NCBI RefSeq assembly: GCF_900182705.1
Contig: NZ_FXTP01000008.1
Span: forward strand, 62,001-126,000
DNA: 64,000 nt
Source: Gracilimonas mengyeensis
Lineage (GTDB): Bacteria > Bacteroidota > Rhodothermia > Balneolales > Balneolaceae
Reading direction: 5' to 3'
This document shows, in pieces, positions 1 through 64,000 of this stretch (position 1 is its first letter; each line of letters begins with the position of its first letter). The notes below the pieces were generated by a model. It searched no databases. It had not been told where the DNA came from and saw nothing but the letters and a program-made list of their open reading frames with translations. Both the position numbers and the translations under genes were made by a program.

Positions 1-2195
1 GTGATGGTACCAAACAGCACATTACGTATGCCCCACTCATGCGAAGCCCCGATGATAATCAGATCATCTTTATGAGTTTCGAGGTCTTCGAGCATGCCGC
101 CGGTCACATCTTCCGCTTCTTTTACGGTGATTTCCCAACGGTCAAAATTTTCGGTAAGGGGACGTATTCTTTGGCTAAGGGCTTCTTTCTCTTCTTCGGC
201 ATCAATACCCGGCTTCACTAACCGTAGCACTCTCAGGTCAGCCTCAACAGCCCGTGCCACGCGAATCCCGATTTCAAGCCCGAGGCGGGCATGCAGTCCG
301 CCACCCCAGGGTACCACTACTGATTTAATTTCATCCAGATTACGATCTTTCAGCACCGCTACATCAGCCTTCAGGTTTTTGATGATACGCTGCACCGGCG
401 AGTTGTAAATCCGGCCCAGGCTGAAGCCACCTTGCCAACCCATGACCATCATATCCGCTTTTCGATTTTCCGTTTCGGACATCAACCCTTTAAAAATATC
501 ATGCGAGGCTGCCGTAGCAGAATCGAATGTAGTTGCCAATAGTGATTCGGAATGTACTTCCTGCTGTTTCTCTGCACGGGATGCTTCACTTATGGATTTA
601 ATACTTTCCCGAACCGGCTCCTTATCCTCTAAAATTTGCTCTACCGTGGAAACAGGTGTTTGGTAGGGCACCTTCACCATATTCAACCCTGTTACAGAAC
701 CACCTTCCTCATCACCGGTAGCAATAAGCTGGGCTATTTTCAGTAAAGCTTTTTCGTGAACCGGGTTCGCCAAGGCCGCCATTACCTTTCTGGGCTCCGA
801 GGCATTTAACGCACGTATAGCCGGAGTCCATTCTTCAAATTCAGATTCATGTTTTTGCGGGGCTGCGACCAACGCTCCGAAACCCTGCTCTTTCCAGTTT
901 TCAGCCAGCTGGGGAAGGGCATGGTCAATTTCTACGCGATTCCGTCCCCACACAAAATACCAGGCCAGGCTAGCGATAATCAGAACCACCACGGCTATTT
1001 GGGCAAAAGGACCCGAATACACAATAATGGACAAACAACCCAGGGCAGCAATAATCTGCAACCAAGGCGTGCCTGGCGTTCGATAGGTCGGTTTATACCA
1101 ATCCGGATTGGCCACCCGGAGCGCTACGCAACCAATATTCAGCGCGGCATAACTGTATAGCTGCAGCACACTGGCTATTTTTGCTAAATCTTCCAGGCTT
1201 TCCAGCAAGAGAAAAAACAGGGCTAACACGCCGGTAAGGATGATAGCACGATAGGGTGTCAATAATTTATCATGGATAGCACTGAGCCAGTTCGGCACCA
1301 TACGGTCGCGCGCCATGGCCAGATTTATGCGGGATGATGCCATAATACTGGCATTGGCTGAAGAAAGCGTAGCCAGCAAACCGGCAATAATAATCGCGAC
1401 AGCTCCCGGCGATCCCAAAATAGTACGTGCAGCAGTGGTCAATGGATCGCGAACATCAGCAATGGTAGACTGTTCAAACATACCGCCAATTACCAAAACA
1501 ATAACTACATACAACAAGGTTACTAAAGCAACAGATCCAATAAGTGCCCGGGGCAGGTTCTTAGAGGGATCTTTTATTTCCTCAGCAACCGCTGCAATCT
1601 TCACAAACCCAAGAAAAGAAACAAACACCAAGGCCGTAGTGGCAGATATCGAATCAAATCCAAAAGGCATAAATGGATCATAGTTGGCACTATCAATATG
1701 GAATACCCCTAAAAAACTGAAAGAACCCAATATCACAAAAAGGACCAAGACCACTATTACTTGTGTTCGGCCTGACTCTTTAGCCCCTACTACATTTAAT
1801 ATGGTAAGCAGTATTCCTCCTATCACCGCACCCCAAAAAGCCGTTATCGGAAGAAACTGAGAGAGGTACTCCCCCAATCCATACAAATAAAAAGCGATGG
1901 CAAAAGTAAGACTCAGCCAAATACCCACACCTGAAATAGCTCCCAATGCCGGACCAAGTGAACGGGAAACAAAAAAGTAATCACCCCCGGAAGTCGGCAT
2001 CCCGGTGGCTAACTCGGCGGCACTTGAAGCGGTTATCATACAAACAACGCCTGCTATCAGGTAAGCAAAAATGGCAGCCGGACCCGACATCTCCAGGGCA
2101 ACCCCGGCCAGTAAAAAAATACCGGCACCAATCATCGTTCCAGCCCCGATGGTTAAGGCATCCCAAAAACCAAGCTCACGTTTTAAATCCGTCAT
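1..2195 (-). CDS. APC-family amino acid permease with C-terminal universal stress domain (partial, 3' end outside window)
   Basis: The reverse strand reads open from an ATG at 2195 to the window edge, about 731 codons, so the C-terminus is missing. The N-terminus (MTDLKRELGFWDALTIGAGT) followed by a glycine-rich first helix (MIGAGIFLLAG) and the PTSGGDYFF stretch is typical of the amino acid-polyamine-organocation transporter superfamily. Roughly twelve hydrophobic segments fill the first two thirds. The remainder is soluble, and its last visible part (DLIIIGASHEWGIRNVLFGT) is the nucleotide-binding-loop region of a UspA-type domain. Such permease-Usp fusions probably couple uptake to ATP or energy state; the substrate cannot be told. 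A purine-rich AAAAGGGAA lies about 9 bases upstream of the start. It is divergent from the glutamate dehydrogenase gene, which fits amino acid use but does not prove it. Confidence 0.85.
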   Translation of the reverse strand, partial: MTDLKRELGFWDALTIGAGTMIGAGIFLLAGVALEMSGPAAIFAYLIAGVVCMITASSAAELATGMPTSGGDYFFVSRSLGPALGAISGVGIWLSLTFAIAFYLYGLGEYLSQFLPITAFWGAVIGGILLTILNVVGAKESGRTQVIVVLVLFVILGSFSFLGVFHIDSANYDPFMPFGFDSISATTALVFVSFLGFVKIAAVAEEIKDPSKNLPRALIGSVALVTLLYVVIVLVIGGMFEQSTIADVRDPLTTAARTILGSPGAVAIIIAGLLATLSSANASIMASSRINLAMARDRMVPNWLSAIHDKLLTPYRAIILTGVLALFFLLLESLEDLAKIASVLQLYSYAALNIGCVALRVANPDWYKPTYRTPGTPWLQIIAALGCLSIIVYSGPFAQIAVVVLIIASLAWYFVWGRNRVEIDHALPQLAENWKEQGFGALVAAPQKHESEFEEWTPAIRALNASEPRKVMAALANPVHEKALLKIAQLIATGDEEGGSVTGLNMVKVPYQTPVSTVEQILEDKEPVRESIKSISEASRAEKQQEVHSESLLATTFDSATAASHDIFKGLMSETENRKADMMVMGWQGGFSLGRIYNSPVQRIIKNLKADVAVLKDRNLDEIKSVVVPWGGGLHARLGLEIGIRVARAVEADLRVLRLVKPGIDAEEEKEALSQRIRPLTENFDRWEITVKEAEDVTGGMLEDLETHKDDLIIIGASHEWGIRNVLFGTI

Positions 2196-2363
2196 AGTAT
2201 GTATTCCCTTTTAGTTCCTATGTAATCTAATACCAATTTTTAGGAAGTAAAATTCACTTTCCACATAATTTATCGGTAAAATCATTACAAGCCTTTCCTT
2301 GTTTCTCTGTAAGATAATTGCGACCATCACAATGATATAAAAACAGATGAGGAGATTCACTAC

Positions 2364-3770
2364 ATGTCCACCTATAAATTCTATGAGCAGGTAAACAAGA
2401 ACTTTGACAAGGCCGCCAGGTACACGCGATTTGATAAAGGTATACTGGCCCAGATAAAAATTTGCAATACAGTCTATCATGTCACTTTTCCCGTTCGGCG
2501 GGATGACGGCAGCATCGAAGTAATCGAAGGCTGGCGGGTAGAACATAGCCACCATAAATTACCCACCAAAGGCGGTATCCGCTTCAGCCACAAAGTGGAT
2601 GAAGATGAAACCATGGCATTGGCGGCGCTTATGTCCTACAAATGTGCCATCGTAGATGTACCTTTTGGAGGTGCCAAAGGCGGGGTAAAAATCAGTACGC
2701 GAGAGTATTCCGAATCGGAAATTGAGCGCATCACCCGGCGATACACCTATGAATTGATTAAAAAGGGATTTATTGGTCCGGGCGTAGATGTGCCCGCACC
2801 CGATTATGGTACCGGAGCTCGTGAAATGGGTTGGATTCTGGATACCTATCGTCAAATGCATGATGACCTGAACGCCGAAGGCTGTGTAACCGGCAAGCCC
2901 ATTCAGCAGGGTGGCATCCGGGGACGTACCGAAGCTACAGGACGAGGGGTCTATTTTGGCATCCGCGAGGCTTGTGACTCAAAAGAAGACATGAACAAGA
3001 TCGGACTTGAAACCGGTGTAGAGGGTAAGACTTTTGTTGTTCAGGGACTTGGTAACGTGGGATATCACGCTTCCAAGTATATGACTGAAGCCGGAGCCAA
3101 ACTGGTTGGTGTAGCTGAGATTGAAGGCTCCATTTATGATGAGAACGGCATCGACCTGGAGAAATTGATGGCTTTTCGCAAAGATACCGGCTCCATCATC
3201 GGTTTTGAAAACACCAAGGAACTGAAGAACCGCGATGATGCTCTGATGGCCGAATGCGATATTCTGATTCCTGCTGCCCTGGAAAGCCAGATTACCGGCG
3301 ACAATGCCGACCGGGTGAAAGCTAAAATTGTGGCAGAGGCTGCCAACGGTCCTACCACTGCCGATGCACACGATATTCTAAAAAAACGTGGTGCCCTCAT
3401 CATCCCCGATTCCTATCTGAATGCAGGTGGTGTAGTGGTGTCTTATTTCGAATGGCTTAAAAACATCCAGCATGTTCGCTATGGCCGACTGAGCAAACGC
3501 TTTGACGAAACCAGTATGAAGAAAATCCTGGGCGTTATTGAGAACCTCTCAGATCGAAGGTTTACCCAGGAAGAACTCGACAACCTGGCCCACGGTGCTG
3601 GTGAATACGACCTGGTTGATTCCGGTCTGGAGGAAACCATGATTACCGCTTATCAACAGATTGCCGAAATCCGTAACGAGCACGATCTCGATGATTTACG
3701 AACGGCAGCTTTCATCAATGCGATCAACAAAATCGGCATCATGTACGAACAGATGGGTATTTTCCCGTGA
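2364..3770 (+). CDS. gdhA: Glu/Leu/Phe/Val family glutamate dehydrogenase
   Basis: 468 residues, normal length for hexameric glutamate dehydrogenase, which interconverts glutamate with 2-oxoglutarate and ammonia using NAD(P). Substrate-site motifs are intact: PTKGGIR (about 68-73), YKCAIVDVPFGGAKGG (92-107) with K93 and the likely catalytic K105, and PAPDYGTG (145-151) with D147. The Rossmann dinucleotide motif QGLGNVG lies near residue 227. GAGGAGA just upstream is a good ribosome binding site for the ATG at 2364. NAD versus NADP preference cannot be read with confidence. A strong terminator follows, so the gene is probably monocistronic. The neighbouring divergent gene is an amino acid permease. 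Confidence 0.95.
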   Translation: MSTYKFYEQVNKNFDKAARYTRFDKGILAQIKICNTVYHVTFPVRRDDGSIEVIEGWRVEHSHHKLPTKGGIRFSHKVDEDETMALAALMSYKCAIVDVPFGGAKGGVKISTREYSESEIERITRRYTYELIKKGFIGPGVDVPAPDYGTGAREMGWILDTYRQMHDDLNAEGCVTGKPIQQGGIRGRTEATGRGVYFGIREACDSKEDMNKIGLETGVEGKTFVVQGLGNVGYHASKYMTEAGAKLVGVAEIEGSIYDENGIDLEKLMAFRKDTGSIIGFENTKELKNRDDALMAECDILIPAALESQITGDNADRVKAKIVAEAANGPTTADAHDILKKRGALIIPDSYLNAGGVVVSYFEWLKNIQHVRYGRLSKRFDETSMKKILGVIENLSDRRFTQEELDNLAHGAGEYDLVDSGLEETMITAYQQIAEIRNEHDLDDLRTAAFINAINKIGIMYEQMGIFP

Positions 3771-3831
3771 TTAGGTAGTTTTTACTTTCCTGTAAGGGCG
3801 CATTGCCATGTGTCTTTACGCAATGATTATG

Positions 3832-3859
3832 AGGCAGGCCGTTTGGTCTGCCTTTTTTT
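3832..3859 (+). terminator. Rho-independent terminator of glutamate dehydrogenase
   Basis: AGGCAGGCC, a short GTTT loop, GGTCTGCCT and a run of seven T follow the gdhA stop by about 60 bases. The stem has one G-T wobble. Confidence 0.85.
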
Positions 3860-4246
3860 GTTTGCCCAATTCAAAGGATCATCTATATTTAGGAGGGAAA
3901 TATGTTCGGATTTAAATAGGCCTTATAAGAAAAAACGGTATTAAATTTATTTCTTATTGGGATGGTGGGATTGCGATAGTGGCAACCTACCTGGTATTGA
4001 CCAAATAGAATCTATCCGAAGTTATAAGGTTATATCACTTTTTTACCCTAAGCACGGTTGAATACCAATTGTTTACTTATCACAGTCAAAATCTGTGGAA
4101 ATCTCTAAATCCCCTTAATCCGTGATTCAAACACCTGCCTAACCTCCGAAAACCATCAATTTCTTTGGCAGGGCTACCAACATGTGCCCCAATAGAGGCC
4201 ATGATGCTCACAAGTTAGAAAGAAACCCTTCAATCCACCTACACCG
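3860..4246. repeat. Gap with truncated copy of intergenic repeat family A
   Basis: No gene seen. About 4075-4215 matches the repeats at 5190, 7115 and 8262: AATCCGTGATTCAA, a CCTCCGAAAACCATCA stretch and GGGCTACCAACATGTG. The GC-rich middle found in the other copies is deleted here. Confidence 0.6.
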
Positions 4247-5124
4247 CTACCCCTTTTCCTCCATCACAGTATAGATCCATTCCACATAATAGGATATCCG
4301 GGAATTGTAGAATTCTTGTCCGCATACCCCATACCGGAATGCTGAAATATCAACTCCATCCCATCTTACGCCGCTGGCAACACCGGCTAAATACCACTCA
4401 TTTTCTTTTTTAATGAGCAAAGGACTTCCACTATCACCTCGCCCTATCACTGCCCTATCACTCCTTCTGTAGCCAAAGCTTTGTCACCACAGTCGAATGT
4501 ATATACGAGCCACTTATCTCTGGCTTCCTCTATCTTATTTTGAGCTCGCCTTAATTGTTGCCTGTTCGGCGAGGCTTCGTATTGACCAAGCTCTCCGTTT
4601 CCAGTGGCTCCTTTACCAAAAAGAATCCCAACCTGCCCTGCTTCATCCGCTGTTTGAAGAAGCTTTACGGGGCGTATCTCTTCAATGGGGTTCGCTAATT
4701 GAATCAGCGCGATATCATACATCGCCTCTTTGGCATTTATGACAGTCCGCGCTTTTTCCGGTGTTTTTTCAAGTGATATCACCCCGTCCATGTTTTCAAC
4801 TAACTGATCGTATGACGCTTTGAACTCCGAATGAATAATCACCCGGGACACTTTTCGGGGTTTATTGTTAATGATCACTTCCTCAACAAATTCCGATTCC
4901 ACAGAATGAGCTGCAACTACCACCCAGCGGCTGGTTATAAGTGTGCCATGACCACTTTCGGGTAAATCCACAAGCTGAGGAAAGGCGTCATCAGGAACCA
5001 GGTATTCGGAATCATTCACATCGGCCCGAATAATGATAAATATTTCAGCTATGGCATACAGGCACAGAAAGATGCCTGCAAAATGTAATGGGCTACTCAG
5101 CAGCCTGTTCTTGATGATTTGCAT
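4247..5124 (-). pseudogene. Trypsin-like serine protease, frameshifted by an 11-bp tandem duplication
   Basis: The 5' part (5124 to 4447) encodes an N-terminal hydrophobic segment (about residues 12-32), then a trypsin fold with catalytic His in VVVAAHSVE (H73) and Asp in MYDIALIQL (D137). It ends early after TEGVIGQ. The remaining part is in another frame and begins with GRGDSGSPLL, the catalytic serine loop, running to 4247. At the break gccctatcact occurs twice in tandem (4441-4451 and 4452-4462). Removing one copy restores a continuous frame reading EGVIGRGDSGSP. The frame is open further upstream to 5445, but that stretch lies in an intergenic repeat, so the ATG at 5124, before the membrane anchor, is the better start. 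Function was probably a membrane-anchored extracytoplasmic protease. Confidence 0.85.
4441..4462. repeat. 11-bp perfect tandem duplication inside the trypsin-like gene
   Basis: gccctatcact is present twice head to tail. Eleven is not a multiple of three, so the duplication shifts the frame just before the catalytic serine codon. Confidence 0.95.
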
Positions 5125-5189
5125 TTTGTTGATAATAGGTTCTAAATGGCTGCTCCACCTACGCGGATAGATAATGTTGGTTACGGGAA

Positions 5190-5566
5190 ACACGGTATAA
5201 AAACAAAATCCGCGTCTATCACGGAATCCCCTTAAGCCGTGGTTCATGAACCATCTTGCCCAACCTCCGAAAAGCATCAATATCTTTTGCACCAACCCGG
5301 CGGAGGTTTCTCTTTTTTCTTTCTTTAACCCCGGGCTGCGTCCGGTTAACACCATAATCCCAATTCCACATTTTTTCGGACTTACCTGGGCTACCAACAT
5401 ATGCCCCCTAACGGGGCCTTTCATAATGACCAACATCACACACACAAAAAGAAAATCCGTGCTATCTGTAAATCTACCTCATCCGTGATTCATACATCAT
5501 TAGCTTTATACCCAGAAAAGAAATCCGTGAAATCCCTCAATCTGCTAAATCTGTGATCGAAGCCAC
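5190..5566. repeat. Intergenic repeat family A, full copy
   Basis: Contains in order AATCCCCTTAAGCCGTGGTTCA, CCAACCTCCGAAAAGCATCA, CGGCGGAGGTTTC, CCCCGGGCTGCGTCCGGTTA, TTTTTTCGGACTTACC, GGGCTACCAACATATGCCCCC and two AATCCGTG-type modules. The same order occurs at 7115-7534 and 8262-8553. It ends about 10 bases before the stop of the symporter gene. Confidence 0.8.
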
Positions 5567-7000
5567 CTACTCCGAAGTCCAATACCCCACCGCTATAAAT
5601 GACAAAGCCGAAGCCGTAATCCCAAAAACATTAGGATCTAACTCATAAGGAAGATTTTCTGCTCCCACCTTAAGCTGAAGAAACAGGGTGACACTGCCGC
5701 CTAACAGCATGGCTGTCATCGCCGCAGCCGGGGTGCTTCTCTTCCAGTACAAGGCACCTATCACCGGGACAAACAATCCGGAAACCATAAAAGCGTAAGA
5801 ATACAGCATCAAGGTTAGCACGTCATCCATAGAATATGCCACAAGAATAGCCAGCGCTCCTATCACGAAAGTTACAATTTGGGAGGTCTTCAAAAACGAA
5901 GCACTCTCGTGATCCATATCATTTAGCTTAGAAAGAAAATCAGTTACGATATTACCGGATGAAGCCATCAGGCAACTATCAGCGGTAGAAAGGATAGCGG
6001 AGAAATAAGCGGCCAGCATCACGCCCATAAAACCCACGGGCAGCACGGTACGCAACAACATCGGCAGACCCGTTTCGGGATCAATTTCACTGACACTGGC
6101 AGCCCCCAAATAATCAAACATGCCCTGATCGGCGGCAACCCGGGCGAATAATCCCAAAGCCACGCCCATGAACGCCATTACCGGCCACTCAAACAATCCG
6201 GCCAGGTACCACGCTCGTTTAGCTGTTTTTTCATCCCGGCAGGCATAAATGCGCTGGTAGAGCGTCATCCCGATATACCAAATAGGGAAAATGGTAACCA
6301 GCCAGTACACCACATCCTGCCAGCTGAAATTGGTGAGCGAAAGCATCTCCGGGGAAACGGTGGCTTGTATTGTATCCCAGCCACCTACAGCCGAATACGA
6401 GATGGGAATCCCTACAAACACCAAGCCCAGCATCAGAATGGTCCACTGTATGGTATCGGTGTAGATAACGGCTTTTATCCCGCCCAACACAGTGTATACT
6501 ACCGCCACAATGCCCATGATCAGGATGCCATTATCCAGGCTAAGATTGGCAAAAGTACCATTAGCCAACTTCGCACCGGCCAGAATCTGGGAGCTGGTAA
6601 ATCCCGCATAGCCAATGGCTGAAATAACAGCTGCCACCAAAGCTACACTGCCCGAGTAGTGATGTTCGAATATCTGGGGAAAGGTGTAGGCATTTTTAAA
6701 CACGGGGTTGTTCTTCACTTTGGGGATGAGCAGTACAGCTGCCGACCAAGCCCCCAACAACCCCGTAAACAACATCCACGAACCAGAGAGGCCCATGGTA
6801 AAACCGAGTCCGCCCAAGCCAATGGAAAAGCCGCCGCCTACATCCGTGGCCACCACCGAAAGACCGATATGCAGACTGTTCATATCGCGCCCACCCACGT
6901 AATAATCTTCCCCGCCTTTGTTTTTTCGGTAGAAATAATAGCCAAATCCCAACAGGCCAATGATATAAATGGCAAAAATGGTCAGGTCGATGGGATGCAT
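5567..7000 (-). CDS. Sodium:solute symporter (SSF/SSS family)
   Basis: 477 residues and strongly hydrophobic, with about 13 membrane helices. The N-terminal helix is followed by GGEDYYVGGRDM and a glycine-rich helix (VATDVGGGFSIGLGG), which is the signature start of the solute:sodium symporter family. These inner-membrane carriers use the sodium gradient to take up small solutes such as sugars, proline, pantothenate or sialic acid. The substrate here cannot be assigned. The gene stands alone between two family A repeats, and no metabolic partner gene is nearby. The ATG at 7000 gives a normal N-terminus. Confidence 0.9.
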   Translation of the reverse strand: MHPIDLTIFAIYIIGLLGFGYYFYRKNKGGEDYYVGGRDMNSLHIGLSVVATDVGGGFSIGLGGLGFTMGLSGSWMLFTGLLGAWSAAVLLIPKVKNNPVFKNAYTFPQIFEHHYSGSVALVAAVISAIGYAGFTSSQILAGAKLANGTFANLSLDNGILIMGIVAVVYTVLGGIKAVIYTDTIQWTILMLGLVFVGIPISYSAVGGWDTIQATVSPEMLSLTNFSWQDVVYWLVTIFPIWYIGMTLYQRIYACRDEKTAKRAWYLAGLFEWPVMAFMGVALGLFARVAADQGMFDYLGAASVSEIDPETGLPMLLRTVLPVGFMGVMLAAYFSAILSTADSCLMASSGNIVTDFLSKLNDMDHESASFLKTSQIVTFVIGALAILVAYSMDDVLTLMLYSYAFMVSGLFVPVIGALYWKRSTPAAAMTAMLLGGSVTLFLQLKVGAENLPYELDPNVFGITASALSFIAVGYWTSE

Positions 7001-7114
7001 GGATAAGGATCGTTGAGGTTAGGATGAGTGCGTAAATAGCCTTCAATATCAGCCATTTAACGTGTTTAAGAGCATTTCACCCAATTATAGGGGATATGAG
7101 GCGAAGCTTCAATT

Positions 7115-7534
7115 TTGAAAGGGGCTACCAGCATTTGCCCCATAGCGGCTCTATTACGATTACCCACATAACATCAAAAAGAAAAACCGTGTCATCCAAC
7201 AATCTGTCGTAATCCGCGATTCAATCACCTAATTGCCCAACCTCCGCAAACCATCAGCTTCTCTGGCTCCCGCCGGGCGGAGGTTCGTCTTTAATTTTAT
7301 CATCTAACCCCGGGCTGCGTCCGGCTGACAATTAAACCTATTTCAATATCTCTTCGGACTAACCCGGGGCTACCAATATGTGACCCCTAGCGGGGTCTTT
7401 CGTGATGACCGGCATCAAAAAAACAGAAAATCCGTGCTATCCTTAAATCCACCTAATCTGTGATTCATACACCATCAGCTTCATACCCAGAAAAATAATC
7501 CGTGCAATCCCACAATCTGCTCAATCCGTGATCA
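7115..7534. repeat. Intergenic repeat family A, full copy, supplying the stop codon of the next gene
   Basis: Fills most of the 531-base gap 7001-7531. It has the same module order as the copy at 5190, including CCCCGGGCTGCGTCCGGCTG and GGGGCTACCAATATGTGACCCC. Its final AATCCGTGATCA contains the TGA stop (complement of 7532-7534) of the minus-strand channel gene. No gene is seen in the gap. Confidence 0.8.
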
Positions 7535-8140
7535 CACTCTTTTCATTTTGGGCAAGGCCAGATTCCATCGAATAGATACCGTGCGAATCCCAATAATAAC
7601 CCCGGTAGTCAGCAAATAATTAAGATTATCCGGAAGATCAATTTCAATCCCCAGGTAAAAAACGACCGCGCCGGCCAGGCAAGCGGTGGCATAAATTTCT
7701 TTTCGAAAGATAAGTGGCACTTCGCGGCACAACACATCACGGGTGATACCTCCAACCACGGCGGATATCATCCCCATCATGCCGGCCATAAAAGGATTCA
7801 ACCCGAACGACAACGCCTTTTCCATCCCGATGATGGTAAACAGCGCAATGCCAATGGTATCAAAGAGGAAGAGGGTCTTGCTGTAATTGTTCAGCTTTTT
7901 CCCCATCAGGAAAGTAAAGGGCACGGCGGCCAGAATAACTATGGGGTAATTCATATCGGCCATCCAGGTGATAGGATGGCTGTCGAGCAGTAAATCGCGG
8001 ACGGTTCCTCCGCCAATGGCCGTTACAAATCCCACGACGGAAGCACCGAAAATATCCATATCGGTTCGCGAGGCCATCCGTATACCACTGATGGCGAACA
8101 CAAAGGTTCCGAAAAGATCAAGCAGGTAGATTACGTCCAT
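7532..8140 (-). CDS. TRIC/UPF0126 family cation channel-like membrane protein
   Basis: 202 residues with seven predicted membrane helices arranged as two repeats of three plus one. Each repeat carries the family motif: GGGTVRDLLL near residue 44 and GGITRDVLCRE near 128. This is the bacterial trimeric intracellular cation channel family (formerly UPF0126; YicG/YadS type). Known members conduct monovalent cations, but the physiological role in bacteria is unsettled; glycine import has been suggested for some. Length is normal. The stop codon lies in the end of the adjoining family A repeat. Confidence 0.88.
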   Translation of the reverse strand: MDVIYLLDLFGTFVFAISGIRMASRTDMDIFGASVVGFVTAIGGGTVRDLLLDSHPITWMADMNYPIVILAAVPFTFLMGKKLNNYSKTLFLFDTIGIALFTIIGMEKALSFGLNPFMAGMMGMISAVVGGITRDVLCREVPLIFRKEIYATACLAGAVVFYLGIEIDLPDNLNYLLTTGVIIGIRTVSIRWNLALPKMKRV

Positions 8141-8222
8141 TACTGAGTAATAGCTGGGTAGGTTAAAAGAAAATTACAGGCTTAAAGTATTTTTTTAGAG
8201 TATTGGAAGCAGGAGCTTTTGC

Positions 8223-8246
8223 GTTCCCAACGAGGACGTTGGGAAC
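8223..8246. repeat. Perfect hairpin GTTCCCAACG-AGGA-CGTTGGGAAC
   Basis: Two 10-base arms separated by 4 bases. There is no T-run, so it is not an obvious terminator. It resembles the CGTTCCCACGCTCTGCGTGGGAACG-type dispersed palindromes of many genomes; a degenerate relative lies at 28552-28574. Confidence 0.7.
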
Positions 8247-8261
8247 GAGACCTCAACATGA

Positions 8262-8553
8262 CATCAAAAAAGAAAATCTGTGTCGTCCCACCATCCGTTA
8301 AATCTGTGATTCAACCACCTAATTGCCCAACCTCCGACAACCATTAGCTTCTCTGGCACCCTCTGGGCGGAGGTTCGCCCTATTCATCTTCTTTATCCCC
8401 GGGCTGCGTCCGGTTTACAATTAAACCTATTTCAATGTCTTTTCGGACTTACCCGGGGCTACCAACATGTGACCCCTAACGGGGTTTTTGATAATGACAA
8501 ACATCAAAAAAAGAAATCCGCGCAATCCCAAAATCCGCTTAACCCGTGATTCA
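8262..8553. repeat. Intergenic repeat family A, copy ending in the stop codon of the Mrp gene
   Basis: Same modules as the copies at 5190 and 7115 (CCCCGGGCTGCGTCCGGTTT, TTTTCGGACTTACCCGGGGC, ACCAACATGTGACCCC). It accounts for most of the gap 8141-8550. The terminal CCCGTGATTCA overlaps the TGA stop (8551-8553) of the downstream minus-strand gene. Confidence 0.8.
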
Positions 8554-9672
8554 GGGACGGAATTTAATATCGACCTTCTTCGTGGGAGATTGCTCCTTCA
8601 AGCGAATCGCCAGTTGCTGCTGCATGTTGCCGGTGGCTTCCATCAGGGCGGTAGCTGCAGGGGATTCACTGTCTTCCAGCACTATCGGTTTACCGGAGTC
8701 GCCGCCTTCGCGCAGGGTTTGCTGCAGGGGAACTTCAGCCAGCACGGGCACATTCATTTCTTCTGCAAGATGCGCGGCTCCGCCTTTGCCAAAGATGTAG
8801 TATTTCTTATCCGGCATATCGGGTGGAGTGAAATAGGCCATATTTTCTACCATGCCCAGCACAGGCACATTCACTTTTTTGAACATCGCCACGCCTTTGC
8901 GGGCGTCATCCAGGGCCACGGTTTGCGGGGTAGAAACGATCACGGCGCCGGTCAGCGGCACGGTTTGCACAATGGTAAGCTGGATATCACCGGTTCCGGG
9001 AGGGAGGTCCATAATCAGGTAGTCCAGTTCGCCCCATTCCACATCGGTCATAAACTGCTTGATGGCGCTGGTAGCCATGGGGCCGCGCCATACCATCGCC
9101 TGGTCCACATCCACCAAAAAGCCCATTGAAACTAATTTGATGCCATATTTCTCATGCGGCACCAGTTTCTTTTGGGTGGTGATGTTAGGTCGGTCGTGGA
9201 TATTAAACATGGTGGGGATGCTTGGCCCGTACACATCGGTGTCCATCAATCCCACTTTATGGCCTTTCTTAGCCAGGGTAGCTGCCAGGTTCACCGCTAC
9301 GGTAGATTTTCCAACCCCGCCCTTGCCGGAGGCTACAGCAATGATGTTCTTCACGCCTGGCAGTATTTCCTGCTCTTGTTGCTGCTGTCCGGGTTTTGAC
9401 GCTTCCATCTCCCGTTTCTTGGAGAGATTCACTGCCGTCTGTATATCTACAATGGCTTCACTGTCGATAAACTTGTGGATGGCATTCTCACACTTTTTAG
9501 TGAGCTTCTGCTCCAGTGCTTCATCCTTCTCGGGAAATTCGAGCGTGAAGGATACGTATTTGTCTTGCACGATCACGTCCTGAACCATGTCCAGAGAAAT
9601 GAGATCGCGTCTTTCGGTGGGGTGTAAAATCTGGCTGAGTGCGGATTTAACCTGTTCTTTGTTGATAGCCAT
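8551..9672 (-). CDS. apbC: Mrp/NBP35 family P-loop ATPase, iron-sulfur cluster carrier
   Basis: 373 residues. Residues 1-90 form a MIP18/DUF59-type domain; then a Q/E-rich linker; then a deviant Walker A GKGGVGKST at 116-124, MDTDVYGPS, the Walker B-like MDLPPGTGD and ENMAYF. This family carries Fe-S clusters to target apoproteins in the cytoplasm. The CxxC pair that often follows ENMAYF in ApbC/Mrp is absent; the region reads TPPDMPDKKYYIFGKGG, a variant I recall from Bacteroidota homologues, so cluster ligation must differ from the E. coli type. The gene is alone, with repeats on its 3' side. Confidence 0.9.
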   Translation of the reverse strand: MAINKEQVKSALSQILHPTERRDLISLDMVQDVIVQDKYVSFTLEFPEKDEALEQKLTKKCENAIHKFIDSEAIVDIQTAVNLSKKREMEASKPGQQQQEQEILPGVKNIIAVASGKGGVGKSTVAVNLAATLAKKGHKVGLMDTDVYGPSIPTMFNIHDRPNITTQKKLVPHEKYGIKLVSMGFLVDVDQAMVWRGPMATSAIKQFMTDVEWGELDYLIMDLPPGTGDIQLTIVQTVPLTGAVIVSTPQTVALDDARKGVAMFKKVNVPVLGMVENMAYFTPPDMPDKKYYIFGKGGAAHLAEEMNVPVLAEVPLQQTLREGGDSGKPIVLEDSESPAATALMEATGNMQQQLAIRLKEQSPTKKVDIKFRP

Positions 9673-10206
9673 AACTGCTTTTTAACCTGTGTCTATTGAA
9701 CGGTCATAATTTTCATGAATTGAGGCCCCAAAGATAAGTATTCTTGAGGAGGGATATGAACACAGATATTGTGGAATTTGGTTTCTTTTTCGAAGACAAC
9801 AAGTTAAATAGACAGGACTTCTGCCGGTAAAATGCACAAAGAAAGTTTCCCTCGCCTGTTCCGATTAATTTGGGAAAGGAAGATCCATCAGTCAGTGAGT
9901 TCCTGACTGATGATGAGGAATCTGAGATCTGTTATGCGAGATAAAATGTTATAAAGGCCATATCAACCAAAGTCGCTAGCCTCCTTTGTAAGAAGGAATA
10001 CAGCGAAAACACATCCTTACTTGAAATAAGCCACGAACTTGATTGTATAATACCAAACCTATCCCACATTTCTATAAACATTCCCAATAAATACCTATGT
10101 TGTGCCGATTTTTGGTGAACAAAGCCTTACCTTTCGCCTTATCGAAAAACAGGAATCTGGGGTAATAGTATCCCAAAATTCATGAACACAGATTTTATCC
10201 TTATAC
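9673..10206. other. 534-base gap with a strong hairpin and a possible gene remnant
   Basis: No convincing gene. One perfect hairpin is listed separately. Around 9848-9949 one plus frame reads KFPSPVPINLGKEDPSVSEF and continues to CYAR then a stop, without a start codon, and may be a gene remnant. The last 100 bases must hold the gcvT promoter; no riboswitch-like structure was recognised. Confidence 0.4.
9886..9912. other. Perfect 10-bp hairpin
   Basis: CATCAGTCAG, a 7-base loop, then CTGACTGATG. No following T-run, so terminator function is unlikely. It lies about 300 bases upstream of gcvT. Confidence 0.6.
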
Positions 10207-11307
10207 ATGGCTAAACAAACGCCCTTTTATCACATCCATCAAAAAGCCGGAGCCAAATTGGTTGATTTTGCCGGTTTTGAAATGCCTGTTCAGTACAAGG
10301 GCATCAAGGCAGAACACAAAGCTGTTCGCGAAAGCGTAGGTATTTTTGATGTATCGCACATGGGCGAATTCTATATTCACGGCCCAGAAGCCTTGGATTT
10401 AATCCAGAAAGTAACGGTGAACGATGCTTCCAAACTTACGGATGGCAAAGCCCAATACACCTGCATGTGTTACGAAGACGGCGGTATTGTGGACGACCTG
10501 ATTGTGTACAAATTGTATGATGACGCTGGTTACATTGCCGTGGTAAATGCCTCCAACATTAAAAAGGATTTTGACTGGATTACCCAAAATAACAGCTTTG
10601 ATGCTGAAGTGATCAATCAATCAGACAACACCTGCCTGCTGGCCGTACAAGGCCCCAACTCCATCGACACCCTTCAAAAGCTGACCGACTTGGACCTCAG
10701 CGATATCGGGTTTTATTCTTTTAAGATGGGCAGCCTGGCCGGGATTGAAAACATAGTTTTTTCTGCCACCGGATACACCGGGGAAAAAGGATTTGAATTG
10801 TATTTCGATAAAAACATAGCCGATCCGGAAGCTATTTGGGGAGCCATCATTGAGGCCGGTGAGGAATTCGGCATTGAGCCCTGTGGCTTAGGCGCCCGCG
10901 ATACCTTGCGCCTAGAGATGGGCTATGCCTTATACGGCAACGACATCACCAAAAACACCCACCCACTCGAGGCCCGCCTCGGATGGATTACAAAATTTGA
11001 TAAAGGCGACTTTATTGGGAAAGCCACACTTCAACAAAAGAAAGAAGAAGGGCTGAACCGAAGACTGATAGGCTTTATGGTAGAGGGAAAGCGTAACATT
11101 CCCCGCCAGGGCTATGAACTCCAAAATCAGGATGGCGAACCCATTGGTGAAGTCACCAGCGGAACAATGTCCATCACTTTGGGTAAAGGTATAGGAATGG
11201 GGTATGTTGATAAATCCTATGCAGATGAAGGCACTGAGATACAGTTGGTGATACGGAACCGAACGGCACCGGCAGTGATTACACGTCCCCCGTTTATCAA
11301 TCAATAA
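10207..11307 (+). CDS. gcvT: Aminomethyltransferase, glycine cleavage system T protein
   Basis: 366 residues, normal length. GcvT transfers the methylene group from the aminomethyl-lipoyl arm of GcvH to tetrahydrofolate, releasing ammonia. Family landmarks: start with FYHIHQKAGAKLVDFAGFEM; VGIFDVSHMGEF (about 43-54); QYTCMCYEDGGIVDDLIVYK with the catalytic-region Asp; GYTGEKGFELY; GARDTLRLEMGYALYGNDI; and the C-terminal beta-barrel containing GEVTSGTMSITLGKGIGMGY. First gene of an apparent operon, with comB starting 21 bases after its stop. The other glycine cleavage genes (gcvH, gcvP) are not in the window. Confidence 0.96.
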   Translation: MAKQTPFYHIHQKAGAKLVDFAGFEMPVQYKGIKAEHKAVRESVGIFDVSHMGEFYIHGPEALDLIQKVTVNDASKLTDGKAQYTCMCYEDGGIVDDLIVYKLYDDAGYIAVVNASNIKKDFDWITQNNSFDAEVINQSDNTCLLAVQGPNSIDTLQKLTDLDLSDIGFYSFKMGSLAGIENIVFSATGYTGEKGFELYFDKNIADPEAIWGAIIEAGEEFGIEPCGLGARDTLRLEMGYALYGNDITKNTHPLEARLGWITKFDKGDFIGKATLQQKKEEGLNRRLIGFMVEGKRNIPRQGYELQNQDGEPIGEVTSGTMSITLGKGIGMGYVDKSYADEGTEIQLVIRNRTAPAVITRPPFINQ

Positions 11308-11328
11308 TTTTTTTATTTAGAGAGAACC

Positions 11329-12066
11329 ATGACCGACATACAACACATAGACGTATTTTTTTCATTACAGGCCTTCCAAGAGGAAGAACTACGCGGCAAA
11401 ACGGCTGTTATCATTGATGTACTCCGCGCTTCTTCTTCCATTGCTACTGCTATTCATAACGGCGCCAAGAAAGTAATTCCCGTAGCCGATATGAGCGATG
11501 CCATGAAAATTGCCACCACTATGGATCAAAAAGATTACCTGCTGTGCGGCGAGAAAAACGGCATCAAAATTGACGGCTACCAACTGGGAAATTCTCCTGC
11601 CGAATATGGCCCCGATGTAGTTAAGGACAAAACCCTGATATTTAATACCACCAATGGCACCAAGGCTATTAAAAAAGCCTCTCTTGCCAACGAAGTGTTG
11701 GTCGGTACGTTCCTCAATCAGCAAAGCATCATCAATGCCTTGCAAGGTCGAGAAGGTGAAGTGGCCCTGATTTGCTCCGGCTGGCGCGGACGGATTTCCA
11801 TTGAAGATATTTTGTTTGCAGGCTCGATGCTTCACACCATCTGCGAAGGAAATTTACCAGCCGCCGCCAAAGACGGAGCCAAAGTTGCATTTGGTCTTTT
11901 CCAAAAATATGGGGATGATATAGAACAGGCGATCCGCGAAAGTGACTATGCCAAGCGACTGGCCGATGTTGTTTCGTCGGAGGATCTTGCCTTTTGTTGT
12001 AAAGTAAATGAATTTGATGTGCTTCCCGGTATGCGGGATGGAATTCTTACAAACCTGAATGGCTAA
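11329..12066 (+). CDS. comB: 2-phosphosulfolactate phosphatase family protein
   Basis: 245 residues. The order IDVLRASSSIATAIHNGA (about 28-45), CGEKNGIKIDGYQLGNSP, TTNGTKAI, ICSGWRGRISIEDILFAG and the C-terminal NEFDVLPGM is typical of ComB. The enzyme dephosphorylates 2-phosphosulfolactate to sulfolactate, a step of coenzyme M synthesis in archaea. In bacteria without coenzyme M its role is unclear, possibly sulfolactate or sulfonate metabolism. AGAGAGAA before the ATG is a plausible ribosome binding site. Its last 8 bases overlap the start of ftsK, so the two are probably translationally coupled. Confidence 0.88.
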   Translation: MTDIQHIDVFFSLQAFQEEELRGKTAVIIDVLRASSSIATAIHNGAKKVIPVADMSDAMKIATTMDQKDYLLCGEKNGIKIDGYQLGNSPAEYGPDVVKDKTLIFNTTNGTKAIKKASLANEVLVGTFLNQQSIINALQGREGEVALICSGWRGRISIEDILFAGSMLHTICEGNLPAAAKDGAKVAFGLFQKYGDDIEQAIRESDYAKRLADVVSSEDLAFCCKVNEFDVLPGMRDGILTNLNG

Positions 12067-14602
12067 AAAAGACTTAAATACATCCGGTAAAACCTCCGGC
12101 TTAGACGCCAACCGCAAAAAAGAAATTATGGGCATTATCGTAATTTCCATTGCGGTGTTGCTGGGGCTTAGTATTCTCTCCTATAATCCAGAAGATTATC
12201 AATACGCCCGGAGTATTTCTTTCCTGGATTTATTTAATCCGGATGCAAATTCCCGGCTGGTGCAAAACTGGTTGGGTCCGGTTGGAGCTTATATCTCTCA
12301 TTATCTGGTACACAGCTTGTTTGGCTACACCAGCATTATATTGGCCCTGATTGTAGGCTACCACGGTTGGCATATCTTTCGGCGGAGAGATATCAGAGAA
12401 CTGGGCTGGCTAACAGTGTTATCGGTTTGGGGGATGATTTTGCTTTCCACATTCATCGGATGGCTAAATGCCCATGCTTCCTTCCCGGATGATTCTATAT
12501 GGAGCGGCACGGCAGGAGTAGCCATTGCCCAGGTGTTGTACAATATCACCAACATCGGTTCCATCATTATTCTTTCTGTGTTGATGCTGATTACCCTGCT
12601 GATGTTTGTAGACCGTGATCTCCAAAAAACCATCGACAATATGAAACTGTGGATGGAGAACCTGCAGGAAAAACTGGATGAACGCCGGGCCGCCCGACAA
12701 CTTCGCAAAGAAGAAAAAGCCAAAGAACGCGAAGAACGGATAGCTCAAAAGCGTGCTGAGCAGGAAAAGAAGAAAGAAGAACAAGCCGCTCAGAAGAAAC
12801 AAAAACAGGAAGAGAAAGAGCTTCAGAAAAAAGAAATTGCCGAAGCTGAAAGCGAAGAAGAACCCGTAAAACCGGCCCCTTCCATTGATGAAATTGTGGA
12901 GAAATCGGAAGAACAGGATCGCGAGAAGCGCGAACAAGAGAAAGCCGAAGCAGGTACTCTGGATACCCGGCAGCGTGCCACCCTCGAGAAAGAGGAAGAA
13001 ATTGACGAGGACGAAGACGACATCGAGGTTTCGGTATATGTAGGCAAAGGCGAGGAGCAGGCCGATGAGAAAGACCTCGACAAGATGAATAAGAAGAAGG
13101 CCAAAGAAGTGCCAGTCATCAAGTACAAGTTCCCCAAAGTGGACTTATTGGACCCGCCGCCTGCTGAAGGCAACGAAGTGGACCTGGAAGAGATCAAGGA
13201 AAACAAACGCATCATCCTTGATAAACTGAAGCGCCACAAAATTGAGATTGTGGGCATCAATGCTATTGTTGGTCCTACGGTAACGCTGTATGAGCTGGAA
13301 CCGGCCCCGGACGTTAAAATCTCCAAGATTGAGAGCTATTCCAATGACCTGAAGATGGCTACGGCTTCCAAAGGCTTGCGTATGCTTTCGCCCATTCCAG
13401 GCAAGTCAGCCGTAGGTATTGAAGTGCCCAACAGCACGCGCGAAACAGTGTATATCAAGGAGGTCATCAACACCAAGAAGTTCGTTGAAACGGACATGAC
13501 CCTGCCTGTAGCATTTGGAAAAACCATTGAGAACGAGGTTTTTATGATTGACCTCACCAAGATGCCTCACTTGCTCATCGCCGGGGCTACCGGTTCTGGT
13601 AAGTCGGTAGGTATCAATACCATCATCACCTGCCTGCTGTACAAGTGCCATCCCGATAATCTCAAGTTCGTGATGGTAGATCCAAAGAAGATCGAGCTCT
13701 CGCTGTATCGCAATATCCAAAATCACTTTTTGGCCATGTTGCCTGATTCAGATGAGCCCATTATCACTGATACTACCAAAGCGCAGGAAACCCTTGAAAG
13801 CCTCTGTAAAGAAATGGATGATCGCTACGACCTGCTGAAGATGGCTATGGTCCGCGACATCAAATCGTACAACGAAAAATTTAAAACCGGTGAGCTGGAT
13901 GAGGAACTCGGTCACCGCCACCTGCCCTACATCGTAGTAATTATTGATGAGCTGGCTGACTTGATGATGACTGCCGGCAAACAAATTGAGGAACCCATTG
14001 CACGACTTGCACAGCTGGCCCGGGCTATTGGTATTCACCTGGTGGTAGCCACACAACGTCCGTCGGTGAACGTAATTACGGGGACCATCAAGGCCAACTT
14101 CCCCGCCCGCATTGCTTACCAGGTAGCTTCCAAAGTAGACTCCAGAACCATCCTAGATCAGGGCGGCGCCGATCAATTGATTGGAATGGGGGATATGCTT
14201 TTCAACAACGGAACTGGCATGGTTCGCATCCAAAATGCCTTTGTATCCACCGAAGAAGTAGAAAAAATTAACACCTTTATCGGCCAGCAAGCCGGCTACA
14301 AGGAACCTTTTCACCTGCCCATCATAAAAGATGATACTGGAGACATCCCTGATCCGTTAGAAGACATAGACGAATACTTTGAGGCTGCAGCCAAACTGGT
14401 AGTTATTCACCAGCAGGGGTCGGTTTCACTGTTGCAGCGTAAACTAAAAATCGGCTATAACCGCGCCGGACGAATCATAGATCAATTATTTAATGCAGGC
14501 ATTGTTGGACCATATCAAGGCAGTACCGCTCGCGACGTTCTGGTACAGGACGAAGACGAGCTTCAGGAACTTTTGGACAATTTGGATGAGTATGAAGGAT
14601 GA
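12059..14602 (+). CDS. ftsK: DNA translocase FtsK/SpoIIIE
   Basis: 847 residues. The N-terminal part (about 20-190) has four membrane helices that anchor it at the division septum. Residues 195-330 are an extremely charged, K/E/R-rich linker. The alpha and beta motor domains follow, with Walker A GATGSGKSVGIN near residue 507, Walker B VVIIDELADLMM near 630 and the ATQRPSVNVITG segment. The C-terminal gamma winged helix (VIHQQGSVSLLQRKLKIGYN, about 782-801) normally reads KOPS sequences. FtsK pumps chromosome ends to the dif site during division. It overlaps comB at its start and the LolA-like gene at its end, the middle of a tight operon. Confidence 0.97.
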   Translation: MAKKDLNTSGKTSGLDANRKKEIMGIIVISIAVLLGLSILSYNPEDYQYARSISFLDLFNPDANSRLVQNWLGPVGAYISHYLVHSLFGYTSIILALIVGYHGWHIFRRRDIRELGWLTVLSVWGMILLSTFIGWLNAHASFPDDSIWSGTAGVAIAQVLYNITNIGSIIILSVLMLITLLMFVDRDLQKTIDNMKLWMENLQEKLDERRAARQLRKEEKAKEREERIAQKRAEQEKKKEEQAAQKKQKQEEKELQKKEIAEAESEEEPVKPAPSIDEIVEKSEEQDREKREQEKAEAGTLDTRQRATLEKEEEIDEDEDDIEVSVYVGKGEEQADEKDLDKMNKKKAKEVPVIKYKFPKVDLLDPPPAEGNEVDLEEIKENKRIILDKLKRHKIEIVGINAIVGPTVTLYELEPAPDVKISKIESYSNDLKMATASKGLRMLSPIPGKSAVGIEVPNSTRETVYIKEVINTKKFVETDMTLPVAFGKTIENEVFMIDLTKMPHLLIAGATGSGKSVGINTIITCLLYKCHPDNLKFVMVDPKKIELSLYRNIQNHFLAMLPDSDEPIITDTTKAQETLESLCKEMDDRYDLLKMAMVRDIKSYNEKFKTGELDEELGHRHLPYIVVIIDELADLMMTAGKQIEEPIARLAQLARAIGIHLVVATQRPSVNVITGTIKANFPARIAYQVASKVDSRTILDQGGADQLIGMGDMLFNNGTGMVRIQNAFVSTEEVEKINTFIGQQAGYKEPFHLPIIKDDTGDIPDPLEDIDEYFEAAAKLVVIHQQGSVSLLQRKLKIGYNRAGRIIDQLFNAGIVGPYQGSTARDVLVQDEDELQELLDNLDEYEG

Positions 14603-15272
14603 TAGTGAGAGCTTTCAGCTTTCAGGCCTTAGCTCTCGGCAGGTTAAGGTAGTCTCCAAAACCTGGCCAAAGGTACTACTCTTATTTTTTGGGGTGATGT
14701 TGATCTCCACCACCAGTCTGATCGCTCAAACTCCCAACTTCGATCAGCTTAAAGAACGCTTCGAGAGCGGTGAAGTATTTGTAGCCGATTTCAATCATAC
14801 TTACACCGATTCCTACACCGGCGAAAGCGTGAGCAGCTCCGGCAACATCTGGATTGATAAAAATCGGTACAAGCTTCAGAGCGAAGGCCAAACAGTAGTG
14901 GTAGACGGCAAATTCTCTCGCGTATATGACATGAATCGCAACCGCGTAATCATTGACTATTATGAGCCGGAAGACGATGATTTTGCACCATCCCGCATGC
15001 TCAGTGGTATTGATTCCACCTATACTGTATCAGAGGAATCTCTCCGTAATCAAACCAAAATTACCCTGGAGAGCACCGACGACTTTGCCGTGTTTGTGCA
15101 AGTTGAAATCATGCTGGATCGCCAAAACCGTCCGGTCAAAATCACCGCATGGGATATCTCAGACAACGAAATTGTGACACGGTTTGAAGAAGGAAAGTTT
15201 GTGGGTTCGCAGTCTGGCTTGTTTGAGTTGGAATACCCTGCCGATGCAGAAGTGGTTGATATGAGGTATTAG
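14592..15272 (+). CDS. LolA-like outer-membrane lipoprotein carrier protein
   Basis: 226 residues from the ATG at 14592, which overlaps the ftsK end by 11 bases. The frame is open upstream to 14493, but that part lies wholly inside ftsK. A hydrophobic segment (VLLLFFGVMLISTTSLIAQ, about 28-46) is a signal peptide, with an unusually long polar leader ahead of it; a shorter internal start is possible. The mature part (FDQLKERFESGEVFVADFNH, then SSSGNIWIDKNRYKLQSEGQ and VYDMNRNRVIIDYY) has the pattern of LolA/LppC-type half-barrels that shuttle lipoproteins across the periplasm. The FtsK-LolA neighbourhood is common in bacteria and supports the call. Confidence 0.85.
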   Translation: MKDDSESFQLSGLSSRQVKVVSKTWPKVLLLFFGVMLISTTSLIAQTPNFDQLKERFESGEVFVADFNHTYTDSYTGESVSSSGNIWIDKNRYKLQSEGQTVVVDGKFSRVYDMNRNRVIIDYYEPEDDDFAPSRMLSGIDSTYTVSEESLRNQTKITLESTDDFAVFVQVEIMLDRQNRPVKITAWDISDNEIVTRFEEGKFVGSQSGLFELEYPADAEVVDMRY

Positions 15273-15313
15273 TATATTTGAATAGATTAAATAACGGTTT
15301 GATTTTGAAAGCC

Positions 15314-15430
15314 ATGAAAAAATCCGATGTAAAGAAACTATTAGAAAGAGCGAAGAGAATTAGGGAGTCTGCAAGAGGCTCTTTAACCATGAAGGAAATC
15401 CAGAAAGCAATCGAAGAAGGACGACCCTAA
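15314..15430 (+). CDS. Small basic helical protein, 38 residues, unknown
   Basis: An ATG at 15314 opens a 38-codon frame between the LolA-like gene (41 bases upstream) and the flippase-like gene (14 bases downstream), same strand. The peptide is lysine/arginine/glutamate rich (KKLLERAKRIRESARGSLT, then MKEIQKAIEEGRP) and probably two amphipathic helices. It looks vaguely like the DNA-binding part of short antitoxins, but no toxin partner is adjacent and I do not recognise a family. Its fit into the operon gap is the main argument that it is real. Confidence 0.35.
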   Translation: MKKSDVKKLLERAKRIRESARGSLTMKEIQKAIEEGRP

Positions 15431-15444
15431 TTAGCAAGTTTTTA

Positions 15445-16485
15445 ATGCAGAATAAAAAAATACTTAAAGTACTTGGCAGCGTAGCTCTTGGAGCACTTTT
15501 CATTTGGTTGGCTTTTCGGTCGGTAGAATTCAGTGAGGTGGTGGAATCCGCCCGCAACATGAGCTGGTGGTGGCTGTTGCCTTTTACTGCAGCTACCTTA
15601 TTTGCCCATTATGTCCGCGCCCTGCGGTGGGAGATGCTCTTCACCAACAAAGAAAGAACTCCTCCCAAGATCACCTTATTTACAGGCGTGATGTTTGGCT
15701 ATCTCGTCAACATCCCTTTGCCCCGCGTTGGCGAAGTGGCCCGCCCTGTGTACGTAGCCCGGCAAGTGGGCGAAAGCAACAGTAAAATCATAGGCACTAT
15801 TGTACTGGAACGCGTAGTGGACTTGCTGGGTATGCTGCTGTTAATGGCTTTTGTAGTTGTATTCCTGATTGCAGACCCGCAAGTGCTTTCACGCCTTTTC
15901 GGCATCGACATTACCAATCAGGAAACACAAATAAACATGATTCTTTCTTTACTGAAGTTTGGGGTGATTGCAGTGGCAGCCTTGGCACTGTTGTACTGGG
16001 GTTTCAAAAAAGCGGCTGAAAAAACCGAGGGAAAAATTGCTGAGATCGTCATCAAAATTCAGAAAATCATCCGCACCTTTGTAGATGGACTCCTTGCTAT
16101 CCGTGAACTTAAAAACTGGCCACTGTTTATTTTTTATTCTGCTTTAATCTGGGTGCTCTATATTTCCATGACCTACATTGGTTTCTGGATGTTTGACATG
16201 CAAACCGTGTACGATCTTGGTATACAAGAGGCTGTAGTACTTACGGTTGTAAGTGCAGTGGGGCTTACTATTCCTACACCCGGCGGTATTGGCTCCTATC
16301 ACCTCTTTATCACCAAAAGTTTGTTTATTTTTTATGGCGTACCGGAAGCTACCGGCCTGGCTTATGCCACCATTTCTCACGCCGCCACCCTGGTGCTTAT
16401 TTTTATTACCTCTCCAAGCCTGTTGGCAATCGACAAGTTTTTGGGGATGAAGCGGGAGGCAAATACCATTTCACAAGAGGCTTAA
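15445..16485 (+). CDS. Lysylphosphatidylglycerol synthase TM-region / flippase-like family membrane protein
   Basis: 346 residues with about eight membrane helices. The segments FRSVEFSEVVESARNMSWWW, ALRWEMLF, VNIPLPRVGEVARPVYVARQ (about 91-110), GTIVLERVVDLLGMLLL and LTIPTPGGIGSYHLF are the conserved elements of the UPF0104/YbhN/AglD-like family, the MprF flippase-type membrane domain without the synthase domain. Members are thought to move or bind lipids in the inner membrane; the substrate is unknown. Fifth gene of the gcvT-ftsK operon; the next gene starts 3 bases after its stop. Confidence 0.85.
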   Translation: MQNKKILKVLGSVALGALFIWLAFRSVEFSEVVESARNMSWWWLLPFTAATLFAHYVRALRWEMLFTNKERTPPKITLFTGVMFGYLVNIPLPRVGEVARPVYVARQVGESNSKIIGTIVLERVVDLLGMLLLMAFVVVFLIADPQVLSRLFGIDITNQETQINMILSLLKFGVIAVAALALLYWGFKKAAEKTEGKIAEIVIKIQKIIRTFVDGLLAIRELKNWPLFIFYSALIWVLYISMTYIGFWMFDMQTVYDLGIQEAVVLTVVSAVGLTIPTPGGIGSYHLFITKSLFIFYGVPEATGLAYATISHAATLVLIFITSPSLLAIDKFLGMKREANTISQEA

Positions 16486-16488
16486 CAA

Positions 16489-17280
16489 ATGGCTCAGGCA
16501 CAAACATTTACCTACCAAAATCAGGACATCGCATTCCAAACTATAGGGGAAGGCAAACCATTGGTGATTCTGCATGGCTGGGGTAGCAGCAAACGTGTGA
16601 TGATGCCTGTGGCCAAAAACCTCGCTCACTTGCGCGCCTGCTACGTACTGGATTTACCCGGCTTTGGCGACTCCCCAGAGCCCAAGCGAGCCTGGAATAT
16701 CGACGACTACACCGATGCCGTTCAAACCTTCATTGAACACCTAGGAGCCGAAAAAGTGGACTTACTGGTACATTCTTACGGCGGACGTATCACCCTGAAA
16801 CTCTGCGCCCGCGAATTTGGCAAAACCCATATCGATAAAGTGCTGATCACGGGCGGTGCCGGCATGAAACCCAAACGCTCCCTTAAGTTCTATATCAGAA
16901 AATACACGGCCAAATTACTCAAAGCTCCTTTTGTACTTTTACCCGGAAGCTTGCGCGAAAAAGCCCTTGGATGGCTCCGTGGCACCGCTCTTTGGAAAAG
17001 CCTGGGCTCCAGCGACTACAGCAAGCTCAGCGGGGTGATGCGCGAGACTTTCGTTAAATCCGTCTCTGAACACCTTGAATCTACCCTGCCCAAGATTCCC
17101 CATGAGGTGCTGTTGCTTTGGGGTGAAAACGATGACGCCACTCCGGTCTATCAAGGCAGACGCATAGAAAAAGGGATTCAAAATGCCGCCATGGTCATTA
17201 TCCAGGATGCCGGTCACTACGCCTTTCTTGACAAGCCCAAACAATTTGCCCGTATCGCTACTGCCTTTTTTAAGGGGTGA
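16489..17280 (+). CDS. Alpha/beta hydrolase
   Basis: 263 residues with the canonical fold order: oxyanion HGWGSS (about 28-33), nucleophile elbow LVHSYGGRI (S near residue 97), an alpha-helical cap (about 125-185), acid in LLWGENDDATP (near 210) and catalytic His in DAGHYAFLDKP (near 240). It lacks a signal peptide, so it is cytoplasmic. The substrate cannot be told. It starts 3 bases after the flippase-like gene and is the last gene of the operon. Confidence 0.88.
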   Translation: MAQAQTFTYQNQDIAFQTIGEGKPLVILHGWGSSKRVMMPVAKNLAHLRACYVLDLPGFGDSPEPKRAWNIDDYTDAVQTFIEHLGAEKVDLLVHSYGGRITLKLCAREFGKTHIDKVLITGGAGMKPKRSLKFYIRKYTAKLLKAPFVLLPGSLREKALGWLRGTALWKSLGSSDYSKLSGVMRETFVKSVSEHLESTLPKIPHEVLLLWGENDDATPVYQGRRIEKGIQNAAMVIIQDAGHYAFLDKPKQFARIATAFFKG

Positions 17281-17390
17281 TGTTTTTTAGGAATTCTGAA
17301 TTCAGAAGTCAGGATTCAGAATGGAAACTGGAGCCCTCGCTTCCTTATCACCGCATTACCTATTTCCCTTTTAGGAAGGACAAGCCCCTC

Positions 17391-17422
17391 TAATCCAAAA
17401 TAGTTATAACCATTTTGGATTA
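17391..17422. promoter_or_regulatory. Inverted repeat TAATCCAAAAT-N10-ATTTTGGATTA upstream of the ATPase gene
   Basis: Two perfect 11-base arms with a 10-base spacer, about 90 bases before the ATPase start. The right arm recurs in the second tandem repeat unit. It could be an operator for an autoregulator or simply a hairpin. Confidence 0.5.
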
Positions 17423-17482
17423 TATTCCTGTTTAGTTATAACCATTTTGGATTATATTCCTGTTTAGTTATATTTGTTATAG
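17401..17482. repeat. 32-bp tandem repeat, about 2.5 copies
   Basis: The unit starting TAGTTATAACCATTTTGGAT occurs at 17401-17432 and, identically, at 17433-17464. A partial third copy (TAGTTATA...) starts at 17465. It ends about 30 bases before the ATPase start codon. Confidence 0.9.
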
Positions 17483-17509
17483 TTTTTCACACTTTATCTT
17501 TGAGCGTTA

Positions 17510-18646
17510 ATGATCAAGCGTCAGTTAACAGAACAGCTTAAAAACCGTCTTTTTGAGGGACGGGCTTTGGTGGTCATTGGGCCAAGACGCGTTGGCAAAA
17601 CTACATTAATTAATGAGCTTTTAAAAGCTACCGATGCCCACGTTCTTTTTTTGGATGGTGATGACCCGACCGTTCGCCGATTATTGGATGAGCCAAATAC
17701 CGAACAGATTCGTCAGATTATAGGGGAAAACAAAGTAATTTTTGTAGACGAAGCACAACGCATTTCCAGCATAGGACTTACCGCAAAAATTATCACGGAT
17801 CAATTTAAAGAAAAGCAGCTCATACTGAGTGGCTCTTCTGCTTTTGATTTAAATAACAGCTTACAGGAACCACTAACGGGACGAAAGTGGACGTATAATT
17901 TATTTCCGATAAGCTGGAATGAATGGCAACAGCATGTTGGGTATGTAAAAGCTGAACAGGATATAGAAAACCGTTTAGTGTACGGATTTTATCCAGAAGT
18001 ACTCAATAATCCTGAACAGCCCCGGGAAATCTTGGCTGAATTGGTTGACAGTTATTTATATAAGGATATTCTTAACTATGCGGGTATTCGCAAACCGGAC
18101 ATTATACAAAAACTGGTACAGGCTATTGCGCATCAGGTTGGGCAAGAAGTAGTTCATAAAGAGTTAGCCGATTTGGTGGGCCTTGATCCTAAGACTGTCA
18201 GCAATTATATCGACATTTTGGAAAAGGCCTTTGTGCTGTTTAGACTACCGGCTTTTAGTAAAAATGTGCGGAATGAGATAAAGAAGAACCAGAAAATATA
18301 TTTTTATGACAATGGGATAAGAAATGCTGTAATCCATGATTATGATCCCCTGCAAGGAAGGACAGACCTCGGAGGCCTTTGGGAAAATTTTCTGGTAAGT
18401 GAACGCCTTAAACAATTACGCTATGAAAGGAAACCGGCTAAAATGCACTTCTGGAGAACAAAGCAGCAACAAGAAATAGATTACGTGGAAATTTCAGGCA
18501 AACAAATATATGCGTATGAGTTTAAATGGAATCCCAAACGAAATATTCACTTTCCCAAAACTTTCACTAAAAACTACCAAGCTGATATAAAAGGCATTCA
18601 TCGTGAAAATTTCAGGGATTTTGTAATGGAATGGAACTCAACCTAA
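17510..18646 (+). CDS. AAA_14 / DUF4143 ATPase
   Basis: 378 residues. Walker A GPRRVGKTTLI (about 24-34), LFLDGDDP, Walker B VIFVDEAQRI (about 78-87), then LSGSSAFDLN (sensor) and PLTGRKWTYNLFPISWNEW. The C-terminal half (QEVVHKELADLVGLDPKTVS, then YLDNGIRN-like YFYDNGIRN and DYVEISGKQIYAYEFKW) is the DUF4143 winged-helix plus nuclease-like fold. This family is common in Bacteroidota and archaea, often in repeat-rich or accessory loci; its function is unknown. The gene is solitary, AT-richer than the preceding operon, and has a tandem-repeat leader, which hints at lateral acquisition. Confidence 0.9.
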   Translation: MIKRQLTEQLKNRLFEGRALVVIGPRRVGKTTLINELLKATDAHVLFLDGDDPTVRRLLDEPNTEQIRQIIGENKVIFVDEAQRISSIGLTAKIITDQFKEKQLILSGSSAFDLNNSLQEPLTGRKWTYNLFPISWNEWQQHVGYVKAEQDIENRLVYGFYPEVLNNPEQPREILAELVDSYLYKDILNYAGIRKPDIIQKLVQAIAHQVGQEVVHKELADLVGLDPKTVSNYIDILEKAFVLFRLPAFSKNVRNEIKKNQKIYFYDNGIRNAVIHDYDPLQGRTDLGGLWENFLVSERLKQLRYERKPAKMHFWRTKQQQEIDYVEISGKQIYAYEFKWNPKRNIHFPKTFTKNYQADIKGIHRENFRDFVMEWNST

Positions 18647-18678
18647 TGAAATCAGCTGCTTGTTCCCTAACATCTTAT

Positions 18679-19611
18679 TCAAATAATTACTGAATGCTGA
18701 GTTTTGAATTCTGACTCCTTTAATACACACTCTACCCCAAGCCCCTCAATAACCAACCCTGCATTTAATAAGCTGATGTGTGTCTTTTGTGCCTTTCGGC
18801 TGCTTTTATCGCCATTGGGTCCATAGATGGGATCATCCACAATCGGAAAACCCCAGTGCTCCAGGTGCAGACGAATCTGATGGGTACGTCCCGTTTTCGG
18901 CCGGCATTTTATTAAAGACGTATCATCATCCCGACGCTCCATAACTTCAAAGTGAGTGACTGCCCGTTTGCCGTTTTCCAATTCAGGGTGACATTCAAAC
19001 ACAAAGCCATGTTTTCGCCGGATGGAGGTTTCAATGGTAACCGAATCTTCTTCCGGAGCTCCAGCAACCACGGCGTAATAGGTTTTTTCTACCTTGCTTT
19101 CACTAAAACATTGGATAGCTTTGGTGGCAAAAGCTTTATTACGGGCAAACAGCACAATGCCGGAGGTCACTGCATCTAGCCGGTGCACAATGCGCAAGTC
19201 ATCAAAACCCTGCTCAAAAAGAATAGCCGTTAGGGAATTCCGGTTATACCGCCCGCCGGGATGCATAGGCAGGGGCGCCGGTTTGTAGACGAACAGGTAG
19301 TCATCCGTTTGCCGTAGCACGCGCACATTATTGGGTACGGCCGGTTCTTTTACCCGGGGATTATGATGAAACACTTCATCCCGAAAAGAAAGCGTATAGT
19401 CAGGCGCCACTTCTTCGCCATTCACCCCGACCAAACCCTGGCCGATTTTAGCCTCCCAGCCCTGCTGATTTCTGAAGGGAAACCGGTCCGTCAAAAAGCG
19501 GAGCAGGGTAGTGCCCGCGTGCTCCGCCTTCACTTTAAACCGATAGGTATTGGGGTAAGGCGGAACGATACGAACCGGGCAGTGTGCAGCCTCTTTTGAA
19601 AAATCATTCAT
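18679..19611 (-). CDS. RluA-family RNA pseudouridine synthase
   Basis: 310 residues. An S4-like N-terminal region (LLRFLTDRFPFRNQQGWEAK, VGVNGEEV) precedes the catalytic domain. Its motif RIVHRLDAVTSGIVLFARN carries the catalytic Asp near residue 146, and CRPKTGRTHQIRLHLEHWGFP is the second signature. The enzyme isomerises uridine to pseudouridine in rRNA or tRNA; which target (RluA, RluC or RluD type) cannot be decided. The end of the gene is 32 bases from the convergent ATPase gene. The gap between it and trhO is 40 bases on the same strand, so a two-gene RNA-modification operon is likely. Confidence 0.9.
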   Translation of the reverse strand: MNDFSKEAAHCPVRIVPPYPNTYRFKVKAEHAGTTLLRFLTDRFPFRNQQGWEAKIGQGLVGVNGEEVAPDYTLSFRDEVFHHNPRVKEPAVPNNVRVLRQTDDYLFVYKPAPLPMHPGGRYNRNSLTAILFEQGFDDLRIVHRLDAVTSGIVLFARNKAFATKAIQCFSESKVEKTYYAVVAGAPEEDSVTIETSIRRKHGFVFECHPELENGKRAVTHFEVMERRDDDTSLIKCRPKTGRTHQIRLHLEHWGFPIVDDPIYGPNGDKSSRKAQKTHISLLNAGLVIEGLGVECVLKESEFKTQHSVII

Positions 19612-19651
19612 AAGAATCAGAGAGACCTGTCAGGTTTTTTCTTTGGTAAAT

Positions 19652-20608
19652 TTATTTAGCTGCACTGACTTCGCGCTCTTTAAACTCTTCCCCAAAATAG
19701 TTGTACCACTTGCGGAATGGACGGAAGGCATTCTCAGGATCAAAAGGTCGTTTGTACTCGCTTTGTCGACACTCTTCGGTGCAACAACCTTCCATCTGAC
19801 GGGCGCCTTCTTCGCTGCATACAAACAGCTTGTTGCATTCCATATTGGCACAGTTGATGTAGGTATCAGCGGGTTTGCCGGTAATTTCACAACGGGCGAT
19901 GGGAGACAGATCCTGCGGGTTTACGGGAACTACGAGGCGATCATCAAATACAAAGCACTTACCTTTAAAATGCTTGCCACCCTGCTCATGGGCATAGCGC
20001 AGGATACCGCCGTGCAGCTGGTTTACGTCTTCCCAGCCTTCCTCTTTCATCAGCACAGAAAACTTCTCGCAGCGTATACCCCCGGTGCAATACATCAGCA
20101 CTTTCTTGTTTTTGGGGATATCAGCCTCTTGCAGCCATTGGGGGAAATCATAGAAATTTTCCACATCAGGTTGGATAGCTCCTTCAAAATGCCCGATTTT
20201 GGATTCGTAGTTATTACGCACGTCAATCATCACGTAATCGTCTTCTTGCTCCATCACGCGTCGCCAATCTTCCGGTTCCAGGTATTTGCCACCGTTTTCA
20301 GGATTTACATCATCTACGTGGAGGGCCACAATCTCTTCCCGTACTTTACAGGTCAGGCGGGGAAAGGGAATATAATCACTCTCTTCTTGCTTAAATTCGG
20401 TGTCATCAAAACCGGGCAGCGACCAAACATAGTTTTTGTATTCCTCAATTTGCTGATCGGTGCCAGCAGCCGTGCCGTTTAATCCCTCTTCAGATATATA
20501 AATACGGCCCATCAGGCCAATCTCTTTACAAAATTTCTTGTGAGCTTTACAAAATCGCTCCGGATCCTCAATAGGCTGAAAATTATAATACAGTATTACT
20601 TGATACAT
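19652..20608 (-). CDS. trhO: tRNA uridine(34) hydroxylase, rhodanese family
   Basis: 318 residues. Residues 1-95 form the YceA N-terminal domain (YYNFQPIEDPERF, GRIYISEEGLNGT). A rhodanese domain follows (YVMIDVRNNYESKIGHFEGA, about 125-144) with the catalytic loop YCTGGIRCEK holding C174 and C180. The C-terminal part is cysteine-rich (CANMECNKLFVC, GCCTEECR), probably metal binding. TrhO makes 5-hydroxyuridine at the wobble position of tRNA, oxygen dependent and independent of prephenate. It is divergent from the metalloprotease gene and is followed by a pseudouridine synthase. Confidence 0.92.
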   Translation of the reverse strand: MYQVILYYNFQPIEDPERFCKAHKKFCKEIGLMGRIYISEEGLNGTAAGTDQQIEEYKNYVWSLPGFDDTEFKQEESDYIPFPRLTCKVREEIVALHVDDVNPENGGKYLEPEDWRRVMEQEDDYVMIDVRNNYESKIGHFEGAIQPDVENFYDFPQWLQEADIPKNKKVLMYCTGGIRCEKFSVLMKEEGWEDVNQLHGGILRYAHEQGGKHFKGKCFVFDDRLVVPVNPQDLSPIARCEITGKPADTYINCANMECNKLFVCSEEGARQMEGCCTEECRQSEYKRPFDPENAFRPFRKWYNYFGEEFKEREVSAAK

Positions 20609-20610
20609 AT

Positions 20611-20686
20611 TTCTCTTTAAATTATTAAGAACTGTTACCTTTCAACGTTCTTTTTGCGAACACCAAAGTTAAGGAAAATCCCAATA
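20611..20686 (+). promoter_or_regulatory. Leader of metalloprotease copy 1, duplicated at 22601
   Basis: TTCTCTTTAAATTATTAAGA, GTTACCTT and TGCGAACA are shared, nearly base for base, with 22601-22674 upstream of the second copy. A TAccTTTc stretch resembles the Bacteroidota -7 box TAnnTTTG. Promoter function is inferred from conservation. Confidence 0.5.
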
Positions 20687-22495
20687 ATGCATAAATACCG
20701 GCCACAATTAAAATTCCTGGCGGTCTTACTCCTGTTCTCAGGCTATGGGATTTCTATTTTGGCGCAGCACCAAAGCCATGACCGCGATGCCCTTCTCGAG
20801 GTGCAGCAGGCTTTTGTTCGGGGTGATGTGGATGTGAACCAAGCAGCTCTCCAACAGTTCCGGCTTATATTTGAGCCCGAAGCTTCCGGTATAAAGCATC
20901 AAAAATGTGCCACGCCTGCTTTCATATTTCTGAAGAATCACCGGGATGAGCTTAGCCCCCAAACCCTGCAGAAAATTAATGCTTTGGTGAAAAGTAATAC
21001 CCGTTCGGCTGCAGATATGCAGCACAATTATATCTCTCCATCCGGCAAATTTGATATTTATTATGATACCAGCGGACCGGATGCAGTCCCCACAGACGAT
21101 TTGAACAATAATGGCATTCCCGATTATGTAGAAAAAGCTGCCTTTGCAGCCGACTCCAGTTACCGCCATCAAGTATTAGCTTTGGGCTTCACCAATCCTA
21201 TTCCATCAGGAAGCACATATGAAATTATTTTACAACATGATGTAGCAGGATATTATGGGCGAACCAACCCTGCTGGAGATGAACCTGCCGGAACCAATAT
21301 TTATGTTGAAAACGATTTTGAAGGTTTTCGATCTAACACGCATCCCGAAGGGGATGCCATTGGCGCTTTGTATGCCACCATTGCACATGAGTTCAAGCAT
21401 GCCATACAGTATAGACAACATCAATGGAGAGGCCCGGCTGGTCGTGCGAACTGGAGAGAAATGGACGCCACCCTGATGGAGGAAGTGGTTTTTGATGACG
21501 TAAATGATTACTACAACTATATCAAACGCACGTTTACCGGAAAAGAACCAAATTTTTCCTCTCTTTTCTATAATCCTGCCCGTAGTGTCCCTGTGGCCTA
21601 CAATTATGTAAGCTGGATGATTTACTACTCCGAAATGCTTGGCAATGAGTTTTGGGTGGATGTGTGGGATCTAATTGAAGCCGACAATACCAAAGGCATT
21701 GATGAGGCCATGATAGAAACTCTGCCCTTTTACGGGAGCAACTTTGACACCGACTTCGTACGGAATCATCTTTGGCATTTTGCCTCGGGTGCCAATGCCC
21801 CTGCTACCAATTACGGTTTTGATGAAAAATCAGCCTACCCCACACCTAATACTGATAACGCTTTAGCGAGCGCACCCTCTGAGGAAATCCCCGTTCAGGA
21901 TGTAAATAAACTGGCCGCTCGCTATTATGAGATCATACCTGCCGCCAACGATCGAGGGTATGTGAACCTTGCCGTAGAGTTTGACTCAACCACGGCAGGT
22001 ATTGGTGCGCTGTTATACCTGAAAAACGGAGAAGTGGTAGAGACAGCTGATGCCGGCCGCAATAAAGGACAGGTATACCTGCCCACCAACGTACTTTGGG
22101 AAGAAGTGGTCCGAATGGGTATTGTCATTGCCAATTTTAGTTTAACGGACACCACCCGAAACCTCAGCCTCTTAGTAGGTAGCAACCAGTTTTCCTTTAA
22201 GATTACGGATCCAAACTATGTGGAATTACCGGATCAAATTGCCATTTCTCAAAACTATCCCAACCCATTTAACCCTCGTACTAACATTGAATTTGAACTT
22301 CCCCAGTCGGCCTTTGTAAAACTGGATGTATTTGATGTTACAGGGCAAAAGGTACAAACCCTGATCAACCGCTACCTACAGGTGGGTGGCCACCAAGAAG
22401 TATTTGACGGCAGCGGACTTAGCTCGGGCGTGTATTTCTACCGCCTCCGCATTGACAATCAGGTGTACATAAAAAAGATGACACTAATTAAATAA
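20687..22495 (+). CDS. Secreted HExxH metalloprotease with T9SS sorting domain, copy 1 (MXAN_6640-like)
   Basis: 602 residues from the ATG at 20687; the frame opens slightly upstream, but this start matches the paralogue at 22675. Signal peptide about 1-27 (FLAVLLLFSGYGISILAQ). An Asp/Asn-rich loop DLNNNGIPDYVE (138-149) looks calcium binding. HEFKH (234-238) within ATIAHEFKHAIQY is an HExxH zinc site; MEEVVFDDVNDYYNY follows about 30 residues later and could give the third ligand. The last 80 residues begin NYPNPFNPRT and end SSGVYFYRLRIDN...MTLIK, a Type IX secretion type A sorting domain. The protein is thus probably exported and attached to the cell surface as a protease. Substrate unknown. 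Confidence 0.88.
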   Translation: MHKYRPQLKFLAVLLLFSGYGISILAQHQSHDRDALLEVQQAFVRGDVDVNQAALQQFRLIFEPEASGIKHQKCATPAFIFLKNHRDELSPQTLQKINALVKSNTRSAADMQHNYISPSGKFDIYYDTSGPDAVPTDDLNNNGIPDYVEKAAFAADSSYRHQVLALGFTNPIPSGSTYEIILQHDVAGYYGRTNPAGDEPAGTNIYVENDFEGFRSNTHPEGDAIGALYATIAHEFKHAIQYRQHQWRGPAGRANWREMDATLMEEVVFDDVNDYYNYIKRTFTGKEPNFSSLFYNPARSVPVAYNYVSWMIYYSEMLGNEFWVDVWDLIEADNTKGIDEAMIETLPFYGSNFDTDFVRNHLWHFASGANAPATNYGFDEKSAYPTPNTDNALASAPSEEIPVQDVNKLAARYYEIIPAANDRGYVNLAVEFDSTTAGIGALLYLKNGEVVETADAGRNKGQVYLPTNVLWEEVVRMGIVIANFSLTDTTRNLSLLVGSNQFSFKITDPNYVELPDQIAISQNYPNPFNPRTNIEFELPQSAFVKLDVFDVTGQKVQTLINRYLQVGGHQEVFDGSGLSSGVYFYRLRIDNQVYIKKMTLIK

Positions 22496-22600
22496 GGCTC
22501 AAGATTGTATCATCAAGAATTAGGTTAGTCGTTTTTATCAATAAAAAGCCCCGACAAATTAGGGTCCGCCAGAGGATGAAAATTTAAATACGGTATAACC

Positions 22601-22674
22601 TTCTCTTTAAATTATAAGAACTGTTACCTTATAACGTTCTTTCTGCGAACATCCCAGCTAAGTAAAATCCAATA
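22601..22674 (+). promoter_or_regulatory. Leader of metalloprotease copy 2, duplicate of 20611-20686
   Basis: Carries the same blocks as the leader of copy 1 (TTCTCTTTAAATTAT, AAGAACTGTTACCTT, AACGTTCTTT, TGCGAACA). Each copy therefore probably has its own promoter, although the genes are in tandem. Confidence 0.5.
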
Positions 22675-24495
22675 ATGCATACATACCGGCCACAATTAAC
22701 ATTCCTGGCGGCCTTATTCCTCTTTTCAAGCTTCGGAATTCCTGCTCTGGCACAGCATCAAAGCCATGATCATCATGACCTTCTTGAGATTCAGCAGGCT
22801 TTTGTTCGGGGTGAAATGGATGTGAATGAAGCGGCCCTCCGACAGTTCCGGCTGATTTTTGAAGCGGATGCTTACACCGACAATCATCAAAAATGTGCTA
22901 CGCCGGCTTTTATCTTTTTAAAGAATCACCGTAATGAGCTTTCATCCCAAACGCTGCAAAAAATTGATTCCTTAGCAAAAACCAAGGCTCGCGCTGATGT
23001 AACCATGCAGCACAGCTATATCTCTCCATCTGGTAAGTTTGAAATTCATTACGACAGCAGTGGTCCTGATGCCGTGCCGGCAGAAGATCTCAACAACAAC
23101 GGCCTCCCCGATTACGTGGAGAAAACAGCCTTTTCAGCAGACTCCAGTTACCGCCATGAAGTGCTGACTTTAGGCTTCAGCGATCCCATTCCTGAAGGTT
23201 TTCAATACGATGTGTATTTACAAAATATGGGCTTTTACGGGGTTACAAGTGAGGGCGATTCAAACTTCCCTTGCAACACGGATAATGTAGAAACCTGTAT
23301 TTATATAGAAAACGATTTCGTTGGTTTTCCCGCTAATACACATCCTGAAGGCCATGCTATCGGTGCTTTATATGCTACCATGGCCCACGAATTTAAACAC
23401 GCCATCCAGTACCAACAGAACCGCTGGGGACTTCCCATCAGATCCAATGACTGGATTGAAATGGATGCAACCCTGATGGAAGAGGTCGTATTTGATGACG
23501 TAAACGACTACTACAATTACATTAAAAGAACACTTGATGGACAGGAACCAAACCTGGAATCTCTTTTTTATAACCCGGCCCGCAGCGCGCCCGTTGCCTA
23601 CAATTATGTAAGCTGGATGATTTACTATTCGGAAGTATTCGGCAATGAGTTCTGGGTGGATGTGTGGGATTTAATTGAAGAAAATAACTTGATAGGCATC
23701 GATGAGGCTATGATCCAAACCTTGCCTTTTTACGGCGCCGATTTTGGTCAAGAGCTTGTTCGCAACCATCTCTGGCATTTTGCTTCGGGTGAAAATGCAC
23801 CTACAAGCAATTATGGCTTTGAAGAAAAAAGCGACTACCCTACCCCAAACCTCGATGAGTCTTTGATCGGCACCCCTTCTGAGCAAATTTCTATTGATGA
23901 TATCAACGAACTGGCCGCACGGTATATTGAAGTGGTTCCTGAACCCAACGACCGAGGATATGTAAACCTGGCGGTGGATTTTGACTCAACCCAAATCGGC
24001 TTGGGAGCTTTGATATATTTAAAAACCGGCGAGGTATTAGAACGTGCGGCAGCAGGCCGGGATAAGCCCCAGGTATACTTGCCCAACGATATAGTTTGGG
24101 AAGATGTAGAACGTGTAGGCATTGTCATAACCAATTTTGACCTGTCCGAAGCAACCAGAAACCTAAGCTTATCGGTGGGGAGCAGCGATTATACCATCGA
24201 AATAAGAGACCCCGACTATCTCGACTTACCAGAAGAAATTGCAGTATATCAAAATTACCCTAACCCATTCAATCCCCGCACTACCATCGCCTTTGACCTC
24301 AACGAACCCGCACGGGTCAATTTAGAGGTGTATGATATCACGGGAAGAAAGGTGAAATCTCTCCTCAACCGCTTTCTGCAAGTAGGACGTTACGAAGAAG
24401 AGTTTGACGGCAGCGGTCTCAGCTCCGGCGTGTATTTATACCGGCTGAAAATTGGCAACAAAGTACACGTGAAAAAGATGACGCTGATTAAATAG
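22675..24495 (+). CDS. Secreted HExxH metalloprotease with T9SS sorting domain, copy 2
   Basis: 606 residues, paralogous to the preceding gene along the full length. Signal peptide about 1-27 (FLAALFLFSSFGIPALAQ), DLNNNGLPDYVE (138-149), HEFKH at 238-242, and MEEVVFDDVNDYYNY. Compared with copy 1 it has a short insertion near 192-210 carrying two cysteines (SNFPCNTDNVETC), which may form a disulfide. It ends with the same type A sorting domain (NYPNPFNPRTTIAFDL...). Tandem duplication included the leader. Divergence is spread over the whole gene, so the duplication is not recent. Confidence 0.88.
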   Translation: MHTYRPQLTFLAALFLFSSFGIPALAQHQSHDHHDLLEIQQAFVRGEMDVNEAALRQFRLIFEADAYTDNHQKCATPAFIFLKNHRNELSSQTLQKIDSLAKTKARADVTMQHSYISPSGKFEIHYDSSGPDAVPAEDLNNNGLPDYVEKTAFSADSSYRHEVLTLGFSDPIPEGFQYDVYLQNMGFYGVTSEGDSNFPCNTDNVETCIYIENDFVGFPANTHPEGHAIGALYATMAHEFKHAIQYQQNRWGLPIRSNDWIEMDATLMEEVVFDDVNDYYNYIKRTLDGQEPNLESLFYNPARSAPVAYNYVSWMIYYSEVFGNEFWVDVWDLIEENNLIGIDEAMIQTLPFYGADFGQELVRNHLWHFASGENAPTSNYGFEEKSDYPTPNLDESLIGTPSEQISIDDINELAARYIEVVPEPNDRGYVNLAVDFDSTQIGLGALIYLKTGEVLERAAAGRDKPQVYLPNDIVWEDVERVGIVITNFDLSEATRNLSLSVGSSDYTIEIRDPDYLDLPEEIAVYQNYPNPFNPRTTIAFDLNEPARVNLEVYDITGRKVKSLLNRFLQVGRYEEEFDGSGLSSGVYLYRLKIGNKVHVKKMTLIK

Positions 24496-24682
24496 GTTTT
24501 AGGTGTTAGAGGTGAGGTTTTAAGCCCAAGGGGCTAGGAGCAAGGTGCAAGAAGAAACGTATCTGTTGGTATTTTGCCAGCAAGTTTCCCCTCCTGGGAG
24601 GGTTTTAAAAGGACGTATTTTGGCATTCTGTTTTGATATGGTCCAACGCTCAAATCAACTATCCTACACTAAAGCCAACAAA

Positions 24683-24711
24683 AAAGCCCTGAAGATTAAT
24701 TTCAGGGCTTT
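24683..24711 (-). terminator. Rho-independent terminator of the 116-residue hypothetical gene
   Basis: Read on the minus strand: AAAGCCCTGAA, 7-base loop, TTCAGGGCTTT and a T-run (TTTTTT). The stem is a perfect 11 bp. It lies 30 bases past the stop at 24742. Confidence 0.85.
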
Positions 24712-24741
24712 GGTAAAATCTGATCTAAAAAAACTTAGCCG

Positions 24742-25092
24742 TTATTCCTCGATATCATATACTTCTTTAAGGATGGCTTTTGCGTTTGGATCTTTGCCTT
24801 GCATCACACGATGTTGCAGGTTAGTAATGATTTCCTGCTCCGCTTTGTCGTAGGCTAATTCTTTAGCTTGCTTTTCGGTGCCGGTGCGTACCAGATCATA
24901 AATGTCATCGGCTCGAACTACGCTGTAAATATCATCATCATTAAAAGCGTGAGAACGAAGCTCTTCGTATTCCTTGAAAACCCGTGGAAAATCTTCACTG
25001 TCTTCTGCGCGGGTTATAATTTCAACATGCTCGGGGCCTTCCGCACTCAAAGGGGTTTTGCAGAGATAAAAATAATTCTGTGTGTATTGCAT
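24742..25092 (-). CDS. Conserved-looking hypothetical protein, 116 residues
   Basis: I do not recognise the family. The protein is soluble, acidic and mostly helical by composition (EEYEELRSHAFNDDDIYSVV, AKELAYDKAEQEIITNLQHR), with no signal peptide or membrane segment. A perfect terminator directly after the stop and a clean frame support a real, separately transcribed gene. The N-terminal MQYTQNYFYLCKTPLSAEGP could form a beta-rich start. No functional inference is offered. Confidence 0.7.
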   Translation of the reverse strand: MQYTQNYFYLCKTPLSAEGPEHVEIITRAEDSEDFPRVFKEYEELRSHAFNDDDIYSVVRADDIYDLVRTGTEKQAKELAYDKAEQEIITNLQHRVMQGKDPNAKAILKEVYDIEE

Positions 25093-25224
25093 CTGCGATA
25101 TTTTTGGTTTGATAAATTCTGCCCAAATATACTAAAAGCCATATAACTTTATAAGTGGTAATCTTGTTAACCGTTAATGGTTGTGGGTAGATTTTTTCAA
25201 TTATAAAATCCCATTAACCAATAA

Positions 25225-25875
25225 CTACCGCCAATACACAACCTCAACTGTTCCCTTATTTTCGATAAACACTACTAAATCACCCTCTTTCACTTCCACG
25301 CTGATGAGTTCTTCCGAAGCTTCATTAGACGTGCCGTCGCGCAAACCATTTTCCAGGCTTTCATCATCCAGCGAATATTTAAGTCCTTTGGTAACAATAC
25401 CAGAAGTTTTTCCAGACAGCGGAAACAGTGATATCACCGTTCCCTTCTCAACTTTGGCTTCTATTTTTTGGGAGATGTGCCAGGTAGAAAAACGGTCGTC
25501 TTTAAAAACCAGCTGTTTAAATTTTGGGGTGAACTGCTTCAGCACCGATATATTCTTTAATGCATGATCCATCCTCAGCCCGTACATCCCTAAAACAGTG
25601 CAACTTTCAGCCCCTTGATCTGAAGCGTATTTCAGGGCTTTCTCCAAATCATTGGTTTCCTGGTCAGGATCATGGATCAGTTCAAAATGCACCTTATTTG
25701 GTTTGATGAAGCTGTCCAAATCGCCAATCACTACATCGGGGCTGATATTTTGCTCCAGCAAAGCATTCCCTCCGCCATCGGCCCCAATTACTAAATCAGC
25801 TTTTTCTGTTTCCGATTTTATCAGAGAGGCTTTTGGTGCCATCCCGTTGCTAACAATTACCGCGTGCACATCCAT
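25225..25875 (-). CDS. thiN: Thiamine diphosphokinase
   Basis: 216 residues. The N-terminal domain has SNGMAPKAS, LVIGADGGGNALL (about 28-40) and PDVVIGDLDSF (about 50-60), the ATP/Mg-binding motifs of thiamine pyrophosphokinase. DQETNDLEKALKYA and LGMYGLRMDHALKNI complete the catalytic domain, and a small beta-rich C-terminal domain (GTVISLFPLSGKTSGIVTKG) binds thiamine. It converts thiamine to thiamine diphosphate using ATP. No THI-box riboswitch was seen upstream. Divergent from nrnA. Confidence 0.93.
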   Translation of the reverse strand: MDVHAVIVSNGMAPKASLIKSETEKADLVIGADGGGNALLEQNISPDVVIGDLDSFIKPNKVHFELIHDPDQETNDLEKALKYASDQGAESCTVLGMYGLRMDHALKNISVLKQFTPKFKQLVFKDDRFSTWHISQKIEAKVEKGTVISLFPLSGKTSGIVTKGLKYSLDDESLENGLRDGTSNEASEELISVEVKEGDLVVFIENKGTVEVVYWR

Positions 25876-26012
25876 AAAGTTGATTAAAGATTCGTGACAT
25901 AAAATACATGTATTTGTAGCAATGTTCGCCTATTTTTGGCGGGAACCATTCACCCTTTGCAACCGGCACTCCCGGATGTTATTGCACTTATCCATTTCAT
26001 TTACAGTCATAC

Positions 26013-26981
26013 ATGTTCAACCAACTCATTCCAAAGCTACTATCCCACAAAAATATTGCGGTATTTTCTCACGTGCGTCCCGACGGCGATTGCCTCGGCG
26101 CCCAGACGGCTCTTAGCCTGTGGCTACAAAAAAACGGGGTAGAAGTTTCGGCCTTCAATGAAGATGACGTCCCCGAAAACCTGAGTTGGCTAACCGATTT
26201 TTTCCCTATCCAAAAGCCCACAAACCTGGAAAACTTTGATGCCTTTGTGGTAGTAGACGGTAATGCCTTGCATCGCTTCGGAGATGAAGCCGAGAAAATT
26301 GCGGACCTCGACAAGCCGGTGTACATGATTGATCATCACCCCGACCCGGAGGACGTTTTTGAGGAATTTGTATCGCGGGAAGAAAGCTCTTCAACCTGTG
26401 AACTGATTTACCAATTGTACGAAGAGTATGATATCGAACAGGTTGATGCCGCGGCTGCCAAAGCGATGTTTACGGGCATCGTCACGGATACGGGTTCATT
26501 CCAGTTCGACAGTGTGTCCTCCGAAACCATGCGGGCGGGCTCCGAATTGCTGCGCCGGGGCGGGTTCACTCCAAACGAAATTGCCGAGCGGCTGTATGCA
26601 TCCCGTCCACTGCGCCAGCTTAAACTGTTGAGCATGGCTTTGGAAACAATCACCCTGCATGCCGGCGGTGATTTTTCCACCATCTCCATCACCCAAAAAA
26701 TGCTGGAAGATACCGGCTGTACCAAAGAAGACACCGAAGGATTTGTGCAATATCCGCTAAGCGTCGAAGGCGTAAAAGCATGCGTACTGCTGCGGGAAGA
26801 TGGCGACCGCATCAAGCTAAGCCTGCGTTCACAAAGCCCCGTAGATGTAAACAAATGGGCCCGGCAGTTTAACGGGGGCGGACACAAAAAAGCCGCCGGC
26901 GCCTGGCATCCCGGTCCGCTAAACAAAGCCATCGAAGAAGTAATTGCCGTAGGAAAAGAACAATTAGACTCTGAAGCATAG
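26013..26981 (+). CDS. nrnA: DHH-family bifunctional oligoribonuclease / PAP phosphatase
   Basis: 322 residues. Metal-binding DHH motifs are complete: SHVRPDGDCLGAQ (about 19-31), VVVDGN (79-84), IDHHPDP (about 110-116) and FTGIVTDTGSF (about 151-161). The C-terminal DHHA1 domain ends with the substrate loop FNGGGHKKAAG (about 290-300). NrnA degrades 2-5-mer RNAs, including the pGpG product of cyclic-di-nucleotide breakdown, and 3'-phosphoadenosine 5'-phosphate. Length is normal. It stands alone between divergent thiN and the HtrA-like gene. Confidence 0.93.
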   Translation: MFNQLIPKLLSHKNIAVFSHVRPDGDCLGAQTALSLWLQKNGVEVSAFNEDDVPENLSWLTDFFPIQKPTNLENFDAFVVVDGNALHRFGDEAEKIADLDKPVYMIDHHPDPEDVFEEFVSREESSSTCELIYQLYEEYDIEQVDAAAAKAMFTGIVTDTGSFQFDSVSSETMRAGSELLRRGGFTPNEIAERLYASRPLRQLKLLSMALETITLHAGGDFSTISITQKMLEDTGCTKEDTEGFVQYPLSVEGVKACVLLREDGDRIKLSLRSQSPVDVNKWARQFNGGGHKKAAGAWHPGPLNKAIEEVIAVGKEQLDSEA

Positions 26982-27009
26982 CAGATAAATGAAGCAATCT
27001 CACCAACAA

Positions 27010-27042
27010 GTTTCCCCTCCTTGGAGGGGATTAAGGGGAGGG
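27010..27042. repeat. Short dispersed palindromic repeat (TCCCCTCCTTGGAGGGGA type)
   Basis: CCCCTCC-TT-GGAGGGG followed by ATTAAGGGGAGGG. Related sequences lie at 24585-24608, 50116-50150 and within the tandem array at 53492-54088. Confidence 0.6.
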
Positions 27043-27216
27043 TAAATGTTGCCAAAGCTCAGCAAGTTCAATTAGTAAACAACAGGAATACAAAAGACAT
27101 TTTCCCATTTGATCCGCTTGCATAATCATATTACAATTCTTTACTGCAAACATTCGTTAGCTACCTGCTTATTTTGAGTAATACATGAACATAAACAGGC
27201 CTAAAATCCTGACTAT

Positions 27217-28467
27217 ATGATGCATAGATACTATTTTTTATTCGTTGCTTTGATTTTAACGCTGGCTGGCTGTGCCGATTCCGAAAAACCGGATCAAAAC
27301 GCGCCCCAGCTTGTTTCCAGCTCTACTACGGCTACCGCTCAAAACCAACCCGTAGCGCCGGCGGAAGAAGCAGATAGTACCGATCAAACTAATGCTGTTG
27401 CGGATGACCAAGCCTTAACCTCAACATCCACAAACAGTATTGCTGATTCCCGCCGTAATGCCATCACGAAGGCCGTCAGTGAAGCCGGGAAAGCCGTGGT
27501 AAGCATCACCGTAACCGAACTGCAGCGTGGCTACACCCGGGAATTCGACTCCTTCTTCTTCCGGTATTTTGATGTGCCTGTACAGCGCGAAGTGAAAAGT
27601 GCCGGCTCGGGTTTTATTATCAGTGAAGACGGCTTGGTGTTGACCAATGAGCATGTGGCATCCAAAAACTCCAAAACCATCAAAGTGGTGCTTACAGATG
27701 GCAACACCTACGAAGCCGAATTGGTGGGCGCCGACGAACTCGCCGACATCTCCCTGCTGCGCATCAAAAGTGATCGCGAAAAATTCCCCTATGTTACCTT
27801 TGCCGACTCTGATCAAATCATGGTGGGCGAGTGGGCTATTGCGATGGGCAACCCCTTTGGACTGTTTCATGACGGACAGCCGTCTGTAACCGTGGGCGTG
27901 GTAAGTGCCAAAGAGCGTGATTTCCGTCCCGACCCACAGGAACCGCGCGTGTATGTGGAGATGATTCAAACCGATGCAGCCATCAACCGCGGCAATTCAG
28001 GCGGACCGCTGGTAAACAGCAACGGCGAAGTGATGGGAATGAATGCTTTTATTTTTACCGGGGGGACCAGCGCCGGTTTTGTGGGATTGGGTTTTGCCAT
28101 CCCCAGCAACCGCATTTTGAAGATTGTCTCCCAGCTGAAAGAGTCGGGAAGCGTCTCGCTGGATTACGATCCCGGGATGAAATTTCAACCGGTAACCCGC
28201 GAGCTCATTATGAAATACCGCAACATCCCACGAGTGTTAGGCTTGTTTGTGACCGAGGTAAATAAAAACGGACCGGCTTACGAATCCGGCATTATGCCCG
28301 GTGATGTAATTGTGCAAATTGGCGAGGAGCGCGTAACCAGTGAAATGCACGCATGGGCCCTGATGCGTGAGTACAAGGAAGGCGAGGAGATGGAGCTTCA
28401 TCTCATCCGCGAAAACAAGCAGTATAAAACCACTATGGAGCTAAGGAAGCGCGTGCAAGGCAGGTAG
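27217..28467 (+). CDS. HtrA/DegP-type serine protease with one PDZ domain, lipoprotein
   Basis: 416 residues. Lipobox LTLAGC with the acylated Cys at 19, then a Ser/Thr/Ala/Gln-rich linker to about residue 78. The trypsin-like domain has H146 (LTNEHVAS), D177 (LADISLLRI) and S261 (RGNSGGPLV). A single PDZ domain follows (about 310-405; VTEVNKNGPAYESGIMPGDV). This architecture matches DegP/DegS-like quality-control proteases, here tethered to a membrane facing the periplasm. Two ATG codons in a row could start it (27217 or 27220). The gap upstream (26982-27216) holds a dispersed palindrome. Confidence 0.92.
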   Translation: MMHRYYFLFVALILTLAGCADSEKPDQNAPQLVSSSTTATAQNQPVAPAEEADSTDQTNAVADDQALTSTSTNSIADSRRNAITKAVSEAGKAVVSITVTELQRGYTREFDSFFFRYFDVPVQREVKSAGSGFIISEDGLVLTNEHVASKNSKTIKVVLTDGNTYEAELVGADELADISLLRIKSDREKFPYVTFADSDQIMVGEWAIAMGNPFGLFHDGQPSVTVGVVSAKERDFRPDPQEPRVYVEMIQTDAAINRGNSGGPLVNSNGEVMGMNAFIFTGGTSAGFVGLGFAIPSNRILKIVSQLKESGSVSLDYDPGMKFQPVTRELIMKYRNIPRVLGLFVTEVNKNGPAYESGIMPGDVIVQIGEERVTSEMHAWALMREYKEGEEMELHLIRENKQYKTTMELRKRVQGR

Positions 28468-28551
28468 GGAATATCGAACACTGAACATTCAACATTGAAT
28501 TTCGAAGTTTTTAAGTAGCTCGACTTCACTTTCCCATTTATATAGCCCCTC

Positions 28552-28574
28552 GTTCCTACGCTCTGCGTTGGAAC
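28552..28574. repeat. Imperfect hairpin GTTCCTACGCTCTGCGTTGGAAC
   Basis: Related to the perfect palindrome at 8223. The preceding 28475-28505 (AACACTGAACATTCAACATTGAATTTC) is the common Bacteroidota AT-rich intergenic repeat type. Confidence 0.45.
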
Positions 28575-28634
28575 GTAGAGGTTGCCGACCGCTAAAACCG
28601 TTGCTAAAGTCGAAAGCTTTGCTATATTGGCAGG

Positions 28635-29387
28635 GTGAATACATCCACTGAGGTACATAACGACCACTGCCTGAATTGCGATACCTTGCTAAAGGGCAAT
28701 TACTGCTATCAATGCGGGCAAAAGGCGCAGTCTACCAATGTGCCCATGCGGGAATTTGTGAAGGACGCTGCAGAGACCCTTTTTAATATCGACAACCGGG
28801 TGTTTACAACCATCAAAGACCTGTTTCTTAAGCCTGGATACGTCACTAAAAAATACATTGAAGGCCAGCGAGCACGCTACCTGCCTCCCCTTCGGTTGTA
28901 CATCACCGCCAGCATTCTCTACTTCTTGGTGATATCCCTGGTGGATAGCAACCAGTTTCTTTTAGCAAAAATAAACTTTGGAGGAGAAGAAGATGCTTTT
29001 GGTGATTTTCTCCGGTATTCCATGATTGTTCTGGTTCCGGCTTTCGCCTGGGTGGTGCAATTAGTTCATCGAAAGCAGAAACGGTTTTATGTACAGTTCC
29101 TCATCTTCTCCGTTCACCTCCACGTCATCTGGTTCTTTTTCTTTGGGGTGATTTCGATATGCGACCATACTTTAAATACGATTAGTCTTTCATCTGCCGG
29201 CTCATTCCTGGTAACGGCCGTTTCAAGCCTGGCCAAATTATCGTTTTTTATCTACCTGGTACTTTTTGTAAAAAATGTTTTTGATGAAGGATGGGGCAAG
29301 AGCTTGCTAAAATCCTTCCTCATCATGATGGGCTACAGCCTGTTTATGGCCGCCGTGGTATTCCTGTATCTTTTCTTTTGGCTATAA
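28635..29387 (+). CDS. DUF3667 domain-containing membrane protein
   Basis: 250 residues, GTG start preceded by GGCAGG. The N-terminal zinc ribbon (CLNCDTLLKGNYCYQCGQKA, about 13-32) and the following REFVKDAAETLFNIDNRVFT and TIKDLFLKPGYVTKKYIEGQ are the DUF3667 signature. Then come GQRARYLPPLRLYI and about four to five membrane helices. Function unknown; the family is widespread in Bacteroidota, and the ribbon probably sits on the cytoplasmic side. Confidence 0.88.
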   Translation: MNTSTEVHNDHCLNCDTLLKGNYCYQCGQKAQSTNVPMREFVKDAAETLFNIDNRVFTTIKDLFLKPGYVTKKYIEGQRARYLPPLRLYITASILYFLVISLVDSNQFLLAKINFGGEEDAFGDFLRYSMIVLVPAFAWVVQLVHRKQKRFYVQFLIFSVHLHVIWFFFFGVISICDHTLNTISLSSAGSFLVTAVSSLAKLSFFIYLVLFVKNVFDEGWGKSLLKSFLIMMGYSLFMAAVVFLYLFFWL

Positions 29388-29689
29388 ATTCGACACCGGT
29401 AGTAAAAACTCTCAACACGAAACCCGCTACCTGCAACTCTAACCCCTAATTTTCCCCAGTTCTTCAGATATCTAAGTTTTTAGCGAGGGAAAGTACAGTA
29501 AGGGGATAGACCTCAAGCGAGCAGTGACTTAAGAGAAACAGCCGATATTTTGATATTACTCCGCGTTCGAACGCATTGGTAACCATAGCTCAACCCGAAA
29601 CACTGGATCTGCTTCTTGCAACTCACTCTCACAACTCGTTCCAATTCTGATTATCTTCATTCAAAAATAATTCAACTCTTTTTACCCTT
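29388..29689. other. 302-base gap
   Basis: No gene, clear terminator or conserved repeat recognised; AT-rich low-information sequence with a short AACTCTCAACACGAAACCCG stretch of the type scattered in Bacteroidota intergenic regions. Confidence 0.4.
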
Positions 29690-30232
29690 ATGATTTACGA
29701 ATTTCTGAAACGCACTCCCGAGTTTGATGACACTGTTTTTGTGGCACCCAGCGCCGACATTATCGGGGATGTGAGCTTTGGCAAAGAATGCAGCGTGTGG
29801 TTCAACGTCACCATTCGCGGTGATGTAAACTACATCCAGCTTGGTGATCGCAGCAATGTGCAGGATAACGTCTGCATCCACGTGATGAACCAAACCGGCC
29901 CCACCATCATTGGCAATGAAGTAACCATTGGTCATGGCGCCGTGGTGCACGGATGCACCATCAAAGACCGCGTGTTGATAGGCATCAACGCAACTATTTT
30001 GGATGAAGTAGTGATTGAACCGGATGTGATTGTGGCCGCCGGAACCCTGGTGCCTCCCGGAAAAACCCTGGAAAGCGGCTACATGTACATGGGCTCACCT
30101 GCTAAAAAAGCCCGCAAACTCACGGAAGAAGAACTGGCCTCCATCCCCAAATACGCTGATAACTACGTGAAGTACTCCCGCGCCTACCAGCAAAAAGACA
30201 CCTACGACGAAAACCCTTTCTACTCTAAGTAA
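29690..30232 (+). CDS. Gamma-type carbonic anhydrase family protein
   Basis: 180 residues of left-handed beta-helix hexapeptide repeats. Zinc-site candidates are in DNVCIHVMNQ (H near 64) and TIGHGAVVHGC (H near 84 and 89), the three-histidine pattern of gamma-carbonic anhydrases, together with NVTIRGDVNYIQLGDRSNVQ. Homologues include YrdA and PaaY; real CO2-hydration activity varies in the family. Length is normal. The gene appears monocistronic with hemW 78 bases downstream, the gap holding an AATTCAAAATTCATAAATTC repeat. Confidence 0.9.
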   Translation: MIYEFLKRTPEFDDTVFVAPSADIIGDVSFGKECSVWFNVTIRGDVNYIQLGDRSNVQDNVCIHVMNQTGPTIIGNEVTIGHGAVVHGCTIKDRVLIGINATILDEVVIEPDVIVAAGTLVPPGKTLESGYMYMGSPAKKARKLTEEELASIPKYADNYVKYSRAYQQKDTYDENPFYSK

Positions 30233-30310
30233 TTGGAAATGCTGAATTATGAATGCTGAATTTGTACTGGACCATTCCTCAATCATAATTCAAAATTCAT
30301 AAATTCAACT

Positions 30311-31450
30311 ATGAGCGGCCTCTATATTCACATTCCTTTTTGTAAGCAGGCGTGCTCGTACTGTGATTTTTACTTTGTGACCCGTCATCAGCAGAAGCAG
30401 AATTTTGTGGATGAGCTGCTGAGAGAGATTCGGTCTAAGAAAGATAGCCGGTTCACCCATGAAGCAGTTCGCACAATCTATTTTGGAGGAGGAACGCCTT
30501 CACTGCTTTCACCCCAACAGGTGGAAGACATTCTGCAGGCCATAGACGAAACCTTTGAGGTGGCACTGGAGGAAATCACCCTGGAGATGAACCCGGATGA
30601 TGTAAGCCGGGAATATTTGGCGGGATTGAAATCTGCGGGCATCAACCGCGCCAGTATGGGCGTACAAAGTTTTGATGCCGACCTGCTGGATTTCATGCAT
30701 CGTGCTCATACCTCAGACGAAGCCCTTCGCTGTCTGGAAATTCTCGCCGTTTCCGACTTTGAAGTCTTTACAACGGATTTGATTTACGGCAACCCCAAAC
30801 AATCTCTGGACATGCTGGAGCGAGATATCGATACGTTGCTGCAGTTTAATCCTCCGCATATCTCAGCCTACTCTCTGACGGTGGAACCACGTACCCGTCT
30901 TGGTAAACAGGTAGAACTGGGACGCATCGCCCCGCCCGAAGACGACGTAGTAGCCGATCACTTTGATTTGGTGGTGGAAAAACTGGCAGAAGCCGGTATT
31001 CAGCAATACGAAGTCAGCAATTACGCCAAACCGGGCAGCGAAGCCGTGCATAACTCCAGCTACTGGAGTCATGAAAATTATCTTGGGCTGGGTCCGGCTG
31101 CCCATTCTTTTTGGTGGGATGAAGACCTGGAAACGGCTCATCGCTGGAGTAATAAGCCGGACTTAAACCACTACCTGGAAAGCGGATGGACATCACCCCA
31201 CGATAAAGAAAAGCTGAGACTGCCCACCTTAGCCGAAGAGCGACTGATGCTCGGACTAAGAACGGCTAAAGGTATCACATTGGAGGAACTGAAGCAGCGG
31301 TATGAGTTCACCTTCTCCCCAAAACAAAAAGCCTACCTGCAACAAATGGAAAAGCAGGGTAAAGTTGAAACCGGTGAACGCGTACGCCTGACCAAACAAG
31401 GCCTCAAAATCGCGGATGCCATTCTGCTGGATTTGGTAACGGCAGCATAG
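30311..31450 (+). CDS. hemW: Radical SAM heme chaperone HemW
   Basis: 379 residues. The motif YIHIPFCKQACSYCDF carries the three cluster cysteines C11, C15 and C18 in the CxxxCxxC order used by HemW and HemN. YFGGGTPSLL, ITLEMNPDDV, SMGVQSFD and QYEVSNYAKPGSEAVHN are further family elements. The C-terminal HemN domain follows (LRTAKGITLEEL). The order and lack of HemN-specific N-terminal extension argue for HemW, which delivers heme, rather than coproporphyrinogen dehydrogenase. Confidence 0.93.
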   Translation: MSGLYIHIPFCKQACSYCDFYFVTRHQQKQNFVDELLREIRSKKDSRFTHEAVRTIYFGGGTPSLLSPQQVEDILQAIDETFEVALEEITLEMNPDDVSREYLAGLKSAGINRASMGVQSFDADLLDFMHRAHTSDEALRCLEILAVSDFEVFTTDLIYGNPKQSLDMLERDIDTLLQFNPPHISAYSLTVEPRTRLGKQVELGRIAPPEDDVVADHFDLVVEKLAEAGIQQYEVSNYAKPGSEAVHNSSYWSHENYLGLGPAAHSFWWDEDLETAHRWSNKPDLNHYLESGWTSPHDKEKLRLPTLAEERLMLGLRTAKGITLEELKQRYEFTFSPKQKAYLQQMEKQGKVETGERVRLTKQGLKIADAILLDLVTAA

Positions 31451-31514
31451 TGTTGAGTTGTTAGTTTGCCAAACACAACACTAAAACCTAAAACCTCACC
31501 ACTAAAAACTCTTT

Positions 31515-32570
31515 TCACTGTCGCGATTGCCTTTCCCACTTCTCTGCAAAGCGGGCGTATTCCTCAGCCTTCTCCGTTTTTCCTGCCCTTTGGTAAGCTT
31601 CTGAAACCATCGTGGAGGCCAAAGCCAGCCGCTGGTAATCATTGCTTGTAGGGGTTGCTACTGTGCCTTCCAGCTCGGGCACCTCAAGTCCCATACTTGG
31701 ATACAGCTGATCGGGATCGTCTTCCAGAGTTTCGTTGGCTTGGAATAGCAGCGGCCAAAAGCCGGATTCCCCATACACTTTTTCAGCAATCACCCAATAC
31801 CATTCGCCCGATTCTACTTGGTAAGTTTCCGGCGTATCAACCGATCCGGTAGCCCTTTGTTCAGTAGTTTCCGGATTTTCTGGCAAACTATCACTTTGGG
31901 GCTCGGTGGCTTGTGGCGAATCCGCTTGTCCGACCTGTTCTGTGTTGGTTTCCTCCGAATTCTCTTCCATGGCCACATCATCCATAGTTTCGGTGGCTTC
32001 AGGCGTCTGAGGAGTTTCTATCGCGGCCTGATCGGTGGCCGGAGTCTCCTCATCAGCCGTCATCAAAAACCAGCCGGAGGCCAAAGCTACAATCACTAAC
32101 AGCAGCAATGCTGCAATCATAAGCCCTGAATTATCATTGTCTTTTTTGCGGGAAGATGGAGAGACGGGCTCCTTTTTCGCCTCAGCCTCTTTAGGTGGAG
32201 GAGTTACTTCCGATTCTTGCTCATCTGTACCGGATTCTTCTTCCAATAGTTCGGTTTCAAGATGGGCAAAAGGTGCATTTACGCGTTCACGCAGAGGTTT
32301 ATACGCGGAGAAATTCACGCGTTTATGTGCCGGGATGGTAATAGGCTCGCCGGTTTGGGGATTTTGTCCCTGACGCTCGGCCACTTCCTTCACCGTAAAA
32401 CTACCAAAATTGGTGATTACAGCCTTGCCGTTTTCATCCAGATCTTGTTTCGCAAGGCCTATCACCCCTTTGATAAACTCCTCGCTCTTACTCTTGCTAA
32501 AGCCGGTTTTCCTAGATAGTGCCTCTACAATTTCCGTGTACGTAACCTTATTGCTCATCCTCGCCCTCAT
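31515..32570 (-). CDS. HU-type DNA-binding domain fused to a membrane segment and a LysM-like domain
   Basis: 351 residues from the ATG at 32570; an ATG at 32558 (MSNKVTYTEI) overlapping the upstream gene by 11 bases is equally likely. Residues 5-97 are a full HU/IHF domain (ENGKAVITNFGSFTVKEVAE, RQGQNPQTGEPITIPAHKRV, VNFSAYKPLRERVN). A charged linker ends in RKKDNDNSG before one membrane helix (about 149-170). An E/T/Q/P-rich stretch (171-245) then leads to a LysM-like domain (about 249-300: YQVESGEWYWVIAEKVYGES, FWPLLFQAN, MGLEVP). A helical tail closes the protein. By the positive-inside rule HU faces the cytoplasm and LysM the periplasm, so it could link the nucleoid to the cell wall. Downstream gene of a two-gene HU operon. 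Confidence 0.85.
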   Translation of the reverse strand: MRARMSNKVTYTEIVEALSRKTGFSKSKSEEFIKGVIGLAKQDLDENGKAVITNFGSFTVKEVAERQGQNPQTGEPITIPAHKRVNFSAYKPLRERVNAPFAHLETELLEEESGTDEQESEVTPPPKEAEAKKEPVSPSSRKKDNDNSGLMIAALLLLVIVALASGWFLMTADEETPATDQAAIETPQTPEATETMDDVAMEENSEETNTEQVGQADSPQATEPQSDSLPENPETTEQRATGSVDTPETYQVESGEWYWVIAEKVYGESGFWPLLFQANETLEDDPDQLYPSMGLEVPELEGTVATPTSNDYQRLALASTMVSEAYQRAGKTEKAEEYARFAEKWERQSRQ

Positions 32571-32838
32571 TTAATTCATCACGCAGCACACTGCTTTGCT
32601 TAAAATGCACCACCTTTTTGGGCGGTATCTTCATCATTTGCTGGTAATGTGGATTATAGGATTTGTGTTCCGTCCTCACTTCAGCATGGAAGCTTCCCAA
32701 GCCCGGCAAGGTAAAGCCACGGTTGTTGGATAACAGGGTAATCATGCCCTCCACAAAAGAATCGTACAGCTGATCGGTTTCCTCCTGCGTCAGATCTAAT
32801 TCTTCTGCAAGTTGTTTTATTACGTCGGCTTTGGTCAT
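32548..32838 (-). CDS. HU-family DNA-binding protein
   Basis: 96 residues, normal HU/IHF size. The fold order is MTKADVIKQLAEELDLTQEE, LYDSFVEGMITLL, FTLPGLGSFHAEVRTEHKSY and PPKKVVHFKQSSVLRDELN. The DNA-intercalating arm is atypical (HKSYNPHYQQMMKIPPKK instead of the usual RNPxTG), so binding mode may differ. Its end overlaps the membrane-anchored HU gene, so both are probably translated from one mRNA and could form heterodimers. Confidence 0.85.
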   Translation of the reverse strand: MTKADVIKQLAEELDLTQEETDQLYDSFVEGMITLLSNNRGFTLPGLGSFHAEVRTEHKSYNPHYQQMMKIPPKKVVHFKQSSVLRDELNEGEDEQ

Positions 32839-33011
32839 AGCGAATCCGTCTTTAAGTCCTTTGGATTAGGGAATAAATGCCAATTGCGGCAAATAAGCAA
32901 TTATTGGACTTTTGTGGTTACGCAAAGTATGTGGAACAAGTAGCAAATACTTGAATGAAGTGTGCCGTATATCCTTATTTCCTTATCCACTTATCTCCTT
33001 TTCCCTCAAAA

Positions 33012-34445
33012 CTACTTCATCAGCGTCATTTTACGGGTGAGTGCCGTTTGACCGGCACGCAGGCGATAAATGTATAAACCACTGGAAAGACCGGCCCCGT
33101 CAAAACGTACGGTATGAGGTCCGGCTTGTCTTTGGCCGTTGGCCAACACCGCTACTTCCTGCCCCAGCATGTTGTAGACTCTCAGGTCAACCTCTGCCAC
33201 ATTGGGAAGTTGATAGGTTATTTCTGTGGATGGATTAAAAGGATTGGGATAATTTTGTTGAAGCTTTATGGCGTTTGGCCCCTGGCTGTTTTGTTCGGTG
33301 CTGGTGGCTAATGATTCAAACGTGTAGATATTGCCGTCAAAGCCGCCAAAGTAGAGTTCTTGGTTTTGATCTTCCCCAAACATAATAAGCAAGCCGCCAC
33401 CAAGATTATCAATCAGCTGATTATCCGAAGCCGTTTCTCCATCCCAGGCCAACGACCAAAGATTGCCGGACACAAAATCGCCATAAACGTAGCGTCCATA
33501 TAAGTCAGGGATATCTTCCCCGCGGTATACAAATCCTCCAGTGATTGAACCACCTTCCGAACGACCGTATTCATATACAGGAAGCTCTCTTCCTTCGGTT
33601 TCACACCCATCCGATGGTTCGTAGCACAAGCTTCCTTCCATGGTATTCCAGCCATAATTCAGGCCTTTTTCCACCACATCAATTTCTTCGCGGGTGGATT
33701 GCCCCACGTCTCCAACCCAAAGCTCGCCTGTTTCCGCGTCAAAACTAAACCGGTAGGGATTACGAAGTCCATATGCATAAATTTCTTCCCGGTATCCTTC
33801 ACTGTTGTCAACAAAAGGATTATCTGCAGGGATGCCGTAATTAAGGTCGCCTTCGGTTTCATCCACATCAATCCGCAAAATAGAGCCTAACAAAGTAGTG
33901 CGGTCCTCGCCGTTATCTTCCGGATCTCCACCGCTGCCTCCGTCGCCAAGAGCGATATACAGGTAGCCGTCGGGACCAAAGCGAATTTGCCCGGCGTTAT
34001 GGTTGGTATAGGGTTGATCCACTTCTAACAACACCTGTTCTGTGCCTTCATCAGCGGCCCCACCTGCCTCAGGGACTTCAAAACGGGACACCACCGAACG
34101 GAAAGGATCGGCCGCTGTGTAATAGACATACACATAAAGATTGTTCTCATAATCAGGATGAAAGGCAAAACCCAGCAAGCCTCCTTCCCCTGTCGTTTCT
34201 ACCTGATCTGAAATATCCAGAAATTCGGTTGTTTCAGATGCGCCTGAACTATTCTCAAAGAACACTATCTGTCCGCTCCGTTCGGCCACAAACACCCGTG
34301 AATCACTTTCCATAGCGTATTGGTAATCAATAGGGGCGTTAAAACTGAGGTTGGGATAAGCATTTACTACCTCGAATTGGGCAGAAGCATTTACAGAGAT
34401 CAGCGCAAAAATAACTACGAACAGGAAGTAATACAGTCGTTTCAT
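33012..34445 (-). CDS. Secreted PQQ-type sugar (glucose/sorbosone) dehydrogenase with T9SS sorting domain
   Basis: 477 residues from the ATG at 34445, chosen because it directly precedes a signal peptide (KRLYYFLFVVIFALISVNASA) and follows AAAGGT; an in-frame start at 34532 adds 29 residues without signal character. The beta-propeller carries NHNAGQIRFGPDGYLYIALG, GDGGSGGDPEDNGEDRTTLLG, YAYGLRNPYRFSFD, ELWVGDVGQSTREEID and GLNYGWNTMEGSLCY, the soluble aldose sugar dehydrogenase family. These oxidise sugars with PQQ and calcium. The C-terminus (NYPNPFNPSTEITYQLP...MTLMK) is a Type IX type A sorting domain, so the enzyme is exported to the surface. Confidence 0.9.
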   Translation of the reverse strand: MKRLYYFLFVVIFALISVNASAQFEVVNAYPNLSFNAPIDYQYAMESDSRVFVAERSGQIVFFENSSGASETTEFLDISDQVETTGEGGLLGFAFHPDYENNLYVYVYYTAADPFRSVVSRFEVPEAGGAADEGTEQVLLEVDQPYTNHNAGQIRFGPDGYLYIALGDGGSGGDPEDNGEDRTTLLGSILRIDVDETEGDLNYGIPADNPFVDNSEGYREEIYAYGLRNPYRFSFDAETGELWVGDVGQSTREEIDVVEKGLNYGWNTMEGSLCYEPSDGCETEGRELPVYEYGRSEGGSITGGFVYRGEDIPDLYGRYVYGDFVSGNLWSLAWDGETASDNQLIDNLGGGLLIMFGEDQNQELYFGGFDGNIYTFESLATSTEQNSQGPNAIKLQQNYPNPFNPSTEITYQLPNVAEVDLRVYNMLGQEVAVLANGQRQAGPHTVRFDGAGLSSGLYIYRLRAGQTALTRKMTLMK

Positions 34446-34615
34446 AGGCATACCTTTTGTTAGCTTGTATAGATCTAACACATTTAATGCCAATATGTTT
34501 CCCTTACGACTACGGCTATAAAATTCTAACAATATTTAGTAAAAATAAGCCGGCGTGAAGATGACTTTTACCGATTACACATACTTGTCGCAAAAACAAC
34601 TTTTGGGATATCGTC

Positions 34616-35194
34616 TTATCCTTCAAAAGAAATGTCTTTCGGCTGATTTTGCTGCCACCAGTGCCAGGCCCGTAACAAACAGATCACAGTTTTACCATCA
34701 TTGATTTCTCCAGTATGTACCATTTCAATAGCCTCCGAAAATGGGATGCGGTGGCGGGTAACGAACTCATCTTCATCCACTTTCTGAGGAACAGATTCCA
34801 GGTTCCAGCCGGTATAGATATGTATCACTTCGTCCGAATATCCGATGCCTGGGTAGAAATGTCCTACGTATGCATAGTCACCTGTTGTAACTCCCGCTTC
34901 TTCTTCCAGTTCACGCATAGCGGTGGTATCTTCGGTTTCACCGGCATCAATTTTACCGGCAGGCACTTCCCAGAAAATCTGGCCAACGGGGTAGCGAAAC
35001 TGCCTTAAAAGCATGATGTCGCCGTTTTCATACACCGGAACTACCGCACAGGCGCCAGGATGTTTGATCCATTCGCGGGATGAAGTGCTGCCGTCGGGCA
35101 GGCGGGCTTCATCATAAAAAACGTGGAGCAGCTTGCCGTTAAAAACTTCTTTTGAGCTTTCCTTGTGTTCAACCAATAATTTGTGGTCGTTCAT
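34616..35194 (-). CDS. NUDIX hydrolase, ADP-ribose pyrophosphatase type
   Basis: 192 residues. The NUDIX box is exact: G at GKIDAGE, then E, seven residues and RELEEEAGV, matching Gx5Ex7REUxEExGU. Upstream FRYPVGQIFWEVPAG and downstream FYPGIGYSDEVIHIYTGWNL fit the ADP-ribose/NudF subgroup, which hydrolyses ADP-ribose to AMP and ribose 5-phosphate. Substrate assignment is by resemblance only. Divergent from the CDP-alcohol phosphotransferase gene, 62 bases apart. Confidence 0.88.
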   Translation of the reverse strand: MNDHKLLVEHKESSKEVFNGKLLHVFYDEARLPDGSTSSREWIKHPGACAVVPVYENGDIMLLRQFRYPVGQIFWEVPAGKIDAGETEDTTAMRELEEEAGVTTGDYAYVGHFYPGIGYSDEVIHIYTGWNLESVPQKVDEDEFVTRHRIPFSEAIEMVHTGEINDGKTVICLLRAWHWWQQNQPKDISFEG

Positions 35195-35256
35195 GGTGGT
35201 TTTAGAGACTTAAGGACTGTAAATTTGAAGCGCAATATCGCAAATAAAAACAAGCT

Positions 35257-35850
35257 TTGGCCACAACCACAAAAAATATTGACGGAAAAAAGGTACAGGT
35301 AACAGGTCGGTTTTTTACTTGGTCCAATATGATGTCTTTTTCACGGATCCTGGTAGCCTTCCCAATTGTGTACATTCACTATCATAATGATTTTGAAGTG
35401 AATAACGCCATTTATGCGCTTATTCTATACGGCGTGCTCTCGGATTATCTGGACGGATTCATTGCCCGCCAAACTAATACCATCTCAGAAGTGGGTAAAA
35501 TGATTGACCCGGTTGCCGACAAGTTGTGTGCCCTGGTTTTATTTATTTACACCGTTTGGATTGGCTGGATCCCCCTTTGGTTCCTGCTTTTTGCCATGGC
35601 ACGCGACATCTCCATTATGGTGGGTTCTTACTACATCAAGAAAAAATACGATAAAGTGGCTATGGCTATCATGTCAGGTAAGATTTCAGTGAATGTACTG
35701 GCCTTATACTGGATCGCGGTGTTCTTTTTTCCTGAAGCCCAAAACGTGCATCTCTTCCTGATGGCCTCTTCGGTAACCCTGATGGTGATTTCATGGGTGG
35801 ATTATTTTAACCGCTACCGGTTGATTATGAGCGGGGCTGAGTTTAATTAG
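35257..35850 (+). CDS. CDP-alcohol phosphatidyltransferase family protein
   Basis: 197 residues. The signature is complete: DYLDGFIARQTNTISEVGKM followed by IDPVADK, i.e. DGx2ARx8Gx3Dx3D. About five membrane helices. The family transfers a phosphatidyl group from CDP-diacylglycerol to an alcohol; similarity to PgsA (phosphatidylglycerophosphate synthase) is likely, but the acceptor is not proven. The start is a TTG at 35257 without clear ribosome binding site; the ATG codons at 35329/35332 would cut into the first conserved helix, so TTG is preferred. Confidence 0.85.
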   Translation: MATTTKNIDGKKVQVTGRFFTWSNMMSFSRILVAFPIVYIHYHNDFEVNNAIYALILYGVLSDYLDGFIARQTNTISEVGKMIDPVADKLCALVLFIYTVWIGWIPLWFLLFAMARDISIMVGSYYIKKKYDKVAMAIMSGKISVNVLALYWIAVFFFPEAQNVHLFLMASSVTLMVISWVDYFNRYRLIMSGAEFN

Positions 35851-35920
35851 CCTGGGTTCGATATAAAACACGTCATTGCTATAGACGTTAGATAATTCGA
35901 GGACATAATTTTGTCAGAAA

Positions 35921-36238
35921 ACCCCGAATGGGGTCAAACAACAATAGCCCCGGGTAAGCCTGTTTAGGCTTACCCGCTTGCGGGGAGCAAACAGACGCAA
36001 CCCGGGGTTCTGAGAATAAGAAAAACAAGCTTCGCCCCTTAGCGGATGGAATATCTTTGATCGACGAAGCTTTGGCAATCAATCCCCAAAAAGCTTTGGT
36101 CGGCCAACCCTCGGCAGCCATTCATGCCTCAATACCATCTAAGCTTCGGGTTCTTCTTTGTGGGGTAGCCAACCCAGGGCTGCATCCACTTGCGTGGATT
36201 TACCCTGGGCTATTGATGTGCGTTCCCATTCGGGGACG
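35921..36238. repeat. Intergenic repeat family B, copy 1 (long inverted structure)
   Basis: Starts ACCCCGAATGGGGTCAAACA, then AATAGCCCCGGGTAAGCCTG, and ends with the inverted counterparts CCCTGGGCTATTGATGTGCG and CCCATTCGGGGAC. The middle contains AAGCTTCGCCCC and CGAAGCTTTGGCA. The same arrangement and orientation recur at 41317-41635. The remaining gap to 36637 holds no gene that I can support; 36460-36600 resembles dispersed bacterial repeat sequence. Confidence 0.75.
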
Positions 36239-36637
36239 GTAAGAAAATGGTCATTAAAATATCTAACATCTACAATTGCGAAGTATTCAGCGACCGTATG
36301 GGAGCAAATACCGAGCCTGTGCTGCACACTAGTGTCGGTAGCAATTTCCCGGATTATACCTCTGAGCGTTGTTTGGGAGATCGTTTCGTCTAAAGAAATT
36401 GTAGTTCAATTTAAACAAATGGCCTCCTCGCGAAGACCGGGAGGGGGACTAATTCTCTAAAACCACCTTTCCATCCACAAAAACCTCGCCATCCCCGGCT
36501 CAGACCAAGGATCTCCTAAAAAAGATTGGATATCGAAAATTGGAGATCCCGCATCTTCGCATTCGATACGTGCGGAATGACTTGAAAGCAAAGTACCCTT
36601 ACAAGAAATAATTCTTATAACAGAATCAAAAAATCGC

Positions 36638-37225
36638 CTAAAAGCCACCTGGGCCGGATACCAGCACATACACCACGATGAAGCTGGTTACCGAAAGTAC
36701 CAACCCTACCATAAACAAGTTGTAGGCGATACGCAGCAGCCTGAATTTCTCTGCCAAGACGGAGCCCAAACCATATAAGTCGCGGGCCATGGTGTCATAA
36801 AGCCGTTCGCTATCGGTCATCAGTTCTTCCATGCCGATCACGAAATCTTCCCGGCTCAGCTTAAAGAAATTGCCAAAAAAGAGAATATTAGAACGGTTGG
36901 CCCGCACATCTTCCAGGGTCACTTTTTCTTTACTCACCCGTGGGCGCGCAGCTAGAATAGCATAAATCAACGAAGCTAAACAAGTTATAAGCAAGATGGA
37001 TGTTGGTATCAACAACCAGGGGTTGGAATCAATTTTTGGCGAAATGGCCGCAATGATAATGGATATAATAATACCGTTGATACTGATAAGAATATTGGAC
37101 TTGTTATCCGCAATACCACTCAATTCAACATGCGTACGATAGGAGGTCCGGAACATATCGGATACCCCCCGCTTGCGTGATCCTAATTTTTTGTCGTCGT
37201 TATCGGCTGTGTCGTTGGCTGACAT
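36638..37225 (-). CDS. PycTM/DUF5706-type membrane protein (Pycsar effector family)
   Basis: 195 residues. A charged N-terminal tail leads to GVSDMFRTSYRTHVELSGIA and DNKSNILISINGIIIS, then two close membrane helices (about 44-62 and 69-92). Next are RPRVSKEKVTLEDVRANRSN, ILFFGNF and a cytoplasmic helical region, and a third helix (167-189) after KFRLLRIAYN. The pattern matches the DUF5706 domain, renamed for the transmembrane effector of Pycsar defence, which in Bacteroidota is often fused to an HD phosphohydrolase. Here it stands alone, 35 bases downstream of a class III cyclase gene on the same strand. In characterised Pycsar systems the effector disrupts the membrane when cCMP or cUMP is made on infection. 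That role here is inference. Confidence 0.8.
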   Translation of the reverse strand: MSANDTADNDDKKLGSRKRGVSDMFRTSYRTHVELSGIADNKSNILISINGIIISIIIAAISPKIDSNPWLLIPTSILLITCLASLIYAILAARPRVSKEKVTLEDVRANRSNILFFGNFFKLSREDFVIGMEELMTDSERLYDTMARDLYGLGSVLAEKFRLLRIAYNLFMVGLVLSVTSFIVVYVLVSGPGGF

Positions 37226-37260
37226 TGGTTTTGTAGCTTTAAAATTATTCTATTGAAATT

Positions 37261-39228
37261 CTATACCGCTTTCACACGGCTGGTTTTCTCTTTGGGCAAA
37301 CCAATTTTATCTATAAGCTTCTGGAACCGCGCATCATCTTTCAAATTATTGATTACTGGTAAGGTCTTTATAAGCAACACGGATCCCAGCTTCAGCCGTA
37401 CCGCTTCTTCCAGGTATTCGAATGCTCTGTCATAATCCTTCATAGCAGCATACACCATTGCATAATCAAGGGCCAAATTATGATGTGGTTTTTCCTTATC
37501 CCTGAGTTTAATTAACTCCAGATTTTCCTCAGCACGCTCACGGTCTCCCAACAGCGCATAGATAACAGCTAATTGGGAACCTCCTTTGTATTTACCATCC
37601 AGCATCCTGGTATATTTTTTTGTGGTGCGTAAGGCCTTGTCATATTTTTTCTGGGTGATATACACCATGGTTTTACCTTCCAGGGCCGAACGAAACATTG
37701 GGTCTAACTCTAGGGCCTCATTGAACTGATTGAGAGCCTTTTCGTAATCTCCAATCGTCCAGTATGCTCGTCCCAGTTGCATCAGCGCGGGTAGCGAAAG
37801 CGGATCAATTTTTACTGCCGCTTCGGCCTGGGTTACCATTTTGTCGTACCGGCCAATGATGCAATTATAGAAAGCAAAAGCCTGACGTGCTTCGCTGCTG
37901 TTAGGTTCAATGGTAATAGCTTTCCGGAAGTTGGCTTCTGCAGCATAAAAGTCCCATTTAAAAAATAAATCAACGTTGCCCAACGCAATGTATGAATCCG
38001 CCCGGCTGTTGTTTATTTCAATGGCTTTGAGGGCATTCTTCTCAGCTCTTGTGAAAGCCTTAGCTCCAGGCATATGGCCTATAGTTCCCAAGTAGGTGTA
38101 ACAGTTGGCCAGATAGGAATAAGCGTTCGTGTAGGTATTGCATTCGCCTATGGCTTTTTCAAAATAAGAGATTGCTTTGTGCACGGCTTCCGGCGTACGC
38201 TTGTTCCAGTAAAATAACCCCTGCAAGTAGTAATTGTAGGCATCCACATTCTGAGTGGGTGATTCATACAGTTTGGCGTCGTCTTGCAGGCTGAGACTAT
38301 CTTCCAGTTTCTCCGCAATTCTGCGGGATATTTCATCCTGAACCGCAAAGATATTTTTCAGTTCACAGTCAAAATTTTCTGACCAGATGTGAAAGCCGTC
38401 ATCCGTACTCACCAGCTGTGCCGTCACCCGAATTTGGTCGCCTGCCTTACGGACGCTTCCTTCCAGGATAGTCGCCACGTTCAATTCTTTTCCAATATCC
38501 CGGATATCCTTATTCACATTTTTGTAGGCAAACACGGAGGTGCGGGAAGTCACCCGCAGGTCTTTGACTTTGGTAAGGGCGTTTATAATTTCTTCTGTGA
38601 TGCCATCGCTGAAATATTCGTTATCCGGCTCAAAGCTGTAATTGCTAAAGGGTAATACGGCAATGCTTTTTTGGATACTACCCGTAAGCTCCTGTATATA
38701 GTTTTGATCGGGAACACTGAGGCCCTTATCGGCAAGTGCATAAATGTTTACGGGGATGTAAATATTCTTGAGTTCATGCTCACCAAATGATTCTACCCGA
38801 ATACCGGGGTGATTTTTGATTTCGTCAAATACCCGACCGGAGATCATCACAGATCCCGAAATTCCCAGCGATTGAATGCGTGCAGCAATGTTTACGGCAT
38901 CACCATAAATGCCTTCGTCATCATATACCACATCTCCCACATGTATTCCAATACGTACCGGAACTTCAGGGTCTTCCTTTAATTTTAATTGAACTTCACG
39001 AGCACAGTTTACCGCATCCAGGGCACTGCCAAACAGCATCAGGGTTCCATCTCCATAGTACTGCATCACCTGTCCGTGATATTTCAGCAGATAATCTTCA
39101 ATTATAGCCCGCTGCCGATCCCGAAGTGCTTTTGCTCTCTCTTCGTCTTGCTGCATCATCTTTGAGTATCCAACGATATCTGCAAACATGACTGCAGCAA
39201 GCAGTCGTATGTTATTTTCTTGTGCCAT
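37261..39228 (-). CDS. Class III nucleotide cyclase with TolB-like and TPR domains
   Basis: 655 residues. Cyclase domain 8-170: first metal Asp D17 (MFADIVGYSK), second D60 (YYGDGTLMLF), then D110, N113 and R117 in YGDAVNIAARIQS. The lysine that normally reads adenine two or three residues before YGD/IGD is replaced by Gln (Q56 in QVMQYYGDG). A TolB-N-like module follows (about 187-310; SIAVLPFSNYSFEPDNEYFS), then about eight TPR motifs (340-640), no membrane helix. Cyclase-TolB-TPR proteins are common in bacteria as cAMP-type signalling enzymes, so anti-phage use is not certain, but the next gene is a Pycsar-type membrane protein. Base specificity must be measured. Confidence 0.85.
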   Translation of the reverse strand: MAQENNIRLLAAVMFADIVGYSKMMQQDEERAKALRDRQRAIIEDYLLKYHGQVMQYYGDGTLMLFGSALDAVNCAREVQLKLKEDPEVPVRIGIHVGDVVYDDEGIYGDAVNIAARIQSLGISGSVMISGRVFDEIKNHPGIRVESFGEHELKNIYIPVNIYALADKGLSVPDQNYIQELTGSIQKSIAVLPFSNYSFEPDNEYFSDGITEEIINALTKVKDLRVTSRTSVFAYKNVNKDIRDIGKELNVATILEGSVRKAGDQIRVTAQLVSTDDGFHIWSENFDCELKNIFAVQDEISRRIAEKLEDSLSLQDDAKLYESPTQNVDAYNYYLQGLFYWNKRTPEAVHKAISYFEKAIGECNTYTNAYSYLANCYTYLGTIGHMPGAKAFTRAEKNALKAIEINNSRADSYIALGNVDLFFKWDFYAAEANFRKAITIEPNSSEARQAFAFYNCIIGRYDKMVTQAEAAVKIDPLSLPALMQLGRAYWTIGDYEKALNQFNEALELDPMFRSALEGKTMVYITQKKYDKALRTTKKYTRMLDGKYKGGSQLAVIYALLGDRERAEENLELIKLRDKEKPHHNLALDYAMVYAAMKDYDRAFEYLEEAVRLKLGSVLLIKTLPVINNLKDDARFQKLIDKIGLPKEKTSRVKAV

Positions 39229-39271
39229 AATTATGGCGGTGGGTTAGTGAATGAAATGAAAAAAGTTGTAA

Positions 39272-39296
39272 GCCAATAATTTAAGCAATTATTGGC
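39272..39296. promoter_or_regulatory. Perfect inverted repeat upstream of the cyclase-PycTM operon
   Basis: GCCAATAATT-TAAGC-AATTATTGGC, two 10-base arms with a 5-base spacer, ending 43 bases before the cyclase start codon. Position and AT-rich symmetric arms suggest an operator or a leader hairpin. A 14-base part (TAAGCAATTATTGG) also occurs at 32893-32906, upstream of the HU operon, possibly by chance. Confidence 0.5.
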
Positions 39297-39437
39297 GTAT
39301 TCATATACTTGTTAGAATAAATATCAAAACCAGAACCTTTACGGCAAAAACAGACTTAAGTTCTGTTGTTTTATTGCCATTAAGCCGGACGCATAAATAG
39401 CACTTTTCTCTCACTATTCGTTTCCCGAATTGCTTCC

Positions 39438-41138
39438 TCACATTCCTTGAATGTAATCTCCAAATTTCCATGATGACTGATATTCCGGACTCAGCTCTTT
39501 TTCTGTAAGCAAAGCTTTCACCATGGCTACAGGAATGCTGTTATTATGAAGAATGGTATCATGAAACTCTTTTTCACTCATCATCCCGGAATCAACCAAT
39601 TCCATTCGCAGAGAATAAAACTGCATGGCGCCCACCATATAAGCAATTTGGTACAACGGGCCATAATTACCTTCAAAAGAGCGCCGAACCTCGGCCTCGG
39701 CATTGGCATACTCATGCCCTACTTTGTCTACCAGGTAATCAATGCACTGTTGGGGTGACCAATTGCCCAAGTGATAATTGAGCGAAAACACAATGCGTGC
39801 AGCCCGGTGCATACGCCAGTACAACATCCCGATTCTGTCTTCGGGATTGTTTGGAAATTCTTTTTCCCATAGCACAAACTCCCAATACAACGCCCAGCCT
39901 TCCGTCCAGAAAGGCGTGCGGAAAAGCCGCCGGTGAGTCTCGTAACGTTGATTCATAAATTGCTGCAAATGATGGCCGGGAATCAATTCATGATGAACCA
40001 CTGCTTTGGAAAAATGTGGATTATTTCCGCGCATGCTCATCAACTTTTCTTCTTGCGTCATAGTGTTGGTGGGATAAGCGATGCGCACCACCTCACCACC
40101 TAAAAAGAAAGGGGCTATCTTCTGCCATTCGGGGCTTAGCATTACCATGCGCCAGGTTTCTTTAGCCAGTTCAGGGATGGTCACCAAATCACGTTCTTCT
40201 AAAAAAGTTACCGCCTCTTCGGCCAGTTCTTTTACCAGCGGCGGTTGCTCTCCGGCCTCCACGTGAGTGGTTTTTACATATTCCAGGGCGGCTTTCCAGT
40301 CATCCCCATAACCAAGTTCGCGAGATGCTTTTAGCATTTCGTTGTAGGTCCACTGGTATTGCTCATTCGCTATTTCAATCAGCTCCTGTGGTGTGTAAGA
40401 AATCATCTCAAAGGAAAGGCGCCGATTTATTTCCTCTTCTCCAATGGGCGTGCCTACAATACCACTTTCATCCACGGCTTCTTTTTCGGCATCAAACTGA
40501 TTGGAGGCAAACTCCTGGTATTCCTCCAGCGAATCGTCCCATTTAGAAAAGGGTTCTTCAACCCACCAGGTAAAATCGGGATCGTACTGATAGTAAAATT
40601 TATATGCCTCCTCAACAGCCCGCTGTAATTCTTCAATCGCTTCTCCCAAAAAACCAGCCTCTCTTTTGGTCAGCATTCCATGAGCCTCTAGTTTGCTCTG
40701 TGCTGTTGAAATGTCTTCCGTCCATGCGCTAAACCAATTAGCAACCTTTTTACCTTCCATCGAATCGCCTACCCTTCGTTTATTAATGAAAGCCATAGCA
40801 TTATCTTTGGCTGGGATGAAAGCTTCAATTTTTGCGAAACGCTCTTCCTCAGCCTCCAGAAAATAAGCCGAACGTTGTAGTTCGTTCTTAAACAGCAAAT
40901 AATCTACTTGTTCAGCCCGACTCAGGTTTTCAAAATCAACCGACTCTAAATTTGTCAGCCAGCCTGCATAAAAACGATCGAAACGCTCAAAATATTCGTC
41001 GGATGGCTGTACCGAGTATTTCCGGTTAAGGGCTCCATGATCTGCTTCATACATCGTAATCTTCTCAGCTATAGGTTGCTGAGCCACCACTGGCAAACTC
41101 ACAAACAGAAAGGAGAATAGGACAAGAAAGGTTTTCAT
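39438..41138 (-). CDS. DUF885-family secreted zinc-type hydrolase
   Basis: 566 residues with a signal peptide (about 1-19, FLVLFSFLFVSLPVVAQQ). The catalytic signature VVHHELIPGHHLQQFM holds an HExxPGH metal site, and TPFWTEGWALYWEFVLWEKE and GMLYWRMHRAARIV follow, as in DUF885 proteins, which are regarded as metallopeptidase-like. Periplasmic or secreted. It is separated from the cyclase operon by about 200 bases and lies between the two family B repeats, but a link in function is not evident. Confidence 0.88.
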   Translation of the reverse strand: MKTFLVLFSFLFVSLPVVAQQPIAEKITMYEADHGALNRKYSVQPSDEYFERFDRFYAGWLTNLESVDFENLSRAEQVDYLLFKNELQRSAYFLEAEEERFAKIEAFIPAKDNAMAFINKRRVGDSMEGKKVANWFSAWTEDISTAQSKLEAHGMLTKREAGFLGEAIEELQRAVEEAYKFYYQYDPDFTWWVEEPFSKWDDSLEEYQEFASNQFDAEKEAVDESGIVGTPIGEEEINRRLSFEMISYTPQELIEIANEQYQWTYNEMLKASRELGYGDDWKAALEYVKTTHVEAGEQPPLVKELAEEAVTFLEERDLVTIPELAKETWRMVMLSPEWQKIAPFFLGGEVVRIAYPTNTMTQEEKLMSMRGNNPHFSKAVVHHELIPGHHLQQFMNQRYETHRRLFRTPFWTEGWALYWEFVLWEKEFPNNPEDRIGMLYWRMHRAARIVFSLNYHLGNWSPQQCIDYLVDKVGHEYANAEAEVRRSFEGNYGPLYQIAYMVGAMQFYSLRMELVDSGMMSEKEFHDTILHNNSIPVAMVKALLTEKELSPEYQSSWKFGDYIQGM

Positions 41139-41810
41139 ATCGGAATGATTGGTTGGTTACCTCTAATAAAAAGCAATGAACGGAAAAGTTGCCATCCACA
41201 ATTTGTAAAGATGTGTAGTTTGTTCAAGCTTAATTTGATGAAGCAATAGCAGGCCGATTACCCCAAAGGTCTACAGTCATTCCATTAGACATTTCGATGA
41301 CAAGTCCGAAGAGAGAAACCCCGAATGGGGTTAAACAAGAATAGCCCCGGGTAAGCCTGTGTAGCTCCCTAGCTTGAGGGGAGCGAACAGGCGCAACCCA
41401 GGGGAATAGAACAAAATGAGCTAAGCTTCGCCCCGTTGACAAGAGGGGTAAATTTGCCTGGCGAAGCTTTGGCACTCCCTCCCTATAGGATCTGATTGCC
41501 CAACCCTCGGTAAATATTCCTGCCTCTACATCATACAGTTCTCGGGTTCTTCTTTATGGGATAGCCAACCCAGGGTTGCATCCACTTGCGTGGATTTACC
41601 CCGGGCTATTCTTATTTGTCCCCATTCGGGGACCATTAGAGAATGGCGATCAAGTTACCTGACTTCTTCCCTTTTTACTGTAATTGAATGGATCTGATGG
41701 CATGTTTAATTGATTCCTTATGGCAGACTCACGCTAAAATACTTTTCGCACTGGCTGTGCATCTCGGAATAATTGCTGTACTGCCTACTTTCACGCCAAA
41801 ACAAACTCAC
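41139..41810. repeat. Gap with intergenic repeat family B, copy 2 (core 41317-41635)
   Basis: Core starts AACCCCGAATGGGGTTAAAC, AATAGCCCCGGGTAAGCCTG and ends GGATTTACCCCGGGCTATTC, CCCATTCGGGGACCA, the same order and orientation as copy 1 at 35921. No gene seen in the 672-base gap. Confidence 0.75.
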
Positions 41811-44800
41811 TTAAAACAAAAAGCCGGCCTTAATAGTAAGCAAATGCCCCTCTTCAGAGAATCCCATATTAGCATTCAACAAAAACGCATCAAAAGCATG
41901 AAACCAGATGCCGCCTCCATAACCGGTATGCCACAGGGAGGATGATTCATCTTCTACCCAAACCCGCCCGGTATCAAAAAAGCCGTTGATGCCCACCTTA
42001 CCGCCCAATAGGTACCGGTAGAAATCAAAAAGCTCTAACCGGACTTCTGTGTTATTAAAGAGGTAACCACGCCCGGAAAACCGGCGGCTGTTATAACCTC
42101 GCAAATTGGTGGTTCCGCCAAGAGAATTGGCTTCATAAAACGGATACTCACTAAAATTATGCGCCCCACCTGTTCGGTTGGCAAAAGTTATTTGGGGATT
42201 GAGGCGTGGTGAAACATACAGCTCCAATTCCGACTGTATGCGGGCATATTGTTCTTCGGTGTTGATCATCCCGATGTTGTGTTCAGCCTCGGTGCTCCAG
42301 CGATAGCCCGTACGGGGATTTTGCCCGTCATCCAGATCCTTAAAAGTAAGTCCTGCCAGGAAACCGCCAAACCATAGCTCGTCAAACTGTCCGCGGGGCA
42401 AACCTTGGCCGGGATCGGACACGATGTTATCTGGATCACGATCAACATTGGTAGCTCGTATGCGTGTGCCTCCATAAAACTCCAGGGTATTTCTTTGGAT
42501 TACCATCTTCGGCTCTACCTCATATTGGTACAACCGGGCCCTGTAGTAGTTCAGCGACCGCCCTTCGAGAGTGGTTTCGTTGCCCAACCCAAAGAAGTTC
42601 TTGTAACTCTTGGGAAAAAGGAACTCACCTTTTACCTGTACCCGCCAGTCTCCAACGGCCTGATACCACTTGCCGTCATATCTAATGTTGGCGGCACCGG
42701 TTGCAGGCGCATAGTTCGCCCGTACAAAATGCCGGGAAGCCGGGTGCTTTCTGAAACCATGACGAATAAACTCCGGCCCTCCACCCAGAAAAAGTCCATC
42801 ATTGCCATTGTACTCAAAATACAAGCCTGCCAGCAGGGCGTTCCAGCGATAATCTTTTTTGTAATCATAGCGCACATTTTCGGGGATATTTGCCAAACTT
42901 ACCTTCGCGTTGTCGTTTGTAACAATCGTATTTCCCTGCCGCGTATCATGAATAGCGACTTGTTTAGCCCATCCATTTTTTTGGGTCATGTCATGATATT
43001 CATCCCCGCCGGAACCGCCTACCACTTTAAACTCGGTGTCATTATCCGTATCTCCTTTCAGGATGAACCGATCGTCATCACCCATCCCAAAAAGTCGAAT
43101 TTCTTTGGTTTCATTTGTATGAAATACACGATCGAAATACTGCTTCCTTAACTCTCCTTTGCCTGAAAGTTTGAAAACCTGCACCCGCACTTCCTCTTCA
43201 CTTAAAATCTCCACCTCAAACTGTTCCCGCTTGTTACTTCCGGGGATGGATACGACTTCGGAAATCAATCCATAATATCGTTCTGCTATTTCAGGAAGCT
43301 CGTCACGCCGGATTTTTAGCAGGCGTGTCGTTTGATCACCAAACTCCTCAAATACCGGATCGGGATAATTCCGAACGGCTTTTTCAATCACCTCATCGGT
43401 TAAAGCATCACGAATCTCTTCAGCAATGCTTATCCATTCTTCTTTGGTAAGCTGGTTGGTAAAGCGCCGTGTAATGGACAAAGAATTGTTGTTTAGCCCC
43501 TTCAGGTTTCCATAGCTCTCGCTGAAATTTTGATATTGTTTGAAAGGGCCAAGCACCTTGGCAATGTTAGGCAAAAGTCCAGTCATGCGCATCAGAGCCA
43601 GGTCACGGTCGCGTGGGATGGGCCGATACAATTTGCCCTGTTCATCTTCCGGTTCAAAAGAAGCCCAGCGCCATTGGTCGCCGTGACGGTCCCAGTCGGC
43701 CAGCAGCATATCCAGCAGACGGTTCCGGGCAAAATCATCCTGCACTACCCGATGATCGATATCATTGTCCAGCTCACGCAGTAATTCCACTTCGCTAAGG
43801 ATTTCTTCGGAATAACCCACGCTTTCTACATCACTCATGTCGCCGTTCGGGCGCTCTTCAAATAAAGCCGCTTCGCCACTGAGATCTTCCGTATAAGCTC
43901 CCAGCATGGGATCGTGGGGCACATAATACAATTCCGGGTTGGTATGAAAAGTACCAATAGCATCGGCAAGGGGCGGGATGATTACCGCAGCGTACGGGTT
44001 GATAATGGAAAACTGATCCTGGGCTACATCCAGGGCAATGGTCTTGCGAAGCTCCTCATCCCACACACGACCGGCTTCTTTATCCAGCGTTCGCAGCACG
44101 TAATCCCGGCCGTCTTCGCGTTCCAGGTGCAGCGTAGTAGATTGCCCTTTTCCACCTACCCGAACGGGGGTTAATCCGCCCTCTTTTTCAGTCACATCAA
44201 ACACCGGGAACTCATTTTTTATAACCCAATAATCCCGGTTATGGGCGCCTACAAACCACTCAAACAGCCTGCTCTTGCCACTGTAGTCGGCATTGGCAGC
44301 CATCACTTTGGTGCTGTCGGTGTAGTCGATATCCGGCACTTCCTGTATTTCCTGATTTTCCTCAAAAGCGTCTTCATAGGGTTCTTTTAACTGGGTTCGA
44401 TATATGAGTTTGCCTGTTGAGCCATCCCCTTCAGGCGCCCAGGCTTCCATCCAAATGGAGCCGTCGGTATAATACTTTACGCTCATAAAACCACGACCAG
44501 CATAACTGAATGCCGCGCCCCGGCCCTGCGCTACATAATTCTGTTTGGAACCCGAACCGCTGATGAGATAATGCAGGTTGCCATCGGAATCTTCTTTGCG
44601 GTGATACTGAAGATTGTGGGAATGAGCAGAGGCATAAATCAGGTCTTCCAACTCGTAACGGTTAAACAGATCTTCCAGTTCTCCCGCCATTTTTGCGTAT
44701 CCGTGATGATTCACATCCTGTGCCTTACCAAAAGCCCGGCGATACAAAGCATAAAACGAACCAAATATTGGGGGTTTCAGGTGTACGGACGGTGGCTGAT

Positions 44801-45548
44801 AGCCCCCGTGGTTATCATGGGTTATGATGGGATGATGCGCTGCTATCATCAAATGATCATTCCGCTGTTTTTTGAGAATATCGTCCAGCTCAATGAGTAC
44901 ATCCCCGGCATCAAAGAGCTCGTACTCGCCGGTATCGCCATATGGCTTTTCGTGTTTGTGAAGCCACCACTGGGTATCCAGCACCACCAGCCGAATGTCT
45001 TCCCGCAACTGAGGGTGTTCGTTATCATCCATCAGTTTGAAAGTAACGGGACCTGGAAAGCCGCTGTCCGGTAAAAAGGTGTTGCCCCGGTTTAGGTAGG
45101 CTTCTACAAATCGCTCTTGCCTTTTCAGGGTTTCCAGCCCGACTTCTTCGCCGTCATTCCAGTCGTGGTTTCCGGGAATGAAAAGTACGCGCCCGGGATA
45201 GTTATCAACAATGTCGAGCTGTTCAGTCAGACGCTGCTCGTAATAACTTCTGCGTGGATGAGTGGAATCAGGCAATCCGCGTGGGTACAGATTATCCCCC
45301 AAAAAAATAACGGCGCTCTCTTCTTCAGCTTGCTCCAAAAAGGATTGCAGCAGTTTTAGTGTCGGCTCCTGAGTTTCCAGTGAGGGCGCTCCTGCATCGC
45401 CTATCAGGAAGGTTTGATAGATAACTTCTTCATCCTGAGGCGGAGTTTCCGGGCGAGACTCATTCTGCTCGGCGTCAATAAATAGCCGGTCGGTTGAACA
45501 TGAAACCAACAGCAAAGACAATAATATTGCGGAAAGGATTTTTTTCAT
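41811..45548 (-). CDS. Metallophosphoesterase fused to an Omp85-type barrel, with an intervening possible kinase-like domain
   Basis: 1245 residues. Lipoprotein signal (LLSLLLVSCS, Cys 17). Residues 45-350 are a calcineurin-like phosphoesterase: IGDAGAP, LGDNLYPRG, PGNHDW, AAHHPI, ASAHSHN. Residues about 450-760 contain LREDG-type LEREDGRDYVLRTLDKEAGR, then LLADWDRHGDQWRW and YRPIPRDRDLAL, resembling the DRH and DxD motifs of Fam20/CotH-like kinases. The last 350 residues are beta-rich, with GGTTNLRGYNSRRFSGRGYL and a C-terminal aromatic (GFLF), typical of the BamA/TamA barrel. Likely an outer-membrane protein with a periplasmic or surface enzyme part. Substrate unknown. Confidence 0.85.
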   Translation of the reverse strand: MKKILSAILLSLLLVSCSTDRLFIDAEQNESRPETPPQDEEVIYQTFLIGDAGAPSLETQEPTLKLLQSFLEQAEEESAVIFLGDNLYPRGLPDSTHPRRSYYEQRLTEQLDIVDNYPGRVLFIPGNHDWNDGEEVGLETLKRQERFVEAYLNRGNTFLPDSGFPGPVTFKLMDDNEHPQLREDIRLVVLDTQWWLHKHEKPYGDTGEYELFDAGDVLIELDDILKKQRNDHLMIAAHHPIITHDNHGGYQPPSVHLKPPIFGSFYALYRRAFGKAQDVNHHGYAKMAGELEDLFNRYELEDLIYASAHSHNLQYHRKEDSDGNLHYLISGSGSKQNYVAQGRGAAFSYAGRGFMSVKYYTDGSIWMEAWAPEGDGSTGKLIYRTQLKEPYEDAFEENQEIQEVPDIDYTDSTKVMAANADYSGKSRLFEWFVGAHNRDYWVIKNEFPVFDVTEKEGGLTPVRVGGKGQSTTLHLEREDGRDYVLRTLDKEAGRVWDEELRKTIALDVAQDQFSIINPYAAVIIPPLADAIGTFHTNPELYYVPHDPMLGAYTEDLSGEAALFEERPNGDMSDVESVGYSEEILSEVELLRELDNDIDHRVVQDDFARNRLLDMLLADWDRHGDQWRWASFEPEDEQGKLYRPIPRDRDLALMRMTGLLPNIAKVLGPFKQYQNFSESYGNLKGLNNNSLSITRRFTNQLTKEEWISIAEEIRDALTDEVIEKAVRNYPDPVFEEFGDQTTRLLKIRRDELPEIAERYYGLISEVVSIPGSNKREQFEVEILSEEEVRVQVFKLSGKGELRKQYFDRVFHTNETKEIRLFGMGDDDRFILKGDTDNDTEFKVVGGSGGDEYHDMTQKNGWAKQVAIHDTRQGNTIVTNDNAKVSLANIPENVRYDYKKDYRWNALLAGLYFEYNGNDGLFLGGGPEFIRHGFRKHPASRHFVRANYAPATGAANIRYDGKWYQAVGDWRVQVKGEFLFPKSYKNFFGLGNETTLEGRSLNYYRARLYQYEVEPKMVIQRNTLEFYGGTRIRATNVDRDPDNIVSDPGQGLPRGQFDELWFGGFLAGLTFKDLDDGQNPRTGYRWSTEAEHNIGMINTEEQYARIQSELELYVSPRLNPQITFANRTGGAHNFSEYPFYEANSLGGTTNLRGYNSRRFSGRGYLFNNTEVRLELFDFYRYLLGGKVGINGFFDTGRVWVEDESSSLWHTGYGGGIWFHAFDAFLLNANMGFSEEGHLLTIKAGFLF

Positions 45549-45599
45549 AACCGGAAATTACCCAAGGATGAGCAAATTTGTTGATATAAACTATCAAAG

Positions 45600-45850
45600 G
45601 GAAGGATAGAACATCCAACAAGGAATATCGAATCTTGAACTTCGAATATAGAGCACTGGATGAGGCTGGTTTTTTACTAATCGAAAGAGAGAAGAAGTGA
45701 AAATTATAGTGAAAGGAAGGCATAAAAATAGCCCGACCGGATTGCCTCCGTGGGCTTGTTTTTTGAATAACTGTCACTAATATACGGCGGAACTGGTGCC
45801 TCGACCAAATTTGATTTCTTTTGTATAACTAATAGCAGTTAATAATAACT
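45600..45850. repeat. Flanking direct repeat, left copy
   Basis: GGATAGAACATCCAACAAGG, AATATCGAATCTTGAACTTC, ATAAAAATAGCCC, GGATTGCCTCCGTGGGCTTG, TATACGGCGGAAC and GGTGCCTCGACCAAAT occur in the same order at 48115-48360. On the minus strand AGCCC-acCGGAggcaaTCCG-GGGCT-like pairing plus ATTTTTA looks like a terminator hairpin. It accounts for the gap between the phosphoesterase gene and the insertion element. Confidence 0.75.
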
Positions 45851-45889
45851 CAATCTATTTTAATGTGTATCTAATCATCTTTTTTATGC

Positions 45890-45897
45890 GATAATAA
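45890..45897. repeat. Target-site duplication, left
   Basis: GATAATAA, identical to 47981-47988 on the other side of the element. Confidence 0.9.
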
Positions 45898-46033
45898 CGG
45901 ACTTATGTACTTATTGGCTATTACGGGTGCGTGCGTTTGGTTTCATAGCGTTTTTGATGAAGGTGTTAGGTGTTTATACATGTGCTTGTTATTGTTGAGT
46001 TGGAAATTAACCCGTCAAACGCGCATATTTGGG

Positions 46034-46414
46034 ATGTATTCAAATGGTAACCAAATAGAGGCGCGTATGAACGGGGATGATAAACCAGTAAAAACTGAAA
46101 CTGATATTGAACAGGTCAACAAAAACGTTTTAGAATTAAAAGACCTGCTCACAGTTGCGCAAAATGCCATAAATGAATACACCAACATGAAAGCAACAGA
46201 ATCGAACAATACACTCACCCAAGAAAAACATCGAATCGACACCCACTTCAAAATGTTCTGGATTGACAGGGCTTTATTTATGGTGGTCATATCTGCTATG
46301 ATTGTTTTAGGTGTATTAGATAAAATTCCCATTGAGATTGTATGGGGTATTTTACTTATCACAAGTGGGTATCTTTTACGAAATGAGGTATCTAAACGCA
46401 TTTTTAGTGATTAA
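46034..46414 (+). CDS. Passenger membrane protein of the IS element, 126 residues
   Basis: The frame is open from 45905 inside the terminal repeat. The ATG at 46034 avoids that; the ATG at 46067, preceded by AGAGG, is another good start (115 residues). The protein has a polar, coiled-coil-prone N-terminal part (TDIEQVNKNVLELKDLLTVA) and two C-terminal hydrophobic helices (LFMVVISAMIVLGVLD, IVWGILLITSGYLL). Its last 4 bases overlap the convergent transposase end. Function unknown; IS1595-family elements are known to carry passengers. Confidence 0.6.
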   Translation: MYSNGNQIEARMNGDDKPVKTETDIEQVNKNVLELKDLLTVAQNAINEYTNMKATESNNTLTQEKHRIDTHFKMFWIDRALFMVVISAMIVLGVLDKIPIEIVWGILLITSGYLLRNEVSKRIFSD

Positions 46415-47385
46415 TTTTGTTTTTGCTTCATAGCGTTGGTTACTAAGGTTTCAAACATATCATCCTTGTTTCGGTTGTTGTATTTAAAGACAAATTCGGC
46501 GATATAATCGGGCAGGTACTTCACGGACACTTTGTGGTATTGCCCCATAATGCCCCGCTTTATAATCGCCCAAAAGCTTTCAATGGTGTTGGTGTTAATG
46601 CCTCGGTATGAGTACATCTTTTGGTGGTCAACCTTGATGTGGTCAATAATACGGTTCATTTTGTTGTAGCCTTTGTGATTGTCGGTAATGAGTACCGAAT
46701 CTTCTTCATCAATATTCTTTTCCACCATGGCTTTCAGCTTTTTGGCAGAAATGGTCTTCATCACTTTGGCTATAACGTTTCCGTCTCGTTCTACCATCCC
46801 GACTACGGGCGTTTTCCGGTCGGCAATTGTTTTGTGCCCCATGCCTTTGGGAACCCATGGTTTTTTTCGTTTGCCTTCCGAGATATCAAAGTCTTCGGCT
46901 TCCAGTTGGGTAATGGCTCGGTCGTAATAGGCTTTATCTTTTTTAGTAAAATTGGGATACCCGCCTTTTCGGGGTTTACCGCCTACATAGGTTTCATCCA
47001 TTTCGACTACATCATCTAACTTTTGGGCGGGGTCGTACATCAGCTTTCGCATTTTCATGCCCATTCGCCAAGCGGTTTTATAGCTTACTCCCAAGTTGCG
47101 TTGCAGTTGTTTAGCGGGAACGCCTTTCTTCGCATCGGTAACCAGTGAGAAGGCTATAAGCCATCTGCGCAGTGGAATGCGGGTTTTGTGAAGCATGGTA
47201 TTCACGGTAACACTAAAGGACTTATTGCACTTCAGGCAGGTAAAGCGGTGGTCTTTTTTTCGCCTGCTTAGCTTTTCCGATCCGCAGTAAGCGCACGTTG
47301 GCGTGTCGCCCCAACGGGCTTGCTCAAAGTGCTTGGTTGCGGATAGTTCATCGGGAAATTTTGAGGTTACTTCAATTAGGTTCAT
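46411..47385 (-). CDS. IS1595-family transposase (ISXO2-like)
   Basis: 324 residues. N-terminal zinc ribbon with two cysteine pairs (CAYCGSEKL and FTCLKCNKSFS), then a helix-turn-helix-like region (LQRNLGVSYKTAWRMGMKMR). The DDE/N-type domain shows EMDETYVGGKPRKGG (first Asp), VLITDNHKGYNK (second Asp) and NTNTIESFWAIIKRGIMGQ (third position). All are the hallmark order of ISXO2-like transposases. The frame is intact. It starts within the end of the upstream passenger gene (14-base overlap), so both are probably on one minus-strand transcript. Confidence 0.95.
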   Translation of the reverse strand: MNLIEVTSKFPDELSATKHFEQARWGDTPTCAYCGSEKLSRRKKDHRFTCLKCNKSFSVTVNTMLHKTRIPLRRWLIAFSLVTDAKKGVPAKQLQRNLGVSYKTAWRMGMKMRKLMYDPAQKLDDVVEMDETYVGGKPRKGGYPNFTKKDKAYYDRAITQLEAEDFDISEGKRKKPWVPKGMGHKTIADRKTPVVGMVERDGNVIAKVMKTISAKKLKAMVEKNIDEEDSVLITDNHKGYNKMNRIIDHIKVDHQKMYSYRGINTNTIESFWAIIKRGIMGQYHKVSVKYLPDYIAEFVFKYNNRNKDDMFETLVTNAMKQKQN

Positions 47386-47905
47386 GGAATGTATTTATTG
47401 AGCTTAGAAATTCTCTGTAGATTTTGTTCACTTGGTCATTGTTAAGTTTATTATTGCCCTTTTCTAAGATGAACTCTTTATGTTTCTCGTCGCATTTATT
47501 GAAAATGATGGGCAGGTCAACATCAGTAATATTGGATATATGCTCGGCTACCCGTCTATTGACCGATTTCTGCATTAATAAATGGTTTTCAACCCTATCC
47601 ATTCTTGATTCTCCTTTATTCATAAAAGCTTCATTTTCCAAATCCTCAATTCTATCAAGTTGGGCTTGAAACCAATCCTTAGCTTTTAAGTACATCCAAT
47701 AAATACCCCAACAAATAATTCCTATAATTATCGGTGTTATTGCTTCAAAAACACTCATAATAGTTACTCCTATATCTGAATTTTTCATTTGCTGCATAAA
47801 GCTTATAACTGACTCGACTCTGGTGACATATGTAATTGAGACGCCAGCTATAAATACTGCAAATTGCTTTAAGCTTAGGTTGTTACTGTTTTCATTTTTG
47901 GACAT
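47372..47905 (-). CDS. Passenger membrane protein of the IS element, 177 residues
   Basis: Located upstream of the transposase, overlapping it by 14 bases. Two hydrophobic segments lie in the first 75 residues (FAVFIAGVSITYVTRV, AITPIIIGIICWGIYWMYL). A charged, coiled-coil-like part follows (WFQAQLDRIEDLENEAFMNK, MDRVENHLLMQKSVNRRVAE). I do not recognise the family. It may modulate transposition or be cargo; it is physically inside the terminal repeats, so it moves with the element. Confidence 0.75.
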   Translation of the reverse strand: MSKNENSNNLSLKQFAVFIAGVSITYVTRVESVISFMQQMKNSDIGVTIMSVFEAITPIIIGIICWGIYWMYLKAKDWFQAQLDRIEDLENEAFMNKGESRMDRVENHLLMQKSVNRRVAEHISNITDVDLPIIFNKCDEKHKEFILEKGNNKLNNDQVNKIYREFLSSINTFHEPN

Positions 47906-47980
47906 GGCATTGAGGTTTTAGAGTTAAATAACCCTAAAATACTCTTGCGCACGTTAATAGCCAATAAGTACATAAGTCCG

Positions 47981-47988
47981 GATAATAA
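47981..47988. repeat. Target-site duplication, right
   Basis: GATAATAA, same as 45890-45897. Confidence 0.9.
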
Positions 47989-48767
47989 ACCTGGAGGATT
48001 AATCCTCATTTCCGTTTTATCTACGGTAGACTTCTTATAAATGAGCTAACAGAAAGGCTAATCCCCTGAATGGGGAGGAGTTTTGTTTTGCCAAACTACT
48101 TCAAACTGAAGGATTGCAGAAGAAGGATAGAACATCCAACAAGGAATATCGAATCTTGAACTTCGAACGGGGAAATTGGCGGCGGCAAATGTTTGCTGCT
48201 TAAAAGAGAAGAGAAGTTAAAACGATAGTAACGGGAAGACATAAAAATAGCCCTTCGGATTGCCTCCGTGGGCTTGTTTTTTGAATAACTGCTCCCAATA
48301 TACGGCGGAACCGGTGCCTCGACCAAATCTATTTTCTTTTGTATAACTAATAGTAAGTAATCGTAGCCTTATCTCTGTTTGAGTAACTTCAATGATTTAT
48401 AACATACGTTCATGTGGTACGCTAAAAGAACTCTTCCTCTAATATTCAAAGCCATTTAAAAGCACTTTCGCGCAGCAAATAAATAATATTCTGATTTTTT
48501 GCATATCCAGAAGCGGAGTAACCGGTCCATGAAAAACCGGCTTTTTCTGATTCTTGCCCCTGTGCTTTTTCAGGTAATTTGTACTCTTTCATCACCCCAT
48601 ATAATTAAAATAAGTGGGTATTGGTTTTAGTACTTCAATGACTGTAAATTTGGGGGCGGTGTAAATTGCACCTGTTTGCCCTGCCTGCCGGACTTTATAC
48701 AATGAAATGATATCAAGACAAATCGGCTTTTGGTAAGCACAAGAGTATTAACGCATAGTTTTTTTAT
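47989..48767. repeat. Gap with the right copy of the flanking direct repeat (48115-48360)
   Basis: 48115-48360 repeats the blocks of 45600-45850 in the same orientation, including GGATTGCCTCCGTGGGCTTG and GGTGCCTCGACCAAAT. One minus frame through it reads GRGTGSAVYWEQLFKKQAHG, a repeat-derived peptide I recall from Bacteroidota intergenic sequence, so it is not called as a gene. A 33-codon frame at 48529-48630 (MKNRLFLILAPVLFQ...) looks like an isolated signal peptide and is not supported further. Confidence 0.6.
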
Positions 48768-49721
48768 ATGGGATTTCTCGAAAAATTAGGCCTCAAGAAA
48801 AAAGAAAAGCTCGACAAAGGTGTCGAGAAGAGTCGTGACGGACTGCTGAATAAAATCGGCAAAGCCTTTGTGGGTAAAGACCAGGTGGATGATGCCGTAC
48901 TGGATGAGCTGGAAGAAATCCTGATTACCTCGGATGTAGGCGTGTCTACCACCATTGAGATCATCAAGCGCATTGAAGAGCGGGTGGCGCGTGATAAATA
49001 TGTGACGCAGGATGAACTGCAGGCCATGCTCCGCGAAGAAATTGTACACCTGCTGGAAGATAACGCTCCTGATAAGCCGGCCGAGTTTGATGCCGAATTT
49101 CCCGTAAAACCACACATCGTCTTAGTAGTTGGGGTGAATGGGGTAGGCAAAACGACCACCATCGGCAAACTGGCACATTTATATAAGAAAGCTGGCAAAA
49201 AAGTAATGCTGGGTGCCGCCGATACCTTCCGCGCTGCTGCCGTTGATCAATTGAAGATCTGGAGTGAACGAGCGGATGTGCCCATCATACAGCAAGGCCA
49301 AAATGCCGATCCCGCTTCCGTGGCTTACGATACGGTAGCTGCCGCCAAGGCCCGCGGCACCGATGTGGCCCTGGTTGATACTGCCGGGCGCCTGCACAAC
49401 AAAAAAGCCCTGATGGAAGAGCTGGCCAAAATTAAACGCGTGATGGGCAAAGTGGTAGATGGCGCTCCCCACGAAGTGATTCTGGTATTGGACGCCTCCA
49501 CCGGACAAAACGCGATGCAGCAAGCCAAAGCTTTCACCGAAACGGTGGACATCACGGGGCTGGCCCTCACCAAATTAGATGGCACCGCCAAAGGTGGCAT
49601 TGTAATTGCAGTTTCTCACGAACTCAGCGTGCCTGTAAAATACATTGGAGTGGGCGAGCAAATTGAAGACCTGCAGGTATTTGACCGCGCCGATTTTGTG
49701 AATGCCCTTTTTGGAGAGTAG
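48768..49721 (+). CDS. ftsY: Signal recognition particle receptor FtsY
   Basis: 317 residues. A short lysine-rich N-terminus replaces the long acidic A domain of E. coli FtsY. The N domain (about 20-100) precedes the G domain: VGVNGVGKTTTIGKLAHLYK (G1), DTFRAAAVDQL, DTAGRLHNK (G3), TKLDGTAKGG (G4) and VPVKYIGVGEQIEDLQVFD at the end. FtsY is the GTPase that docks SRP-ribosome complexes at the membrane. Length and motif spacing are normal. Confidence 0.96.
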   Translation: MGFLEKLGLKKKEKLDKGVEKSRDGLLNKIGKAFVGKDQVDDAVLDELEEILITSDVGVSTTIEIIKRIEERVARDKYVTQDELQAMLREEIVHLLEDNAPDKPAEFDAEFPVKPHIVLVVGVNGVGKTTTIGKLAHLYKKAGKKVMLGAADTFRAAAVDQLKIWSERADVPIIQQGQNADPASVAYDTVAAAKARGTDVALVDTAGRLHNKKALMEELAKIKRVMGKVVDGAPHEVILVLDASTGQNAMQQAKAFTETVDITGLALTKLDGTAKGGIVIAVSHELSVPVKYIGVGEQIEDLQVFDRADFVNALFGE

Positions 49722-50174
49722 GGTTTGTGATATGGTGATTTAGTGATTTGGTGATTTAGTGATTTGGTGGTGGGTACGATTTAATCATCTGGCGCCGAAG
49801 GGCAATGTCCGCCTGAAGGACGGTTGGGGGTGTATTAATAGGCACCGTCATCCTGAACGGAGATTTCCTGAACACCGTGAAGGAAACGAAGTGAAGGATC
49901 TGCAGGATACAGCCCAAGTATTTTTAGAGAAGCATCTGGCTTGCTGATAATATTGGGACACTGACACCATTTAACCCACCCCTCAATCCCCGCCCAAGCG
50001 GGGAAGATTCTTTAGAACATTCGATTTTAAATAAAACCAATCTGAACTAGTCCTAATAAACTGGAATAGCTAAGGGCAAAGAATACGTACACGAGCCGTA
50101 AAAATAACCAAAGCATTTCCTCTCCTTGGAGAGGAATGAGGAGAGGGGGGTGTAGAAAAGCCTGAAATTTAGAT
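49722..50174. other. Gap of repeats downstream of ftsY
   Basis: 49731-49770 is a short GTGATTTGGTGATTTA-type tandem repeat. 49846-49910 (CGTCATCCTGAACGGAGATT, GAAGGAAACGAAGTGAAGGA) is a widespread dispersed bacterial repeat. 50116-50150 is a TCCTCTCCTTGGAGAGGA palindrome. A 67-codon minus frame across 50053-50256 runs through the terminator and palindrome and is not called. Confidence 0.5.
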
Positions 50175-50202
50175 CAAAAAAAAGCCACCCTTGGGCGACT
50201 TT
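50175..50202 (-). terminator. Rho-independent terminator on the minus strand
   Basis: Minus strand reads AAGTCGCCC-AA-GGGTGGCTT followed by TTTTTTT; all positions pair with two G-T wobbles. It lies about 125 bases downstream of the small Asp/Gly-rich ORF and is the likely end of its transcript. Confidence 0.7.
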
Positions 50203-50328
50203 ATCATACTCATTTATAAGATTGAGTAATTTCACTGGCTTACCTTTTAAAAACATACCCTCCTAAAAGCATGAATTTTTTGGGGCAGCTCTGGAAACTG
50301 AATATAAACTTTTGACTTAGATACTCAT

Positions 50329-50442
50329 TCAGGCACCCGGGTCTATTTTACCGCCGCCGGAACCGCCTTTGCCTCCATCATCGTCATCTTTATCTCCATC
50401 ATCCATCATTTGGCTAAAACCTACGTATAATCTCTTATTCAT
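50329..50442 (-). CDS. Small Asp/Gly-rich peptide, 37 residues, divergent from the TPR-CHAT gene
   Basis: An ATG at 50442 opens MNKRLYVGFSQMMDDGDKDD, followed by DDGGKGGSGGGKIDPGA and a TGA at 50329. A basic N-terminus is followed by a block of aspartates and then a glycine/serine tail. The start lies 85 bases from the TPR-CHAT gene on the other strand, and a good minus-strand terminator follows. No ribosome binding site is obvious, usual for this phylum. It could be a peptide substrate, partner or precursor peptide; I do not recognise it. Confidence 0.45.
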   Translation of the reverse strand: MNKRLYVGFSQMMDDGDKDDDDGGKGGSGGGKIDPGA

Positions 50443-50527
50443 ATTGACTTGTCGTTAATTTGGGGTTAAACCGTAAAAAAACTATATATTGGATAATTAG
50501 CAATAAGACCTAAAAGTTTTTCGCGTC

Positions 50528-53455
50528 ATGCGCTCAACAGTAATCATCACCTTACTTTTGTTGATTGGTTTGCCTGGCAATATGTATGCACAAACCACGG
50601 CTGCAGATTCCCTGATATCCCTCGGAGATGAAAAGTTTTCTAATGGGAATTATACTGAGGCAGCAGAGTTAGAAAAAGAGGCCATACAGCTTTATTTGCA
50701 AAACGGAGACTCCCTGAAGTGGGCCATGACTCAAAAAGATTACGCTACAACTTTGATAGCAATGGGCGCAGTAAAAGAGGCCGTGGATATCCTACTGGAG
50801 TTGGATGAACGTAAAATTAAAGTTCTAACGAATGAAGACAAAGCTTCTATCAAGAAAGCGATTGGCTATGCCTACCGGAACCTGGAGCAATATGAGGCAG
50901 CACAGAACTATTATTTAGAAGGACTTGAATTATTAAAAGGCAGCCAGGATTCTTCAGACATAGCCGGTTTGTACAATAATATTTCGTACACCTTCAGCGA
51001 AACAGGTAACTATGAGCAGGCTCTTGAATATCAGTATGAGGCTAAACGGATATATGAAAAACTGGATGAAAAGCGAAGCCTTTCTCGAGTACTGAATGGT
51101 ATTTTTCTTTCTCTTATGGATTTAGGCCTGTATGAGCAGGCCGAACCGTATATCAGGCAAAGCCTTGCCTTATCCGAACAGTTGGGAGAACCTCGCCTGC
51201 TGGATATTGCCTACCACAACCTGGCCTGGAACTTCGAAAACCAGGGCAAGCGCGACAGTGCCATCATCTACTACCGCAAATCGCTGGAGCTTACCCGGCA
51301 GCTGGGCAATCCCTATGAGATGACCCAGACCCTGAATAATATCGGCGGCTTGTATGAAGAATCGGGAGATTATGAGAATGCCCTGGCCTATTACAACGAA
51401 GCCCTTGAAGCAAATTATCAAACCGATCGACCTGTTTCCATTGGTCATACCCTGAGACGCCTGGCTCGGGTGGCTATCCAAAATAATGACCTGGATAACG
51501 CCACGACCTTTTATGAAGAAGCGCAGAACTGGCTAAGCCAAGCCCAAGCCCCACGTGATCTCGCCATGCTGTACCTGGACCAAGCAGAGCTGGAAATCAT
51601 TAAAGAACATCACCAAGAGGCAAAACGACATTTGAATAAAGCTGAGGAAATTGCTCGTAAACACAACTTTAAGGGCATCCAAAGCCGGCTTCATACTGTG
51701 CGGGGACAGCTGTATTATGAGCAGGGGAAACTTCGGGAAAGTCTTGGTGAATACCGGAAGGCTTATCGGTTATCTGCCGATGAAACAGTAACCGGCAAAA
51801 TTGGTCCCGCCATAAACCTGGCCCGCTCATATCACCGCCTACAATCCGACAGCGCCTTTATTTTAGCCGACCAAGCCTTCACATTTATCGATTCCGTACG
51901 AACCAATGTAGCCGGGCTATCTTTCCGCTCCGGATTCTTCCGGGAACATGCCGGGTTTTATAACGAAGTGGCCTCTTGGTACATCACCCAAAAAAATCAG
52001 CCCGAAAAAGCCTTCGACTTAATTGAAGCGGCTAAAGCGCGCGTACTGATGGATGAGATGGCCGAAACCCAACAAAAGGTTTATGAAAACCTGGATGAAG
52101 CCACTCTTATCAAAAAGCAACAACTCGCCAAGCAAATAGACCGACTTCACCGGCAAATTGAACAAGCAAAATCAAAACAGCAACGGTCCGCATTACAAGA
52201 CGAGCTGAAGGACCTGGAGTTTGAATATCAGACGTTCTTAAATGAAATCCACGTTAGCAATCCCGCACTTCATAATTTTGAGTATCCCCGCCCCATTGCC
52301 TTAGAGGAAGTGCAAGACATGCTAAACCGTAACTCGGCCCTACTGGAATATGCCTTTGCAGAGAATAGCCTGGTTCGCCTGCTTATTACCAACAACTCCA
52401 TCTCCGGGTCGGTAACCGATTCGCTCGGACAAACCGATGCTAAAAGCTTTATTACTGAAAAGATTAAACATCTGCGGGAAACCATCATCCATAAGAAACA
52501 GGTCGACTCCGTCAAAAAAGTGGGGGAGGAATTGCATGCCTCCATCATCCCTGATCTGAATCAGCAAATAATGGCTGACATCTCTAACCTGCTCATTATC
52601 CCGGGCGGTCCGCTCATATTCTTGCCCTTCGAAGCGCTCAGCAACACGGATCGCTATTTGATAGAAGATTTTGGTATTAAATATTTACCCTCGGCCTCTA
52701 TTTATCCCTTCATTAAAGAACCCCACCGTACCACTAATTTTGATCTGTTGGCGGTTGCCGGGTCCGGCTTTGAAGGTGGTGATGGCCTGGTCAGTGAGTC
52801 ACGTTCAGAGGCTTCTTTTGCTTCGCTGCCTTCTGCCTTGCTGGAAGTAGATTCTATTTCCGTACACTTCTCCAAATCAAAAATACTGAAGAACGAAGAT
52901 GTAACAGAAGCCACATTGAAGTCCCACGACTTAAGTGATTTCCGCTACCTCCATTTTGCCACCCACGCAAGCGTAAATGAAGAATCGCCCTCACAAAGCG
53001 GCTTGTTATTATCCAAAAAAGCCGATGTGGAATCCCTGTTCGGAGAAGATGGTCACCTGAACAGCCGTGAAATTGCTGAGCTGAGGCTGAATGCTGATTT
53101 AGTGATACTAAGTGCCTGCAACACCGGCATGGGTAAAGTGGTGACCGGAGAAGGCTTAATTGGCCTGCAGCGCTCGTTTCTGGCCGCAGGATCTTCATCC
53201 GTGATGGTGAGTTTATGGAGCGTTTTTGACCGCAGTACTTCCGTGTTTATGGCGGAATTCTATGAACACATGCTCACCCATCAGGAAGAAGATTACGGCC
53301 TGTGGGAGCAAACCATGCAGTGGCTGGAATGGCACGAGCATCCGCTATTTGATTACAAAGCCAACGCCCTCCGCGATGCCAAACTGGCTATGATTGATCA
53401 CCCCTACTACAATCACCCGGTGTACTGGGCTCCTTTTATTTTGGTTGGGAAGTGA
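50528..53455 (+). CDS. Secreted TPR-CHAT domain protein
   Basis: 975 residues. Signal peptide about 1-21 (IITLLLLIGLPGNMYAQ). Residues 28-470 are around ten TPR repeats (GNYTEAAELEKEAIQLYLQN, GNYEQALEYQYEAKRIYEKL, GDYENALAYYNEALEANYQT). A coiled coil follows at about 530-580 (LIKKQQLAKQIDRLHRQIEQ). The C-terminal CHAT domain is a caspase-like cysteine protease fold with H813 in HFATHAS and C864 in ILSACNTGMG, followed by GEGLIGLQRSFLAAGSSSVM and VSLWSVFDRS. Both catalytic residues are present. CHAT proteins act in signalling and, in some systems, in defence; export to the periplasm sets this one apart from the cytoplasmic defence forms. Confidence 0.92.
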   Translation: MRSTVIITLLLLIGLPGNMYAQTTAADSLISLGDEKFSNGNYTEAAELEKEAIQLYLQNGDSLKWAMTQKDYATTLIAMGAVKEAVDILLELDERKIKVLTNEDKASIKKAIGYAYRNLEQYEAAQNYYLEGLELLKGSQDSSDIAGLYNNISYTFSETGNYEQALEYQYEAKRIYEKLDEKRSLSRVLNGIFLSLMDLGLYEQAEPYIRQSLALSEQLGEPRLLDIAYHNLAWNFENQGKRDSAIIYYRKSLELTRQLGNPYEMTQTLNNIGGLYEESGDYENALAYYNEALEANYQTDRPVSIGHTLRRLARVAIQNNDLDNATTFYEEAQNWLSQAQAPRDLAMLYLDQAELEIIKEHHQEAKRHLNKAEEIARKHNFKGIQSRLHTVRGQLYYEQGKLRESLGEYRKAYRLSADETVTGKIGPAINLARSYHRLQSDSAFILADQAFTFIDSVRTNVAGLSFRSGFFREHAGFYNEVASWYITQKNQPEKAFDLIEAAKARVLMDEMAETQQKVYENLDEATLIKKQQLAKQIDRLHRQIEQAKSKQQRSALQDELKDLEFEYQTFLNEIHVSNPALHNFEYPRPIALEEVQDMLNRNSALLEYAFAENSLVRLLITNNSISGSVTDSLGQTDAKSFITEKIKHLRETIIHKKQVDSVKKVGEELHASIIPDLNQQIMADISNLLIIPGGPLIFLPFEALSNTDRYLIEDFGIKYLPSASIYPFIKEPHRTTNFDLLAVAGSGFEGGDGLVSESRSEASFASLPSALLEVDSISVHFSKSKILKNEDVTEATLKSHDLSDFRYLHFATHASVNEESPSQSGLLLSKKADVESLFGEDGHLNSREIAELRLNADLVILSACNTGMGKVVTGEGLIGLQRSFLAAGSSSVMVSLWSVFDRSTSVFMAEFYEHMLTHQEEDYGLWEQTMQWLEWHEHPLFDYKANALRDAKLAMIDHPYYNHPVYWAPFILVGK

Positions 53456-53491
53456 GTTTTGGGCTCTATTGGAGCTCAAAGCCTCGTTTCA

Positions 53492-54088
53492 GACCTCACC
53501 TAAATCCTCTCCTTCATAAGGAGAGGACTTTTTCGAGACCTGCCCCATATTTGTTGTTTAATATAACTTTGATGGCTTAAATGAGTCCTCCTCCTTGCCA
53601 AGGAGGAGACAGAGGAGGTCAGGATAGTGGATTTGGGGCCCGCTGCTTAATTCGAATTCCTGAGTTCGTAATTCAACCTGAATGGGTTCTTTGCCTATCT
53701 AAAGTTCATAACCCTGCACTTTGACCTCTCCTATATCCTCTCCTTCATAAGGAGAGGACTTCTTCGAAGCCTGTTCCACATTTGTTGTTTATTACAACTC
53801 TTATGGCTTAGCAAAGTACTCCTCTTTACGAAGGAGGAGACAGAGGAGGTCAGGATGGTGAATTGGGCCCCGCTGATTAATTCGAATTCCTGGGAGTTCG
53901 TAATTCAACCTGAATGGATTCTTTGCCTATCTATAGTTCATAGCCCTGCACTCCGACCTCACCTAAATCCTCTTCTTCATAAGGAGAGGACTTTTTCGAG
54001 GCCTGTTCCAGATTATGTTGTTTAATATAACCTGATGCCTTAACAGAGTGCTCCTCCTTGCCAAGGAGGAGACAGAGGAGGTCGGGAT
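53492..54088. repeat. Tandem array of a 232-bp unit, about 2.6 copies
   Basis: Units begin GACCTC(A/T)CCTA near 53492, 53723 and 53955. Each holds the palindrome CCTCTCCTTCATAAGGAGAGG, a spacer with TTGTTGTTTAATATAAC, the palindrome CTCCTCCTTGCCAAGGAGGAG and AGAGGAGGTC. The first two also carry AATTCGAATTCCTGA/GGGAGTTCGTAATTCAACC. The last copy stops after the second palindrome. No gene is seen in 53456-54221. Confidence 0.88.
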
Positions 54089-54221
54089 GTTCGCCTCAAG
54101 ATATCTGTATCCATCGAACCACGCTCACTAACCAAGACCATTTTACGCCCTTTCTTGTTGTACTTCAGAGTCCTATTTTTAGGCGTCTTTTCATAAATAA
54201 TTATCTAATTCATCGCTTACC

Positions 54222-55874
54222 ATGAAAACATTTTTGCTCTCGTTATCTGCCGTGTTTTTATTCATTAGTTGTAGTTCAGACCCCGCTCAAAAAGCTGCAA
54301 ATGATATCCATAAAGATTCCCTGCTAAGGCATATTGAAACTCTTTCTTCGGATGATTTCATGGGCCGTGGTACCGGTACAGAAGGTGAACAAATGAGCGT
54401 GGATTACTTGGTGAATGAGTTACAGGAAATAGGAGCTCAGCCCGCTGCCGATGATGGCTCGTATGTTCAGGAGTTTCCTCTTTTAGGGCAATCCACTTCC
54501 AATGCAGAGATGTCGGTTTCAACCAATGGCCGTACTCCTTTCAACCTTCGTTATTTCGATGAGTTTATGGCATGGCCTGCAAATCAATCGGAAGAGGTGG
54601 ATGTTAGCAACGCGGAGCTGATTTATGTGGGCTACGGTATTCAGGCGCCAGAGGAAAATTGGGATGACTTTAAGGGCACCGATGTGGAAGGCAAAATCCT
54701 GGTGGTAAAAAACAGCGATCCGGCCTATGACGAAGACCTTTTTGGGGGTGATGCCCGGCTTTACTACGGCCGCTATAGCTACAAGTATGAAAAGGCCAAA
54801 GAACTGGGAGCCCTTGGGGTATTGATTATTCACACCGATGAAACAGCGGGCTACGGATGGAATGTAGTTGCAAACAGCTGGAGCCGCGAGCGCTTTTATT
54901 TGAAACAAGGTGAAGATGGAAGCGCCGGGAACACCGAATTCAATGGTTGGCTAACCCAAGATGCCAGTAGCTTACTTTTTGAGGAAGCCGGACTGAACCT
55001 CATGGAACAACTGGAAGCTGCCGACGACCCTGCTTTCGAGCCCGTACCGTTAGAAGGCCTGAGCATGAACGTAAGCATGGAAGCCGAGTACCGCGAAATT
55101 CAATCCAAAAATGTGATTGCGAAAATTGAAGGGAATGATCCTGAACTTAAGGATGAGTACCTGATGCTCACCGCTCACTTTGATCACCTTGGAGTGACTA
55201 CTCCGGTTGAAGGCGACTCCATCAACAACGGTGCTTCGGATAATGCGGCTGGCGTGGCAGCTTTATTGGAAATGATGGAGGGTTATAAAGAGCTGCAGCC
55301 TATTTTAAAACGAAGTGTGCTGGCGGTACTGGTTAGCGCTGAAGAAGTTGGGCTGCTGGGTTCTCAATACTGGGCCGAAAATCCCACGGTGGAACCCGGT
55401 AAAGTGACGGCCAACATCAATCTGGACGGTATGAATGTGTATGGACAAACCAATGATGTAGTCGTGGTAGGTTATGGGCGCACCAGTCTAAGCGATTTGT
55501 TGGAAGACGAAGCTCAAAAACAAGGTCGTACGGTAAAACCGGATCCCTATCCTGGTCGCGGTTATTTTTATCGGTCTGATCATTTCAATATGGCCAAAGT
55601 GGGTATTCCTGCGATCTTCCCTAACCCCGGAACCGAGTATGTAGGCAAAGGGGAGAACTTCCTCGCCCTCCGCGATAGTGTAGCCGATGCCAACTATCAC
55701 ACCGTCAACGATGAAATCAATGAGTACTGGGATTTAACCGGAGCTCAAATTGATACGCGATTGTTTTTCATGACCGGTTTCCGTGCCCTCAATGCAGAAA
55801 ACCTGCAAACCTGGGATTCCGGCGACGAGTTTGAAGCTACCCGTCTGCGCATGCTGGAACGTATTGAGCAGTAA
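54222..55874 (+). CDS. M28-family metallopeptidase, lipoprotein
   Basis: 550 residues. Lipobox FLFISC (Cys 17). A PA-like domain lies at about 120-270 (ELIYVGYGIQAPEENWDDFK, VLIIHTDETAGY). The peptidase domain has the two-zinc ligands: TAHFDHLGV, NNGASDNAAGVAALLEMM, VSAEEVGLLGSQYW and INLDGMN, with a late FYRSDHFNMAKVGIPA. It probably acts as an aminopeptidase or carboxypeptidase at the cell envelope. A terminator follows. Confidence 0.92.
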   Translation: MKTFLLSLSAVFLFISCSSDPAQKAANDIHKDSLLRHIETLSSDDFMGRGTGTEGEQMSVDYLVNELQEIGAQPAADDGSYVQEFPLLGQSTSNAEMSVSTNGRTPFNLRYFDEFMAWPANQSEEVDVSNAELIYVGYGIQAPEENWDDFKGTDVEGKILVVKNSDPAYDEDLFGGDARLYYGRYSYKYEKAKELGALGVLIIHTDETAGYGWNVVANSWSRERFYLKQGEDGSAGNTEFNGWLTQDASSLLFEEAGLNLMEQLEAADDPAFEPVPLEGLSMNVSMEAEYREIQSKNVIAKIEGNDPELKDEYLMLTAHFDHLGVTTPVEGDSINNGASDNAAGVAALLEMMEGYKELQPILKRSVLAVLVSAEEVGLLGSQYWAENPTVEPGKVTANINLDGMNVYGQTNDVVVVGYGRTSLSDLLEDEAQKQGRTVKPDPYPGRGYFYRSDHFNMAKVGIPAIFPNPGTEYVGKGENFLALRDSVADANYHTVNDEINEYWDLTGAQIDTRLFFMTGFRALNAENLQTWDSGDEFEATRLRMLERIEQ

Positions 55875-55915
55875 ATTTTAGCTGTTTTATTTCCCTCTTG
55901 CGATTTTTCAATACT

Positions 55916-55953
55916 AAAACTGGTTCAAGCACCCGCTTGGACCAGTTTTTTTG
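55916..55953 (+). terminator. Rho-independent terminator of the M28 gene
   Basis: AAAACTGGTTCAAGC, short loop, GCTTGGACCAGTTTTTTT; the stem is nearly perfect and ends in a T-run. Confidence 0.85.
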
Positions 55954-56228
55954 TTTAAAGCTATGCTAACAAGGCCTGATATGGATATAATGAAAAGCTC
56001 CGAAGGAGCACAATCATCAACATAGGGCAAGGCCCTATGTTAACAATCGCCCCGTAACTAAGCCCAAACGGGGTATAATCTATTCAGCCCCATACGCATG
56101 GTACATCATTATCTTTTTAACGGTTATCGAAATTCCTGCTCAAAACTCATCTTGAAAAGAAGCACCTGAAATAAACATTCTGGATGTGTTATAAAAAGAA
56201 CTCATCGCCATTCTGGAGCAATAACTCT
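55954..56228. repeat. Gap with palindromic repeats between convergent M28 genes
   Basis: GCTCCGAAGGAGC, the perfect hairpin AACATAGGGC-AAG-GCCCTATGTT (56019-56041) and GCCCCGTAACTAAGCCCAAA with CGGGGT make a palindrome-rich block. No gene seen. Confidence 0.6.
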
Positions 56229-57857
56229 CTACCGGGCCTCGGCCTGCGTTTTTTCGATGAATTCCTGGTTGTCCACCTTGGGACGTTCCGGAGAGTTGGC
56301 TAACAATGCGGTTAAATTATAGATAAGCCGGGTGCGCTGGGTGTATGGACCAAAGGTGATTTTTTCGATATGATCGGAGGGACGGTGGTAATCTTCGTGC
56401 ACCCCGTTGAAAAAGAAGACAAAAGGCACGCCAAGTCGGCCAAAGTTCCAATGGTCACTGCGCCGGTAAAATTGATTGGGATCTTCCAAATCGTTGTAGC
56501 GATCGCTGAGGGTAAGATTTGGCCCCATCACGTTAGCCATTTGGCTGAGGCTATCCAGCGCCGAAGAAATAATTTCTCCCCCGATGATATACACATAACT
56601 GCTGTCATCTACGTGTTCAGGGTCTACCCGTCCAATCATATCCATATTGATGTTGGCAATGGTGTTATGAATAGAACGCGTGGGATGATCAGAATAATAC
56701 CGCGACCCTAAAAGGCCTTTCTCTTCACCGGACACATTCAAAAACAAGACGCTTCTGCGTGGACCATGCCCGGCTTTTTTGGCAGCCATCATCGCTTCTG
56801 CCACCTGAATGGTGGCAGCCGTTCCACTGCCATCGTCATCAGCCCCATTGTAAATGGCATCGCCGGTGGAATCAGGTTCGCCAACGCCCACATGATCGTA
56901 ATGCGAACTAAGCACCACTACTTCATGCCGCATAGTTGGATCACTTCCTTCCAAAAAGCCCAATACATTTTTGGATTGAACCAGGTTTTCATTGATCTCC
57001 GGATCGTGTAAAAGTGAAACATCCAGCGGACGAGATATGAATGCTTGTGGGCTGTCCAATATATCTTGCTGTAGCTCCATCAAGGTTTCCGTGTTATCAA
57101 AACCCAGCAGTTTAGCAGCTAATTCGGGGTGAATACGATTAAAGGCTGGGGAATTAGAGCCCGATTTATCCTGTAAGTATTTTAATGAAAGACCTCTGCC
57201 TTGCCCCAGATATTGTTGCCTGCTTTCGGCCTCCTGCTGGTAGTCTTCCACATCATTGCCTATCATTATAATAGCACCCAATGCCTTCCCGGAAGACAAC
57301 ACCTGCTGTACTTTCTGCATATTGGTTTGGCCTTCTACGTAAAACACAAGAATCCACGCTCCCGAAGCATCTTTAGGAAAATGATTAACCTGCTCTCCCG
57401 GGTTGAACATCCCGGTTCCGGCAAAATGGACCGGGCCTTCCAGTCGATCGCTGCCTCCAAAAATAGTTACAAAATCAGCGGTTTTTTCTTTAGTAAACGC
57501 TGTTGAACTTATTACGCTATCCCGGGAAATACTGTGTACTGTATACTCATAACCATTCACCGTGGGCTGTATCAAGTCAAAAGACTGGAACCAGGTATTC
57601 TCGTCGCTGCCTGGCTGTAACCCGATCTCTTCGTATCTATCAGAGATAAATTTTGCTGCTTTTTCTTCTCCCGGAGTGGCAGTTTCACGGCCCTGGAGGG
57701 AATCGTGAGCCAATACTGCCAAATCATTGTATAAGCTTTGTTCAGTTATATTCTGGGAAAAAGAATAGATGGTGCTGTCATTTTGGGCGCTTTTCTGCGT
57801 GGCACTACAGGCTGATACAACAAGCAGCAGAGCTGCTAACAATACATGTTTAGTCAT
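56229..57857 (-). CDS. M28-family metallopeptidase, lipoprotein, second gene
   Basis: 542 residues. Lipobox LLVVSAC (Cys 17). A PA-like insertion at about 130-250 precedes the peptidase core with VLSSHYDHVGVG, NGADDDGSGTAATIQVAEAM, VSGEEKGLLGSRYY and INMDMIGRVD, and a late YRRSDHWNFGRLGVPFVFF. Zinc ligands are therefore complete. It is related in domain plan to the convergent gene at 54222 but clearly diverged. It is 35 bases downstream of scpA on the same strand. Confidence 0.92.
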   Translation of the reverse strand: MTKHVLLAALLLVVSACSATQKSAQNDSTIYSFSQNITEQSLYNDLAVLAHDSLQGRETATPGEEKAAKFISDRYEEIGLQPGSDENTWFQSFDLIQPTVNGYEYTVHSISRDSVISSTAFTKEKTADFVTIFGGSDRLEGPVHFAGTGMFNPGEQVNHFPKDASGAWILVFYVEGQTNMQKVQQVLSSGKALGAIIMIGNDVEDYQQEAESRQQYLGQGRGLSLKYLQDKSGSNSPAFNRIHPELAAKLLGFDNTETLMELQQDILDSPQAFISRPLDVSLLHDPEINENLVQSKNVLGFLEGSDPTMRHEVVVLSSHYDHVGVGEPDSTGDAIYNGADDDGSGTAATIQVAEAMMAAKKAGHGPRRSVLFLNVSGEEKGLLGSRYYSDHPTRSIHNTIANINMDMIGRVDPEHVDDSSYVYIIGGEIISSALDSLSQMANVMGPNLTLSDRYNDLEDPNQFYRRSDHWNFGRLGVPFVFFFNGVHEDYHRPSDHIEKITFGPYTQRTRLIYNLTALLANSPERPKVDNQEFIEKTQAEAR

Positions 57858-57892
57858 AATGATAAGAGGGGGATAGCTTAAGAATTAGGTGT

Positions 57893-58633
57893 TTATGCGC
57901 CGATGATTTCATCAACGGGTTTCAGGTCGATATAAAAATCTGTGGGTTCGTCTTCGAGAAACAGGTTGATTTGCTGTTCCTTAATCATTTCAAGTACCGC
58001 CAGGAAGGTTACCACTACATAAATTTTGTTTTTAAGGGTAGCACATACTTCCATGAATGATTGGCGTCCATGTTCCTGCAACCGGTTCAGCACAAATTCA
58101 GATTGTTCTTCTACCGTGGTACTTACTTTTTCTACATGGTGTACGATATTTTTACGCTCAATATCCTGCAGTACCTTTTTGAAAGCCGCAATCAAGTCAA
58201 ACATCGTCACGTCTTGAAGAGCCTCACCGGATGCCTGTTGCTCCACATCATCGGCCTCAGGATATCCGCGCATATATTGCTTACGCGTCTCATCATCCAT
58301 GTCAGCCATTTTTACCGACATTTCCTTATACCGCTTATACTCAAGCAGCCGTTGTACCAATTCGTAGCGCGGATCGGTTTCATCCAATTCCTCTTCGTCC
58401 GAATCTTCCCTTGGAATCATCATCTTGGCTTTGATAGACATAAGCATGCTCGCCATCAGGATAAATTCGCTGGCTACATCCAGGTCCAGTTCTTCCATCA
58501 CGTGGATATATTCCAAAAACTGGTTGGTGATATAGGAGATAGGGATATCGTAAATATCCAGCTCGTCTCTTTTAATAAAAAAAAGCAGCAGGTCGAGCGG
58601 TCCTTCAAAGTTATTTAATTGTACGCGATACAT
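57893..58633 (-). CDS. scpA: Segregation and condensation protein A
   Basis: 246 residues. The N-terminal YRVQLNNFEGPLDLLLFFIK, then EFILMASMLMSIKAKMMIPR and a C-terminal winged-helix part (NKIYVVVTFLAVLEMIKEQQ, NLFLEDEPTDFYI) are the kleisin ScpA. With ScpB and SMC it condenses and segregates the chromosome. ScpB and SMC are not in the window. Length is normal. Confidence 0.94.
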   Translation of the reverse strand: MYRVQLNNFEGPLDLLLFFIKRDELDIYDIPISYITNQFLEYIHVMEELDLDVASEFILMASMLMSIKAKMMIPREDSDEEELDETDPRYELVQRLLEYKRYKEMSVKMADMDDETRKQYMRGYPEADDVEQQASGEALQDVTMFDLIAAFKKVLQDIERKNIVHHVEKVSTTVEEQSEFVLNRLQEHGRQSFMEVCATLKNKIYVVVTFLAVLEMIKEQQINLFLEDEPTDFYIDLKPVDEIIGA

Positions 58634-58830
58634 GCACTAAAACTACACTCTTAAAAACTAAATTTCTTTATTTTCTTTTTCTATGTGAATGTTATTTTAA
58701 AGTAATTGATTGATGCCAATATTAATGGGCACAATCAGCTCAATAAACTTTATAATATGATACGGTTGCGGGGTTAGTATCTCCAGGATTTGTACGCAAC
58801 TTAAGAGCCGATATAAGTAAAAGGGCAATA

Positions 58831-59385
58831 ATGAAGGGCATGGATTACTCAAAATTTGTGGACGCTGTTCTTGAAAAGGACGATGCTGAAATCAGTCGGC
58901 AGGTTAAAGTGATCACTGCTGTACTCATCAAATTTCTCACCGTCCGTATGGATGCACCTCTCGAAGATGCACAGGATTGCGCACAAAATACCCTGCTTAT
59001 CGGTATAGAAAAAATCCGTAATGATGAAATTGACCACCCTGACGCCCTCATAAACTACCTGTTTACCACGGCTAAATATGAATACTTGAAGCGCGTAAAC
59101 AAGAAGCGTGAAGTGCCTTATGATGAACTTCCCGAACACCATTCTGACAGCCCTGATCAGCTGAATCGCTTACTGGATAAAGAGAAAATGACCCTTTTAA
59201 AACGCTGCATGGAGGCTTTAAAGAGTGATTACCAAAAATACATCGAATATTGGTTTCAGCATCCGGGCTACGAAACATCGGTGGTTGCCGATTATTTTAA
59301 TATCTCTGTCAGCAATGCCTGGACGAAGAAGCATCGCGTCATAAATTTGCTCAAAGAATGTGTCGAAAAAAAAATTCAAAAATAA
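58831..59385 (+). CDS. RNA polymerase sigma factor-like protein (ECF type)
   Basis: 184 residues. Region 2-like helices occupy about 1-95, with APLEDAQDCAQNTLLIGIEK and LINYLFTTAKYEYLKRVNKK, and a region 4-like helix-turn-helix lies at 120-180 (SDYQKYIEYWFQHPGYETSV, VADYFNISVSNAWTKKHRVI). The match to classical ECF motifs is loose. The start is supported by AAAGGGCAATA before the ATG. The following gene has the structure of a membrane anti-sigma factor, 82 bases further, which supports a sigma/anti-sigma pair that would respond to an envelope signal. Confidence 0.75.
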   Translation: MKGMDYSKFVDAVLEKDDAEISRQVKVITAVLIKFLTVRMDAPLEDAQDCAQNTLLIGIEKIRNDEIDHPDALINYLFTTAKYEYLKRVNKKREVPYDELPEHHSDSPDQLNRLLDKEKMTLLKRCMEALKSDYQKYIEYWFQHPGYETSVVADYFNISVSNAWTKKHRVINLLKECVEKKIQK

Positions 59386-59467
59386 TTGTAAGGAATCGCT
59401 TTTTCATCGCTCTTACTTAGCAGGATGTAGTTAAGGATACATCCTGCTATGATTAAATAATTCAGCC

Positions 59468-60274
59468 ATGGATAAATCAAAAGAAAATAACATACGTCAA
59501 CAAATTGACGCCTATATAAAGGGGAAACTTGGCGAAGAGGAGATACAAGAGCTATGGACGGTATTTGCAAAAAATCCTGAATTGCTGGACCTGCTGGAGT
59601 TGGAAGTCAATGTAAAGGCCATTATTGAAGAACAGGCCAAACAACAAAAACAGTCGAAAAGCACCCTTCGGAAATTACCTTCCTGGAGTTGGTATGCCGC
59701 AGCCGCAGTAGTAATTTTGACGATTACTGTTGTACAATTCTTTCAAGTGGATACGCCTACCAGTCTTAACCAATTAGTGGTTCAAGATATTACAGCCGCA
59801 CAGTTGGAAACGGCCGATGGTATCCGGGCCATGAAAAAAGATGACCGAATTACCACAGCTGATTCGCTGCTTAACCTTGGCTTTGAAGCCGTTATTTCCG
59901 GCAACGAGAACCGGGCCCTGGAAATATTTAACGAAGTTATTCAGAACCATGATGAAGAACCCTATGGCTCCAAAGCTTATCTGAATAAAGGCATTGTGCT
60001 TTATAATGAAGGTAATTACCCAAATGCCATTTCTGCTTTTAATGAGGCTATAGCCCGTGCAGAGCACAGCCGTATGATACAGGAAAAAGGGTTTTGGTAC
60101 CTTGGAAATGCCCTGATCAATACCGGACAACTTGAAGATGCTCGTGATGCTGTATACAAAGCATATCAGCTGGATGGCGTCTTCAGAAAACCAGCGTTCC
60201 GCATATTGAAAAAACTAAACGACGACCTTGGAGAATCTGATTACGAGGAATTTGATACCCAGTCTTTAAACTAA
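59468..60274 (+). CDS. Putative anti-sigma factor with membrane helix and TPR domain
   Basis: 268 residues. A helical N-terminal cytoplasmic part (IRQQIDAYIKGKLGEEEIQE, about 10-29; ELLDLLELEVNVKAIIEEQA) precedes one membrane helix (about 76-95, WYAAAAVVILTITVVQFF). The outer part contains TPRs (about 135-260; YGSKAYLNKGIVLYNEGNYP, MIQEKGFWYLGNALINTGQL). This design fits an anti-sigma factor with a periplasmic TPR sensor. Its partner is the sigma-like gene upstream. A terminator follows 40 bases after the stop. Confidence 0.7.
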   Translation: MDKSKENNIRQQIDAYIKGKLGEEEIQELWTVFAKNPELLDLLELEVNVKAIIEEQAKQQKQSKSTLRKLPSWSWYAAAAVVILTITVVQFFQVDTPTSLNQLVVQDITAAQLETADGIRAMKKDDRITTADSLLNLGFEAVISGNENRALEIFNEVIQNHDEEPYGSKAYLNKGIVLYNEGNYPNAISAFNEAIARAEHSRMIQEKGFWYLGNALINTGQLEDARDAVYKAYQLDGVFRKPAFRILKKLNDDLGESDYEEFDTQSLN

Positions 60275-60314
60275 TTGAAAAGATCAGGCTAAACTGATAT
60301 GTGGGGGTAAATAA

Positions 60315-60344
60315 CAAAGCTCCGGCCAAGCGGTCGGAGCTTTG
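60315..60344 (+). terminator. Bidirectional terminator-like hairpin between the anti-sigma gene and ppk1
   Basis: CAAAGCTCCG, loop with GCCAAGC, GTCGGAGCTTTG; T-rich sequence follows on the plus strand (ATTTTATAG). It can serve both convergent genes. Confidence 0.7.
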
Positions 60345-60376
60345 ATTTTATAGTATATAGTAAATATGCCTAACTA

Positions 60377-62617
60377 TTAATCCACAAGAGGAACAGGCTT
60401 CCGGGACTCTTTCATGTGAGCCATCAACAATTTATGTGTGCTGCACTTGGCCGTTCCTTTTTCTCGCTGCACCCGCTCATAGCTACCATCTGCCTGCAAA
60501 ATCCATCGCTGGGTATTATCCCTTAAATAAACATTGAGTACGTACTGCAGATATTTTTTCAAGGGCTCCCTTTCAATTGGGGTGATGGCCTCTACCCGCG
60601 CATCCAGGTTTCGGTGCATCCAGTCGGCGGAGCCCATAAAATACTTATGCTCGCCGGCGTGATGGAAGTAATAAATGCGGGAGTGCTCTAAAAAACGTCC
60701 AATAATAGAATGCACCTGTATGTTTTCACTTAACCCTTCTTTACCGGGAATCAGGCGGCATACACCCCGTACAATTAAATCTATTTTTACCCCCGCTGCC
60801 GATGCTTTGTACAACTTTTGGATAATTAAGGGATCTTCCAGGCTGTTCATCTTGGCTATAATCCGTGCCGTATTCCCTTGCTCGGCCTCTTCAATTTCTT
60901 TATCGATTAAGGCACTCATTTGCTTGCGCATGTGCCGTGGAGCTACCAACAGCTTCTCGAAACTTTGCTCGGGAGCGTAGCCAGTTAAAAGATTGAATAC
61001 ATCCGTCACATCACTTCCGATATCATCATCGGAGGTAAATAGCGCCAAGTCTTCATATAGTTGGGCTGTATCGGGGTGATAATTACCTGTACCAATATGG
61101 CAATAGGTTTTAAGACCGTCATTTTCTTCACGTACCACCATAGTCATTTTAGTGTGAATTTTGAGCCCCGGAATTCCATAAGCTACATGCACGCCATAAT
61201 TTTCCAGCTTTTGCGCCCAGTTAATATTCCGCTCTTCATCAAAACGGGCTTTGATTTCTACCAGCACCACTACTTGCTTGCCTTCTTCAGCGGCATTCAT
61301 CAATGAATGCATGAGGGGGGAGTCTTTTGAGGTTCGGTACAAGGTCTGCTTGATAGCCAGTACTTTAGGATCCTCAGCAGCTTCTTCTAAGAAACGCTGT
61401 GTTGAAAATTCAAAGCTGTGGTAGGGATGGTGCACCATAAAATCACCCTTCTTGATCACTTCAAAAATACTGGGCAACTCTTCCTCCGGGTTGTGCTTTA
61501 ACGCAGGATGCAACACCGGCACCCAATTGCGCTCTTTAAGCCTGCTAAAACCACTCAAACGTGCGATCTGCATTACATCTGCCAACCCGATGGTTCCCCT
61601 CATTTCATAAACATCCTTCCGGCTGATTTTCAGATTTTCAATCAGGTACTCTTTTATATGTCGGGGCGTTTCTACGTCAATTTCAAGGCGCACAATCTCT
61701 GCAAACTTGCGCTCTCGCAATTCATCCTCAATGGTTTCCAGCAGGTCCTCTGCTTCCTCCTCGTTCCGGTCCACTGACGCATTCCGGGTTACCCTGAAAA
61801 TATGGGCACTTAACACATCCATCCCCGGGAAAAACTGATCCATTTTCTCATAAATCAGGTCTTCGATAGGTATCAGCACTACTTCCTGTTCTGCACGGTC
61901 GGCCTCAATAAAACGATTGCGATTGGCGGGTATCTTAAGCCTTGCAAACGATTTTTCTTTGGTGCGCGGGTTTTGAAGCTCTATGGCAAAAGAAAGACTT
62001 TTGTTCGATATAAACGGAAAGGGGTGTGACTCATCCACCGCCAGAGGTGTTACAATGGGATAAATCTGTTTCTGAAAATAACGGTCGCACACACTTTTCT
62101 GGAAATCGGTGAGCTCGGAATATCTTTTGATATGTATTCCCTTTTGATCAAGAGCTGGACGGAGTTCTTCAAAATAACTTTTCCGGTAGGTCTCAATCAT
62201 ACTTTTGACTTCCTTGCGGATGGCACGTAGCTGGTCAGAAGGCGTCATTCCGTCAACCGAAAGATCCTTGACCCGCGCCATCAGCTGTCTTTTCAAGCCG
62301 CCCACACGTTTTTGGAAGAACTCGTCCAGATTCGAACAAACAATAGATAAAAAAGTGATTCGCTCCAGTAGCTTATTCTTTGAATTTTGAGCCTCTTCCA
62401 ACACACGCCCGTTGAACTTCAGCCAGCTCAATTCATAATTCAGAAAGTATTCATCCCCAAAAATTTTGAGGTTGCTGGACCTCAAATCTTTATGCATTCC
62501 TCTCCGCTTAAGAATTTCATTCTTTTTGGGATTGGCTTGTTTACTACCCATATTGGATCGTTGTTCTACGGATGGATCTAATTCAATTTCGTCCGGCGAT
62601 AGGGAGTTTTTTTTCAT
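60377..62617 (-). CDS. ppk1: Polyphosphate kinase 1
   Basis: 746 residues with a 50-residue charged extension before the usual start of the family (YFLNYELSWLKFNGRVLEEA). PPK1 polymerises the gamma phosphate of ATP into polyphosphate. Landmarks: FSIVCSNLDEFFQKRVGGLK-like segment (about 89-107), HPYHSFEFSTQ, IKQTLYRTSKDSPLMHSLMN, KARFDEERNINWAQKLE, the phospho-histidine loop YCHIGTGNYHPDTAQLYED (H near 536), RGVCRLIPG and the second His region FHHAGEHKYFMGSADWMHRN. No ppx gene is next to it. It is divergent from ruvB, 92 bases apart. Confidence 0.96.
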   Translation of the reverse strand: MKKNSLSPDEIELDPSVEQRSNMGSKQANPKKNEILKRRGMHKDLRSSNLKIFGDEYFLNYELSWLKFNGRVLEEAQNSKNKLLERITFLSIVCSNLDEFFQKRVGGLKRQLMARVKDLSVDGMTPSDQLRAIRKEVKSMIETYRKSYFEELRPALDQKGIHIKRYSELTDFQKSVCDRYFQKQIYPIVTPLAVDESHPFPFISNKSLSFAIELQNPRTKEKSFARLKIPANRNRFIEADRAEQEVVLIPIEDLIYEKMDQFFPGMDVLSAHIFRVTRNASVDRNEEEAEDLLETIEDELRERKFAEIVRLEIDVETPRHIKEYLIENLKISRKDVYEMRGTIGLADVMQIARLSGFSRLKERNWVPVLHPALKHNPEEELPSIFEVIKKGDFMVHHPYHSFEFSTQRFLEEAAEDPKVLAIKQTLYRTSKDSPLMHSLMNAAEEGKQVVVLVEIKARFDEERNINWAQKLENYGVHVAYGIPGLKIHTKMTMVVREENDGLKTYCHIGTGNYHPDTAQLYEDLALFTSDDDIGSDVTDVFNLLTGYAPEQSFEKLLVAPRHMRKQMSALIDKEIEEAEQGNTARIIAKMNSLEDPLIIQKLYKASAAGVKIDLIVRGVCRLIPGKEGLSENIQVHSIIGRFLEHSRIYYFHHAGEHKYFMGSADWMHRNLDARVEAITPIEREPLKKYLQYVLNVYLRDNTQRWILQADGSYERVQREKGTAKCSTHKLLMAHMKESRKPVPLVD

Positions 62618-62709
62618 CGACCTTATTTTTATTTAACCTGCGCAATTAGGCTTAAAACTAAGTATAATTCTGTAAACTTAGCGTTAACAAATCACTTTTT
62701 ACACCCAAC

Positions 62710-63726
62710 GTGAATAATCCACTTTTAAATCCCGAAGAAAAAGAAGAAGCGTTTGAGCAGACGGTACGTCCGGGTTCGCTTGAAGATTTTATCGGGCAAA
62801 AAAAGGCTATCAACAATCTTTCTGTTTTTATCAAAGCCGCACGTCAGCGGGGTGATGCCCTTGACCACGTGATTCTTTCCGGCCCTCCCGGCTTGGGAAA
62901 AACCACGCTGTCTTACATCATCGCTAATGAAATGGGTGTCAAAATTCGCCCCACCACCGGCCCTGTTTTGGAAAAACCCGGTGATCTTGCCGGTATGCTT
63001 ACCAACCTGGAAGAGGGCGATGTTCTTTTTATTGATGAAATCCACCGGCTAAATCCCGTGATTGAGGAATACCTCTACTCGGCTATGGAAGATTACAAGC
63101 TGGATATCGTGATCGATTCCGGCCCCAATGCACGCAGCATCCAGATTGAGCTCAATCATTTTACCCTGGTAGGCGCTACTACCCGAAAAGGCCTGCTAAC
63201 GGCTCCCCTTCGTGCACGCTTCGGCATCGACATGCGGCTGGATTATTACGATGTAGAATTACTTCAACGCATTGCTTTGCGTACCGCTCATATTATGGGC
63301 GTAGGTATCACGGAAGCGGGTGCTCATGAAATTGCCCGTCGTAGTCGTGGTACTCCCCGCATTGTGAATAAGCTGTTGCGCCGTACCCGCGATTTCGCCC
63401 AAGTGGATAACCTGGATACGATTGATGAAAAAATAGCGGATAAAGCTCTGAATGCTCTTGACGTAGATCAAAACGGACTGGACGAGATGGATATTCGTAT
63501 CCTCAAAGCCATCATCGAAAATTACAGTGGCGGTCCGGTAGGTTTGAGCACTTTAGGCGTAGCTGTAGGTGAGGACAAAGGTACCATCGAAGAGGTGTAC
63601 GAACCTTTCCTTATCAAAGAAGGCTTTATGCAACGCACTCCCAAAGGCCGCATAGCCACTCGCAAAGCTTACGAATACCTCGATATTTCTGAAGGGAAAA
63701 AGGAGCGGGATTTATTCGACGGGTAA
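62710..63726 (+). CDS. ruvB: Holliday junction branch migration helicase RuvB
   Basis: 338 residues. The N-terminal TVRPGSLEDFIGQKKAINNL precedes Walker A GPPGLGKTTLSYIIANEMG (about 58-76), Walker B VLFIDEIHRLNPVIEEYLYS, sensor 1 LVGATTRKGLLTAPLRARFG and the winged-helix end (GPVGLSTLGVAVGEDKGTIE, FLIKEGFMQRTPKGRIAT). RuvB drives branch migration with RuvA. The start is GTG at 62710. ruvA and ruvC are not in the window. Confidence 0.97.
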   Translation: MNNPLLNPEEKEEAFEQTVRPGSLEDFIGQKKAINNLSVFIKAARQRGDALDHVILSGPPGLGKTTLSYIIANEMGVKIRPTTGPVLEKPGDLAGMLTNLEEGDVLFIDEIHRLNPVIEEYLYSAMEDYKLDIVIDSGPNARSIQIELNHFTLVGATTRKGLLTAPLRARFGIDMRLDYYDVELLQRIALRTAHIMGVGITEAGAHEIARRSRGTPRIVNKLLRRTRDFAQVDNLDTIDEKIADKALNALDVDQNGLDEMDIRILKAIIENYSGGPVGLSTLGVAVGEDKGTIEEVYEPFLIKEGFMQRTPKGRIATRKAYEYLDISEGKKERDLFDG

Positions 63727-63733
63727 CAGGGAG

Positions 63734-63985
63734 TGTGATGCCTGTGATTTAAGTGATGTTCTATGATATTGTTCATCACAGTGCATCCAAATTATCACAC
63801 CGATCACAGTTAAAGAGGAGTTAAATACTGTTTCTGCTTTACCTGCTTGCCCCTTGGAATAGAATTAGATCTGGATATACTTTCGCTTTAATAATCATTG
63901 TCAAAAACTGTGATGCCTGTGATTTAAAAGATATTCTGTAATTAAATTCATCACAATACATCAAAATTATCACACCCATCACAGT
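63734..63985. repeat. Two copies of a palindromic repeat after ruvB
   Basis: Copy 1 (63734-63810) and copy 2 (63909-63985) share TGTGATGCCTGTGATTTAA, TTCATCACA, CATC(C)AAAATTATCACAC and ATCACAGT. Each starts with TGTGATG and ends with CATCACAGT-like sequence, so each can fold on itself. No gene is seen in 63727-64000. Confidence 0.75.
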
Positions 63986-64000
63986 GACTGCTCGCCAAAT

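What the first reader, a model, noticed from the sequence alone, without database searches (positions are those of the whole stretch)
31515..32570. Membrane-anchored HU protein with a periplasmic LysM-like domain
An HU/IHF DNA-binding domain, a basic stretch, one membrane helix, an acidic linker and a LysM-like module occur in one chain. Together they could physically connect chromosomal DNA with peptidoglycan. It is encoded with a second small HU with an atypical arm, a possible heterodimer partner. HU fused to peptidoglycan-binding modules such as SPOR occurs in Bacteroidota; the LysM form seems little described.
Basis: partly seen in the sequence, partly recalled or inferred. Interest (0 to 1): 0.68.

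Follow-up and report, generated by a model that had tools for sequence, protein, structure and literature searches.

The report
Membrane HU protein with LysM tail
In one bacterial family a DNA-packaging protein is fused through the cell membrane to a likely cell-wall-binding module and is encoded together with a small partner DNA-packaging protein, so it could be a direct rope between chromosome and cell wall, although no function has been tested.

Summary
Observation confirmed. The minus-strand gene 31515-32558 (start more likely 32558 than 32570) encodes HU, acidic linker, one membrane helix, acidic linker, a Kbp-type LysM fold and a helical hairpin. A 96-residue HU with an atypical arm lies directly upstream, overlapping by 11 bases. 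It is not chance: 74 of 92 held genomes of the window's family carry the fusion, 72 of 74 in one frame; the small HU is beside it in 71 of 74 and the other three are contig ends. No full-length match in the 152 other genomes of the class. LysM rests on NCBIfam, PDB sequence and fold, and profile comparison; Pfam LysM does not reach it and the window's loop is altered. New here: the same genome has a parallel pair, half-HU plus HU-acidic-TM-SPOR, seen across the order; some other Bacteroidota fuse both HU domains and SPOR in one chain. Likeliest function: a heteromeric, wall-tethered HU linking nucleoid and peptidoglycan (inferred). HU arms keep the tip proline; a charge-complementarity test for heterodimers was negative. 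A new, family-specific variant of a known kind, envelope-anchored HU.

The parts
31515..32558 (-). HU-TM-LysM protein (347 aa plus stop from the likely start 32558; the ORF can be read from 32570)
32271..32546 (-). HU/IHF domain, residues about 5-96 of the 347-aa form, with a full-length arm (AERQGQNPQTGEPITIPAHK)
   Evidence: PF00216, model elements 7-100, PDB HU 5lvt Z 9.6
32130..32270 (-). cytoplasmic acidic, proline-rich linker (residues 97-143) ending in RKK before the membrane helix; mostly pLDDT below 50
32055..32129 (-). single transmembrane helix, model residues 144-168
31842..32054 (-). predicted periplasmic acidic, disordered linker (residues 169-239)
   Evidence: 170-239 pLDDT below 50
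31665..31841 (-). Kbp-type LysM domain, residues about 240-298 of the 347-aa form
31521..31646 (-). C-terminal helical hairpin, model residues 305-346, no family found
32548..32838 (-). small partner HU (96 aa plus stop), atypical arm with NPHY motif; overlaps the next gene by 11 bases

Best explanation
A bitopic inner-membrane HU. Its cytoplasmic HU head, together with the HU partner encoded by the overlapping upstream gene, forms a DNA-bending dimer. A flexible acidic linker and one membrane helix carry the chain into the periplasm, where the LysM module with its helical hairpin holds on to peptidoglycan or another envelope structure. The pair thereby ties the nucleoid to the cell wall, as the SPOR-form pair of the same genome may do at denuded glycan. 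Shown by computation: the domains, the predicted topology, one clade for each HU, the fixed gene pair, and retention of the arm-tip proline. Inferred: dimerisation with the partner, DNA binding, peptidoglycan binding, and a role in nucleoid anchoring or segregation.
For: One-frame architecture in 72 of 74 carrier genomes; the other two are a contig end (G244) and a broken frame (G216) (the profiles were built from the family itself). Partner beside it in 71 of 74; the other three are contig ends, and G237 has its partner at the end of another contig. 22 of 22 loci of named Balneolales/Rhodothermia records have the pair, some being the same genomes. Of ORFs of 110 aa or more in 28 loci with wide flanks, only HU-LysM itself is in all 28. 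The tip proline is kept in 70 of 71 assessable HU-LysM arms and 69 of 71 partner arms. HU-LysM heads and partners are each one side of a branch (99/97 and 100/100), apart from housekeeping HU and SPOR-form HU. The same two-gene logic with SPOR is in the same genome and the order and occurs as a tandem-HU-SPOR chain in some other Bacteroidota. FimV, with acidic cytoplasmic part, TM and periplasmic LysM, binds peptidoglycan through LysM (PMC12918733, abstract and passages).
Against: No binding datum exists. HU-LysM heads and partners are not basic (median net charge 0, n 72, and -1.5, n 70; arm region +2, n 64, and +3, n 61) against 12 housekeeping HU of the same family (-1 to +5; arm +4 in all 12). 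The LysM loop is canonical in 37 of 74, has a tryptophan instead in 24 including the window, and fits neither pattern in 13. The nearest solved LysM is Kbp, to my recollection a cytoplasmic K+ binder. Net charges of the two HU proteins do not compensate (63 pairs, PIC r -0.03, p 0.84). 18 of 92 family genomes lack both genes by the searches used, 8 of them at 95% completeness or more, so it is dispensable. In G251 both arms are lost and in G246 the partner's tip proline is lost while the pair persists.
Confidence: 0.45

Rival explanations
1. Membrane-anchored nucleoid protein without a cell-wall grip: HU and partner bind DNA at the membrane, and the Kbp-type LysM-hairpin module binds a periplasmic protein or an ion, or only stabilises the chain.
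For: Kbp is the nearest solved LysM; Pfam LysM is not reached; the loop motif is non-canonical in 37 of 74, including the window.
Against: 37 of 74 keep a canonical G[DEQ][TS]L loop; the parallel gene pair ends in SPOR, a family I know as peptidoglycan-binding.
Confidence: 0.25
2. The HU pair serves protein-protein contact rather than DNA binding, as the HTH domain of RodZ does (recalled), and the protein organises an envelope complex.
For: Near-neutral HU heads; the SPOR-form HU matches PF00216 only over positions 4-51 of 90, that is without the arm (sequences); both arms lost in G251.
Against: Full arms with the tip proline in 70 of 71 heads; R62, G64, P67, T69, I75, P76 and K87 invariant in the 23-row alignment.
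Confidence: 0.15
3. A trans-membrane regulator: cell-wall state sensed by LysM changes DNA binding of the HU head and hence transcription.
For: Architecture compatible with one-component membrane regulators (inference only).
Against: HU binds with little sequence specificity (general knowledge); no other gene (110 aa or more) is beside the pair in all 28 loci; long disordered linkers would transmit a signal poorly.
Confidence: 0.1

Closest known systems
HU-CCDC81_bac_1/_2 + SPOR proteins of Bacteroidota (Pfam PF18174, PF18175, PF05036)
   Same: HU units in the cytoplasm, a hydrophobic segment (by eye), C-terminal peptidoglycan-binding module; two HU units together (fused there, two genes here)
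   Different: SPOR instead of LysM; HU domains are divergent, whereas this HU is a canonical PF00216 with full arm. The tree compared SPOR-form heads of the window's family only, and these are not grouped with the LysM-form heads
half-HU / HU-TM-SPOR gene pair of the same genome (contig C3, locus L037)
   Same: small HU gene directly upstream, acidic linker, TM, envelope module
   Different: partner is a half HU of about 65 aa; matches throughout the order rather than in one family; located beside an ExbB/TolQ-like gene (by eye)
HubP/FimV polar landmark proteins
   Same: periplasmic LysM, one TM, long acidic cytoplasmic stretch; LysM of FimV binds peptidoglycan (PMC12918733)
   Different: reverse order (N-terminus outside), TPR head instead of HU
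Kbp/YgaU
   Same: LysM subtype, closest in sequence and fold
   Different: BON plus LysM (recalled), no HU, no membrane helix

Membership tests
HU/IHF (PF00216) | HU profile over the whole domain, including the beta-arm with tip proline | tested here: met
   E 5.5e-24 positions 2-90; 23 of 23 homologues; fold Z 9.6, rmsd 3.7, 91 residues; P67 invariant in A1
HU/IHF (PF00216) | DNA binding | not testable with these tools
   arm residues conserved; arm less basic than in housekeeping HU
LysM | beta-alpha-alpha-beta fold and profile similarity | tested here: met
   Pfam PF01476 itself not reached
LysM | N-acetylglucosamine / peptidoglycan binding | not testable with these tools
   canonical loop in 37 of 74, altered in the window
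HU-CCDC81-SPOR | HU-CCDC81_bac_1/_2 domains over the Pfam cut-off | tested here: not met
   neither listed for the HU-LysM protein at E<=1, partner hits both weakly below cut-off; but 4 of 23 homologues match bac_2 at E<=0.01, best 0.0011
HU-CCDC81-SPOR | C-terminal SPOR | tested here: not met
   no SPOR; profile comparison with SPOR probability 0.4
Kbp/YgaU | BON domain and NCBIfam cut-off | tested here: not met
   36.4 bits against cut-off 134, LysM part only; no BON at E<=1
HubP/FimV | N-terminal periplasmic LysM and C-terminal cytoplasmic TPR | tested here: not met
   HU first and LysM last; family features from PMC12918733

The most novel reading that the evidence does not exclude
A dedicated, heterodimeric, cell-wall-anchored nucleoid protein: one polypeptide that spans from chromosomal DNA to peptidoglycan, with DNA-bending arms kept intact and a co-translated HU partner, giving Balneolaceae a direct mechanical link between nucleoid and sacculus in addition to the SPOR-form pair.
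Probability: 0.4. Interest if true: 0.8.

Novelty: new variant of a known kind. Interest (0 to 1): 0.55.

Why it matters
How bacterial chromosomes are held relative to the envelope is known mostly through multi-protein systems such as HubP-ParA (recalled). A single chain with a DNA-bending head and a wall-binding tail would make nucleoid-to-wall tethering testable with one gene pair, in an order that has two parallel versions (LysM in one family, SPOR throughout). The two-gene/one-chain comparison with other Bacteroidota also gives a concrete reason to test HU heterodimers as the working unit.

Tried and rejected
Charge complementarity between head and partner: looked strong by eye in the first pairs, but vanished in 63 distinct pairs with phylogenetic contrasts (PIC r -0.03, p 0.84). 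Rejected as evidence. The same call gave one unplanned positive among 13 tests, partner charge against linker charge (PIC r 0.35, p 0.005, uncorrected), not interpreted.

HU-LysM as a recent duplicate of the HU-SPOR pair: not supported; the heads are separate groups and no sister relation is resolved (few columns).

Occurrence on mobile elements: tblastn against plasmids (1453 records matched) and phages (47 records) gave no record with one place covering 80% of the query; the 8 rows listed for each cover the HU part only.

Occurrence elsewhere: the genome-contig scan used one pattern of the partner (YNPHY...), so it cannot exclude HU-LysM chains without that partner in other phyla. The class search at E<=1e-16 found only HU-part matches outside the family (21 of 152 genomes); it scored at most 7 candidates a genome, so a distant or low-ranking relative could be missed. 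No viral-contig scan was made.

Arm-tip count: my first pattern counted the cut fragment of G211 by a false match in the linker; recounted (69 by pattern, G214 read by eye, G251 lost, G211 not assessable).

Partner structure: folded without alignment, mean pLDDT 63.8, not used for claims; alignment A2 would have been the better input. The LysM-plus-hairpin stretch matched no Pfam family at E<=10. The fold list is filled mostly by HU rows, so nothing is said about what the hairpin resembles. The promoter/terminator scan was near its shuffled expectation (3 against 1.9, 4 against 2.4) and is not used.

Literature: the HU-superfamily paper that I recall (Burroughs and colleagues 2017, Cell Cycle) is not held, so the published HU-SPOR claims are recalled, not read. 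Searches of the open library returned nothing; 16 (28 papers, 20 listed), 49 (3) and 79 (11, 8 listed) gave listings in which I saw no HU-LysM chain; only PMC12918733 was opened (abstract and passages). This is no proof of absence in print.

Full report
Check of the observation. The minus-strand frame 31515-32570 is open for 351 residues. The 23 homologues in alignment A1 begin at its fifth residue, so the likely start is 32558. The N-terminus is an ordinary HU/IHF domain (PF00216 E 5.5e-24). An acidic, proline-rich linker ends in RKK. One hydrophobic segment follows, then a second acidic linker, a globular part and a helical tail. AlphaFold2 with the 23 sequences gives a confident HU fold, a helix at 144-168, low-confidence linkers, a beta-alpha-alpha-beta module (245-292, block means 84 to 96) and a helical hairpin (305-346).

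The LysM claim. Pfam's LysM model does not reach the protein or its relatives (at E<=1, at E<=10, 0 of 23 at E<=0.01; a whole-genome PF01476 search at E<=1 lists 8 places, none here). Other evidence agrees: the LysM part of NCBIfam PRK11198 (Kbp/YgaU) E 6.5e-9; PDB Kbp E 9.4e-6 and TsaP E 0.013 by sequence; fold match to the Kbp part of 7vcm, Z 6.8, rmsd 1.5 over 53 residues at 34% identity, with chains of contractile injection baseplates after it (Z under 8 alone would be weak); and a profile-profile match of the 74-sequence family to six LysM domains of the same genome at probability 92, E 6.4e-7, with a SPOR control at probability 0.4. So it is a LysM of the Kbp type. The loop motif G[DEQ][TS]L is present in 37 of 74 members; in 24, including the window, a tryptophan stands there, and 13 fit neither pattern, some of them near-canonical.

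Topology. In 23 of 23 homologues exactly one 19-residue window group exceeds hydropathy 1.6, so there is no second, N-terminal hydrophobic segment; lysine plus arginine in the 15 residues before it outnumber those after it in 21, are equal in 1 and fewer in 1. This predicts HU in the cytoplasm and LysM outside.

Conservation and gene pair. A profile search of the 128 held genomes of the order found the fusion in 74 of 92 genomes of the window's family and in 0 of 36 of the four other families (counted from its table as matches reaching beyond the HU part). In the class, matches at E<=1e-16 outside the family (21 of 152 genomes) cover the HU part only. In the census of the 74, with profiles built from the family, 72 show HU, one TM and LysM in one frame (G211 and G237 with the HU cut by a contig end); G244 is cut by a contig end and G216 is broken before LysM. 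The small HU is beside it in 71 of 74; G211 and G244 end at the contig edge, and G237 has its partner at the end of another contig. Spacing between the genes is mostly -4 to -11 bases (range -28 to +3 where both frames are whole), which suggests translational coupling. All 22 loci from named records (Gracilimonas, Balneola, Fodinibius/Aliifodinibius, Rhodohalobacter and unnamed Balneolaceae, Balneolales or Rhodothermia bins) show the pair; several are the same genomes as in the census. No genome of the order has the partner without the fusion. In 28 loci with wider flanks the only ORF cluster of 110 aa or more found in all 28 is HU-LysM itself (the partner is below that length); a HemW-like gene is in 17, a carbonic-anhydrase-like gene in 15, an aconitase-like gene in 8, a Dabb-like gene in 7 (names by eye). 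So the pair has kept together in two different neighbourhoods.

HU heads. HU-LysM heads (20 rows) and partners (21 rows) each form one group, apart from the housekeeping HU and from SPOR-form HU (few columns). The arm keeps the tip proline in 70 of 71 assessable heads and 69 of 71 partners. In G251 both arms are gone, and in G246 the partner's proline is gone. The arm regions are less basic (median +2 and +3) than in 12 housekeeping HU of the family (+4).

A parallel system in the same genome. On contig C3 (298137-300047) a half-HU of about 65 aa is directly followed by HU-acidic linker-TM-SPOR (568 aa; SPOR E 1.1e-9). Matches to it occur in 124 of 128 genomes of the order, some to one end only; in the 30 best loci the half-HU is upstream in 30 of 30 (29, L148). 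Of 118 genomes drawn from the phylum, 18 carry HU-CCDC81_bac_1 over its cut-off. Of 6 such proteins scanned, from 20 loci, 5 match bac_1, bac_2 and SPOR in one chain at E<=0.01 (4 over all three cut-offs), and L186 has no SPOR hit. This fusion is an argument that the two separately encoded HU units act together. Genomes without the LysM pair (for example G175, G069, G077) keep the SPOR-form gene, so the LysM pair can be absent while the SPOR form stays.

Mechanism. The most likely reading is a heteromeric HU head at the membrane tied to the cell wall by LysM. DNA binding, partner binding and wall binding are inferred. I tested one prediction of heterodimerisation, charge compensation, and it failed. 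The closest working analogue is HubP/FimV; the periplasmic LysM of P. putida FimV binds peptidoglycan (PMC12918733, abstract and passages), but the order of domains is reversed and the head is TPR.

Verdict. Real, conserved, confined to one family in the genomes searched, not found in the papers I could search, and a new variant of envelope-anchored HU proteins rather than a new kind.

Noticed in passing
L037:3135-5042 (contig C3, same genome): Second pair: half-HU of about 65 aa followed by HU-acidic-TM-SPOR, next to an ExbB/TolQ-like gene (by eye); matches in 124 of 128 genomes of the order.
   Followed up: yes
L187 (G251): HU-LysM head and its partner have both lost the DNA-binding arm while the gene pair and the membrane architecture persist.
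   Followed up: partly
L235 (G216): The HU-LysM frame is broken before LysM; could be a sequencing error or a decaying gene.
   Followed up: no
L004:1465-1785 (contig C8, 150754-151026): A further divergent HU (106 aa) beside YqgF-like and peptide deformylase-like genes (names by eye), on the same contig as the window.
   Followed up: no
31521-31646: Conserved C-terminal helical hairpin after LysM with no family match; in part of the family (for example L024, L026, L028) a longer, differently patterned tail stands there.
   Followed up: no
33012-34532: Upstream gene looks like a secreted glucose/sorbosone-dehydrogenase-like protein with a C-terminal T9SS-type sorting region (by eye).
   Followed up: no
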